From positions 1 through 46,042 of the forward strand of contig DQPL01000090.1 in NCBI GenBank assembly GCA_015664885.1: a DNA stretch of 46,042 nt, given 5' to 3'. The translations under genes and the position numbers were made by a program. Positions 1 to 46,042 of the stretch are shown here, piece after piece. Source of the DNA: Gemmatimonadota bacterium (GTDB lineage: Bacteria; Gemmatimonadota; Gemmatimonadetes; Longimicrobiales; Gaopeijiaceae). The notes beneath the pieces are model-generated. The model was not told the DNA's origin, did no database searches, and saw only the letters and a list, made by a program, of their open reading frames with translations. The first letter of the stretch is position 1. Every line of letters begins with the position of its first letter.

Positions 1-83
1 CGGATTCTAGTGTCCCCGGTTGCATGGGGCTACGATGCGATACTTCTGGGCCTCTGGTTTTTCCAAGACGAGATCACACAAAA

Positions 84-1652
84 ATGAAGAAGCTTCCAAC
101 CCGTTTCGGGCTGGCCGCCGTAGCCACGTTGTGCCTCAGCGCATCAGCGGCCGGGCAACTCTCCGACGAACGCTTCCGCTTCACAACCGCAGAGAAGCTC
201 GACGCTACTCAGACGAGCGCATACGCCGGCAGCCATGACGCCATTTACGCGTATGTCGACGAGCACTTCGAGCAGCACCTCGCCAATCTGCAGCGCTGGC
301 TCCGCCAGCCATCCGTCAGTGCCCAGAACGACGGCATCCACGAGATGGCTGAAATGCTGCGCGGCGATCTGGAGGAGCTCGGTTTCGAGGAGACCGCGGT
401 TGTACCCACCGACGGCCACCCCGGCGTCTGGGGCTACTACGACGCCGGCGCCGAGCGCACGCTCATGGTCTACATGATGTACGACGTGCAACCGGTGAAC
501 CCGGAGGACTGGGAGTCTCATCCGTTCCAAGCCAACGTCATAGAATCGGACCTCGGCGAGATCCTCATGGCGCGCGGCGCCACGAACCAGAAGGGACCTG
601 AGCGCGCGTTCCTCAACGCCATCGAGTCGATCATCGCGGTCGAAGGGACGCTTCCGGTAAACCTCATGGTACTGGCTGAAGGCGAAGAGGAACTGGGTTC
701 GCCGCACTACGGTCAGCTCGTCGAGCAGTTCGCGGACCGCCTCAGGACCGCGGACGGCGCGTTCTTCCCGTTCAATTCGCAGGACCCGGCCGGAAACGCG
801 GCCTTGAGCCTGGGCGTCAAGGGCATTCTGTACATCGAGATCGAGTCTACGGGCGGTGACTGGGGAGGCCCCAGGCAGGCCGAGATCCATGGCTCGTACA
901 AAGCGATCGTAGACTCCCCGGCTCTACGCCTCGTACAGGCCCTCTCCTCGCTGGTATCGAAGGACGGCAACACGATCCTCGTCCCGGGCTACTACGACGC
1001 GGTCCGCCCGCCCACCGACGAGGAACAGCGTCTCATCAACGCGATGGCAGACACGTGGAACGACGAAGGACAGCAAGCGAGCCTGGGTGTGAGGCAGTGG
1101 ATCGATGGAGTGACCGGGCGCGACGCGATCATGCGCTACCTGTATCACCCGACGTTGAACATCGACGGCATGTGGAGTGGCTACACCGACGAGGGCGTGA
1201 AGACGATCCTTCCGCACCGAGCGACCGCCAAAGTCGACTCGCGTCTCCCGTATGGACTCGACCCCGACTCGGCGCTTGCGATGATCCGCCGGCACCTCGA
1301 CTCCGAGGGATTTTCCGACATCACCATTCGCAAGCTCGCCGGGTATCCGGCAGCGCAGACGAGCGTCGACGCGCCGCTGGTGCAGGCCGCCATCGGGGTC
1401 TTCAACAAATACGGGCAGACGCCCGAGATCTCCCCGCGTTTGGCGGGCAGCGCGCCGTTCTACCAATTCACCGAACGGCTTGGACTGCCGCTCGTGTTTG
1501 GCGGATTCGGACACGGCTCGGGTGCGCACGCACCGAACGAGTACATGGTCATCACACCAAAAGAGGGCTCGGGGATTTCCGGGCTGCGTGAGATCGAGCG
1601 AGCGTATGTCGATCTTCTCTTCGCGCTCGCAAGCCAGCATCCGATCACCTGA
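84..1652 (+). CDS. Secreted M20-family peptidase-like protein, probably lacking metal ligands
   Basis: The protein has 522 residues and the M20 (carboxypeptidase G2/carnosinase-like) fold. The ATG at 84 gives a clean signal peptide (residues 1-24, ending SASAAGQ); an upstream in-frame ATG at 24 would bury it. Family landmarks are recognisable: MYDVQP (132-137), GATNQKGP (165-172), EGEEE (199-203) and a C-terminal GHGSGAHAPNEY with His482. Compared with the usual GHYDVQP and GxxDxKGP motifs, the first zinc His is Met132 and the bridging Asp is Asn168. The Asp normally found after EGEEE also appears to be replaced, in the segment DGAFFPFNS. From family knowledge these residues bind the two zinc ions, so the protein may be a non-catalytic M20 homologue or use a different metal arrangement. 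The next gene overlaps its 3' end by 47 bases. Confidence 0.85.
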   Translation: MKKLPTRFGLAAVATLCLSASAAGQLSDERFRFTTAEKLDATQTSAYAGSHDAIYAYVDEHFEQHLANLQRWLRQPSVSAQNDGIHEMAEMLRGDLEELGFEETAVVPTDGHPGVWGYYDAGAERTLMVYMMYDVQPVNPEDWESHPFQANVIESDLGEILMARGATNQKGPERAFLNAIESIIAVEGTLPVNLMVLAEGEEELGSPHYGQLVEQFADRLRTADGAFFPFNSQDPAGNAALSLGVKGILYIEIESTGGDWGGPRQAEIHGSYKAIVDSPALRLVQALSSLVSKDGNTILVPGYYDAVRPPTDEEQRLINAMADTWNDEGQQASLGVRQWIDGVTGRDAIMRYLYHPTLNIDGMWSGYTDEGVKTILPHRATAKVDSRLPYGLDPDSALAMIRRHLDSEGFSDITIRKLAGYPAAQTSVDAPLVQAAIGVFNKYGQTPEISPRLAGSAPFYQFTERLGLPLVFGGFGHGSGAHAPNEYMVITPKEGSGISGLREIERAYVDLLFALASQHPIT

Positions 1653-3552
1653 CTCTTCAGCAGTCTTCGATTTGAATGAGATAACTCCGCGGGCGCGGTA
1701 CGTAGAGCTCGAAGCTCTGCACGCATCAGCACATGAGGCTGCGCGCGCGCGTTCGCTGCGCCTGAGCACGATTCGGGCGACCACCTTTCTCACTGCGGTC
1801 GCAGCTCTGATCCTCTGGGACATCTTGAATGGTGGACTCGCAACTGCCGCCCTGGCACTCGGTCTGCTCCTTGCGGTCGCATTCGTGGCCCAGGTCGTGA
1901 TCCATCGCCGAGTACGTCGGCAGGAGCGTTGGCAGGGGACACTCAGAGATCTTTGCGCCGAGGGCATCGCTCGAATCGATCGCGCGTGGGAGGACCTCGA
2001 GGAGTTGCTGCCAGAGAGGGAGACGCTTCCGCACCCGATAGATCCTGAGCACCCATACGCTCATGACCTGGCCGTGCAGGGGCGCGCGTCGTTGCGTCGG
2101 CTCTTCGGACCTATCACGACCGAGCCGGGAAGGCGAACGCTCCTGAGCTGGCTGCTGGAACCGGCGTCTACGTCCGTCGCCGAGCAGCGGGCAGAGGCCG
2201 CTCGCGAGCTCAGGGACATGCTCGAGGACCGTCTCATCCTCTCGGCGCATGGCCGGCACGCACCAGCCGCCGACCCGCAGGCGCTGGACCGCTTCCTGGC
2301 GTGGGCAGAGGCGGAGGCGTGGACACTCGAAACGTTGTGGCTCCGTGCGGTGGCGCTAGTCCTCCCAATCGCGCTGATCGCCGCCATTGTTTCGGACGCG
2401 TTCTTCGGCGCGCCGCCGCTGTGGATCCTTCCGGGACTCGCCCAACTCTGGGTGCTGCGACGGGTCTCCTTGAGACTGGCGTCGGACTTCAAAGACGTCG
2501 AAGCGATGGGCCCGGCACTCACCGCCTACGTGCCCCAGCTCCAGCAGCTGGCGACCTGGCCGATGAGCGCTCCCGCGCTTCACACTCAAGGCGAGAAAAT
2601 TCGGACGCTCGGTGAAGCCGCGCACAACAAGCTCGCTCGCCTGGCAAAGTTGGTCGACATCGTTGACAGTCGCGGCAACCTCGTCTACGCGTCGCTGGCG
2701 CCCATGCTGCTGCTGGACTTTCACTTAGGAGTGCGACTGGACCGCTGGCGCCGTTCAAACGGTGCAGTCGCCCGCGGGTGGATCGAGGCCCTGGGCGAGG
2801 TCGAGGCGTTGAGTGGACTGGGGAGCTTGGCACACGACCACCCCGACTGGTCCTTCCCGACGTGGCGCGAGTCAGGCTCGACGGCATGCATCAACGCACC
2901 TGGCGTAGGGCACCCGCTGCTTGCAGACGACTGTTGCGTCCGCAACGACGTGGAGGTGGGCCCGCCCGGGTCCTTTCTACTCGTGACCGGATCCAACATG
3001 TCCGGGAAGAGCACTCTGCTGCGCTCGATCGGCGCGAATTGCGTTCTCGCCGGAGTCGGGGCGCCGGTGTGCGCGGCCAAGCTCGAGCTGCCTCGCTTGC
3101 GAATTTTTACCAGCATGAGCATCGAGGACTCACTCTCCCAAGGCGTCTCGTTGTTCATGGCGCAACTGCTTCGTGTCCGTAGCATCGTCGAGACCGCCCA
3201 AGCGCAACGAGGAGAGCAGGGACCGGTCCTGTACCTGCTCGACGAGATGCTGCACGGTACGAACAGCGCTGAGCGGCAAGTCGCAGCGCGTGCGGTGCTC
3301 CGACACCTGCTCGCGCAGGTCGCGATCGGTGTGGTTACAACGCATGACCTCGCGCTCGCCGACGCTCCCGATCTCGCCGAAGTGGCAAAGCGCGTCCATT
3401 TCCGAGAAACCGTGCATCGTGAGGAAGGGACGACGCGACTGGAGTTCGACTACCTCATGCGCCCCGGGCTCGCACAGACGAGCAACGCGCTCGCGCTGCT
3501 CGAGGCGGTGGGCTTAGACTCTCTGATCGACGAAACCGACCCAGCCAAGTGA
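1606..3552 (+). CDS. Membrane-anchored MutS-family ATPase
   Basis: The product has 648 residues and a C-terminal MutS-type ATPase domain. Walker A is GSNMSGKST (462-470) and Walker B is YLLDE (543-547), followed by the MutS-typical MLHGTNSAER; a TTHD switch histidine lies further on. The N-terminal half has no mismatch-recognition domain. It carries two hydrophobic hairpins, around residues 50-95 (AALILWDIL, LALGLLLAVAFVAQVVI) and around 245-280 (ALVLPIALIAAIV, PPLWILPGLAQLW), so it is probably an integral inner-membrane protein. Membrane MutS-like proteins of about 600 residues are known from Bacteroidetes and others, with no settled function. The ATG at 1606 lies inside the upstream M20 gene. 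A TTG at 1672, just after that gene's stop, is a possible alternative. Coupled expression with the M20 gene is likely. Confidence 0.85.
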   Translation: MSIFSSRSQASIRSPDSSAVFDLNEITPRARYVELEALHASAHEAARARSLRLSTIRATTFLTAVAALILWDILNGGLATAALALGLLLAVAFVAQVVIHRRVRRQERWQGTLRDLCAEGIARIDRAWEDLEELLPERETLPHPIDPEHPYAHDLAVQGRASLRRLFGPITTEPGRRTLLSWLLEPASTSVAEQRAEAARELRDMLEDRLILSAHGRHAPAADPQALDRFLAWAEAEAWTLETLWLRAVALVLPIALIAAIVSDAFFGAPPLWILPGLAQLWVLRRVSLRLASDFKDVEAMGPALTAYVPQLQQLATWPMSAPALHTQGEKIRTLGEAAHNKLARLAKLVDIVDSRGNLVYASLAPMLLLDFHLGVRLDRWRRSNGAVARGWIEALGEVEALSGLGSLAHDHPDWSFPTWRESGSTACINAPGVGHPLLADDCCVRNDVEVGPPGSFLLVTGSNMSGKSTLLRSIGANCVLAGVGAPVCAAKLELPRLRIFTSMSIEDSLSQGVSLFMAQLLRVRSIVETAQAQRGEQGPVLYLLDEMLHGTNSAERQVAARAVLRHLLAQVAIGVVTTHDLALADAPDLAEVAKRVHFRETVHREEGTTRLEFDYLMRPGLAQTSNALALLEAVGLDSLIDETDPAK

Positions 3553-3559
3553 GAAGCCC

Positions 3560-4102
3560 ATGAAACGCGCCGTGCCCTTGATCGCGACTCTCCTGGTTTT
3601 CCCCGCCTGCAACGCCAGCGACGAGGGCGTCGAAGACGCGACCACACCCACGCAAGCGGCGGAGGTGGCGGCCCACGTGCCGACCGCGGCGGAGCGTGCC
3701 GACATCCTGGCGGTTCTGCAGGAGTTCTTCGACGGCCTGGCTGGCGATCCCAACCTCATCGCCAACGCTGTGGAACCAGGCATCGTGATGCAATCGACGG
3801 ACGCTCGCAGCGGCACTGCGGTCTCCGGTCGGTCGACGCTCGAGGGTCTCCTTCAACGCGTCGAGACCAGCGAGGTGGTAATGACCGAGCGGATGTGGGA
3901 CGCCGAGGTGCAGGTGGCCGGCGCCCTCGCCACGGTCTGGACCCCCTATGACTTCTACATCGGCTCGGAGTTCAGCCACTGCGGCATCGACGTCGCGACA
4001 CTGATGCGGCGCGACGACGGCTGGAAGATCATCAACCTCAACTGGACACGAGAGGCGCCGCCGAACTGCGCGCTGCACCCCGACGGTCCACCGAGCGCCT
4101 AA
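3560..4102 (+). CDS. NTF2-like (SnoaL/DUF4440-type) lipoprotein
   Basis: This 180-residue protein starts with a type II signal peptide and lipobox VFPAC (Cys17), so it should be lipid-anchored. After an acidic linker, residues 45-170 read as one NTF2-like cone fold: a helical opening (ADILAVLQEFFDGL), then alternating strands, closing with LMRRDDGWKIINLNW, a typical ending of the SnoaL/DUF4440 group. Members bind small ligands or act as enzymes, and the substrate cannot be read from sequence. It follows the MutS-like gene by 7 bases and is probably co-transcribed with it. Two cysteines near the C-terminus (FSHCGID, PPNCAL) could form a periplasmic disulfide. Confidence 0.8.
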   Translation: MKRAVPLIATLLVFPACNASDEGVEDATTPTQAAEVAAHVPTAAERADILAVLQEFFDGLAGDPNLIANAVEPGIVMQSTDARSGTAVSGRSTLEGLLQRVETSEVVMTERMWDAEVQVAGALATVWTPYDFYIGSEFSHCGIDVATLMRRDDGWKIINLNWTREAPPNCALHPDGPPSA

Positions 4103-4128
4103 CAGCGGCGCCCGCAGCGAGTCCGGCT

Positions 4129-4902
4129 TCAGCGCCCTCCCGCCAAGGGCCTGAGCAGCACCTGCCGGAACTGGACCGGGTGACTCTCGCTCTGAAGCGC
4201 GATGTAGCCGCCGGTGAGTGACTCGCCATCATGCTTGGCGGCCTCGTCATAGCCGTTGACCGCGCCACCGCCGACGACGGGCCGTTCGTACGAGAGCACG
4301 GTATCGCCGGCGATCACGTGGGCGATCGAGGTGCCCGCGCGTACGACGAGATCGACCGTCACCCATTCTTCGCCGTGGTAGGTGGGCGCATGTGCGTTCG
4401 TGCAGTGCCGCTCGGTGAGCTCGCCCTGCATGAAGACGTGCGTGCCCGGGGTACACAAATTGGCCGTGGGGCGCTCATCGAGTCCGTTTCCGCCCAGGAA
4501 CTGGGCCTCTAGCGAGATCGGAAAGTCCTGGTCCCGCGCCATGGACTGCGGGCTCTGGGAATGGAACATCACACCGCTGTTCTTGACGGCCCAATCAGGT
4601 CCTCCCTCGACCTGCTCTCCGATGAAACGATACTCGATGCGCAGCACGTAGCTGGAAAAGGGCTGGTCGTAGAAGAGGTGTCCGAACCGCTGGCCGAAGA
4701 CATCGTATCGTTCGTAGCCCACCGTGAGCAGCCCGTCTTCAACACGGAACGTGCGTAACGGGTCTTCGCCGAGATCGTACCCTGTGATCTTGACCGTCCA
4801 GCCGGTGAGGTCTTCTCCGTTGAAAAGCGAACGCCACTCTTGCTCCCGTGGCGCTGCCGAACCGAGCAGGAGGGACAGGACTCCCACGAGGGAACCCCTC
4901 AT
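4129..4902 (-). CDS. Secreted DUF1080 (3-keto-disaccharide hydrolase-like) protein
   Basis: About 257 residues from the ATG at 4902, which gives the signal peptide MRGSLVGVLSLLLGSAA. An in-frame ATG at 4944 adds 14 residues and would spoil the charge pattern. The mature part opens with EWRSLFNGEDLTGWTV, the hallmark start of the DUF1080/3-keto-disaccharide hydrolase family (a concanavalin-like beta sandwich). Further strands match the family, such as SYVLRIEYRF, NSGVMFHSQ and GYIALQSE near the end. Family members are secreted, and some cleave 3-keto-glycosides. The gene is convergent with the preceding lipoprotein gene, with 26 bases between stops. Confidence 0.85.
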   Translation of the reverse strand: MRGSLVGVLSLLLGSAAPREQEWRSLFNGEDLTGWTVKITGYDLGEDPLRTFRVEDGLLTVGYERYDVFGQRFGHLFYDQPFSSYVLRIEYRFIGEQVEGGPDWAVKNSGVMFHSQSPQSMARDQDFPISLEAQFLGGNGLDERPTANLCTPGTHVFMQGELTERHCTNAHAPTYHGEEWVTVDLVVRAGTSIAHVIAGDTVLSYERPVVGGGAVNGYDEAAKHDGESLTGGYIALQSESHPVQFRQVLLRPLAGGR

Positions 4903-4979
4903 ACACCGTCCGAATCGGTAGTGCGAAGCGTCGCGAGTGTTCATCTTAGGCAGTGTAGGCGCGAGGCGACCGAAGAGCC

Positions 4980-5921
4980 ATGCTAGAAGTAAAAATTGAT
5001 CGTCGTAGGTCCGACGAACTCGCTGTTCCCATCAGACGTCGACACATACAATTGAGGGTAGCCCGTACCGTCACGCGCGCGTCCACCATTCATCCCCGGG
5101 GCAGACTCTTGACTCGACATGTCCATCGCGGACGCCGAGGCCTGCTCACGATCGCGATCCTAACGCTGGCCCTCATGGCGGACGCGACAGTGGACGCCTC
5201 GACGGCCGCTGCTCAGCGAAGGCAGGTCGAGCCTCCTCCACCGCCGACTCTTCGGGTCAAGCCCCATCAGGCGATCTATATGGGCGTGCTCGAAGTAGTG
5301 GGGACCGTGGATGACCGTGAACAATACCGGTTGGGACCGGACACTGTCGTGCTCGGCATCGACGCATACCGTGACGGCGACGGCAACATGGTCGGGGAAT
5401 ACACGCTCGACCTGGGCTCGGGAAAGCCTTCGGTCGGGACCATGCCACTCTCGGAACTGGGGCTGACGGCCGAGCAGTGGCGACCCACCCTCGAGGCGCT
5501 GACGATGGTCTCGTTTCTCCCTCTTCCTGCCGAGCCCACGGCCGTGGGCGGGGAGTGGGCGCGGCTATCCGCGTACAGCCTTCCGGACCTCGACATCGAC
5601 TTTGCGGAAGCAACCAGGTTCGCGATCGTGTCGATTGAGGGTGAGCAGGTCACCGTCAGCTACAGCGCCGAGGGCGGAGGTAGCGCGATGATCGATCAGC
5701 CGCATCTGGGTGCCGGCGCCAAAATGCAGGTCACGCGGGAGAGTGCGCGGGAAGGCACATTCGTCTTCCACGTCGGTGAGGGCCGGGTACTCTCAGCGGA
5801 GCGACTCGAACGGATCAGGACGACCTCGGTCTTCTACATCGGTGACCAAGAGCCACGCACTGGGTCGGTTGAGTCCCAAGATTTGACCTTCCGACTTTTC
5901 CCATCGAATGGCTCCCGCTAG
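4980..5921 (+). CDS. Secreted protein of unknown function
   Basis: The reading frame is open for 313 codons from the ATG at 4980, but the true start is probably later. A TTG at 5109 would begin a compact export signal (positive residues, then LLTIAILTLALMADATV, then an AAAQ cleavage site). The mature protein starts with a proline run (EPPPPPTLR) and then reads as a beta-rich extracytoplasmic domain with alternating short strands and a MSFLPLPAEP-type loop. I do not recognise the family. Divergent from the DUF1080 gene upstream, with 35 bases between the ATG at 4980 and the ATG at 4944. The codon pattern is consistent and the frame is long, so the gene is likely real. Confidence 0.65.
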   Translation: MLEVKIDRRRSDELAVPIRRRHIQLRVARTVTRASTIHPRGRLLTRHVHRGRRGLLTIAILTLALMADATVDASTAAAQRRQVEPPPPPTLRVKPHQAIYMGVLEVVGTVDDREQYRLGPDTVVLGIDAYRDGDGNMVGEYTLDLGSGKPSVGTMPLSELGLTAEQWRPTLEALTMVSFLPLPAEPTAVGGEWARLSAYSLPDLDIDFAEATRFAIVSIEGEQVTVSYSAEGGGSAMIDQPHLGAGAKMQVTRESAREGTFVFHVGEGRVLSAERLERIRTTSVFYIGDQEPRTGSVESQDLTFRLFPSNGSR

Positions 5922-5926
5922 AGTAG

Positions 5927-6081
5927 CCGCTGGCCAAAATACTCATCGTAGACGACCACGAAGACGCTCGTCTCCTGGAACGCCGCATTCTGGAGTCGGC
6001 CGGGTACGAGCTGGACTTCGCAAAGAACGGCGCCGGAGAGAGGCGCCAGACGGTGTTTCGGAAGTCCGCGATTTAGACGTA
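5927..6081 (+). pseudogene. Response-regulator receiver domain, N-terminal remnant
   Basis: Translation from the CTG at 5930 gives LAKILIVDDHEDARLLE and then RRILESAGYELDFAKNG, a textbook start of a CheY-like receiver domain (beta1 with the acidic DD pair, then helix 1 and beta2). There is no ATG, GTG or TTG start, and a stop codon sits immediately upstream in frame. After about 38 residues the similarity fades. A one-frame slip near 6040 would continue as EAPDGVSEVRDLDV, which resembles the next helix and strand. The phosphoacceptor Asp and everything after it are missing. The remnant ends where a minus-strand remnant begins, so it looks like one side of a deletion scar. An adjacent intact histidine kinase is absent. 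Confidence 0.6.
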
Positions 6082-6255
6082 TCCGAGCCCGTCAGCCGCA
6101 ACCCCGCCAACCGCTCCGTAGCCCTCGAGCGAGTCCGATAAGAAGACCGTGGTGACGGAGTCGGACGGGATCTGCACGCCCTGCGCGGCTAACGCGACCG
6201 CGGCATCCGTGACCCCGAGAAGCAATGCGAACGCCAGCGCCATTGCTCTCCCCAT
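6073..6255 (-). pseudogene. Beta-propeller (SMP-30/NHL-like) secreted protein, N-terminal remnant
   Basis: Sixty codons from the ATG at 6255. The first 20 or so residues form a signal peptide (MGRAMALAFALLLG then an ALAAQ cleavage site). The mature start (IPSDSVTTVFLSDSLEG, then AVGGVAADGLGYV) resembles the first blade of an SMP-30/gluconolactonase or NHL propeller, where AADGxGxVYVAD is usual. The frame stops right there, after roughly one-sixth of the expected length. The 3' end meets the receiver remnant coming from the other strand, so both genes appear to have lost their 3' parts in one deletion, or to have been joined by an assembly error. Recognition rests on a short stretch and is tentative. 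Confidence 0.5.
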
Positions 6256-6363
6256 GATTCCCAGGCTCCCTTTCCCGTGGCCCACGCCGACCCACGCGGC
6301 GGCGCTCGCACACAATGAGCCCCGGCATCACGTCGATGCAAGACTGACAGCCCCGGTGAGGGG
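6256..6363. other. No recognisable gene
   Basis: This segment lies between the propeller remnant and the small membrane ORF. Reading frames here are short and of shadow composition. I see no RNA gene, repeat or clear terminator. It could hold the lost promoter of the minus-strand remnant. Confidence 0.4.
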
Positions 6364-6600
6364 ATGCCAAGCTGGCCCGCTTGCGCCACCGGCACGCTCA
6401 CTCGAAGCTTGCCGGGCTCGCCGCCCCACCACAGGCAGCCAAGCCTCCTAGCTAGGACGCATCGCATCAGGCCAAAAGAAGACGCACCCCCCAGCGAAGC
6501 AGCGAGCTCGACGTTCAAGACCACGCTGATCCGCGTCTTCGTCGTGCAGTTCGTAGCGCTCGCTCTGCTCGCTCTGCTCCAGCTCCGCTACCCCGGGTAG
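6364..6600 (+). CDS. Possible small single-pass membrane protein ahead of the symporter
   Basis: Only the last 30 or so residues look like protein: TTLIRVFVVQFVALALLALLQ, ending LRYPG. They form one hydrophobic helix with a basic N-terminal side. The stop is 10 bases before the symporter start, so the two would be translated together. The first 45 residues are low-complexity and proline/arginine-rich, and the only ATG in frame is at 6364, so the real start may be a rare codon or may be lost. Small one-helix proteins upstream of sodium:solute symporters are plausible accessory subunits, but that is inference. It could equally be a chance frame. Confidence 0.35.
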   Translation: MPSWPACATGTLTRSLPGSPPHHRQPSLLARTHRIRPKEDAPPSEAASSTFKTTLIRVFVVQFVALALLALLQLRYPG

Positions 6601-6610
6601 GCGCGATCGC

Positions 6611-8281
6611 ATGCACTGGATCAACTGGCTGATCGTCGTCGTCTACCTGGCGTACGTGATCATCGACGGCATCCGAAGATCGAAAGACACAGACACCATC
6701 CACGGATACTTCCTGGCCAGTAAGAGCCTGCCCTGGTGGGTGGTCGGGCTCTCCGTGATGGCGACCCAGCTCTCCGCCGTCACCATGATCGGCACGCCGG
6801 GCCAAGGTGCCACGGACGGCATCCGCTTCATCCAGATGTACTTCGGCCTACCGCTCGCGATGGTGATCCTCGGCGTCACGCTGGTGCCGCTCCTCCATGG
6901 CTCAGGGGTCTTCACGGCGTACGAGTATCTCGAGCGACGCTTCGATGCGCGGACCCGGTCGCTGACCGCTTTCCTCTTCTTGCTGTCCCGCGCCATGTCG
7001 GTGGGTGCCATCATGGCCGCGCCCGGGGTTGTGCTCAGTGCCATCTTCGGCGTTCCGCTCGTGTGGAGCGTGGCGCTGATCGGCGTACCGACGGTCCTCT
7101 ACACCATGGTCGGCGGGGTCCAAGCGGTCGCTTGGGCCGATGTGAAGCAGATGGTCCTGATCATCGTTGCACTGCTGGCGATCGTGGTCGTGCTGCTCGT
7201 CGAGATGCCCGTCACGCCAGACGACGCCCTTCGCATCGCGGGCGCGACCGGGCGCCTCGAGGCGTTCGACTTCAGCTTCGATCTGACGGAGACGTACACG
7301 TTCTGGTCAGGAATCATCGGGGGCACATTCCTGATGCTTTCGTATTTCGGGACCGACCAGAGCCAGGTGCAACGCTACCTCGCGGCCGAATCGGTGGACG
7401 CCGCTCGCTCTTCGCTGCTCATGAGCGCGTACTGGAAGATCCCGCTGCAGGCAATGGTGCTGATGGTGGGCGTTCTCGTGTTCATCTACTACCAGTTCAC
7501 CGCGCCCCCGTTGCTCTTCAACCCGACACACGAAGCAGCGGTGGTTGCTGAGCGCGGCGCCGTCTACGACGCGCTACAGCGGGAGTACGCATCGGCGTTC
7601 ACGCTGCGTGAGCAGGCCGCTCGGGCCGCCGCCGACGCGAGCGACGATACCGACGCCGACGCCGCGATGCAGACTTTCCTCGCGCGCGAGGCCGATATCC
7701 AGGTGATCCGCGGTAGGGCGCTCACGCTGGCGGAGGAGGTGACGGGCGAGGCATCGCTGGACACCAACTACATCATCCCGCGCTTCGTTCTGTACGAGCT
7801 GCCCATTGGACTCACGGGCCTCTTCATCGCAGGGGTGCTGGCGGCTGCCATGTCGAGCATCGCGGCCGAGCTCACGGCGCTGTCGACAACGAGCGTCATC
7901 GACTTCTACCGGCGCTGGGTCAAGGACGACGCAGACGACGCTCACTACCTGAAGGTCTCGAGAGCCGCCACCGTGTTCTGGGGCGCCTTCGCCTGTGCAG
8001 TCGCCATATATGCGGCGACGCTGGGATCGCTCATCGAGGTCGTAAACCGCTTTGGATCCTTCTTCTATGGATCGATCCTGGGCGTCTTTCTCCTGGCGAT
8101 GATGCCTCGCGCCGTGGGGAGGGGCTCCTTCTTTGGGTTGCTGGTGGGCATGGGTGTGGTAGCAGCGGTGGCGTTCGGGGCGCCCGACGTCTCGTACCTC
8201 TGGCACAACGTGATCGGGGCGGTGACGGTCGTGATCGTCGGCCTGTTGCTCGGCGGGAAGGAGGCTGAGCAAGAGGCCTAG
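6611..8281 (+). CDS. Sodium:solute symporter (SSS family)
   Basis: A 556-residue multi-spanning inner-membrane transporter. The N-terminus (MHWINWLIVVVYLAYV) begins the first helix without a signal peptide. It is followed by the SSS-typical segment YFLASKSLPWWVVGLSVMAT, then SAVTMIGTPGQG, which belongs to the sodium-site region of the inverted-repeat core. The order and spacing of later helices fit the LeuT-fold SSS family. Between residues about 305 and 390 there is a polar, alanine-rich, probably helical insertion (QREYASAFTLREQAARAAA) that is not part of the membrane core. The substrate is not predictable; relatives carry sugars, amino acids or organic acids. The small one-helix ORF precedes it by 10 bases. 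Confidence 0.92.
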   Translation: MHWINWLIVVVYLAYVIIDGIRRSKDTDTIHGYFLASKSLPWWVVGLSVMATQLSAVTMIGTPGQGATDGIRFIQMYFGLPLAMVILGVTLVPLLHGSGVFTAYEYLERRFDARTRSLTAFLFLLSRAMSVGAIMAAPGVVLSAIFGVPLVWSVALIGVPTVLYTMVGGVQAVAWADVKQMVLIIVALLAIVVVLLVEMPVTPDDALRIAGATGRLEAFDFSFDLTETYTFWSGIIGGTFLMLSYFGTDQSQVQRYLAAESVDAARSSLLMSAYWKIPLQAMVLMVGVLVFIYYQFTAPPLLFNPTHEAAVVAERGAVYDALQREYASAFTLREQAARAAADASDDTDADAAMQTFLAREADIQVIRGRALTLAEEVTGEASLDTNYIIPRFVLYELPIGLTGLFIAGVLAAAMSSIAAELTALSTTSVIDFYRRWVKDDADDAHYLKVSRAATVFWGAFACAVAIYAATLGSLIEVVNRFGSFFYGSILGVFLLAMMPRAVGRGSFFGLLVGMGVVAAVAFGAPDVSYLWHNVIGAVTVVIVGLLLGGKEAEQEA

Positions 8282-9585
8282 AAGATTCGAGCAGGTCTGT
8301 CCGTACCCGGGTTCATCGCATCACTGATCACATACCCGGGTCCGACCCTGCTTGCTACTAGAAGACCGACCGCGCGACTGACTGCGCTTGCTCTCCTCCC
8401 CATCGTCGCCATTGCCTGTTCCACCGGCGATGCCGCGTCGACTTGGGCAGGCACTGTCACCGACAGCGCAGGTGTCCAGGTCGTTCACAACCCACTCGAA
8501 GGCATCTGCGGACCTAGAGACGCGTGGGCCCTCGAGGAAGTACTCTCGATCGGTGAGCTGCTCGGAGAGCCAGGGTACCAGTTCGGCCAAATCATCAGCG
8601 TCGATACCGACGACGCGGGCAACGTCTACATCGCAGACTTCCAGGCGCAAGAAGTTCGAGTCTTCGACTCCGAGGGACTCTACACGCACACGATTGGTGG
8701 GCCGGGCGCTGGGCCTGGTGAGATCGGTATGGGACTCTCGGGTGTGTTCGCGTTGCCCGACGAAGTCTTCGTGCCGGATATCGGCAACGGCCGCATCAAT
8801 CGCTGCGCCCACGACGGCGAGTTGCTCGGAAGTCACCTCATCGACCTCACCAAGGGCATTCCCATCCGCTGGGATCGCATCGGCGACGACGTGGTGGCGC
8901 AGCTGCGCTCGATGGTAGGGGATGCCGACGCTGAGCCGACCGGCGACGTGATCGTCAAGATGGGTGGCGAAGAGGAAGCCCGGAAGACGATCAGCCACCT
9001 CCCAATAGGTCAGAGTCTTCAGTTCGTGAACGGGCAGCCACAGATCCGGTTCTTCGAGGCCGAGCCCATGTGGGACACGAGTTCCGACGGTCGTGTGATC
9101 ATGGCGGTGAACGAGTCGATTCGCATCGAGTTGCTCGACTCCGGCAGAGCCCTGGTTCGCATCATCACGCGAACGCACGAGGTAAAGCAGGTCACCGAGC
9201 GGGACCAGCGCATCTTCTTGGCCGCCATGCGCGACCTTTTCGAGCAGCAGGGTGCGCCTGCCGCGGCCATCGACGCGGCTATGGCCCGCTTCCAGTTCGC
9301 CGACACCTATCCGGCCTTCATCACGCTGACCCACGGACCGCAAGGGTCCGTCTGGGTACAGCGGTTCGCCGCGGCGACGAGATCAGCGACGAGGGCGACT
9401 TCAATCCGCAGGACCTGGGCTCCAACACCTGGGACATCTACGACGCGGAAGGACGGTACCTGGGAGACCTGACATTCCCAGGGAAGTACCAGCCCATCAA
9501 GGTGATGGACGACCGTATCTACGGGATCGCATGCGACGAGCTCGACGTCCAGTCGATGAAGGTGTACCGGGTCGTGATGGAGTAG
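8282..9585 (+). pseudogene. Six-bladed beta-propeller lipoprotein, frameshifted
   Basis: Frame 8282 to about 9363 encodes a lipoprotein signal (LTALALLPIVAIAC lipobox) followed by propeller blades with repeated motifs such as SVDTDDAGNVYIADFQ, QEVRVFDSEG and GGPGAGPGE. No ATG, GTG or TTG start was found in frame ahead of the lipobox, so the 5' end may be damaged. At about 9363 the frame runs off after SVWVQRF. Adding one G in the CGG of VQR restores VRRGDEISDEGDF, then NPQDLGSNTWDIYDAEG to the stop at 9585, matching the family's usual VQRVR...DPQDLGS ending. The disruption is therefore a single-base deletion. Whether it is biological or a sequencing error cannot be told from here. Related propeller proteins are secreted and have no firm function. 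Confidence 0.75.
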
Positions 9586-10207
9586 CCTTGGGCCACGCTG
9601 TGCTAGTTGCCCGGCTCCCGCTCGGCGCCGCCTCGCCCCGTTCGCCCTGCTCGGGCACCGCGTCCTCGAGCAGCGCCTCGAGCCGCTCCTGCACCTGCAC
9701 CTGCCCACCCGTCAGGGTAGCAAGCCTACCGAGAATCGCCCTCACTCGGTCCACGCCCGTAGTCGAAGGGCTGCTCACCTCGTCGATGACCTGATCAGCC
9801 ATCCGCGAATAGACCTCATAGGTCTCGTACGCGCGGGGCACTTCGATCACCCAGTCGAAGTCGAAGTACGACGCAGCCGGACTGACTTGCGATGCGCGCC
9901 AGGCCGCTGAAGAGAAGTCCGGGAGTCCCAGGTTGAAATTGGCCAGCAGAGAGAAGTCCTCTTCTTGCGTGACCTCCCTGAGCATGGCGTCGGTGGCGAG
10001 AAGACCCGGCCCGGTTTCCTCGAATTCGTCGAGGTTGGCGCGCAATTCGGTGACGACACCCATGCGGGCGCGGTCGGCGAACTCGTGCATCTGGCGCTCG
10101 TCTCGCCACTCCTCGACGGCCAGCGCGACCAGCACGGCGAAAACGACCATCAGCGCCTCGAGCGCGAGCTCAGGCAGCCTGGCCAATAGACTACGCGTAG
10201 CTGTCAT
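9497..10207 (-). CDS. One-TM protein of unknown function (DUF6090-like), odd C-terminus
   Basis: The ATG at 10207 starts MTATRSLLARLPELALEALM, then VVFAVLVALAVEEWRDERQ. This short cytoplasmic stretch, one membrane helix and charged exit are typical of DUF6090-like proteins. A helical extracytoplasmic domain of about 170 residues follows. The last 45 residues (SGSRATSTAWPKATPSR and on) are the antisense of the convergent propeller gene and look like read-through. A slip near 9640 would instead end as GGAEREPGN at 9603, just short of the neighbour's stop, so I suspect a one-base error or mutation there. It lies 20 bases downstream of the PIG-L gene and is probably in its operon. Function unknown. 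Confidence 0.6.
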   Translation of the reverse strand: MTATRSLLARLPELALEALMVVFAVLVALAVEEWRDERQMHEFADRARMGVVTELRANLDEFEETGPGLLATDAMLREVTQEEDFSLLANFNLGLPDFSSAAWRASQVSPAASYFDFDWVIEVPRAYETYEVYSRMADQVIDEVSSPSTTGVDRVRAILGRLATLTGGQVQVQERLEALLEDAVPEQGERGEAAPSGSRATSTAWPKATPSRPGTPSSTGRRARRMRSRRYGRPSP

Positions 10208-10226
10208 CGTTTCTAATCCACGGCGC

Positions 10227-12899
10227 TCATCGTGCAGCAGCAAACGCGGCCCACTCGCTTCCTTCCAGCGAAACCAGGTTGGCAAACAGCCGGTACGCGC
10301 CGGGCACTCTGCCCGCCCACTGCCTGAAGAACGACAGCCCAGTATACACGTACACACCCTCCCCGACCGACGCGACCAGAAGCGACCCGTGGCGCGCTGG
10401 CTCATCGGGATCGTTCAGCTCGAGCATCGGCAGGTATTCATCAACCCACTCGCTCGCGAAGTAGAGGCCTCGCTCCTGAACCCATCCCTCGAAGTCGTCC
10501 TGTGTGATGCGATTGGGCGTCGTGAAGACCGGCGCCTCGGGCTCGAGAACCGTGATTGATGCGGTCTCGTCCGCCACTCGGGGGGCAGGCCGCCCGATCG
10601 TCAGATCGTAGGGAGCATACCGACCGTTGGAGAACTGGTACTGGTTGTACTGATTGACGATAGTGCCCCCTGAGCGCACGAAGTCGAGCAGTTGATCGTT
10701 CGAGGCTCGAACGTCCGGACGGGTCTCGTAGGCGCGCACGCCGAGTACGATTACGTCGTACGCGGAGAAGGCACCCTCCCGCACCTGGGCTTCCGTCAGT
10801 AACTCCACCGACGCACCCATTTGCCGGAGCGCGGTTGGGCCCTCGTCGCCGGTGCCCATGATGTATCCGGCGCTCAGGCCCTCACGCACCGTGACGGGAA
10901 CCACGGTGACACGGACCTCAGCGTCCGCGAACATGGCGGTGCGTTCGATGTGCTCATAGTCGATGAGCGCAAAGCCCTCGTCATATGTACGTCCATCCAC
11001 TTCGGCGATCGCCTGGAAGACGTGATCGCCAGCCGTCACGGATGGTCCCGGCTGAACCTCGAACACTACGGAGCGTTCGGAGCCCGCGGACGTCAGTTCG
11101 AACGACTGAGACGCCGGAGAAACGCTCCAACCCGCCGGAGCCTGTAGCGTCACGTCACCCGACGCGCCTTCATCGGCCTCGGAGAGCAGCGCGACCTTGA
11201 TTTCCCGAGCTTCGGACCGGCCTTGAGGCCAAACCACCCCGGCGGGCGTCACCGACACCGAAACGGCAGGCACGATGAGGACCGGCGTCTCAAATTCGCC
11301 CTTGGCTTGATCGACTCCCACGTAGCGCCATGCAGCCGAGGCCTGCACCGGCGGACCCATCGGCTCACCGTCTTGGAAGGGGACGAAGCTCAGACTGGCG
11401 CCGACCAGACTTCGATCCCTCGGCAGGCCCCATGAAACACGGTCCTGGGGCCACCGGTACATCGCACCGTCCCGCTCTTCTTGCAGGAAATAGAGCTGAG
11501 ACAGGGACGCGTCGTCTGGTATCGTGACGTCGTAGGTCCAAGTCACGAGACTCCGAGCACCGACGCTGCCGTCTGCAGCCAAGCCCTCGACCGACACCTC
11601 TTCGACGGGCCAATCCACACCGGCCCGCAAGTTCACGCTCGGCAGCCAAAGGCTTGCCCGACCGGCATTCCACAGCTGCGCGCGCACCTGAAGCGTCTGC
11701 CCAGGCACCACGAGATCGTCCGACGAGCGGACCTGAAAGTCGATTCCTGCGGCCGCCATGAAGGCACGGTTCGCGACACTCCTGATGGTGCCAAGGGCGG
11801 CCCGAAACTCGAGGTCGCCGGGACGCAATGCCCCGGCGCGCCTCAAATGCCTGAGTGCGTCGGCCAGATGAGGCGCGACCCCGAACGGATCCAGGCCCAG
11901 CTCGTCACGCGCGCGCGCCACGGCGGCCCGATACGCCTCGAGGTGCCCTCCGATCTGGGCAGCGTCTTCCTCGTTCATGCCCGCGGTGAGTCCCACGAAC
12001 GTGGTATCGATGCCTGAGAACATCTCGTCTTCGGCACCACCGACGTGTGACGCCACGAAGGCGACTCCGGTCGTTCTGGGACCCGCGGGCTGCGGCGCGC
12101 CCATGTCCTGCGACCGATGCTGGCTGCGGCTCTCCATGGAGAGCTGGAAGTGCGATCGCCCGAGCAGCGGGTCGTAGGTTCCGGTTTCCACTACGATGTC
12201 GGGAGCGTCACTTGGTGGTCTCGAGCCGCCGAAGCGGCGGCGCGCCGATTGGTAAAGCTTCGCCGGAGTCCAGGGCTCCAAGCCCCGCGTCAGCTGCTCG
12301 GGAAAGCGAGTGGGGTCGCCCGCCGCCTCGAATACCTCGCGGGCGATGATGCCCGAAGCTTGATGCTGACCGTGTCCGTCTCGAGGCGTGCCACTCCAGA
12401 CTGAGACGATGACCTGAGGTCGAAACCTGCGCACGATCCACACGGCATCGGCAAGCAGCTGCTCGCGCGGCCAGAGCGTGAACGCCTCTTCGGCGGTCTT
12501 GGAGTACCCAAAGTCGAAGGCGCGGGTGAAGAACTGCTGGCCACCGTCCAGCGCGCGCGCTGCCTCCAGCTCACCTGTGCGAATCACGCCGAGGCCTTCC
12601 CACAACTCCGAACCAATGAGGTTCTGGCCCCCGTCCCCCCGCGTGAGCGAGAGATACGCGGTCTGGGCACCCCATCCCCGTGCCAGTGACGTCAGCAGGC
12701 CCGTGTCCTCGTCGTCCGGGTGTGCCCCGATCATGAGCACGCGCTTCACGCCCTCCATCTGACGAAGCAGCAGGCCTGTAGGGACGAGGCCGGTGCCTTC
12801 CATCGACTGGGCTGTCAGGCCAGGCGAAGCCATCACAACAAGCGTGGCCGCCAGCAGAGTGGACCTGATCCATCGCAAAGTAGATGATCCCATCTTCAC
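10227..12899 (-). CDS. Secreted PIG-L/LmbE-type deacetylase with C-terminal glutamine-amidotransferase-like domain
   Basis: An 890-residue secreted enzyme. A signal peptide covers residues 1-31 (LLAATLVVMASPGLTAQ). The PIG-L/LmbE domain spans about 50-260, with zinc motif GAHPDDED (His60) and a second zinc site HGQHQAS (His176, His179). PIG-L enzymes remove N-acetyl groups from amino sugars. A middle beta-rich region includes an NEW3-like segment (WSVSPASQSFELTSAGSERS). The C-terminal 200 residues contain YDVIVLGVRAYETRPDV and LLDFVRSGGTIVNQYNQYQ, the core of a ThuA/GATase1-like fold. This three-part layout suggests action on glycans or glycoconjugates outside the cytoplasm. It heads a two-gene unit with the DUF6090-like gene. 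Confidence 0.88.
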   Translation of the reverse strand: MKMGSSTLRWIRSTLLAATLVVMASPGLTAQSMEGTGLVPTGLLLRQMEGVKRVLMIGAHPDDEDTGLLTSLARGWGAQTAYLSLTRGDGGQNLIGSELWEGLGVIRTGELEAARALDGGQQFFTRAFDFGYSKTAEEAFTLWPREQLLADAVWIVRRFRPQVIVSVWSGTPRDGHGQHQASGIIAREVFEAAGDPTRFPEQLTRGLEPWTPAKLYQSARRRFGGSRPPSDAPDIVVETGTYDPLLGRSHFQLSMESRSQHRSQDMGAPQPAGPRTTGVAFVASHVGGAEDEMFSGIDTTFVGLTAGMNEEDAAQIGGHLEAYRAAVARARDELGLDPFGVAPHLADALRHLRRAGALRPGDLEFRAALGTIRSVANRAFMAAAGIDFQVRSSDDLVVPGQTLQVRAQLWNAGRASLWLPSVNLRAGVDWPVEEVSVEGLAADGSVGARSLVTWTYDVTIPDDASLSQLYFLQEERDGAMYRWPQDRVSWGLPRDRSLVGASLSFVPFQDGEPMGPPVQASAAWRYVGVDQAKGEFETPVLIVPAVSVSVTPAGVVWPQGRSEAREIKVALLSEADEGASGDVTLQAPAGWSVSPASQSFELTSAGSERSVVFEVQPGPSVTAGDHVFQAIAEVDGRTYDEGFALIDYEHIERTAMFADAEVRVTVVPVTVREGLSAGYIMGTGDEGPTALRQMGASVELLTEAQVREGAFSAYDVIVLGVRAYETRPDVRASNDQLLDFVRSGGTIVNQYNQYQFSNGRYAPYDLTIGRPAPRVADETASITVLEPEAPVFTTPNRITQDDFEGWVQERGLYFASEWVDEYLPMLELNDPDEPARHGSLLVASVGEGVYVYTGLSFFRQWAGRVPGAYRLFANLVSLEGSEWAAFAAAR

Positions 12900-13002
12900 A
12901 CCAGCCTCATGCAGAACGCACAGAACTACGCCGACTCGACGAAAGATAGAGTGGAGTCTCGTCCCGATGACACCCGCGAGCAGAAGTGTGCTCGCCTCCT
13001 GG

Positions 13003-13935
13003 CTACCGTTCCCGCTTCGGCCATTCCAGCGCTAGCGCCGCTGGAGCACGAGTGCGCCCGACGCCGAGCCCGAGCGCCGCAAGCGTCAGAACATACGGAA
13101 ACGCCAGAAAGAGCTGATAGGGTAAATCGAGTCCAAGCGCTTGGCCCTGGAACTGCAGCGCGTTGGCCGCTCCGAAGAAGAAGGCCGCCAACAGAACCCA
13201 CACCGGATTCCAGCGGCCGAGCACCACGACGGCGATCGCGATGAAGCCCCTGCCGGCACTCATGTTTTCAGCAAACGTGCCGGCGTGGGCGAGCACCAGG
13301 TGAGCGCCGGCGATGCCCGCCATCGTTCCACCCAGAATCGTCGCCCAAAAGCGGGTCCACCGTACGCGCACGCCGGCCGCATCAGCGGCGTCGGGGTCCT
13401 CTCCGACGGCTCGAAGCTCGAGGCCCCACGCGGTTCGATAAAGAAAATACCAAAGCGCGGGCGCGAGCACGTATGCGAGGTAGGCGGTGGGTGCCTGAGC
13501 GAAGAGCGCCGTGCCGACCACCGGGATCTCGGACAACACAGGGATCGGCGCGGGCGCCAGCGTGGGTACCGAAAGCACGGCACCGGTCGTCCCGAATCGC
13601 GCCTGATAGATCGCGCCCGTGAAGCCGAGCCCCCCTAGCGTGATCGCGGTGCCAGTGATGATCTGGTCGGTGCCCAGGCCGATCGCGAACGCCGCGAACG
13701 TAAACGCGACGAAGGCTCCTGCGGCGGCGCCAATCAAGAGACCGCCGCCGGGCCCGTCCAAGGCCATCGCCCCCAACGCACCACCGAGCGCACCTGCGAT
13801 GAGCGAACCCTCGAGGCCGATATTGATCACACCGCTGCGTTCGGTAATGGTCTCGCCCATGGCCGCTAACGCGAGCGGCACACCAAGCCGCACGGAGGCC
13901 TCTAGGAACGCCACGAAGACCACGGCCTCAGGCAC
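13003..13935 (-). CDS. BMP-type ABC importer, permease 2 (NupQ/YufQ-like)
   Basis: A 310-residue, multi-helix permease. It has the conserved sequence of the nucleoside/branched-chain permease family: GETITERSGVINIGLEGSL near the N-terminus and the cytoplasmic coupling loop ELRAVGEDPDAADAAGV that contacts the ATPase. It is the last gene of the importer operon and overlaps permease 1 by 8 bases. In characterised BMP-type systems two such permeases pair with one double-domain ATPase and import nucleosides, purines or riboflavin-like compounds. The C-terminal end is short and basic (LALEWPKRER). Confidence 0.9.
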   Translation of the reverse strand: MPEAVVFVAFLEASVRLGVPLALAAMGETITERSGVINIGLEGSLIAGALGGALGAMALDGPGGGLLIGAAAGAFVAFTFAAFAIGLGTDQIITGTAITLGGLGFTGAIYQARFGTTGAVLSVPTLAPAPIPVLSEIPVVGTALFAQAPTAYLAYVLAPALWYFLYRTAWGLELRAVGEDPDAADAAGVRVRWTRFWATILGGTMAGIAGAHLVLAHAGTFAENMSAGRGFIAIAVVVLGRWNPVWVLLAAFFFGAANALQFQGQALGLDLPYQLFLAFPYVLTLAALGLGVGRTRAPAALALEWPKRER

Positions 13936-14950
13936 GCTGTCGCCTCCTGACCTGATCCACCGCCAGCACGCTGAGGATCACCAGCGCTTCGACTGCGGTC
14001 ACCCACGACGAGGGAATCCCGGCGGCGCGTTGCATTTCGGCAGCACCGCCTTCGAGCGCGCCGAAGAGCAAGCCTGTGCCAATGACCGCGATGGGGTGGA
14101 GACCGCCGAGCAGAGCTACCGCGATCGCCGTATAGCCCCAACCCGGAGAGAGCCCCTCGTAGAGCGCAAATGTCACCCCCGCCACCTCCACGCCACCCGC
14201 GAGCCCGGCGATCGCGCCCGAGGCCAAGAAACTGATCAGTACGACGCGATCGGGGCTGATCATCCCGGCGACGCGAGCCGCACCGGGTGCGGCCCCGACA
14301 GCGCGGATCTCGAAGCCGATACGGGTCCACCGCAGCGTCGCCCACATGCCCACCCCGAGCATGACCGCCAGCAGGAAGCCCAGGTGCAGCCGGGTCCCTT
14401 CCACGAGCAGGGGCAACCGAGCAGCATCAGCGATCGGATCCGTCTGGTTGAAGACGCCACGCGCCTCCTGCAGCGGGCCCACAACCATGAACGCCGCCAA
14501 GTAAATGCCGACGAAGTTCATGAGGATGGTAGTGATGACTTCACCGACGCCAAGCCGCACACGCATGAGCGCGGGGATCGCGGACCATAGAGCACCCGCG
14601 ACACCGGCGGAGGTGAGCACCAGAGGCACGAGAACGAACCAGGGGAGATCGCCGCCGATGAGCCCGACCCATACAGCGGCGACCGCCCCCGCGTAGAGCT
14701 GCCCCTCGGCCCCGATGTTCCAGACACCGGCACGGAACGCCAGCGCCACGGCGAGCCCGGTGAGGATCAGCGGCACGGCGCGCACCATGGTGATGGACAG
14801 GATGGCGCTCGAGCTGCCGAAGGCGCCTCGCATCATCGCGGCTCCAGCCGAGAGGGGGTTGAAGCCGCCGAGCCAGAGAGAGCCCGCGGCGAGCGCCAGC
14901 GTCAGCAGCACGGCTGCCGCGGCCGTCCATGCCAGGCTCAGGCGCCTCAT
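13928..14950 (-). CDS. BMP-type ABC importer, permease 1 (NupP/YufP-like)
   Basis: A 340-residue permease with about eight to ten hydrophobic helices. It carries FRAGVWNIGAEGQLYAGAVA, the family signature that corresponds to GVINIGLEG in its partner, and a coupling loop FEIRAVGAAPGAARVAGM. The ATG at 14950 (MRRLSLAWTAAAAVLLTLAL) gives an immediate first helix. It lies 15 bases downstream of the ATPase gene and overlaps permease 2 by 8 bases, so the two should be made in equal amounts as a heterodimer. Substrate as for the operon: nucleosides or related bases are most likely. Confidence 0.9.
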   Translation of the reverse strand: MRRLSLAWTAAAAVLLTLALAAGSLWLGGFNPLSAGAAMMRGAFGSSSAILSITMVRAVPLILTGLAVALAFRAGVWNIGAEGQLYAGAVAAVWVGLIGGDLPWFVLVPLVLTSAGVAGALWSAIPALMRVRLGVGEVITTILMNFVGIYLAAFMVVGPLQEARGVFNQTDPIADAARLPLLVEGTRLHLGFLLAVMLGVGMWATLRWTRIGFEIRAVGAAPGAARVAGMISPDRVVLISFLASGAIAGLAGGVEVAGVTFALYEGLSPGWGYTAIAVALLGGLHPIAVIGTGLLFGALEGGAAEMQRAAGIPSSWVTAVEALVILSVLAVDQVRRRQRA

Positions 14951-14965
14951 CCGAAGCGCCTCATC

Positions 14966-16483
14966 TCAAGCGCCATCGTCGGAAGCGGTGACCCCACCGA
15001 GCATGATGGCGCCCACTCCGGTTCTCGTGCGCTGATCGGCGGGCACTTCTGTGAGGCGACTCCGCACCATCACGAAGAGTCGATCCGATAGCGCGAGCAC
15101 CTCGTCGAGGTCCGTAGAAATCAGGACGACCGCCGCTGCGGAGCCGTCAGCTTCGCGCCCCGCGACTACAGCGTCCTGCATCTGTCGGTGTACGAAGTCG
15201 GTAGCGACTACATCGAGGCCGCGCGTCGGGTTCTCGGCCACGAGCAGGTCCGTGGCCAGCGCGAGCTCGCGTCCCACTACCAGGCGTTGCTGGTTGCCAC
15301 CCGAAAGCGTGCCAGCGCGTACTCTGGTGTTGGCGGCTTGCACAGCGAAGACCGTACGCACCTGCTCAGCCCGCTTCCCGATTTCACCCCACTTCAGTCG
15401 GAGTCCCGAATGGAAGAATCCGTCGCGATGGACCGCCAGGGCGACGTTCTCCACCAGGTCGAAGTCGAGCGCGAGACCCTCGGACGTGCGGTCCTGCGGA
15501 ATGAAGCCGGTGCCGCTCGGGATCTCGACCTCTCCTGACGCCGCTTCCGCACGGCCGGCGAGCACGAGCGCCAACTCCCGCTGACCGTTGCCTTCCACTC
15601 CGGCGATACCGACGATCTCGCCACGACGGATCTCGAGCGAGACGCCACGTAGCGCCTCGACACCCGTCGATCCCATTGCACGCACGTCACGCAGGCGAGC
15701 GACGACCTCGCCACTGGTGGCGGCGGATCGTGGCCCACGCACGGAGCCGCCCGGCAACTCCGCCCCGACCATCGCCTTCGTGAGAACCTCTGCGTCGACC
15801 TCGGAGCGGCCCGCGCTCAAGACCGTGCGACCCTGACGGAGCACGGTCACGTGATCGGAGATCGAAAGCGCCTCGTCGAGCTTATGTGTGACGAGCACAA
15901 CGGCCCGTCCGTCCGCCGCGAGGCTACGCAGCAGAGTCAGGAGCCTCTCCACCTCTCGCGGTGTGAGCACAGCAGTGGGCTCATCGAGAATCAAAAGCGC
16001 CGGTTCTCTCAGCAGAGCCTTCAGGATCTCGACTCGTTGTCGGTCGCCGACGCCGAGGTCCTCGACCATCGCGTGCAGGTCGACACTAAGGCCCACCCGC
16101 GCCATCAGCTCGGCGGCTCTCTCGCGGACCTCCCCGAGTGGGAGCCGCCAGCCACGGGACGCATCGCGACGACCGAGCGCGAGGTTTTCGAGAACGCTGA
16201 GCCGGCGAACCAACTTGAAGTGCTGGTGCACCAAGCCGATTCCGTTCGCCCACGCATCTCGCGGACTGCGCAGGGTCACCGCGGCACCACGCAGCGTCAA
16301 CGTCCCGGCATCGGTACGTAGCATCCCTCCGAGGATGCTCAGCAGCGTCGACTTGCCCGCCCCGTTCTCGCCAAGGACCCCGTGTACTTCCCCAGCGTGC
16401 ACCTCGAGATCTGCTCCATCGAGCGCAGTAACAGGCCCAAAGCGGCGAACGATGCCGTCGAGCCTGGCGAGTACTTCGCTCAC
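14966..16483 (-). CDS. BMP-type ABC importer, double-domain ATPase (NupO/YufO-like)
   Basis: A 505-residue protein made of two ABC ATPase domains. Domain 1 has Walker A GENGAGKST (38-46), a signature region LGVGDRQRVEI and Walker B ALLILDEPTAVL. Domain 2 has a degenerate Walker A region (GVEGNGQREL) and a good signature LSGGNQQRLVVGREL. This is the arrangement usual for sugar and nucleoside importers of the RbsA/NupO class, where the second site is modified. The stop overlaps the downstream spacing by only 15 bases and the start overlaps the binding-protein gene by 4 bases, so translation is coupled. Confidence 0.92.
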   Translation of the reverse strand: MSEVLARLDGIVRRFGPVTALDGADLEVHAGEVHGVLGENGAGKSTLLSILGGMLRTDAGTLTLRGAAVTLRSPRDAWANGIGLVHQHFKLVRRLSVLENLALGRRDASRGWRLPLGEVRERAAELMARVGLSVDLHAMVEDLGVGDRQRVEILKALLREPALLILDEPTAVLTPREVERLLTLLRSLAADGRAVVLVTHKLDEALSISDHVTVLRQGRTVLSAGRSEVDAEVLTKAMVGAELPGGSVRGPRSAATSGEVVARLRDVRAMGSTGVEALRGVSLEIRRGEIVGIAGVEGNGQRELALVLAGRAEAASGEVEIPSGTGFIPQDRTSEGLALDFDLVENVALAVHRDGFFHSGLRLKWGEIGKRAEQVRTVFAVQAANTRVRAGTLSGGNQQRLVVGRELALATDLLVAENPTRGLDVVATDFVHRQMQDAVVAGREADGSAAAVVLISTDLDEVLALSDRLFVMVRSRLTEVPADQRTRTGVGAIMLGGVTASDDGA

Positions 16484-17514
16484 GGGACCCCGGGCTCGCC
16501 CTCGACGTAGTCCACGCGTGGAACCTGCAGCTCTCCCGCACGAATCCGTGCTCGCGCTGCATCGACGGCCGCCCGGAGGCTGTCAGGCACCCGGCCCACG
16601 AGTCCTGGGTTAAACAGAAAGTCGACCACGTCGTCGACGGAGCCCGCGTACAGCGGCCGCCCCCCGAGGGTGCCCGAGCGCCAGGCTTCCGCCGTTTCCA
16701 GGAACGCTTCGGGGATGCGGATCAGCGCGCTGCCCAGAATGATCTCGGGGGCCACGTCGTTCTGATCGCGATTCATGCCGAGCGCCCAGGCGGTACCGCC
16801 GGCCTCGACGACCTCGCGCACGGCCTGGAAGACCCCGAAGGAGGCCGCGTCGACATTGTGGATAATCACGTCTGCACCCCGCCTCAGCTGCGCGACTGCG
16901 GCCTCCTTGGCAGCCGCTACGTCATCCCAGTTGCCGGTGAAGGACTCGAGTATCTCGACGTCAGGGTCCACTACCTTCGCGCCGGCTTCAAAAGCCCTGA
17001 ACGTGCCTTGCACGGGCGGGATCGCGACGCCGCCCACCATGCCGACGATTCCCGACTCACTCATGCCCGCGGCGACCATGCCCGCCAAGTAGCTCGCCTC
17101 TTCCAATTGGAAGATGAGCGGCACCACGTTTTTCGCGTACCGCCCACCTCCGCTGACGATGAAGGTCGTATTGGGGAACTGCTCGCCGGCGCGCATGGCG
17201 GCGTCCTGGTATTCGAAGCCGTGTGCAAAGATCAGGTCGTAGCCCGCCGAAGCATACGAGAGGAAGGCTTCGTCGAATTCGGCGGGGGTGCGGGTCTGTT
17301 GGTGGCTGACTTGAGCGCCGAGCGAGTCCCGCAGGAGCATGAGTCCTTCATATGCCCCCGCATACCAACCGGCGTCGCTAACCGGACCTGCCGTGAGCAG
17401 CGCGGCGCGAATGTCCACCGAGGCTTCGCCTTGAGCGTCGCGCTGCTCACCGGTACACGCGGACACCGCCAGAGCGGCCGCAATTAGAGAAAGCCTGACG
17501 AACCGACGCATCAT
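16480..17514 (-). CDS. BMP-family substrate-binding lipoprotein
   Basis: A 344-residue lipoprotein of the BMP/Med family (basic membrane protein, the binding partner of NupOPQ-type importers). The ATG at 17514 begins MMRRFVRLSLIAAALAVSAC, a signal peptide with lipobox VSAC (Cys20). The frame continues upstream but without a signal sequence, so the later start is preferred. Two-lobed binding-protein features include AALLTAGPVSDAGWYAGAYEG, the purine-receptor-like DAGWY segment, LIFAHGFEYQDAA and GMVGGVAIPPVQGTFRAFEAG. First gene of a four-gene operon (binding protein, ATPase, two permeases), all closely spaced or overlapping. Probable ligand: a nucleoside or purine. Confidence 0.9.
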   Translation of the reverse strand: MMRRFVRLSLIAAALAVSACTGEQRDAQGEASVDIRAALLTAGPVSDAGWYAGAYEGLMLLRDSLGAQVSHQQTRTPAEFDEAFLSYASAGYDLIFAHGFEYQDAAMRAGEQFPNTTFIVSGGGRYAKNVVPLIFQLEEASYLAGMVAAGMSESGIVGMVGGVAIPPVQGTFRAFEAGAKVVDPDVEILESFTGNWDDVAAAKEAAVAQLRRGADVIIHNVDAASFGVFQAVREVVEAGGTAWALGMNRDQNDVAPEIILGSALIRIPEAFLETAEAWRSGTLGGRPLYAGSVDDVVDFLFNPGLVGRVPDSLRAAVDAARARIRAGELQVPRVDYVEGEPGVP

Positions 17515-17660
17515 CGTGTGCCTCTGTAAGGTCCTGGCGCGATCTAGCCTCTCGACGCCGAGCACACTGTAAACCACTGCCTGTTGGGAGTTCAAAGCGC
17601 CCGGTATGTTGTCGCTCTCAGCGGCCGGACGGCTCCACCAAAAAGCGCGAGCGCACACGA

Positions 17661-19079
17661 ATGGAACAGCAGGAGAGAGGGAATTGGAGTTCGAACATGG
17701 GCTTCGTGCTCGCGGCCACGGGCTCGGCCATCGGGCTCGGCAACCTGTGGAAGTTCCCGTTCATCACCTGGGAGAACAACGGCGGCGCGTTTGTGCTGGT
17801 GTACCTGATGTGCATCGCCGCGGTCGGACTCCCCATCATGATGGCGGAGCTACTCATCGGTCGCTCCACACAGAAGAGCGCGGTCGGCGCGCTCAAAGAA
17901 GCGGTCGGTCCGGCCTGGGGCCTCGTTGGCCTCTGGGGCGTGATGTGCGGTTTCACGCTGCTCAGCTATTACACGGTCATCGCGGGCTGGTCGCTTTTCT
18001 ACTTCGCGAAGACCGTGACGTGGTCCCTGAGCGGTTTTCCCGCCGGGCTCGCTACCGGTGACCTATTCGGGGAACAGGCCGGCAACGGCAGCCTGCAGCT
18101 GATGCTCTCTTTCGGCTTCAGCATTGCGACCGTCGGGGTCGTCTACTTCGGCGTGCAGAAGGGCATCGAACGGATCGCGCGGCTCTTCCTCCCGGTTCTG
18201 TTCGTCATCCTTGTCCTGATGCTCATCAGCGCACTCGGCATGAGCGGATCGAGAGAAGCGCTCGGCTTCATCTTTCGGCCGAACTTCGCCGAGCTCGAGC
18301 CCACCTCCTTGCTGGAGGCGCTGGGCCATTCGTTCTTCACGCTGTCGCTCGGCATGGGCGCGATGATCACGTACGGCTCGTACATCTCACGCGGACAATC
18401 GATTGTAAAAGCGTCCGCCATCATTGTTGTGCTCGATACTCTGATCGCTCTGATCGCGACAGTCATCATGTTCTCCGTGATCTTCAGCGTGGCCGGCATG
18501 GCAGATGACGTCAGCGACACTGGGACGGTGGGAATGCTGTTCATCTCGCTGCCGGCGCTGTTCTACTCCGAGGTGCCCTTCGGAAGAATTCTCGGCCCAC
18601 TCTTCTATGTGCTCGTAGCTCTGGCAGCGCTCACCTCGACCATGTCTCTGCTCGAGGTCGTGGCGAGCTACATCATCGACGAGCACGGAGTGGGACGTCG
18701 CAAAGCGACGCTCATGTGTGGGGGCGTGGTCTTCGTCTTCACGGTCCTCGCGGCCGTTTCCTTCGGCGCGGTTCCGTTCATCACCAACCTCGAGGTGGGA
18801 GGAGCGTTGGGCGACCTGCTCTTCGGGGGCAAGGTGGGCTGGTTCTCGATGGCCGATCACTTCGTATCCAACTGGATGCTGCCTACGGGCGGCCTCGCGG
18901 TCACGCTTGCCGCCGGTTGGTTCATGACGCGCCAGGCCACCGAGAGCGAGTTAATGGACGGCACCGAGCCGGGGTGGTTCCGCTACGGCGTGTGGCGATT
19001 CTTCATCCGATTCGTGGCTCCGGTCGCGGTGGCCGCCATCATTGTCGCAGTGATCTTCTTCGGCGTGGACTTCAGCTGA
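17661..19079 (+). CDS. Neurotransmitter:sodium symporter family transporter (NSS/SNF)
   Basis: A 472-residue LeuT-fold transporter. The first helix has the family's sodium and substrate signature GSAIGLGNLWKFPFITWENN, with the GAFVLVYL helix after it. About twelve membrane helices follow, ending VAAIIVAVIFFGVDFS, plus the typical helix-6 region SFFTLSLGMGAMITYGSYIS. Bacterial members mostly import amino acids with sodium. The start ATG at 17661 follows a 146-base intergenic region shared with the divergent importer operon, where both promoters must lie. No ribosome-binding site is obvious before the ATG. A strong terminator hairpin lies 35 bases after the stop, so it is probably monocistronic. 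Confidence 0.92.
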   Translation: MEQQERGNWSSNMGFVLAATGSAIGLGNLWKFPFITWENNGGAFVLVYLMCIAAVGLPIMMAELLIGRSTQKSAVGALKEAVGPAWGLVGLWGVMCGFTLLSYYTVIAGWSLFYFAKTVTWSLSGFPAGLATGDLFGEQAGNGSLQLMLSFGFSIATVGVVYFGVQKGIERIARLFLPVLFVILVLMLISALGMSGSREALGFIFRPNFAELEPTSLLEALGHSFFTLSLGMGAMITYGSYISRGQSIVKASAIIVVLDTLIALIATVIMFSVIFSVAGMADDVSDTGTVGMLFISLPALFYSEVPFGRILGPLFYVLVALAALTSTMSLLEVVASYIIDEHGVGRRKATLMCGGVVFVFTVLAAVSFGAVPFITNLEVGGALGDLLFGGKVGWFSMADHFVSNWMLPTGGLAVTLAAGWFMTRQATESELMDGTEPGWFRYGVWRFFIRFVAPVAVAAIIVAVIFFGVDFS

Positions 19080-19113
19080 GGCGTCACTAGAGGCGCACGA
19101 CACCAGGCAGATC

Positions 19114-19148
19114 GGGGCGGGCAGACTTGGTTCTGGCCGCCCCTTTTT
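19114..19148 (+). terminator. Rho-independent terminator after the NSS transporter
   Basis: A 12-base-pair stem with one mismatch (GGGGCGGGCAGA paired with TCTGGCCGCCCC), a six-base loop and then TTTTT. It is the best intrinsic terminator in the window. Confidence 0.85.
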
Positions 19149-19171
19149 CGTCTCCAGCCGATTTCTTCATC

Positions 19172-19232
19172 GAACGTGAATCTTTTCTGAGTTCGCCCGC
19201 GTAGGAGTCGCCATCATCGTTTAGTCACGTTC
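19172..19232. promoter_or_regulatory. Inverted half-sites GAACGTGA / TCACGTTC ahead of padR
   Basis: GAACGTGA at 19172-19179 is the exact reverse complement of TCACGTTC at 19225-19232. The second copy runs into another small palindrome, GTTCTATGAAC (19229-19239), 14 bases before the TTG start. PadR proteins commonly repress their own genes through dyad sites, so this pair may be the operator. The 45-base spacing is longer than a single dimer usually spans. Confidence 0.35.
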
Positions 19233-19252
19233 TATGAACAAATGGAGAGTCC

Positions 19253-19588
19253 TTGTCCCGGAACGAGTTTCTCGGTGAGTTCGAGCAGATCGTCCTTCTC
19301 ACGGTCGCGCGTCTGCGCAGCGATGCCTACGGCATGGCGATCCGGCAGGAAATCGAAGCTCACATCGGCCGAGGCATCGCCATCGGGTCGGTGTACGCAG
19401 CGCTCGACCGCATGGAGCGAAAAGGCCTGCTGAGCTCGGACGTCGGCGATCCGACACCTGTTCGGGGCGGCCGGGCCAAGCGCTTCTACGAGCTACAGGC
19501 GCGAGGGGCGGAAGCCCTGAGGCGCTCGCGCGAGGTGCTGTCGGGCCTCTGGGACGGCCTCACGATCGATCCGGAGTCGTTCGCGTGA
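19253..19588 (+). CDS. PadR-family transcriptional regulator
   Basis: A 111-residue winged-helix regulator. The start is a TTG at 19253, preceded by GGAG at a suitable distance; no ATG is in frame nearby. It begins FLGEFEQIVLLTVARL and continues YGMAIRQEIE, then GSVYAALDRMERKGLL for the recognition helix, and the wing RGGRAKRFYELQARGAEALRR. These are standard PadR landmarks with the short C-terminal dimerisation helix. In related bacteria this subtype sits directly before an FtsX/MacB-like permease gene that it represses. Here the expected partner is missing and is replaced by a hipA remnant. Possible operator half-sites lie just upstream. Confidence 0.88.
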   Translation: MSRNEFLGEFEQIVLLTVARLRSDAYGMAIRQEIEAHIGRGIAIGSVYAALDRMERKGLLSSDVGDPTPVRGGRAKRFYELQARGAEALRRSREVLSGLWDGLTIDPESFA

Positions 19589-19608
19589 CCGGAGAGCCCC
19601 GCTCGCCG
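19585..19608 (+). other. Possible first codons of a lost PadR-linked permease
   Basis: A GTG overlaps the padR stop codon (GTGA) and opens MTGEPRSPA. PadR-linked permeases often start in this way, with a TG[ET]PR-P pattern and a translationally coupled overlap. The frame then stops resembling a permease, and hipA similarity begins in another frame. This is a short match and only suggestive. Confidence 0.25.
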
Positions 19609-20171
19609 GCATCGAAATCGAGCCGACACACCTCGTGGAAGAGCGCGGCTTTGGCCACTTCATGGCCCGCCGCTTCGATCGGCCGCCCGGTGGCAAGCTA
19701 CATATGCATAGCCTTGGGGGCATCCAGCACGTCGACTTCAACGACCAGTTCAACTTCTCGTACGAGGACTACTTCCGCGCGCTCCGTCTGGGACAGCCTG
19801 CCGTCGACGAGGCATATCGGCGAATGGTTTTCACGTTCTCGACGCTCAACCGAGACGACCACGTCAAGAACTTCTCGTTTCTCATGGATCGTGACGGCCG
19901 TTGGCGACTCGCCCCCGCTTATGACGTCGCCTACGCCGCGCACAGCCCATGGACGTGACAGCACCAGATGTCGGCCAACGGCAAGCACATACATTTCACG
20001 CGGAACGATCTGTTCGACGTAGGCGCCCGTTTCGACGTGCCCCATGGCGGGCGCGAGATCATCGAGCAAGTGTTGGACTCCCTGGCCCTTTGGCGGCCGA
20101 CGGCCCTGGACGCGGGTCTCGGCCGCCAATGGACGAAGGCGCTGGAAGACGAGTTCTTACGCTTCGGCTAG
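19596..20171 (+). pseudogene. hipA: hipA toxin kinase remnant, 5'-truncated with in-frame TGA
   Basis: One frame encodes the C-terminal half of a HipA-type Ser/Thr kinase: LAGIEIEPTHLVEERGFGHF, then ARRFDRPPGGKLHMHSLGG, then RRMVFTFSTLNRDDHVKNFSF with the catalytic-loop RDDHVKN, and LAPAYDVAYA. At 19956-19958 a TGA interrupts the frame, and the same frame continues at once with QHQMSANGKHIHFTRNDL through to a stop at 20171. Since homologues read WTxxHQMS-NGK there, one base change created the stop. The N-terminal 150 or more residues and any HipB antitoxin gene are absent. The coding trace begins right at the padR stop. A non-functional remnant is the best reading. Confidence 0.75.
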
Positions 20172-20174
20172 GAC

Positions 20175-21467
20175 TCAGTTCACCGACGCCGGCAACCTGC
20201 GAACCACGACCGTGGGCACGTCGAAGTCATCCATCTCGATGTAGGCAGTCAGTCCGTCAGGGCCGAACGACGAGGGCATCTCCATCTCGCCCGTCGGATA
20301 GCTGCCGACGTACTGCCCTGCGGCATTGAGCACGTCGATCGGTCCGTCGCTCACGGGCTGCTCGCCCCTCCGCTGCACCCAGATCCGGCCGCCCCAGCTC
20401 GTCTGCAAAGCACGGATGACGGGAACCTCCGGAAAGAACTGCATCTGCTCGACCTGCCCGCGCATCATCTCCTTGATCGCGTCCTGGCTGATTGCTTGAG
20501 CTGCGCCACCCCCGGGCCCGATCATTCGCACCTGCATCTGCGGCCCCTCGCCAGCGGCTAGTTCTTCGAGACGGCGATCCTTCTCGGCCTTTTCGATACG
20601 GTCGGTGACAGGGAGCGCTTGGAACGGTCGGCGAAGGATCTTCGACACACCACCGTCGCGTCCAGCGATCTTAACGTTGTAAGCAGATGAGTCCGAGAAC
20701 GCGACCCCTCCGCTGGGCAACGCGCCGACGAGAAGCCGGGGTTCGAACGTCCTTGGTCCCGCCATCGACATCTGGAAGCGCATGCCCCCACCCTCGATCG
20801 TCTGAGGCCGCTCGCTACGGGGTGGCAACCAACCTTCAGCGATGGTCTCGGTCTCGATGTCCTCGCCCGTGAGGCTGATGCGCTCGATGGGACGCGTCTC
20901 AAGGGGCTCCGGAACAACCGCCTCGGGACCGGCTTCCATGGTCATCAACCGCCCAGCGCCCCCCGAAATGATCGCCAGGCCCGAGGGGTCCGAAGCCATC
21001 TCCCCGAACTGGATCATTCCGCCGCCACCCATGCGCACCATACGCTCGAATTCGCCGTCGGCCCCAAAGAGCTGATAGGACCGGTGACCGACATCCATGA
21101 CTACCGAGGTCCCGTCTCGCATGACGGTGAAGCCCAACGCCATGCGAAGCTCTCCGGGGCCCTCGCCGGGGCTGCCGAACTCGCGCACGAAGTTTCCGTC
21201 CGAATCGACGACCACGATGCGCGAGGCCTGACGGTCGAAAATGTACAGGTTGCCGCTCTCGTCGAAGCCCGTGGCGGCGATGTCACCAAACGTCTCCCAG
21301 ACATCTCCGTCGAACGAGCCGACGCGATACACCTCCTCATAGTCGGAGCTCAGCGCACGGTCCGCACCGGGCAACTCGACGACCTCCTGGGCCGCTACAG
21401 CGTTCATCGCAAAGATGAGGGCAAAAACGCCCCCGCCCATGCGCGTTACTACGGCAATGTGCCTCAC
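20175..21467 (-). CDS. Secreted six-bladed beta-propeller protein
   Basis: About 430 residues from a GTG at 21467, chosen because it starts the signal peptide (VRHIAVVTRMGGGVFALIFA, then a VAAQE cleavage site). Propeller blades are evident from repeats such as GFDESGNLYIFDRQASRIVV, VVDSDGNFVREFGSPGEGPG and later GGRIWVQRRGE, the closing-blade signature shared with the broken propeller gene at 8.3 kb. The middle is rich in Gly, Met and Gln. Such proteins are exported and poorly characterised. It is convergent with the hipA remnant (3 bases between stops) and divergent from the aconitase gene. Confidence 0.8.
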   Translation of the reverse strand: MRHIAVVTRMGGGVFALIFAMNAVAAQEVVELPGADRALSSDYEEVYRVGSFDGDVWETFGDIAATGFDESGNLYIFDRQASRIVVVDSDGNFVREFGSPGEGPGELRMALGFTVMRDGTSVVMDVGHRSYQLFGADGEFERMVRMGGGGMIQFGEMASDPSGLAIISGGAGRLMTMEAGPEAVVPEPLETRPIERISLTGEDIETETIAEGWLPPRSERPQTIEGGGMRFQMSMAGPRTFEPRLLVGALPSGGVAFSDSSAYNVKIAGRDGGVSKILRRPFQALPVTDRIEKAEKDRRLEELAAGEGPQMQVRMIGPGGGAAQAISQDAIKEMMRGQVEQMQFFPEVPVIRALQTSWGGRIWVQRRGEQPVSDGPIDVLNAAGQYVGSYPTGEMEMPSSFGPDGLTAYIEMDDFDVPTVVVRRLPASVN

Positions 21468-21622
21468 AACCTCAGCCTCCCTTCGTGGTCGATACTGCAT
21501 CTCCGACAGGTGTAGATGACGGACCCCCTGAGCAGGGTTGCCCCGGGGTTGCCTCGCGGTCGGAGCGCGACACCTTTGGGGTCCCCAGAGTGTAGCACGG
21601 GGCCCACCTCAACCCTCGGCGA

Positions 21623-23716
21623 ATGATCAAAGACCTGCTGGATCGACCGATCGAGAAGCTCCCGACGACACTGAAGTTCGACGGTCGCATCCTGTACCTG
21701 CTCGACGACGCGGAGCTCATGAGGGCCCAGCTCTACGACGGCACCGATGTCGAACTCACTCATGCGCTCGAGCAGCGTCTTCGAGACCAGATTTCCACCG
21801 ACGAAATCACGCCGGCCTACATCTGCTTCTTCTATGACGAGACCCTGGGGGACTTTCCTTACCTGGGCCTCCGTACGACGAACCAGACCACGGGTGAGAC
21901 CGAATACCCCGTCCGGCGGAATGCCGTGCGCGACGGCGGCTTCGTTTGCTCCGTGGCCGGGAAGCGGCGCGGCAAGGGCAGTAGTCGAGAGGCGAGTCCG
22001 TACGCCGAACTGCACGCGGGCATAAAGGTCGTAGTCGCGGAGAGCATCGAGCGGATCTACAACGAGAACTGCCAGAACCTCGGCGTCCTGACCACGAGCG
22101 ACTTCGGCATCATCGAGCGAATCAAGGCAGGTGAGCAGATCCAGCTCGCGGAGTTCACCGCGGGAAAGGACGAGATCACTCGGCAGATCATCGAGTACGG
22201 CGGACTCTTCGAGTTCAACGTGGCGCGACTGCAGAGCAAGGTGACGATCCCGATCACGGTCGCGCTCGAGGAGGGCGCCGCAAGCGGGCGCCCGATGACC
22301 ATTGCCGAGAAGATCTTCGCCAAGCACCTGGTTACCGACGCGAGCAAGGGAATGTGCGGTGTCCCGTGGGTGCAGGCGGGCGACGCGAGTTTCTTCCGCA
22401 CCGACATCCGCTTCAGCCACGAATACGTCACCCCCATGGCCTCGATCTTTTTCGAGGAAAAGGTCGGGAAGGACGCCAAGATCGTGGACCCCGACACGGT
22501 CCTGTTCTTCCGCGACCACCTGACGTTCCTGTCCAAGGTGATGAGCCAGGAGCGCATCGAGGAAGGATTGCTCGACGCCGCCAACGAGCTGGAGGTCAAG
22601 CAGCGCGACTTCAGCCTCAAGCAGGGCGTGAAGCTGTACGGCGAACAGATGGGACAGCGCTTGGGCTCCCAGGCGATTTGCCACTCGAAGATCCTGGAGA
22701 AGTACGCCGAGCCGGGCATGCTCATCATCGGCACCGACTCACACACGCCTCATGCGGGCGCGATCGGGGCGGTCGCCTTCGGCGTTGGCACCACCGCGAT
22801 CTTCAACTCATGGATCACAAAGGACGTGCGCGTGAGCGTGCCGCCGTCCTTCAAGGTCGTGATCTCGGGCGAGCCGGCAGCCAACGTGACCGCAAAGGAC
22901 TACATGCTCGAGATCCTGCGGCACCCCTACATCCGGGACGGCGAAGCGATCGGGCAAATCATCGAGTACACCGGACCAGCGATCGAGGCGCTGAGCGTCG
23001 ACGAACGCGCGACGATGACCAACATGGCCGCGGAGGTCGGTGCCTTCACAGGCATCATCGCCGCCGACGACAAGTCAGTACAGTTCTTGGTGAACGAGCG
23101 AGGTATGGACCCCGTTCGCGCGCACGCACTCACGGAAGGCATGCAGAGCGACGCTGGAGCCGATTACGTGAAGGTGATCGAGATCGACGCCTCTACGATC
23201 CGCCCCATGGCGGCGCTGCCGAATGATCCGGGGAACGGCGTAAACATCGAAGAGCTCGGCAAAGAGCCAATCCGCATCGATATCGCATACGCGGGTTCAT
23301 GTACGGCGGGAAAGAAAGAAGACATGGACATGTACGCCACGGTCTTCGCTGAGGCGGACGCGCAGGGGCTCACTGTGCACCCCGACGTGAAAGTCTTCAT
23401 CCAGTGCGGCTCGACCGACGTGCGGGAATACTGCCGGGAAAAGGGCTACCTGGATCTGTTCGAGCGCATGGGCGCCGAGTTCATCGAGCCGGGGTGCGGA
23501 GCCTGCATTGCGGCCGGACCGGGCGTGACCACCTCACCCGATGAGGTCTCGATGTCGTCGCAGAATCGAAACTTCCCGGGCCGCTCAGGCCCCGGACAGC
23601 TTTATCTGGGCTCGCCGTACTCGGTGGCCGCCAGTGCGGTGGCTGGGTACGTCACAAGCTGGTCGCCCAACCAGCGGTTCGAGCCCGTGAGCCCGAAGAA
23701 GCTGGAGACCGTCTAG
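21623..23716 (+). CDS. Aconitase/3-isopropylmalate dehydratase superfamily enzyme, N-terminal swivel domain
   Basis: A 697-residue enzyme that combines both parts of the superfamily in reversed order. Residues about 80-210 are the swivel (LeuD-like) domain, with GKGSSREASPYAELHAGI and VVAESIERIYNENCQNLG. The LeuC-like catalytic part follows, from about 222 (MTIAEKIFAKHL), with GTDSHTPHAGAIGAVAFGVG and the 4Fe-4S cysteines Cys560 (GSCTAGK) plus Cys625 and Cys628 (GCGAC). All three cluster ligands are present, so it should be active. AcnB also has its swivel before the catalytic domains, but this protein lacks the AcnB HEAT-like N-terminus. Aconitase is the likely activity because no leu genes are nearby, but an isopropylmalate- or homoaconitate-type substrate is possible. 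Preceded by a divergent propeller gene. Confidence 0.88.
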   Translation: MIKDLLDRPIEKLPTTLKFDGRILYLLDDAELMRAQLYDGTDVELTHALEQRLRDQISTDEITPAYICFFYDETLGDFPYLGLRTTNQTTGETEYPVRRNAVRDGGFVCSVAGKRRGKGSSREASPYAELHAGIKVVVAESIERIYNENCQNLGVLTTSDFGIIERIKAGEQIQLAEFTAGKDEITRQIIEYGGLFEFNVARLQSKVTIPITVALEEGAASGRPMTIAEKIFAKHLVTDASKGMCGVPWVQAGDASFFRTDIRFSHEYVTPMASIFFEEKVGKDAKIVDPDTVLFFRDHLTFLSKVMSQERIEEGLLDAANELEVKQRDFSLKQGVKLYGEQMGQRLGSQAICHSKILEKYAEPGMLIIGTDSHTPHAGAIGAVAFGVGTTAIFNSWITKDVRVSVPPSFKVVISGEPAANVTAKDYMLEILRHPYIRDGEAIGQIIEYTGPAIEALSVDERATMTNMAAEVGAFTGIIAADDKSVQFLVNERGMDPVRAHALTEGMQSDAGADYVKVIEIDASTIRPMAALPNDPGNGVNIEELGKEPIRIDIAYAGSCTAGKKEDMDMYATVFAEADAQGLTVHPDVKVFIQCGSTDVREYCREKGYLDLFERMGAEFIEPGCGACIAAGPGVTTSPDEVSMSSQNRNFPGRSGPGQLYLGSPYSVAASAVAGYVTSWSPNQRFEPVSPKKLETV

Positions 23717-23742
23717 CGCCGGCTGCCCGGCCAGGACGGGGG

Positions 23743-23760
23743 CCCACCCTTACGGGTGGG
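23743..23760 (+). terminator. Hairpin after the aconitase gene
   Basis: CCCACCC and GGGTGGG form a perfect seven-pair stem around TTAC, 27 bases past the stop. No T-run follows, so it may be only a weak or bidirectional terminator. Confidence 0.45.
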
Positions 23761-23773
23761 GCACCTCATCCGG

Positions 23774-23803
23774 CCATTCGGGATCCGGCCGTTCGGGCGC
23801 CGG
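23774..23803. repeat. Two 15-base near-identical tandem units
   Basis: ATCCGGCCATTCGGG is followed directly by ATCCGGCCGTTCGGG, then by a partial, diverged unit. It lies between the aconitase hairpin and the broken MFS gene. It is small and could be chance in GC-rich spacer DNA. Confidence 0.4.
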
Positions 23804-23816
23804 ATCGGGCGAATCC

Positions 23817-24538
23817 TCATTCGACTGTCCTCCGCATACCGTGCCGGGCGTACAGTCCGACAGAGGTTGCGGCGACTGCAAGGGTGCCACAACGAGCGGC
23901 GCCGAAGTCTACGCTCAGCTTGGCTCGGACCTGCGGCTCCTTGACGAAGAGGAAGATCGGGACCGCAAGAATCGCGAACACCAAAGCGGTTACGCGGAAA
24001 GCGCCGACTTCCCCGATCGTGTCGACCAGAAACAACGCGATCAGGACCGCGATGAACGAGCCGAGGTAGCCGACACCGATGCCGAAACCTCCGACCACGC
24101 CCCTCGTGCGCTTGGTGCTCACGGCCGGCAGCGTAGCGTCGTAAACGATCAGACTCGCCTGAAAGAAGTAGTTGGCGACGACGAAGACTGCGAGCGTGCC
24201 CCACAGTCCTCCCAGGCCCAGAGCGGCCGTGCATAGCACGCACGCGACCGTACACACCATGAGGAACGGGAGTCGTCGCCCCGCCTGGTCAGAGAGCGCA
24301 CCGAGGATGGGCGCGCTGATGAGGACGAGGGCCATCGTCAGGCTGTTGGCGTAGCCCCAGGTCTCTACCCCGCCCCGCCGTTGTCGAGGACCCATAGCGG
24401 GAGAATGAGCGACACGATGCTCATCGAGAAGACCGTGTTCGCCAGGTCGTACAGCGACCAGGACAAAACCGGCCGGGTGAGAACGGTGCTCCAGTAGCCC
24501 CCGCTCGAGGCCTTCTCGCTCGAGGCCGCTGCTTGCAT
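23817..24538 (-). pseudogene. MFS transporter (Atg22/UMF1-like), frameshifted and half-length
   Basis: The ATG at 24538 begins a charged leader and then SWSLYDLANTVFSMSIV, SLILPLWVLDNGGAG and a stop. One base over, the frame continues VETWGYANSLTMALVLISAP, ILGALSDQAGRRLPFLM (the MFS loop 2-3 motif) and further helices to LAVPIFLFVKEPQVRAKL. One extra G in the G-run (plus-strand 24368-24379) joins the two frames exactly. The second half of the transporter (helices 7-12) is missing: after KEPQ the sequence stops resembling MFS and ends at 23817. The start lies 5 bases after the outer-membrane barrel gene. It is non-functional as read. Confidence 0.7.
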
Positions 24539-24543
24539 GGTCA

Positions 24544-25746
24544 TCAGTATAGGTACCCTAGCCCGATGTACAACGGCTTTCCCGCCTCCTCGGAACTGCC
24601 CATGTCGATCGCCACGGTGAAGTTCTCCCCCATGCCGAAGCGGACGCCGCCCCCGAAGCCGCGGTGGAGGTCAGTAAAGAGCTCGTCGAGCCGCACGTTG
24701 CCGTCCCATACCCGACCCTGATCGAAGAACGTCGAAAGCACCACGTGGAAGGGTTTGCCGAAGAGCTGGAAGTCGGCTGCGCGCCAACGCAGTTCCGCGT
24801 TCCAAACGAGCATGCCGCGCCCCACGAACCGGTTCTTGAGGACACCCCTCAGAGTCTTGGCGCCTCCGAGGCCTTCCTGTTGCCGGAACGATGCCTGGAC
24901 CTCGAAGAGGTCGTGAACGGGCGCGCCCGCGCCGACGCCTTGCACCAAATAGCGGTGCGCAAAGACAACGCGCTCGCCGAGCGAGAAATAGCGACGATCC
25001 GTAAACGTCCATCGCGTATAGTCGGCGTCGGCGCCGAAGCTCTCGTCCACACGTTGAATGAGTAGCTCGGTCCACACGCCGCTGCGTGGGCCGGTTTCCC
25101 GGTCCCGCGTGTCCCAAACGAGGCCCGCGCGCACGTAGTTGGACCAGGTCGTCTGCTCCGTCGCGCTCACATCCGCCTGGTATAGTGTCGTTCCGTCGCT
25201 CTCCGGAACCGGCAGCACGGAGGTGCGCACCAAACCCGCGCCGAAGAGCCACCGCAGGGGGGTGTCGGAGACGTTGCGCTGAAGGTTGAACTTCGCGGTG
25301 CGCCTTTCGCGACCGAAGCGGTAGTAGAACGGATCAGGACCCTCGTCGGAGTCGAGCAGGCGGTCATACTGCGTAGCGTTTCCCAAGCCGTAATACGGAG
25401 TCGCGATCTGCTTCTCAGTGCCGAGGTAGGCGTCCAACCGCCACGCGTTCGACAGCACGTGCGGGGCATCGAAAAAGAGCGTGAAGTCGCGCCGCCCCCG
25501 ACTGGTCACGAACACGGTGGGCCTCAGGGACCACACGTAAGGGAGTAGTCCACGCTGTCCGTACTGGTACAGCTCGACCAAGGCACCGTATCCGACGCCC
25601 TCGTCGGAGTCGAAGTTCAGGGCGGGCAAGCCACCGATTTCGAGGCCAGTGGGCTGCTGTTGGGCGCCCCCTCCACCGGGGTTAGCGGCGGCGAGCGATA
25701 CCGCGACGAGGAGGGCGAGCAACCAGCGGCTATAACGGACAATCAT
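24544..25746 (-). CDS. BamA/TamA-like outer-membrane beta-barrel protein
   Basis: A 400-residue outer-membrane protein. The ATG at 25746 (MIVRYSRWLLALLVAVSLAA) begins a signal peptide; the open frame continues 72 codons upstream, but those residues look non-coding. A GGGGAQQQ linker follows the signal. The rest alternates hydrophobic and polar residues as a transmembrane barrel, with surface-antigen features: SNYVRAGLVWDTRDRETGPR, the barrel motif GLGGAKTLRGVLKNRFVGRG (compare the VRGF/LRGY strand of Omp85 barrels) and FFDQGRVW. It ends YIGLGYLY, with the aromatic C-terminus recognised by the Bam machine. There is no room for POTRA domains, so it is the barrel-only type. Confidence 0.85.
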   Translation of the reverse strand: MIVRYSRWLLALLVAVSLAAANPGGGGAQQQPTGLEIGGLPALNFDSDEGVGYGALVELYQYGQRGLLPYVWSLRPTVFVTSRGRRDFTLFFDAPHVLSNAWRLDAYLGTEKQIATPYYGLGNATQYDRLLDSDEGPDPFYYRFGRERRTAKFNLQRNVSDTPLRWLFGAGLVRTSVLPVPESDGTTLYQADVSATEQTTWSNYVRAGLVWDTRDRETGPRSGVWTELLIQRVDESFGADADYTRWTFTDRRYFSLGERVVFAHRYLVQGVGAGAPVHDLFEVQASFRQQEGLGGAKTLRGVLKNRFVGRGMLVWNAELRWRAADFQLFGKPFHVVLSTFFDQGRVWDGNVRLDELFTDLHRGFGGGVRFGMGENFTVAIDMGSSEEAGKPLYIGLGYLY

Positions 25747-25939
25747 GAGGACTCCCTGCGGAAGCGGACTTCGTGCTTGAGACGCAAGTTGTGGGTCGAA
25801 TGCCGCATCCCCGATATGTAATTCGACGTAGTCGGATAGGCACGTCCCTGCTCCGATCACCTTCGGCCCTTTCGTCACTTCTGGCGTTTCGGCATCGTAG
25901 GGCCGGCAAGCCCGACCTACTTCCGATGGAGCGGCCCTG

Positions 25940-26833
25940 TTGAGCCACGTGCCACCGTTCACGCCCGACCGGAGACTCTTTCCGTTCGAGTCCAGATGGT
26001 TCGACAGTAGCGCCGGAACTGTCCACTACATCGACGAAGGAGTGGGCGATCCGATCCTATTCTTGCACGGAAACCCGACGTGGAGCTTCCTGTACAGGGG
26101 CATCATCATTCGGCTGAAGAAGCGATTCCGTTGCATCGCGATCGACTACCCCGGCTTCGGCCTGTCCGAAGCCCCAGACAACTACGGGTACGCACCCGCA
26201 GATCACGCGGGCGTCGTCCGTGAGCTGGTCAAGCACTTGGACTTGCAGAATCTCACGATCATGGGACAAGACTGGGGCGGCCCGATCGGGCTGCGGGTGG
26301 CAGTCGACGAGACGACCCGGTTGCGAGCGCTGGTGATGGGAAACACATGGTACTGGCCCATCGACACGCTCATGTCGAAGACATTCGCGTATATCATGTC
26401 GTCTACCCCCCTGCAGTCGCAGATCCTCAGGAGGAACCTGTTCGTCGAGAAGATCATGCCGATGATGGTGAAGTATCCGCTCGCCGATGAGGTCATGCAC
26501 CATTACCGGGAGGCGCTCTCGACCCCGACCCGGCGCGTCGGTGCCGCCGAGTTTCCACGTCAGCTAATCGAGTCGACCCTCTGGCTCGGTGACCTCATGG
26601 ACGAAGTGCGGGACAGGCTCCTAAATGTGCCCATCCTGCTCCCTTGGGGACTGCATGACCTCACCTTTCCGCAGCCCTACCTGGAGCGCTTCCGCGAGGA
26701 CTTCAAGGTCAGCCAGGTGCTCCGACTCGACGCCAAGCACTACATCCAGGAAGACGCGCCGGGCGAGATCGCCGAGGCGATGCAAGGATTCCTGGACGGG
26801 CTGCCCCCCACAGGCTCGCTACCGTCGGCATGA
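25940..26833 (+). CDS. Haloalkane dehalogenase-like alpha/beta hydrolase (HLD-III pattern)
   Basis: A 297-residue alpha/beta hydrolase starting at TTG 25940 (a GTG at 25949 is an alternative). Motifs: LHGNPTWSFLYRG with Asn45, nucleophile elbow GQDWGG with Asp111 and Trp112, GNTWYWP, GLHDLTFP with Asp240, and DAKHYIQED with His267. The Asp-His-Asp triad with an Asn-Trp halide pair is, from family knowledge, the HLD-III arrangement. A nucleophilic Asp followed by Trp is diagnostic of dehalogenases over esterases. The predicted reaction is hydrolysis of a carbon-halogen bond to an alcohol and halide. Cytoplasmic: no signal sequence. Its stop codon overlaps the ATG of a fluoride-channel gene (ATGA), so the two are translated together. 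Confidence 0.85.
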   Translation: MSHVPPFTPDRRLFPFESRWFDSSAGTVHYIDEGVGDPILFLHGNPTWSFLYRGIIIRLKKRFRCIAIDYPGFGLSEAPDNYGYAPADHAGVVRELVKHLDLQNLTIMGQDWGGPIGLRVAVDETTRLRALVMGNTWYWPIDTLMSKTFAYIMSSTPLQSQILRRNLFVEKIMPMMVKYPLADEVMHHYREALSTPTRRVGAAEFPRQLIESTLWLGDLMDEVRDRLLNVPILLPWGLHDLTFPQPYLERFREDFKVSQVLRLDAKHYIQEDAPGEIAEAMQGFLDGLPPTGSLPSA

Positions 26834-27214
26834 CGCTGCTCGTGGTAGCAGCCGGAGGCGCCGTGGGTGCGGTCCTCGCGTTACCTCGCCACCGGTTGGG
26901 TACAGGACCTCACCGGGGACTCTTTTCCATGGGGCACGTTTCTCGTGAACGTCGCGGGCTCGCTCGTGCTCGGCTTCAGTATGGTCTGGCTGCAGTCGGC
27001 TGTCTCCTCGGCCGATTTGCGTCAGTTCATCGCGATCGGGTTCCTGGCGTCGTTCACGACCTTCAGCACGTTCAGCTACGAGGCGGTGGTCATGCTGCGC
27101 GACCGGGAGTGGTGGCAGGCCGGAGGGTACGTCGTGGGCTCGGTCGCGCTCAGCCTCACGGCAGTCGTCGTCGGCATGGCCATGGCCTCCGCGCTCACTC
27201 AAGGGAGGACCTAG
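26830..27214 (+). pseudogene. crcB: CrcB/Fluc fluoride channel, one-base insertion
   Basis: The ATG at 26830, overlapping the dehalogenase stop, reads MTLLVVAAGGAVGAVL and then leaves frame. Removing one G in CTCGCGTTAC (about 26878-26882) gives GAVLRYLATGWVQDL, the exact start of a Fluc/CrcB channel. It continues with SFPWGTFLVNVAGSLVLGF (the GTFxVN motif), GFLASFTTFSTFSYEAV (the TTFSTFS fluoride-selectivity motif) and four membrane helices to the stop at 27214. The corrected length, about 128 residues, is normal. Every key motif survives, so this is either a recent mutation or a sequencing error. If functional it exports fluoride from the cytoplasm. Confidence 0.85.
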
Positions 27215-27256
27215 TGAATGCCCACGCGATCCTCTATCGGACTGAGGCCCTGGTTA

Positions 27257-27329
27257 TGGTCGCTACAGGACTTGAACCTGTGACATCCACGATGTGAACG
27301 TGGCGCTCTACCAGCTGAGCTAAGCGACC
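27257..27329 (-). tRNA. tRNA-Val (anticodon CAC)
   Basis: On the minus strand the sequence folds as a 73-base tRNA. The acceptor GGTCGCT pairs with AGCGACC, with discriminator A. The D arm has TAGCTCAGCTGG, and the anticodon stem CCACG/CGTGG closes the loop TTCACAT (anticodon CAC, reading GTG). The T arm contains GGTTCAAGTCC. No CCA is encoded. It lies 4 bases downstream of tRNA-Glu and is likely in one transcript with it. Confidence 0.95.
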
Positions 27330-27333
27330 TCAG

Positions 27334-27406
27334 TACCCCCACGGGGAGTCGAACCCCGGTCTCCGCCGTGAGAGGGCGATATCCTAGGCCACTAGACGAT
27401 GAGGGC
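27334..27406 (-). tRNA. tRNA-Glu (anticodon CTC)
   Basis: 73 bases on the minus strand. The acceptor GCCCTCA pairs with TGGGGGT (two G-U pairs), and discriminator A follows. The D arm holds GTCTAGTGGCCTAGGA, the anticodon loop is CTCTCAC (anticodon CTC, reading GAG), and the T arm is CGGGGTTCGACTCCCCG. No CCA is encoded. It precedes tRNA-Val by 4 bases. Confidence 0.95.
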
Positions 27407-27601
27407 ATCGTTCCTCCAATCCTTCTGAAGAGCCCAAAAATTACGAAAGGGCCGCTCGGAGCGTCAACCCCTCAACGCCCAACCTACCTTACGTGTCATT
27501 TATTCTGGTGCATGTGGGATTCCAACGAGGTGCAGGAAGTGCCTGCGCATGACGGCAAGTTACTCTCCCACAAAGAATTAGGTGGCGTGGGCGGGGCAAC
27601 A

Positions 27602-27892
27602 ATGGTGAGCGCGCTGAACCCGGAGTCGATTCGTGGCTGGCTGAGGAACCGACGGGGATGGAAGCGGCGCTCGAACAAATTGATCAAGGACTTCTCGTTC
27701 GGGTCTTTCCGGGATTCGATCGTGTTCGTGAACAGGGTCGCCACATTGGCCGACTCTCACGATCATCATCCCGACATCGACGTTCGTTATTCAACGGTGA
27801 CCCTCACGCTTAGTACCAACGACCCAAGGGGAATCACCGAGAAGGACCTAGAGCTGGCCGAGCAGATCGACTTCGCGACATCGACGCACTGA
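27602..27892 (+). CDS. 4a-hydroxytetrahydrobiopterin (pterin-4a-carbinolamine) dehydratase
   Basis: A 96-residue protein from the ATG at 27602. A 5' extension in frame exists but runs into the tRNA genes; an ATG at 27512 is a less likely alternative. Family landmarks: GWKRRSNKLIKDFSFGSF, VFVNRVATLADSHDHHPDID with the catalytic HHPD, YSTVTLTLSTND, and GITEKDLELAEQID. The enzyme recycles pterin cofactor after aromatic amino acid hydroxylases. No hydroxylase is in the window, so it may act elsewhere or as a binding partner of a regulator. The region 27407-27601 upstream holds no other gene that I recognise. Confidence 0.85.
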   Translation: MVSALNPESIRGWLRNRRGWKRRSNKLIKDFSFGSFRDSIVFVNRVATLADSHDHHPDIDVRYSTVTLTLSTNDPRGITEKDLELAEQIDFATSTH

Positions 27893-27909
27893 TGGCTTCG
27901 GTCGGTCCG

Positions 27910-28587
27910 CTAGGACCACGAGGGCGACGTATGGAGTACGCCCTCTAGATCGGACAGATAGAAGTCCGGCTCTTCAGCGGCGAGTACCTCACGACTGAAC
28001 GGCCCCCAAAGCGCCGCGGCGGTGTGGGTTCCAGCGGCCCTGCCCGCGCACAGGTCGAAGGGTGAGTCCCCCACGAACAGCACCTGGTTCGCTTCGTGCG
28101 CGAGGCCGAGCCGGTCCAGCGCCAGGTGTACAGGTTCCGGATCCGGCTTGGGCCGCTCGACCTCGTCGGCGCACACGACTGTGTCGAGGCTCTGCCACAG
28201 TTCGCAGCACTCAAGCGTACGCCGCGCCACTCCGCTACGCTTGCTCGTCACGACCGCCAGGCTGGTCCCGCGCTCTCGCAGCGTCGCTAGTGCGGAGGCC
28301 GCACCCGGGAACGGCTGCACCAGGTCGTCGTGGATCTCGCGTTGGTACTCCACATAAGTCGTGCGCATGCGCTCGGCCTCGGCGGCATCTCGAGCGAAAT
28401 CCGCGAGCTGCCGCGGCAGCGGAATGCCGATGGTCGCCAGGAAACGCTCGTCGGGCGGCGCTTCCCCGAGATGCGTGCGCATGGTGTGTCGGTAGCTGAG
28501 CAGGATCAGCTCGATGGTGTCGGCAAGCGTGCCGTCGAGGTCGAACAGCACGGCCTTCCAGGCTGGGCTCGATGGTGCGGTCGTCAC
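27910..28587 (-). CDS. HAD-superfamily phosphatase (phosphoglycolate phosphatase-like)
   Basis: 225 residues from a GTG at 28587. HAD motif I is FDLDGTLADT (Asp16, Asp18), motif II is the VVTSKRSGVAR region, motif III is the Lys in ERPKPDPEPV, and motif IV is VLFVGDSPFDL. A helical cap lies between motifs I and II. The sequence is closest to the Gph/PPase group, which acts on phosphoglycolate, pyrophosphate or sugar phosphates. The GTG overlaps the stop of the aminotransferase gene (GTGA), so the two are coupled; it is the last gene of the minus-strand operon. Confidence 0.88.
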   Translation of the reverse strand: MTTAPSSPAWKAVLFDLDGTLADTIELILLSYRHTMRTHLGEAPPDERFLATIGIPLPRQLADFARDAAEAERMRTTYVEYQREIHDDLVQPFPGAASALATLRERGTSLAVVTSKRSGVARRTLECCELWQSLDTVVCADEVERPKPDPEPVHLALDRLGLAHEANQVLFVGDSPFDLCAGRAAGTHTAAALWGPFSREVLAAEEPDFYLSDLEGVLHTSPSWS

Positions 28588-29933
28588 CCTTGAGCAACCT
28601 CTTGAATCAACCGAACCAGGACACGGCATGCGTGTTCCGCCTGCAGGTCACTCAGTGTTGCAGGCGGCGTCAGTTCAATCACCTGACCACGATCGCCGGC
28701 AGGCAGCAGAATCAGCCCCTCACGGAGAGCGGCCTCCGCGACACGCACGGCCTGTCCCTCACCTACCAACTCGATCCCTATCAGTGCCCCGAGTCCGCGC
28801 ACGTCGATCACCCCCTGCGCGGAGGCCAACTCCCCGCGTAGAACCTCCAGCAGCCGAGCACCGAGCGCGCGTGCTCTGTCGGCGATGTGCTCGCTCTCGA
28901 GTATATTCAAAAACGCAAGCGCCGCCGCACACGCAAGGGGGTGCCCCAAAAACGTACTGGTATGGATCGCCTCTCCACGGCTTTCGGGCCAAGCGTCCAT
29001 CACTTCGCGGCGCGCGAGGCATGCCGAGATCGGGACTCCCCCGCCCAGGGCCTTTCCCACGCACACGATGTCCGGCTCCAGGCCAACCAGCTGCGAGGCG
29101 AACATCGCGCCACAACGGCCCAGACCGGTGAGAACCTCGTCCGCGATCACGAGCACTCCCGACTCCGACGCGATCTGCGACAACGAAGCCATGAAGCCGT
29201 CCGGCGCGATCCTCGCGCCCGCCCTCCCCTGTACGGGCTCCACGATCACCGCCCCGATGGCATCGCCGTTCGGCGGTCCGTTCTCGAGTGCGACGCGCAC
29301 CTCGGTGAGCGCCATGTCCGCCGCTCCCTCCCCGTCCAACGCGAGGTCGGGAAAGGCCGCGAAGGCCACACCCCCGTACAGCCTGCCCGTGAAAGGCGCG
29401 CGAAAGTGCTCGCGCTCCGTGACCGCGAGCGCACCCAGCGTGAGCCCGTGGTACCCGCCCGTGAAAGCGAGCAGGCCCGGCCGTCCCGTCGCGACCTGCG
29501 CCGTCTTCAGCGCGACTTCGACGGCTTCGGAGCCGGTAGTCGCCAGCACCGCACGTGCCTGGCCCCAGGGAGCCAGCGCGCAAAGGCGCTCGAGCAATTC
29601 CAGCTTCGGGCCCGAAGGGTGCACGTCGCCCATGCCGTGCATGAGGGTCCCGGACTGTTCACGCACAGCCGAGACGACCGCAGGGTTGTTGTGGCCCAAC
29701 AGCGCCACGCCGAACGCGCTGCTCAGATCGACGTAGACGTTGCCGTCCACGTCACGCACGTTCGCCCCGCGCGCCTCCTGCCAGAAGACGGGCCAGCCGT
29801 CGTCGACATAGGTGATGTTGCGCGATTCCACCGCACGCAGACGCTCAACCATCGCACGTGATGCATCAGCAGGAGGCTGGACGCGAACTTCGGGGAGCAG
29901 CGCTCCGAAGCCATCGTCGCTTCGGTCGTTCAA
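28584..29933 (-). CDS. Class III PLP-dependent aminotransferase
   Basis: A 449-residue fold-type I aminotransferase. It shows ATTGSEAVEVALKTAQVATG for the phosphate-binding region, GGYHG (159-163), VIVEPVQGRAGARI, IADEVLTGLGRCG with Asp265 and the PLP lysine in GKALGGGVPISA (Lys294). This is the 4-aminobutyrate/acetylornithine-type group; the amino donor cannot be told from sequence. There is no signal peptide. It sits 13 bases after fabI and overlaps the HAD gene by 4 bases. Cotranscription with lipid and DNA repair genes gives no strong clue to its pathway. Confidence 0.9.
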   Translation of the reverse strand: MNDRSDDGFGALLPEVRVQPPADASRAMVERLRAVESRNITYVDDGWPVFWQEARGANVRDVDGNVYVDLSSAFGVALLGHNNPAVVSAVREQSGTLMHGMGDVHPSGPKLELLERLCALAPWGQARAVLATTGSEAVEVALKTAQVATGRPGLLAFTGGYHGLTLGALAVTEREHFRAPFTGRLYGGVAFAAFPDLALDGEGAADMALTEVRVALENGPPNGDAIGAVIVEPVQGRAGARIAPDGFMASLSQIASESGVLVIADEVLTGLGRCGAMFASQLVGLEPDIVCVGKALGGGVPISACLARREVMDAWPESRGEAIHTSTFLGHPLACAAALAFLNILESEHIADRARALGARLLEVLRGELASAQGVIDVRGLGALIGIELVGEGQAVRVAEAALREGLILLPAGDRGQVIELTPPATLSDLQAEHACRVLVRLIQEVAQG

Positions 29934-29946
29934 GGACCCTCCGAGT

Positions 29947-30846
29947 CTATTCTGCGCTCATCCGTGTGTGGGCCGGCATGCCCATGATGTGATAGCCCTT
30001 GTCGACATGCAGCGTCTCACCGGTGATGCCTGATGCGAGCGGCGAGCACAGGAATGCGGCTGCATGACCGACGTCCTCTGCCGCGGTGGCCTCGGGCAGC
30101 GCAGCATTGGCCGCATAGTAGTCGACCATGAGCTCGATCGTACCGATCGCCTTGGCGGCTCTACTCGCCAAGGGCCCCGCGCTGATGGTGTTCACGCGAA
30201 TGCCGAATTTGCGGCCGGCTTCGAACGCCAGCGTGCGGGTGTCGCTCTCCAGCGCAGCCTTTGCCGAGCTCATGCCTCCACCATAACCAGGGATGACACG
30301 CTCGGCTGCGAGGTAGGAGAGCGAAACCAGGGCGCCCCCTTCGTTCATGAGCGGGCCGAAACGCTGGATCATGCTCACCATGGAGTAGGCACTCGCACTC
30401 ACCGCCTCGAGGTACCCATGCCGGCTGGTCTCGATGAGCGGATTGCGCACTTCGGGACCGTTGGCCAGCGAGTGCACGACCACATCCAGACACGCGTCCC
30501 CGAAGTCGGCACGCATTTTGTCAGCGACACCCTGGATGGTGTAGCCCTCGAGCTCGGCATAGCGCTTGGACGAGCTCACCTCGTCGGGCACGTCGCCGGG
30601 AGTGTCGTATGCGGCGTCAAGCGGGTAGATCCGTTCGAACTCGATCTCACCTCCACCGGGCAGCGAGAGGTCCAGCTTCCCGCGCTCCAGGCTCTTGGTG
30701 AAGATCCTCATGGTCGGTGGCCAGGTGCCGACGGACACCGACGCTCCGGCCGCAGCGAGCGCGCGTACGATGGCCCAGCCGTATCCCCTGTCGTCGGCAA
30801 CGCCTGCTACGAGCGCTCGTTTTCCGGACAGATCGATCGGAAGCAT
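29947..30846 (-). CDS. fabI: Enoyl-[acyl-carrier-protein] reductase (NADH), FabI
   Basis: A 299-residue short-chain dehydrogenase of the FabI group, reducing enoyl-ACP in the last step of each fatty-acid elongation round. The N-terminal nucleotide-binding region is [18 protein letters not shown], and the active site shows [21 protein letters not shown]: Tyr178, Tyr188 and Lys196 fit the catalytic tyrosines and lysine of E. coli FabI. It is longer than E. coli FabI (262), mainly because of an extra segment at about 45-105 ([15 protein letters not shown]), as seen in plant and chlamydial-type enzymes. Tight spacing to the antiporter (32 bases) and aminotransferase (13 bases) genes places it in the six-gene operon. 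Confidence 0.92.
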
Positions 30847-30878
30847 TAACTCACAGTCCTTCTAAGGGTGAGCTGAAC

Positions 30879-31841
30879 CTACAGGAGCCATGTGACCGCG
30901 CCGACGTAGCACGCGAGCAACAAGGCGCCCTCCCAGCGTCGAATGCGCCAACGAGTGCGTAAGATGGGGAAAAGCAACAACGACATGGCGACGACCACCA
31001 CGAGCTCTCGCGTGAGCACATGCGAAGGGATGGCCAGCGGACTCACGACCGAAGCGGTGCCCAAGATGGCGGCCACGTTGAAGATATTGGAGCCGATCAC
31101 ATTGCCGACGGCGATGTCCGCTTCTGAGCGCAGGGCTGCGACGAGCGAGGTCGCCAACTCGGGCAATGACGTGCCCACGGCCACGACCGTAAGGCCAATG
31201 ACCACCTCGGAGATGCCGAGGGAGCTGGCGATCTCGACCGCGCCCTCGACGATGCAAATGCCACCGAGGACCAGACACACCGAACCTGCGATCACCCAGA
31301 GTACGTCGGTGCCCGAAACGAGTGAGGTCGTGCGGTCGGACTCCTTCATGAACTCCTCGTACTCGCCGAGGATTTCGGGAGCCTCATCCTCCACGGAGTA
31401 GAACACGAAGATCAGGTATGCGACCAAGGCGAATAGCAGAAGCACGCCATCGCCCCGGCTCAGCACGCCGTCCCACGCCAACGGATAGAGCGCGAGCGTG
31501 ACCAGCAGCATGAGCGGCATCTCGCGCCACACGACGCGCTCGCGCACATCGAGCGGCCGGACGAGCGCAGTGACGCCCAGGATCAAGCCGATGTTGGCCA
31601 AATTCGATCCCATGACGTTGCCGATCGCGAGGTCCGGATTTCCACCGAGCGCTGCGACGGTGCAGACCACGAGCTCAGGAGCGGAAGTACCGAACGAGAC
31701 GACGGTGAGGCCAACCACGATGGGGCTGACACCGAGGGAGGCCGCGAGCCGTGCCGCTCCGCGCACGAGCCACTCCGCTCCGTAATAGAGAACCCCGATC
31801 CCGCAAATGAGCAGTACGACGTCACCGATCATCCCCCTCAC
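30879..31841 (-). CDS. Calcium/sodium antiporter (CaCA family, YrbG-like)
   Basis: A 320-residue membrane protein of two inverted five-helix halves. Each half carries the CaCA alpha-repeat: VGLTVVSFGTSAPELVV in the first and IGLTVVAVGTSLPELATS in the second, with GNVMGSN and GNVIGSN ion-site motifs. The family exchanges sodium or protons for calcium. The acidic loop in the middle (YSVEDEAPEILGEYEEFM) is the usual cytoplasmic connector. An ATG at 31832 is an alternative start. It follows polX by 10 bases and precedes fabI by 32 bases. Confidence 0.92.
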   Translation of the reverse strand: MRGMIGDVVLLICGIGVLYYGAEWLVRGAARLAASLGVSPIVVGLTVVSFGTSAPELVVCTVAALGGNPDLAIGNVMGSNLANIGLILGVTALVRPLDVRERVVWREMPLMLLVTLALYPLAWDGVLSRGDGVLLLFALVAYLIFVFYSVEDEAPEILGEYEEFMKESDRTTSLVSGTDVLWVIAGSVCLVLGGICIVEGAVEIASSLGISEVVIGLTVVAVGTSLPELATSLVAALRSEADIAVGNVIGSNIFNVAAILGTASVVSPLAIPSHVLTRELVVVVAMSLLLFPILRTRWRIRRWEGALLLACYVGAVTWLL

Positions 31842-31851
31842 CCTCGTTCGG

Positions 31852-33615
31852 TCACGTCTCGCGTCTTCCCAGCCAGCCCATCATCTCCTCCACAGAGCGC
31901 GTGTTCAACACGTCGCTGGCCTCCAGCCACCCCCGTCGCGCCTGGTCTACGCCGAAGCGCATGTCGGCAAGGCCTCGTAGCGAATGCGCATCCGTGCTGA
32001 TCACTACTGGTACTGCGAGCTCTTTGGCTCGGTGCACGTGCACATCACTGAAGTCCAGCCGGTTCGGGTTCGCATTGAGTTCTACTGCCACGGACAAGTC
32101 CGCCGCGGCCTCGAGCACGGCCTCTACGTCGAGCTCGAAGGGTTCGCGGCGGTTGATTCTTCGTCCTGTGGGGTGGGCCAATATATCAGCAGATGGGTGC
32201 TGCATGGCACGGAGTACCCGATCGGTCATGGTCTTCTTGTTCTGATCCATGAACGAATGCACCGAGATGACGAGCACGTCGAGCTGCTCCAGCACGTCGT
32301 CCGGCATGTCCAGCGAGCCGTCCTTGAGGATGTCGACCTCGACACTCTTGAGGATCCGGATGCCCGGCACGAGCTCCTGAACCTGCTCGATTTCGGCCCA
32401 CTGCTCGCGCGCGCGCTCCGGGGTCAGTCCCTGCACCATCGCCATTGCCTGGCTGTGGTCCGTGAGCGCGAAATACTCGTAGCCGCGCTCGAGGCACGAC
32501 CTCGCCATCTCCTCGACCGATGCCTTGCCGTCGCTCCACGTGGAGTGCATCTGCAGATCACCGCGGATGTCCTCAAGCGATACCAGCTCGGGCAGCTCGT
32601 CTTCACAGGCTGCCTCGACCTCACCGCGGTTCTCCCGCAGTTCCGGCGGAACCCACGACATGCCCAACACCTCGTACACGCTCTGCTCGGTGTCGCCAGC
32701 TAGCCTCTCTCCGTCTTCCTTGCCGATCGGTTCGTCGTCTTCGGTCTCTGGCACCCGGAAAACACCCCATTCGTTGACGCGCAACCCTTGGCGGACCGCA
32801 CGACTACGCACCGCGACGTTGTGCTCCTTGGAGCCGGAGAAGTACTGCAGCGCCGCGCCGAAGGACCTCGACGGGATCACGCGCAGGTCGACCTGCAATC
32901 CCGAGTGAAGCACGATACTGCCCTTGGTGCTGCCTGCGCCTACCACGCGCTGCGCGCCCGAGAAGGACACGAAATGGTCCACGACAGGCGTGCCGTCACC
33001 CTCGAGCTCGGCGAGGATGTCGACGTCGCCGATCGTCTCTTTGCGACGGCGAAGGCTTCCCGCGAGCTCGATGCGTGCGACGCCTGGCGCTGACTGCATG
33101 TGCTCGAGCAGTCCCGCGATGAGCCTCTCGGTCTCGCGGATCTGGAAGCGACCCGTGTGTTTCTTATGGTCTTCGATCGCATCGATGATCTTGGCCGCGC
33201 TCTTCACCCCGAAGCCGTCGAGCGTCTGCACGCGCCCGGCCTCGAGCTCGGCCGCGAGATCATCCACCGTGCGCACGTCCAACTCCTCGAAAAGCTTCCT
33301 GGCCTTCTTGGGGCCCACGCCGTCGAGCCGCATGAGCTGCACGAGTGAGCGAGGGAACTCGGCCGAGACCTCCTCTAGACGGCTGATGGAGCCACTAGTG
33401 AGAAACTCGCCGATGTATTTGGTGACGCTCTTGCCGACACCGGGCAACTCGGTCAGGTCCTCTCCGGCCGCCACCATGTCCTTGAGTGGCCGGCTGAGAC
33501 TGTTGATCGTATTAACGGCGTTCCGGTACGCACGGATGCGAAAAGGTGAAGCGCCCTGGATCTCGAGCAGGTCGGCGAGCTCTGTCAAGGTGCGGGCAAC
33601 GTCGAGATTCTCCAT
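31852..33615 (-). CDS. polX: DNA polymerase X with PHP nuclease domain
   Basis: 587 residues. The N-terminal part is a family X polymerase: helix-hairpin-helix LTELPGVGKSVTKYIGE and LDGVGPKKARKLFEEL, and the nucleotidyl transfer site GSLRRRKETIGDVDIL with Asp197 and Asp199. The C-terminal part, from about 350, is the PHP domain, with MHSTWSDGKASVEEM, ALTDHSQ, VEVDIL, ILAHPTG and a final STDAHS. PolX proteins fill short gaps in base excision repair, and the PHP part is a 3'-5' exonuclease or phosphatase. It lies 31 bases after ligA, which seals the nicks PolX leaves, so the pair forms a repair unit. Confidence 0.93.
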   Translation of the reverse strand: MENLDVARTLTELADLLEIQGASPFRIRAYRNAVNTINSLSRPLKDMVAAGEDLTELPGVGKSVTKYIGEFLTSGSISRLEEVSAEFPRSLVQLMRLDGVGPKKARKLFEELDVRTVDDLAAELEAGRVQTLDGFGVKSAAKIIDAIEDHKKHTGRFQIRETERLIAGLLEHMQSAPGVARIELAGSLRRRKETIGDVDILAELEGDGTPVVDHFVSFSGAQRVVGAGSTKGSIVLHSGLQVDLRVIPSRSFGAALQYFSGSKEHNVAVRSRAVRQGLRVNEWGVFRVPETEDDEPIGKEDGERLAGDTEQSVYEVLGMSWVPPELRENRGEVEAACEDELPELVSLEDIRGDLQMHSTWSDGKASVEEMARSCLERGYEYFALTDHSQAMAMVQGLTPERAREQWAEIEQVQELVPGIRILKSVEVDILKDGSLDMPDDVLEQLDVLVISVHSFMDQNKKTMTDRVLRAMQHPSADILAHPTGRRINRREPFELDVEAVLEAAADLSVAVELNANPNRLDFSDVHVHRAKELAVPVVISTDAHSLRGLADMRFGVDQARRGWLEASDVLNTRSVEEMMGWLGRRET

Positions 33616-33646
33616 CAGGCGCTGGCCTGCGGCGAGGCTTCGTGGG

Positions 33647-35851
<2,205 letters not shown>

Positions 35852-35871
35852 CTACTCTTCCATCAGCCTAA

Positions 35872-36765
35872 GTGAGCTGGTGCTTATGCACCGTGGCGTT
35901 CGCAGGACCCGCGTCGCCCATGAGCGCCCAGGAGTTGATAGGCGCAGCTGATGCCCTACGGTTCGAATCGCCGGAGCCGGACCATCGCATCGCATACGGG
36001 AGTCATCCACTTCAGTTCGGCAATCTCAGACTCCCCGCGGGTGACGGTCCCCATCCCGTGGTGGCACTCGTGCACGGCGGGTGCTGGTTGTCGATGTTCG
36101 ACCTCACCTACATGGGTCAGGCCGAGCAGGCGATGGCAGACGCGGGATTCGCGGTCTGGAGCATCGAGTACCGGCGAGTGGGAGACGAAGGCGGCGGCTG
36201 GCCCGCGACGTACCTCGATGTCGGTAGCGGCTTCGACCACCTGCGAGAGCTCTCCGGGCCCCACGACCTGGATCTGACGCGCGTGGTGGCGGCCGGTCAC
36301 TCCGCTGGCGGCGCGTTGGCGCTCTGGGCCGCAGCACGAGACAAGATCGACTCCTCCAGCGAACTGTATGTGCACGACCCGGTGTCGGTGCAAGCGGTGT
36401 TCGCGCTCGCGCCAGCTGCCGACCTCGAGGGCCTCCAGACAGGTGGCACCTGCGGCAACGTGGTGGGTCGACTCATGGGTGGATCATCCGCCGAGAACCC
36501 GGACCGCTATGCTGCGGCGTCTCCCATGCAGCTGGCCCCGGTTGGAGTGCCACAGACACTTTTGATTGGCGGGCTCGACACGGCCTGGGGGCCCCCAGGC
36601 CGTGCGTACCACAATCGCGCGATCACCGCGGGTGACTCAGGAGTGCGCGTTGTCGACCTGCCCGAGTCGGGCCACTTCGAGATGGTCGTGCCAACTACAT
36701 CGACATGGCGGTTGGTTATCGCCGCACTCGAGGACACATTTGCGGGGCTCGAGTCCGGCAACTAA
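35872..36765 (+). CDS. Secreted alpha/beta hydrolase (esterase/formamidase-like)
   Basis: 297 residues from a GTG at 35872. The oxyanion motif is VALVHGGCW (His68), the nucleophile elbow is GHSAGGALALW (Ser144), the acid is in GGLDTAWGPPG and the base in ESGHFEM. This HGGxW type belongs with esterases, kynurenine formamidases and carboxylesterases. The N-terminus (TVAFAGPASPMSAQ) looks like the second half of a signal peptide. An in-frame ATG at 35839, with GGGAGC ahead of it, would add [10 protein letters not shown] but is cut off by a TAA at 35869-35871. The intact leader may therefore have been broken by one mutation. It precedes the secreted amidohydrolase by 23 bases and divergently faces ligA. 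Confidence 0.85.
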   Translation: MSWCLCTVAFAGPASPMSAQELIGAADALRFESPEPDHRIAYGSHPLQFGNLRLPAGDGPHPVVALVHGGCWLSMFDLTYMGQAEQAMADAGFAVWSIEYRRVGDEGGGWPATYLDVGSGFDHLRELSGPHDLDLTRVVAAGHSAGGALALWAAARDKIDSSSELYVHDPVSVQAVFALAPAADLEGLQTGGTCGNVVGRLMGGSSAENPDRYAAASPMQLAPVGVPQTLLIGGLDTAWGPPGRAYHNRAITAGDSGVRVVDLPESGHFEMVVPTTSTWRLVIAALEDTFAGLESGN

Positions 36766-36788
36766 CAAGACATGTGTTGGGAGGAAGT

Positions 36789-38471
36789 ATGAAAACGGAT
36801 CATCCATTGCTGCGTCTGGCACTGCTGCGTCTGGCACCGCAGCGTCTGGCATTGCTGCGTGTAGCGTTCGCCGTCGCAACCCTGCTCGCGATGGCCGGCA
36901 GCGCCGCCGCCCAGATGGAAGAGACCAATCCCAGGCGAGCGGACGAGGGAGATGGACCCCATGAGCGGCTGATTCTCAGAGGCGCCACGTACATCGACGG
37001 CGCTGGTGCGCCGCCGCGCGGACCTGTCGACATCGTCATCGAGAACGACCGCATCGTTGAAATCCGATCGGTGGGTTTCCCGATGGCAACAATCAATGAG
37101 AACCGTCGGCCGCAGGGCGCCACGCGTGAAATCGACCTCACAGGCATGTATGTGCTGCCGGGTCTCGTCGACATGCACGCGCATACCGGCGGATCCGGGA
37201 AGGCTCCACAAGCCGAGTACGTGCACAAACTGTGGATGGGCAACGGCATCACAACCTCACGAGGCGTGGGTCACGGCCCGATGATGTGGGCGCTGGAACA
37301 GAAGGCGCTCTCGGAGCGGAACGAGATCGTCGCGCCGCGCCTGTTCACGTACGCGCGTCCGGGCGAAGGCTGGGACGAGGGCCCCGTGGACACACCCGAG
37401 AAAGCGCGGGAGTGGGTGCGCTGGGCCGCGGCAGTCGATGTGGACGGCGCGAAAATCGACGGCCTCAAGCTGACTTCCTACCCGCCAGCGATCATGGAGG
37501 CGCTCAACGACGAGGCGCACAAGTTCGGCCTCGGTACAGTGGCCCACTTGGCACAGACCGGGGTGTCGCGCATGGACGCGATGGACGCGGCGCGCTCCGG
37601 CCTCGACATGATCACCCACTACTACGGGCTCTTCGAGGCGCTGTTCGACGACCGTACCATCCAGGACTTCCCGCACGACTACAACTACAACAACGAGCAG
37701 GACCGCTTCGGGCAGGTCGGGCGGCTGTGGTACCAGTCCGCGGATCGTGGATCTGAGAAGTGGAACCAAGTGATCGACGAGTTCCTTGAGCTCGGACTCG
37801 GACTCGATCCGACCATGACGATCTACGAGGCCAGCCGGGACGTGATGCGCGCGCGCAACGCTGAATGGCACGACGAGTATACGCTGCCGAGTCAGTGGGA
37901 CTTTTATCAGCCCAGTCGTCAGGCTCACGGGTCCTACTGGTACTACTGGACCACCGAGGACGAGTACCACTGGGGCAAGTTCTATGACAAGTGGATGCAG
38001 TTCCTCAACGACTACAAGAACGCAGGCGGCATCGTCACGACCGGCTCGGACTCGGGTTTCATCTATAAGCTCTATGGCTTCGACTACATCCGTGAGCTGG
38101 AGCTGCTAAGGGAAGCAGGGTTCAGCTCCCTGGAAGTAATCCGAGCGGCCACGTACCACGGCGCGCTCCAGCTGCACAAGCCGAAGGGCATGGAAAACGA
38201 CCTCCAGTTCGGCGTGCTCGAGGCAGGCATGAAGGCCGACATGATCGTGGTGGACCGCAACCCACTTGCGAACCTCAAGGTGCTCTACGGCACGGGCACG
38301 CCGATGCTCAACGACGAGACGGGCGAGCAGGAGCAAGTCGGCGGCATCACCTATACCATCAAGGACGGCATCGTCTACGACGCGAAACAACTGCTCGCTG
38401 ATGTGCGCGAGATGGTACGTGAGCAGAAGCGCGAGCGCGGCATTGTCATCAGCGAGCAAGGCGGCCGCTAG
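36789..38471 (+). CDS. Secreted amidohydrolase
   Basis: A 560-residue amidohydrolase-superfamily protein. The ATG at 36789 has a good ribosome-binding site (GGGAGGAAG). The signal peptide runs to the AQ at 41-42. Metal motif MHAHTGG (His130, His132), then LKLTSYPP for the lysine strand, VAHLAQTG, DMITHYYGL and TGSDSGFIY for the later ligands, ending with LEAGMKADMIVVDRNPL, the typical cap of this superfamily. It most resembles secreted imidazolonepropionase- or dipeptidase-like hydrolases; the substrate is unknown. Its signal peptide is built from four 15-base units. Probably in an operon with the alpha/beta hydrolase gene. Confidence 0.88.
   Translation: MKTDHPLLRLALLRLAPQRLALLRVAFAVATLLAMAGSAAAQMEETNPRRADEGDGPHERLILRGATYIDGAGAPPRGPVDIVIENDRIVEIRSVGFPMATINENRRPQGATREIDLTGMYVLPGLVDMHAHTGGSGKAPQAEYVHKLWMGNGITTSRGVGHGPMMWALEQKALSERNEIVAPRLFTYARPGEGWDEGPVDTPEKAREWVRWAAAVDVDGAKIDGLKLTSYPPAIMEALNDEAHKFGLGTVAHLAQTGVSRMDAMDAARSGLDMITHYYGLFEALFDDRTIQDFPHDYNYNNEQDRFGQVGRLWYQSADRGSEKWNQVIDEFLELGLGLDPTMTIYEASRDVMRARNAEWHDEYTLPSQWDFYQPSRQAHGSYWYYWTTEDEYHWGKFYDKWMQFLNDYKNAGGIVTTGSDSGFIYKLYGFDYIRELELLREAGFSSLEVIRAATYHGALQLHKPKGMENDLQFGVLEAGMKADMIVVDRNPLANLKVLYGTGTPMLNDETGEQEQVGGITYTIKDGIVYDAKQLLADVREMVREQKRERGIVISEQGGR
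36810..36869 (+). repeat. Four 15-base tandem units inside the amidohydrolase signal peptide
   Basis: The units CTGCGTCTGGCACTG, CTGCGTCTGGCACCG, CAGCGTCTGGCATTG and CTGCGTGTAGCGTTC encode LRLAL, LRLAP, QRLAL and LRVAF (residues 8-27). Unit length is a multiple of three, so copy changes would keep the frame but alter the signal-peptide length. Confidence 0.8.
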
Positions 38472-38488
38472 CTAGGCCGGGCCTTTTT
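38458..38488 (+). terminator. Probable terminator after the amidohydrolase
   Basis: AAGGC-GGCC pairs with GGCC-GG-GCCTT, with a two-base bulge, around the loop GCTAGCTA. The stem includes the stop codon and TTTTT completes the 3' arm and tail. Confidence 0.5.
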
Positions 38489-38506
38489 GCTGCAAGAGGC
38501 CGCGTG

Positions 38507-39163
38507 CTACTGGGTGATGAACTTCGGGCGCGCGTTGACGTGCGGGCGTGCCCCAAAGACCGCATCGCTAGGGATTTCCCCGAGTAGCTCGGCGAAGCCA
38601 GAAAGTTGACTGCTGTCGAGCGCGAGACGCATCGCATCACCGAGAATCACTTCGACCCTGGCGCCTCGTGCGATCCGCTCGAGCAGGACTGGAAGCACCG
38701 GTACCATTACGGTCTCGATGGGGCCACAGGGCCCGGGCGCGATGTTGTACAGGCGGGCGTCGATGACGGGCCCTTCAATCACACGCTCGCCATCCACCAC
38801 GATCTCGAGCGTGGGCCGGACTGACAACGTAGCGCCCAGACCCCCACCCACCGCCTGGAATACGAGGGCTAGCCCGGCAATCTCGTACTCGGCTACGACC
38901 TGCATGGCAAACAGAGACCCCACCGAAATTCGGCTGCGGGCAACCGGCCCGGCAGCAACCAGCACCTTCACGGCGACCGGCACCAGAAGCACCGATCAAA
39001 ATCGGCTGGACTCATTCGTGACCCTGCGAATTCGTGAGGAAAGCGAAGCCTGCCCGTGCGTGATCGCGGGATTGTACGCGGGAACTTCCAGGGAGCTGCG
39101 CGTACCGTCGCAGCCGCCGAGTACGACACAAACCGATAGGATTCCTATTGCTCTGTTTGACAT
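38507..39163 (-). pseudogene. Lipoprotein of unknown function, interrupted by in-frame TGA
   Basis: The ATG at 39163 has a perfect GGAGG five bases away and opens a lipoprotein signal (MSNRAIGILSVCVVLGGC, Cys18). The frame runs 55 codons to ESSRF, meets a TGA at 38996-38998, and continues in the same frame without a break: VLLVPVAVKVLVAAGPVARS, RISVGSLFAMQVVAEYE and on to NARPKFITQ at 38507. The full-length product would have 218 residues. The part after the stop could be expressed from a GTG at 38992 but would lack an export signal. I do not recognise a family with a known function; the strand-rich body is consistent with a periplasmic domain. It lies convergent with the amidohydrolase, 35 bases apart. 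Confidence 0.65.
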
Positions 39164-39168
39164 AGTGA

Positions 39169-39173
39169 CCTCC
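39169..39173 (-). promoter_or_regulatory. Ribosome-binding site deciding the lipoprotein start
   Basis: GGAGG on the minus strand, five bases before the ATG at 39163. Its quality supports that ATG, rather than a start after the TGA, as the original beginning of the gene. Confidence 0.7.
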
Positions 39174-39260
39174 GAACCGACCGCCGACCCACAGGAGCGG
39201 GTCTAATTGCAAGTATCGGACGGAGTGGGGCAGAGCCTTAGTTGCGCCCCCAAAGGGCTG

Positions 39261-39644
39261 CTACTGCTTGATACCTAGCTGCTCGGCGACGACCGTGCGG
39301 AACTCGTTGGCGCCCACCGGCTTCGGAATGACCGGGTGACCACTGATCTCGTAGCCATCCCGCCCTATTTCCTCAGAGCTCACCAGACCCGTCAGGAAGA
39401 TCGCATGCATGCTGGAGAACTTCTTGTCGCGCCGGAGCTCCGCCAGGACTTCTCCCCCGTCCAAGGTCGGCATTATGATGTCGAGCACGATGACGTTGGG
39501 GCGAAATTCGTGAGCGACTTCGATAGCCTGGGTGGGGTCGTTGATCGCGATCACGTCGTAGTGGTCGGTACCCTCGAGGAACCGGACGAGGACTCTGGTC
39601 ACGGTCTCGTCGTCGACGACGATCAAGACGCGCTTCTTCTTCAT
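39261..39644 (-). CDS. Single-domain response regulator (CheY-like)
   Basis: 127 residues from the ATG at 39644 (MKKKRVLIVVDDE). The acidic pair is Asp11-Asp12, the phosphoacceptor is Asp55 in VIVLDIIMPTLDGG, the switch threonine is in AIFLTGL and the conserved Lys is in PKPVG. There is no output domain, so it acts by protein contact or as a phosphorelay intermediate. No histidine kinase is adjacent. It is divergent from the class V aminotransferase gene; their start codons are only about 105 bases apart. An earlier in-frame ATG at 39746 would overlap that region and is unlikely. Confidence 0.88.
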   Translation of the reverse strand: MKKKRVLIVVDDETVTRVLVRFLEGTDHYDVIAINDPTQAIEVAHEFRPNVIVLDIIMPTLDGGEVLAELRRDKKFSSMHAIFLTGLVSSEEIGRDGYEISGHPVIPKPVGANEFRTVVAEQLGIKQ

Positions 39645-39748
39645 CAGGTCGTCCCTGCCGCGGGGGTCGCTCTTGGAGCGATGCGGAACCCGTGCCCAGA
39701 TGAAGTCAATGCTTGCCGCCAATCCACATGCCTTGATTTGGTCCAACC

Positions 39749-40927
39749 ATGAACGTTACAAAACTTCGAGCTGATACCCCAGGATGCGCGAACCGCGTGC
39801 ACCTCAACAACGCCGGGGCTTCGCTGATGCCAGCCCCGATTGTGGACGCGATAACGACGCACCTGGACCTCGAAGCAAGTATCGGCGGCTACGAGGCGGA
39901 ATTTGAGGCCGCGGCGGAAATCGGCGCCGCATACGAGAACGTCGCGGGACTGCTCGGCACCTCAGGGTCGAACATCGCGTTCAGCGAACACGCCACGGCT
40001 TCGTTTGTCGCAGCGCTGTCCGCTGTCCGCTTTTCCGCGGGCGACGTGGTCCTCACGACGCGCAACGACTACGTCTCCAACCAGATCCAATACTTGGCGC
40101 TCGCCGACCGTTTCGGGGTGGAGGTGCTACGCGCGCCGGATGCCCCCGAGGGGGGCGTCGACCTCGCCGCAATCGAGGGGCTCATCCATCGCCGTAGGCC
40201 CCGCCTGGTCGCGGTCACGCACATCCCCACGAACTCGGGTCTCGTTCAAGACGTCACCGCAATCGGGGCGATGTGTCGAGCCAGAGACATCCTCTACCTC
40301 GTCGATGGTTGCCAGTCTGTCGGTCAGATGCCCGTGGACGTAGAGGCCATAGGATGCGACTTCTTCTCGGCTACGGCCCGCAAGTACCTGAGGGGCCCTC
40401 GCGGCGCGGGCTTCCTCTACGTGTCCGACCGCGCGCTCGATGCGGGTCTCGAACCCCTTTTTCCCGACATGCGAGGCGCGGACTGGGTCGCGCCCGACCT
40501 CTACCAGCCCGCGCCCGACGCGAAGCGGTTCGAGACATGGGAGTTCTTCTGGGGGCTCGTACGCGCGACCGGTGTTGCGGCGAAATACGCGACCGACCTG
40601 GGCCTTGATGCCATTCGCGAGCGCTCGTGGGGCCTCGCCGATCAGCTGCGCGGAATGTTTGGGGAAATGGACGGGGTTCATTGCCTCGACCGGGGTCCGA
40701 GGCTGTGCGCGATCGTGACAGCGTCTGTGAAAGGGTGGCACCCACAGGACCTCGTTCGCGAGCTCCGCGCACGCGGCATCAATACCACTGGCCAAGTGGG
40801 CACAGATGCTGTAATCGATTATGAGCAGAAAGGCGTAGACGGCTCGCTGCGCGTCTCACCGCACTACTTCAACACCGAACAGGAACTCGCAACGCTGGTC
40901 GCGGCACTCGAGGAGCTTTTGCCATGA
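39749..40927 (+). CDS. Class V PLP-dependent aminotransferase (cysteine desulfurase/selenocysteine lyase-like)
   Basis: 392 residues, fold-type I class V. N-terminal HLNNAGASLMPAPIVDA is typical of the SufS/NifS-like and kynureninase-like branch. The PLP site shows VDGCQSVGQMPVDV (Asp186, Gln189) and SATARKYLRGPRGAGFLY with Lys212. The catalytic Cys loop expected of a true cysteine desulfurase is not evident near the C-terminus (DRGPRLCAIVTASVKG has one Cys), so an aminotransferase or C-S lyase role is as likely. The stop overlaps the ATG of a short downstream ORF (ATGA). Confidence 0.88.
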   Translation: MNVTKLRADTPGCANRVHLNNAGASLMPAPIVDAITTHLDLEASIGGYEAEFEAAAEIGAAYENVAGLLGTSGSNIAFSEHATASFVAALSAVRFSAGDVVLTTRNDYVSNQIQYLALADRFGVEVLRAPDAPEGGVDLAAIEGLIHRRRPRLVAVTHIPTNSGLVQDVTAIGAMCRARDILYLVDGCQSVGQMPVDVEAIGCDFFSATARKYLRGPRGAGFLYVSDRALDAGLEPLFPDMRGADWVAPDLYQPAPDAKRFETWEFFWGLVRATGVAAKYATDLGLDAIRERSWGLADQLRGMFGEMDGVHCLDRGPRLCAIVTASVKGWHPQDLVRELRARGINTTGQVGTDAVIDYEQKGVDGSLRVSPHYFNTEQELATLVAALEELLP

Positions 40928-41151
40928 GACTCGCCCTGAAGATCGCAGGCGCCTTGCTTTCGATACTCATCTTGGCTGCCGGCGGGACCTATGTCTGGGC
41001 GTCCACAAGCAGCGCTAGGATTCTTTCGCGCACGTTCGAAGTCCACACAGTGACCTTCATGATGCCATACGCCCAAAACATGACCGAGGTCGAGTTGGAG
41101 GCGCTCTGGACGTGCCTCCGCTCGGTTTCCCCGATGCCGAGTCGTCCGTAG
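40924..41151 (+). CDS. Short ORF with an N-terminal membrane anchor, possibly a gene fragment
   Basis: 75 residues beginning MRLALKIAGALLSILILAAG, GTYVWASTSSARILSRTFE and VHTV. One membrane helix followed by a short periplasmic start of this kind is common at the N-terminus of membrane-bound c-type cytochromes, where the heme CxxCH motif follows. Here there is no CxxCH, and after about residue 50 the sequence stops resembling protein and ends. The ATG overlaps the aminotransferase stop, indicating translational coupling. I read it as the head of a gene whose remainder was lost; a genuine small membrane protein is the alternative. The remaining 77 bases to the sigma-factor start hold nothing else that I recognise. 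Confidence 0.4.
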   Translation: MRLALKIAGALLSILILAAGGTYVWASTSSARILSRTFEVHTVTFMMPYAQNMTEVELEALWTCLRSVSPMPSRP

Positions 41152-41217
41152 AGCGGCGCCGCTTTCGCGGCCGCTTTGAAGAAATTCTGCGAGTCCCGCG
41201 TAGGAACAGTCACGTAC

Positions 41218-41223
41218 AAGGAG
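41218..41223 (+). promoter_or_regulatory. Ribosome-binding site deciding the sigma-factor start
   Basis: AAGGAG, five bases before the TTG at 41229. It marks that TTG as the start over the in-frame ATG at 41112. Confidence 0.7.
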
Positions 41224-41228
41224 CCAGA

Positions 41229-41795
41229 TTGCAGCCTGAGCTGGAGCGGGAACTCATACGCAAGTGCAAAATCGGTGACACTCGGTTCTACGAGCCCCTC
41301 GTCCGAGCCTACGAGCCGTCAGGTCTACGACTCGCAGTGGCTATGATGGGCAATACGGAAGACGCGCAGGACGCCCTCCAAGAGGCGTTCGTGAAGTCAT
41401 ATAGGTCGCTGCACCGTTTCGATCTGCGCCAGCCCTTCGGCCCGTGGTTCTTTCAGATCCTGAGAAACCAGTGCAGGGACATGCTGCGCAGCCGGCAGGC
41501 GCGCTTCAAGATGGAAACGCTGGATGAGCGACTGGAGGCTCGTCCAGCGAGCAGCGAGAAGGGCCCTGAGCGGGCCCATCAACGAACTGCAGCGCGCCAG
41601 ACACTTTGGTTGGGGCTCCAGCAGATCGGTGATGAACACCGTGAAATTTTGGTCCTGAAGGAACTCGAAGGGTTCAGATATTCGGAGATCGCCCAGATCT
41701 TGGAAATACCGGAAGGGACGGTGGCGAGCCGTCTCTATCACGCGCGACACGCACTCAAGGACGCGCTCGTCGAGCAGGGCGTCGAGTACCCATAG
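41229..41795 (+). CDS. ECF-type RNA polymerase sigma factor
   Basis: 188 residues from TTG 41229. Region 2 includes AVAMMGNTEDAQDALQEAFV and KSYRSLHRFDLRQPFGPWFF, which bind core enzyme and the -10 element. Region 4 is LGLQQIGDEHREILVLKELE, then GFRYSEIAQILEIPEGTVAS and RLYHARHAL, the helix-turn-helix that reads the -35 element. Linker and C-terminal end are normal for group 4 (ECF) sigma factors. An anti-sigma gene begins 18 bases later, the standard pairing. The operon's own promoter is probably sigma-controlled but is not identifiable by eye. Confidence 0.93.
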   Translation: MQPELERELIRKCKIGDTRFYEPLVRAYEPSGLRLAVAMMGNTEDAQDALQEAFVKSYRSLHRFDLRQPFGPWFFQILRNQCRDMLRSRQARFKMETLDERLEARPASSEKGPERAHQRTAARQTLWLGLQQIGDEHREILVLKELEGFRYSEIAQILEIPEGTVASRLYHARHALKDALVEQGVEYP

Positions 41796-41813
41796 CGTCC
41801 GGACACTAGAATC

Positions 41814-42239
41814 ATGGCCGACCGAGTCACCAAAGAAGACCTGATGCGCTACATAGACGGCGAAATGCCGCCCGAGCAGCGCGCGTGCTTGGACGCTGAG
41901 CTAGCGCGCTCGACCGAGTTGAAGCGAGAGTTGGCGATTTTCCGCGCGATGCGGACGGATTTCCAGGGACTGAGCTTCGACCCCGGTACCTGCCACAAGT
42001 CCGTGTGGGACAAGGTGAACGCCAGCGTGACCAGACCGATCGGTTGGGTCCTGGTAGTCGTCGGGGTCATCGTTTGGACGGCCTACGGCGCGTACCTATT
42101 CACTACCTCGCCGGCAAATGCATGGGAAAAGCTTGCCACCGGCGCCATTGTGATCGGTATTCTCACACTCTTGGCTTCCGTGATCTGGAAGCGCTACCAG
42201 GATTGGGGCGTCGACCCCTATAAGGACATGCATCGATGA
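41814..42239 (+). CDS. Anti-sigma factor, two-helix membrane type
   Basis: 141 residues. The N-terminal 60 residues (TKEDLMRYIDGEMPPEQRAC, then LDAELARSTELKRELAIFRAM) form the helical sigma-binding domain of the anti-sigma type. The usual zinc motif HxxxCxxC is absent; one Cys (in QRAC) and a CHKS pair remain. Two membrane helices follow at about 77-95 (GWVLVVVGVIVWTAYGAYLF) and 105-125, with a short C-terminal tail, so little is exposed outside. It should hold the ECF factor at the membrane until a signal arrives. It overlaps the YbjQ gene by 4 bases. Confidence 0.8.
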   Translation: MADRVTKEDLMRYIDGEMPPEQRACLDAELARSTELKRELAIFRAMRTDFQGLSFDPGTCHKSVWDKVNASVTRPIGWVLVVVGVIVWTAYGAYLFTTSPANAWEKLATGAIVIGILTLLASVIWKRYQDWGVDPYKDMHR

Positions 42240-42559
42240 TCATCGTCACCACGGCCGACATTCAGGGTTCGGAAATCAAGAACACCTTGGGCATGGTGCG
42301 CGGTAGCTCGATCCGTTCGCGGCATATCGGTCAGGACATCATGGCGGTGCTGCGAAACATCGCGGGCGGCGAAGTCATCGAGTACACAAAAATGCTCGCG
42401 GAAGCCCGGGAGCAGGCACTCGACCGCATGATCGAAGAGGCCCAGACGCTGGAAGCCGACGCAGTCATATGCGTTCGCTTCCAGACCTCGATGGTCATGG
42501 CGGGCGCAGCAGAGATGCTCGCCTACGGAACCGCAGTAACCCTCGAGCCCACCAGCTAG
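42236..42559 (+). CDS. YbjQ/UPF0145-family protein
   Basis: 107 residues of the YbjQ family (a small pentameric fold, sometimes called the heavy-metal-binding UPF0145 domain). Characteristic pieces: IIVTTADIQGSEIKNTLGMV, VRGSSIRSRHIGQDI, LRNIAGGEVIEYTKML and EADAVICVRFQTS. There is no signal peptide and no assigned activity for the family. The ATGA overlap with the anti-sigma gene shows it belongs to the stress operon, so it is probably induced by the same ECF factor. The gene is full length and intact. Confidence 0.88.
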   Translation: MIIVTTADIQGSEIKNTLGMVRGSSIRSRHIGQDIMAVLRNIAGGEVIEYTKMLAEAREQALDRMIEEAQTLEADAVICVRFQTSMVMAGAAEMLAYGTAVTLEPTS

Positions 42560-42567
42560 GCTCTTCC

Positions 42568-42592
42568 TTCGCCCGGGAGCGTTCCGGGCGAA
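42568..42592 (+). terminator. Hairpin after ybjQ
   Basis: A perfect nine-pair stem, TTCGCCCGG / CCGGGCGAA, with a seven-base loop, followed by CTTCTT. It probably ends the sigma operon; the T-run is weak. Confidence 0.55.
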
Positions 42593-42667
42593 CTTCTTGC
42601 TGATCCCGTGGAAGGCCGGCACTTTCGCGAGGCCCTGCCCCCGGGGCGGATCCTATGAGAACGACTC

Positions 42668-44929
42668 TTGGCGTCACTAGCCATCTTTCAACCAGACGTT
42701 CGAGCAGCGGCGCGCATGATCACCGCTCTCGGTGGAGCGCACGAGGTCGTCGTGCGCTCTTCCTGGCCTGCCCTGAATGGGGCGTTGGGGGGGGATTCGT
42801 TCGATGGTTGCGTGGTGGACGCGGATCACCCCAGCTGTGACGAAGCGCGCTCTGAAATCGAAGCGATTCGTAAGAGGTACTCTGGCCTGGCGATCATCGC
42901 CTATGCCGATGTCACGGGGGAGCTCGACTATTACAACCTGGGCGAGCTCGGTGTCGATGGCGTTCTTCTCGCTGAGCAACACGACGCCGCCCGGATCAGG
43001 AATCTGGTGGACCAGGCGATGGGGGCGAACAGCGCCGTGCAGGTGGCAAGCGAACTCGAGGGGCGGTTCGGCGCGCTGGGCTCACGCGCCGTGGCGTGGT
43101 CGATCGAACACTCCACGTCCGACGCCTCCGTCGAACGATTCGCGGCCGCAATGGGCCGTGCTCCGCCTGGCTTGGTCTCCGCGCTGCACCGCCACGGCCT
43201 GCCGTCCCCGAAGACGCTCTTGCTCTGGGGACGACTCCTGCGGGCTGGGGCCTATCTGGGCCGCAACCGCCGCACGGTCGAAGAGACGGCGTTCTTGCTC
43301 GGATACTCGACGGCGAGCCTTCTCGCTCGAGCCATGAAGAAGAACACCGGACTCACCGCCAGCAAGGTCGCGACCCGCGGCGGACTCGCGTGTGTGCAGG
43401 CGGCACTCTTCGCGAGACCTCGACGACCGGCGAAGCGGGAACGCGCGCTCAGGGGCCTCTCGGTCCTGCTCGCCGTTTCGATTCAGGCGGCGTGCGCGTC
43501 GGCAGGAGGCGTCGGCCCAGGGGCCATCGACCGCCATGCGATCGAGCAGACACTGGACTCAGCACCCTTCGACCAGGTGCACTTCGGGGTGCTGGCCATC
43601 GACGCCCAAACCGGCCGCACGCTGTTTTCGCGCAATGCACACCAGAAGTTCATTCCGGCGTCGAATCAGAAAATCTTGGTCACGGCCACCGCGTTGTCTG
43701 TGCTGGGGCGGGATTATCGGTACCGGACCGAAGTATGGGCGACGGGCTCCACGCTTGGATCGATGCTCGACGGGGACCTGGTCGTTCTCGCATCCGGAGA
43801 TCCCTCCTTGTCCGACCGATACTGGGACTCGGGCGAGGCGGCGCTTCATGCGATCGCGGACTCACTCAGGCGGCGTGGGCTCGAGCACGTAACTGGTTCG
43901 GTGTTCGTCGACGTGTCTGCGTGGGACTCAGCCACCGTAGGACCGACATGGGAAGTGGCGGACCTACCCGGCCGATCGGGAGCCACAGGTGGTGCCTTCG
44001 CGATCGACGAGGGGGAGATTCAGCTCATCGTCGCCGGCGGCGCGGCGGTAGGCGCACCTGCGTTTGTCGAATGGTCTCCGATGGGCAGCGACGACTTCGT
44101 CATCTCGCGCCTCAAGACCTCCCCACCCGGCAGCCCAACCCGGGTCCGCCCGAGCTACCTGCCCGAATCGCGCAGGTTGGTTCTGGAGGGACGTGCGCAG
44201 CTCGGCACGGTGGACACGCTGTCCTTCGCGATCCGGGACCCCGTTCGCCAGGCAACGGCGGCGCTCGGCAGGGCGATCGCAGCTGCGGGCATCGTGGTCG
44301 AAGATCAGGCGCGCGTCGTGTGGGTGGACAGCGTGCGGGTCGGGCGCGGATGCTTGTCGGGTTCGGTGCGAGAATGTGCGAACGCCGGGCTCATCTTCGC
44401 ACTCGAGTCGCCTCCGCTCTCGCGGCTGGTGGCCGGAATTCTGGAGCCGAGTCAAAACTGGATGACCGAACAGCTCATTCGTACTCTTGGAGCCGAGCGG
44501 GGCGAGGAGGGTAGTTGGTCCGAGGGCGTCGACGTGATTCGCAGCTTCCTCACCGAGCAGGTCGGGGTCGACAGCCTGGATATAGCACCGAGGGATGGAT
44601 CAGGGCTCTCGGCCTACAACCTGGTGACACCGCGAGCGCTGGTCCGCATTCTGCAGTACATGCGGAACGGCACCAACGCCGCTGTTTATCGCACGGCACT
44701 GGCGGAACCGGGCGAAGAAGATTCAACGCTCGAGCGGCGCCTAATGGACCTGGAGCGGCGGCTCTTCGCTAAGACAGGAACGATCTCAAACGTGAACTCT
44801 CTGTCAGGGTATCTCGTAAGGGAGGACGGCACAGAGGTGATTTTCTCTATCCTTTCGAACGGATCCGGACTCCCAGCGTCTCGCGTGCGTGCAGCAATTG
44901 ACGACGTCGTGAGGGCCCTGGCGAGATAG
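42668..44929 (+). CDS. Receiver-like + AraC-type HTH + PBP4 (D-Ala-D-Ala carboxypeptidase) in one frame
   Basis: One uninterrupted 753-codon frame from TTG 42668. Residues 1-118 read as a degenerate receiver domain (SFDGCVVDADHPS with Asp51; conserved Lys absent). Residues 150-240 match an AraC-type double helix-turn-helix, including TVEETAFLLGYSTASLLARA and MKKNTGLTASKV. At 250-276 there is a basic stretch and then GLSVLLAVSIQAAC, a short hydrophobic core ending in a lipobox-like Cys276. From 285 on is a complete PBP4/DacB: SxxK at Ser332 (ASNQK), SxN at Ser595 (SQNWMTEQL) and KTG at Lys702 (AKTGTISNVNS). PBP4 enzymes trim or cleave peptidoglycan peptides outside the cytoplasm. Either this is a ToxR-like fused sensor-regulator or two genes joined by a lost stop; a GTG at 43394 could start a separate lipoprotein PBP4. 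Confidence 0.8.
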   Translation: MASLAIFQPDVRAAARMITALGGAHEVVVRSSWPALNGALGGDSFDGCVVDADHPSCDEARSEIEAIRKRYSGLAIIAYADVTGELDYYNLGELGVDGVLLAEQHDAARIRNLVDQAMGANSAVQVASELEGRFGALGSRAVAWSIEHSTSDASVERFAAAMGRAPPGLVSALHRHGLPSPKTLLLWGRLLRAGAYLGRNRRTVEETAFLLGYSTASLLARAMKKNTGLTASKVATRGGLACVQAALFARPRRPAKRERALRGLSVLLAVSIQAACASAGGVGPGAIDRHAIEQTLDSAPFDQVHFGVLAIDAQTGRTLFSRNAHQKFIPASNQKILVTATALSVLGRDYRYRTEVWATGSTLGSMLDGDLVVLASGDPSLSDRYWDSGEAALHAIADSLRRRGLEHVTGSVFVDVSAWDSATVGPTWEVADLPGRSGATGGAFAIDEGEIQLIVAGGAAVGAPAFVEWSPMGSDDFVISRLKTSPPGSPTRVRPSYLPESRRLVLEGRAQLGTVDTLSFAIRDPVRQATAALGRAIAAAGIVVEDQARVVWVDSVRVGRGCLSGSVRECANAGLIFALESPPLSRLVAGILEPSQNWMTEQLIRTLGAERGEEGSWSEGVDVIRSFLTEQVGVDSLDIAPRDGSGLSAYNLVTPRALVRILQYMRNGTNAAVYRTALAEPGEEDSTLERRLMDLERRLFAKTGTISNVNSLSGYLVREDGTEVIFSILSNGSGLPASRVRAAIDDVVRALAR

Positions 44930-44936
44930 ATAGCAG

Positions 44937-46042
44937 ATGAGCAAATACGAGCTTCCCGACCTCCCGTCCGACAAGGAACTGGGACTCACCGCGGAAGAGA
45001 TCAAGGAACTCGAGGCCGAGTTCGGCGACACCGGTCCGGAGATGAGCCCGGAAGAGATGGCCGCGTTGCTGGGAGAGGAGCCGCCCGCGCCGGCGCCGAC
45101 AAGCGACAAGCCATCCGCGAAACAGACGGCCGCGGCCGGAACCGACGTTGGCCAACCATCCAAGAGGGAGCTGCGGGCCGCCGAGCGAGCGCTCAAGAAG
45201 GCCGAGGACGAGGCAGCCAAGGCCTCGCGCGCACGAGCCAAGCAGGAGAAGGAGGCCGCGAAGGACAAGGCCAAACAGAAGAAGAAAGCGGCATCTGGGG
45301 ACGACGAAGCCGCCGAGTCCGAAGAGGCCGCGCCAGAGGCCATCGAAGAAGGCCCGCGCAGCAAGTGGCGGGGCCTGGCAACCGCGGCGATTCTGCTGGC
45401 GGCATGCATCTTCGCGAGTAGCCGGACAGGCCAGCCTCGCCCCGTGCCCGCGAATGCCGGTGAAGCGGAGTTTTCCTCTGCGCGGGCGATGGGGACGCTG
45501 GTGGAGATCGCTCGAGCCCCGCATCCGACCGGATCGCCCGAACACGCGCGGGTGCGCGCCTACCTGATTGATCGCCTGACCGCGTTAGGACTCGCGCCCG
45601 AGATTCAAACCACGACCAGTGTCATCCAGCGCGGGTCCTATGTGCAGTCCGCCACAGTGCGCAACGTGGTGGCCCGGATCGCCGGCGCCGCCTCGACCGG
45701 GGCGGTGCTGGTCACCGCCCACTACGACAGCCGTGAGCTCGCGCTGGGCGCGGCCGACGATGGCTCCGGTGTGGTCTCGATCCTCGAAGCATTGCGGGCG
45801 ATGCAGGCGAGCGAGCCTCTCCAGAATGACCTGATCGTTCTGTTCACCGACGCGGAAGAACTGGGCCTTCTCGGCGCGCGCGCTTTTGTAAACGAACACC
45901 CATGGATGGCTGACGTGCGCCTAGCGCTCTCCCTTGAGATGAGGGGCGGTGGTGGACCGTCGATCATGTTCGAGACGGGCCAGGAAAACGGTTGGATCGT
46001 GCGTGCGTACCGGGCTGCAGACCCAACCGCCTACGGCAACTC
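44937..46042 (+). CDS. Membrane-anchored M28-family peptidase (partial, runs off window)
   Basis: 368 residues are visible and the frame is open at the window edge. Residues 1-145 are cytoplasmic, highly charged and Ala/Lys/Glu-rich, probably coiled coil (RAAERALKKAEDEAAKASRA). One membrane helix at about 146-160 (LATAAILLAACIFA) puts the peptidase outside. M28 metal motifs: VTAHYDSRE (His262), GAADDGSGVV (Asp275) and FTDAEELGLLG (Glu307-Glu308). The remaining ligands lie past the edge, near LSLEMRGGGG. Family members are zinc aminopeptidases. The gene starts 7 bases after the regulator-PBP4 gene, so the two cell-envelope hydrolases are likely co-expressed. Confidence 0.88.
   Translation, partial: MSKYELPDLPSDKELGLTAEEIKELEAEFGDTGPEMSPEEMAALLGEEPPAPAPTSDKPSAKQTAAAGTDVGQPSKRELRAAERALKKAEDEAAKASRARAKQEKEAAKDKAKQKKKAASGDDEAAESEEAAPEAIEEGPRSKWRGLATAAILLAACIFASSRTGQPRPVPANAGEAEFSSARAMGTLVEIARAPHPTGSPEHARVRAYLIDRLTALGLAPEIQTTTSVIQRGSYVQSATVRNVVARIAGAASTGAVLVTAHYDSRELALGAADDGSGVVSILEALRAMQASEPLQNDLIVLFTDAEELGLLGARAFVNEHPWMADVRLALSLEMRGGGGPSIMFETGQENGWIVRAYRAADPTAYGN

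Follow-up and report, generated by a model that had tools for sequence, protein, structure and literature searches.

An uncommon natural fusion of a receiver-like/AraC-type regulator with a lipoprotein-type PBP4 in Gemmatimonadota

The fused gene and its neighborhood

The stretch of Gemmatimonadota DNA analyzed here (46,042 nucleotides; called the window below) carries near its right end a gene in which two proteins of known families are joined. In particular, a receiver-like domain, an AraC-type DNA-binding domain, a short hydrophobic segment and a PBP4 enzyme follow one another through 753 codons without a stop, just as a first-pass annotation of the sequence had read it. The frame is opened by a TGA at 42656-42658 and has no earlier in-frame start after that codon than its TTG, which is also the start in the related genome G001, with TTG, GTG or ATG at the equivalent residue in the remaining fused relatives. 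In what follows G000 is the genome of the window, N is the regulator half (or the separate regulator gene), C is the PBP4 half (or gene), and L numbers denote loci. The features of the region are as follows.

41112..41795, + strand: ECF sigma factor gene (Pfam Sigma70_r2/r4_2; a conserved neighbor in most relatives)
41814..42239, + strand: probable anti-sigma factor gene (weak zinc-finger and anti-sigma matches)
42236..42559, + strand: YbjQ family gene (Pfam PF01906, E 1.3e-36; a conserved neighbor)
42597..42625, + strand: promoter-like element TTGCTG-N17-CACTTT, between ybjQ and the fused gene
42668..44929, + strand: fused gene, a single open frame of 753 aa, stop codon included in the coordinates (same fused frame in relatives)
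42668..43021, + strand: atypical receiver domain, residues 1-118 (alignments, AlphaFold2, Foldseek)
43022..43123, + strand: inter-domain region, residues 119-152, mostly the end of a long helix at 107-147 (AlphaFold2)
43124..43387, + strand: AraC-type DNA-binding domain with two helix-turn-helix units, residues 153-240 (HTH_18, PDB profile match, dN/dS)
43388..43453, + strand: basic, fast-evolving linker, residues 241-262, containing V243 (GTG 43394-43396)
43454..43495, + strand: hydrophobic segment, residues 263-275, and lipobox-like Cys276 (codon 43493-43495; Cys in 13 of 13 fused proteins)
43523..44926, + strand: PBP4 (peptidase S13) domain, residues 286-753 (PF02113, TIGR00666, alignment to 1w5d and 2ex2)
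43661-43672, 44450-44458 and 44771-44779, + strand: PBP4 motifs SxxK, SxN and KTG (residues 332-335, 595-597 and 702-704)
44937..46040, + strand: M28 peptidase gene, running past the window end (Pfam PF04389; conserved downstream in the fused branch)

In the family to which the window's genome belongs the cluster is kept as genes for an amidohydrolase, an aminotransferase/cysteine-desulfurase-like protein, the ECF sigma factor, the anti-sigma factor, YbjQ, N, C and the M28 peptidase. The ECF operon that had been noted upstream (ECF, anti-sigma and YbjQ genes) and the M28 gene immediately downstream, across a gap of 7 bases, are both present in the window.

The promoter-like element has counterparts, TTGCTG-like N17/18 CA(T/C)NTT, 59-122 bases ahead of N in 11 loci that carry N, those of the fused branch and of G019; the pattern occurs in only two PBP4-alone loci and is rare elsewhere in the loci. 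Its presence before N in the N-carrying loci points to a possible promoter belonging to the fused gene itself. In G136 a seeming small antitoxin/PIN-type toxin pair lies between ybjQ and the fused gene (L171 5690-6370), and there the promoter-like element is located downstream of the pair. A terminator-like hairpin at 42568-42592 was considered and rejected, as it is absent in G001 and the region folds no better than shuffles.

A second pattern, TGAAG(A/G)-N13-22-(C/T)CCGTA, resembles an ECF promoter; 19 of 44 loci (e.g. L162, L166, L174) have it directly ahead of the sigma gene, and there are 26 matches overall in 830 kb, both strands included. This placement suggests possible autoregulation of the sigma gene; the strict form of the pattern has no match in the window itself. 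We also note two other groups of genes. A receiver-only gene (39261-39746, - strand; Pfam Response_reg, E 5.5e-17) lies opposite the cluster, with same-place matches in G014 and G091 only among the loci compared. The genome's only other S13/PBP4 gene (G000:C99:61459-62940, + strand) has a receiver-like/AraC paralogue (64696-65373, - strand) less than 2 kb away, with an aminotransferase paralogue sitting between the two (L191), and comparable S13/regulator proximity is found in G001, G007, G011, G014, G019 and G103.

The regulator and PBP4 halves

The first 118 residues had been described as a degenerate receiver. Pfam Response_reg gives no match to this part at the sequence level, and it is the structure model that bears out the fold: an AlphaFold2 model of residues 1-262, built from a 32-row alignment, has a mean pLDDT of 92 and displays five strands in the order of a receiver, then a helix of 41 residues and after it the AraC helices, and Foldseek matched its first part to the receivers CheY4, Spo0F and MicA (TM 0.85-0.87 of the target). 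Most of the switch residues have been replaced; in the alignments the acidic pair has become Q8/P9, the Thr is Tyr79 and the Lys is Ala102. Asp51, which occupies the CheY D57 position within D-A-D-H-P, is the sole switch residue retained, and it is present in nine of the ten full-length fused proteins.

The AraC double helix-turn-helix is found at about residues 153-240. Pfam HTH_18 (PF12833) matches at 159-235 with E 6.7e-8, scoring 34.8 bits for residues 1-277 and 33.2 bits in the full protein (cut-off 33.6), and the DNA-binding domain compared with PDB profiles gave the AdpA DNA-binding domain at E 3e-16, with VirS and SoxS also matched. The N family is present in 143 of the 395 genomes of the phylum (matches at E 1e-9), and the N-family frames inspected across the phylum are stand-alone genes of about 260 aa, among which no other N-PBP4 fusion was seen. 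Candidates for independent fusions, long open frames with N-family hits in other families of the phylum (in G247, G245, G218, G299, G283, G316, G186 and G215) proved to be stop-free read-through upstream of a stand-alone gene, with no PBP4.

The PBP4 half is intact, as had been claimed. Pfam Peptidase_S13 (PF02113) spans residues 292-746 (E 3.3e-75) and NCBIfam PBP4 (TIGR00666) scores 220 bits against a cut-off of 107.8. S332/K335, S595/N597 and K702-T703-G704 align with E. coli PBP4 (2ex2), and the three motifs are invariant in the ten fused proteins. S595-Q596-N597, the SxN motif, lines up with S-D-N in E. coli PBP4; a nearby SAYN was ruled out as this motif by alignment to the solved PBP4 structures. 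We read the C half as a lipoprotein-type PBP4, a predicted D,D-carboxypeptidase/endopeptidase. An AlphaFold2 model of the whole chain has two well-folded parts and a low-confidence joint at residues 252-284.

Relatives, descent and selection

N and C are joined in one full-length frame in ten species (G000, G001, G008, G127, G132, G133, G136, G137, G138 and G139), so that a search of the phylum for the same architecture, which the first-pass annotation had proposed, finds it well beyond the window. These full-length relatives reach down to 47% identity, and G000 and G001 are 87% identical. Shortened in-frame fusions are present in three more genomes: G014, where about 70 residues are gone between the receiver and the DNA-binding domain, G006, which is without the DNA-binding domain, and G091, which retains only its last part. 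Eight genomes have N and C adjoining in different frames (G005, G094, G098, G029, G100, G101, G011 and G019). In G019, the nearest outside relative with both genes, the PBP4 ATG is about 2 bases past the regulator stop, so a single stop loss or small indel would fuse them. It had been asked whether the homologues are consistently split; split pairs do occur outside one branch, in these eight genomes, yet the ten-species branch is fused without a stop.

Many other relatives carry PBP4 without N, and in G007, G104, G103, G003 and G102 N is present and a PBP4 match beside it is absent. In G129 and G130 PBP4 has been deleted and N is directly followed by the M28 gene, and the N tree places both genomes among its fused rows. 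The G129 regulator (L178 6731-7489) ends at a stop soon after the DNA-binding domain, and that of G130 (L179 2375-3370) still has a hydrophobic tail.

A single branch of 25 rows (SH-aLRT 82, not starred) holds all 13 of the fused rows in the PBP4 tree; its remaining rows are without N, and it contains no split pairs. The N tree places the split G019 among the fused rows, but a tree constrained to keep the fused rows together is not rejected (p-AU 0.249). We conclude that two genes of one cluster that once lay side by side, for a receiver-like/AraC regulator and for a lipoprotein PBP4, have fused naturally into this frame. The simplest reading of its history is that one stop loss or small indel fused the genes, after which N was lost several times and PBP4 once or twice.

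Four fused pairs were compared by Nei-Gojobori counts. The dN/dS values are 0.13-0.24 for residues 1-240, 0.05-0.19 for the DNA-binding part and 0.12-0.22 for PBP4; the more distant pairs are close to saturated in synonymous change, which leaves G000/G001 (N half 0.24, PBP4 0.12) as the cleanest of the four. The linker is looser than the halves in three of the four pairs and is among the least conserved parts of the protein. The low values of both halves after the fusion argue that both still do something visible to selection.

The joint and the possible fate of the precursor

The two halves are connected in all 13 fused proteins by a basic stretch, then 12-16 uncharged residues, then a Cys, which in the window are the hydrophobic segment and Cys276 that had been pointed out before. 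The uncharged run has a median length of 13 residues in the fused proteins and likewise in the signal peptides of the unfused orthologues, its mean hydropathy is 1.95 in the former and 1.83 in the latter, and the net charges before and after it are +3.5/-0.5 and +3.3/-0.2, respectively. Judged from its sequence, the joining segment is of lipoprotein-signal length and short for a permanent membrane helix. The PROSITE PS00013 lipobox fits 7 of the 13 fused proteins and 24 of the 32 unfused ones that have such a Cys; the window's own lipobox-like site, I-Q-A-A-C, falls outside the strict pattern, and the Gln three before the Cys, found in G000, G001, G091 and G137, is unusual for a lipobox. The signal is at residues 263-276 of the full frame, and not at the N-terminus of the precursor as in bacterial lipoproteins. 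The window's genome has an LspA gene and three candidate M50 intramembrane proteases.

Since the joint resembles the signal peptides of unfused PBP4s and the Cys is kept in every fused protein, we lean toward a precursor that is lipidated and cut at Cys276, so that PBP4 ends up outside as a lipoprotein and the regulator inside with a membrane tag. Such a precursor would begin in the cytoplasm with the regulator part, and the former PBP4 lipoprotein signal, now in mid-chain, would insert in the membrane and send PBP4 outside. Cys276 would then be lipidated and signal peptidase II (LspA) would cut just before it, and the products would be a lipid-anchored PBP4 outside and, at the inner face of the membrane, a regulator that has a hydrophobic tail. 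Trimming of this tail by an intramembrane protease could set the regulator free, presumably to bind DNA, and the coupling would tie the amount or location of the regulator to PBP4 export. G129, which keeps the regulator alone inside the fused branch, indicates that the regulator can act without PBP4. We know of no established arrangement in which a cytoplasmic domain of ~250 residues precedes a cleaved lipoprotein signal. The individual steps do have precedents, in that signal peptidase II and then a site-2 protease act on lipoprotein signal peptides in other bacteria, and TcpP and ToxR undergo site-2 proteolysis (PMC10202637).

The first-pass annotation had put first a chain that stays whole, a one-chain sensor of the ToxR or BlaR/MecR kind, and had offered processing at Cys276, with separation of the halves, as the other outcome. 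The latter fits the data better, with the processing step itself being our proposal. As a whole chain the protein would be a one-component transmembrane sensor of the ToxR/CadC type: PBP4 on the outside would sense peptidoglycan peptides or beta-lactams, and the AraC domain would act on DNA from within the cell. The charges around the segment predict an N-inside/C-outside topology, both halves are under purifying selection, and both S13 genes of the genome lie close to receiver/AraC-type genes, all of which an uncut sensor would accommodate. It nevertheless seems unlikely, since relatives in the fused branch have lost either half while keeping the other, and since the hydrophobic run has the length of a signal peptide and ends in the invariant Cys; so short and signal-like a segment makes retention in the membrane doubtful. 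The poor conservation of the linker also stands against an uncut chain.

It is rather improbable that most PBP4 comes from a start codon within the linker (e.g. the GTG at V243), which would turn the fusion into mostly an overlapping two-gene arrangement with the full-length chain as a minor product. An ATG or GTG does lie in or just before the linker of every full-length fused gene tested and would give an ordinary lipoprotein signal peptide, with fair Shine-Dalgarno-like sequences in G008, G136 and G137, so a separate PBP4 could also be made. However, anti-SD binding does not exceed that of synonymous shuffles (a fraction of 0.07-0.92 of them bind as strongly) and the position and codon of the candidate start vary among the fused genes. 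Furthermore, with a start of its own for PBP4 the frame between the halves would no longer have to be kept free of stops or frameshifts, yet it is open in ten diverged genes.

Truncation or absence of the N half in G091, G006, G014, G024, G034, G134 and other members of the branch might suggest that it is a dying, functionless leftover on an otherwise normal PBP4, but the selection on full-length N halves (dN/dS 0.13-0.24 across their 240 codons, with 0.05-0.19 for the DNA-binding part) makes this very improbable. Finally, although the source assemblies are of metagenome type, the joining of two genes by an assembly or sequencing artefact has practically no chance of being the explanation, because ten species share the same full-length frame, the pair G000/G001 being at 87% identity, and the separately deposited records L034, L035 and L053 carry it as well.

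Comparison with known systems

Each half comes from a known family, and the order receiver-AraC-signal-PBP4 was not found in a non-exhaustive literature search, which agrees with the earlier remark that no described protein is known to have it. The same search found no AraC-PBP4 fusion and no regulator borne on a lipoprotein signal, and a survey of the domains that accompany AraC-type regulators mentions neither peptidase nor penicillin in its main text (PMC5882156).

The fused protein shares the full S13 domain and motifs with PBP4/DacB (E. coli 2ex2, B. subtilis 1w5d, Actinomadura R39), but adds a lipoprotein-type signal preceded by a 250-residue regulator. With AraC-type response regulators and the stand-alone Gemmatimonadota family it has in common the receiver fold, the long helix and the two helix-turn-helix units; the differences are that its switch residues except Asp51 are lost and that it continues into a membrane signal and PBP4. 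ToxR, TcpP and CadC have the same order, with an N-terminal DNA-binding part inside, a single hydrophobic segment and a C-terminal part outside, whereas here there is an AraC domain in place of a winged helix, a complete enzyme outside, and a segment that resembles a lipoprotein signal and keeps its Cys. BlaR1 and MecR1 likewise tie a penicillin-recognizing domain outside to gene regulation inside. By contrast, the fused protein has an S13 domain and not a class-D-like one, its DNA-binding domain is in the same chain, and Pfam and AlphaFold2 find in the 753 aa no BlaR/MecR-type multi-span membrane part with a cytoplasmic zinc metalloprotease. The pheromone precursors whose lipoprotein signal peptides are cut by LspA and then by a site-2 protease (PMC10202637) are the parallel for the proposed two-step processing and for a signal peptide with a later role, although the signal here would bear a folded 250-residue regulator and not a short peptide.

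This is, then, a real and uncommon fusion of two known families, whose function we infer from its parts. The embedded export tag probably cuts the halves apart, so that production of enzyme and regulator is physically coupled. A more speculative possibility, which we think doubtful, is that a lipoprotein signal peptide here has the regulator as its cytoplasmic portion, and that PBP4 export, lipidation and LspA cleavage free the regulator or retain it at the membrane, so that the cell would read lipoprotein export and the supply of a cell-wall enzyme from the processing of the precursor.

If the signal is cut, this would be a natural case in which one precursor delivers a regulator and a cell-envelope enzyme at a fixed ratio to opposite sides of the membrane, and possibly a way to read lipoprotein export directly. 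An uncut signal would make the protein a transmembrane regulator of AraC type that has a complete cell-wall enzyme as its outer domain. In either case, the split, fused and half-lost relatives are a ready comparative set for learning what the coupling does.
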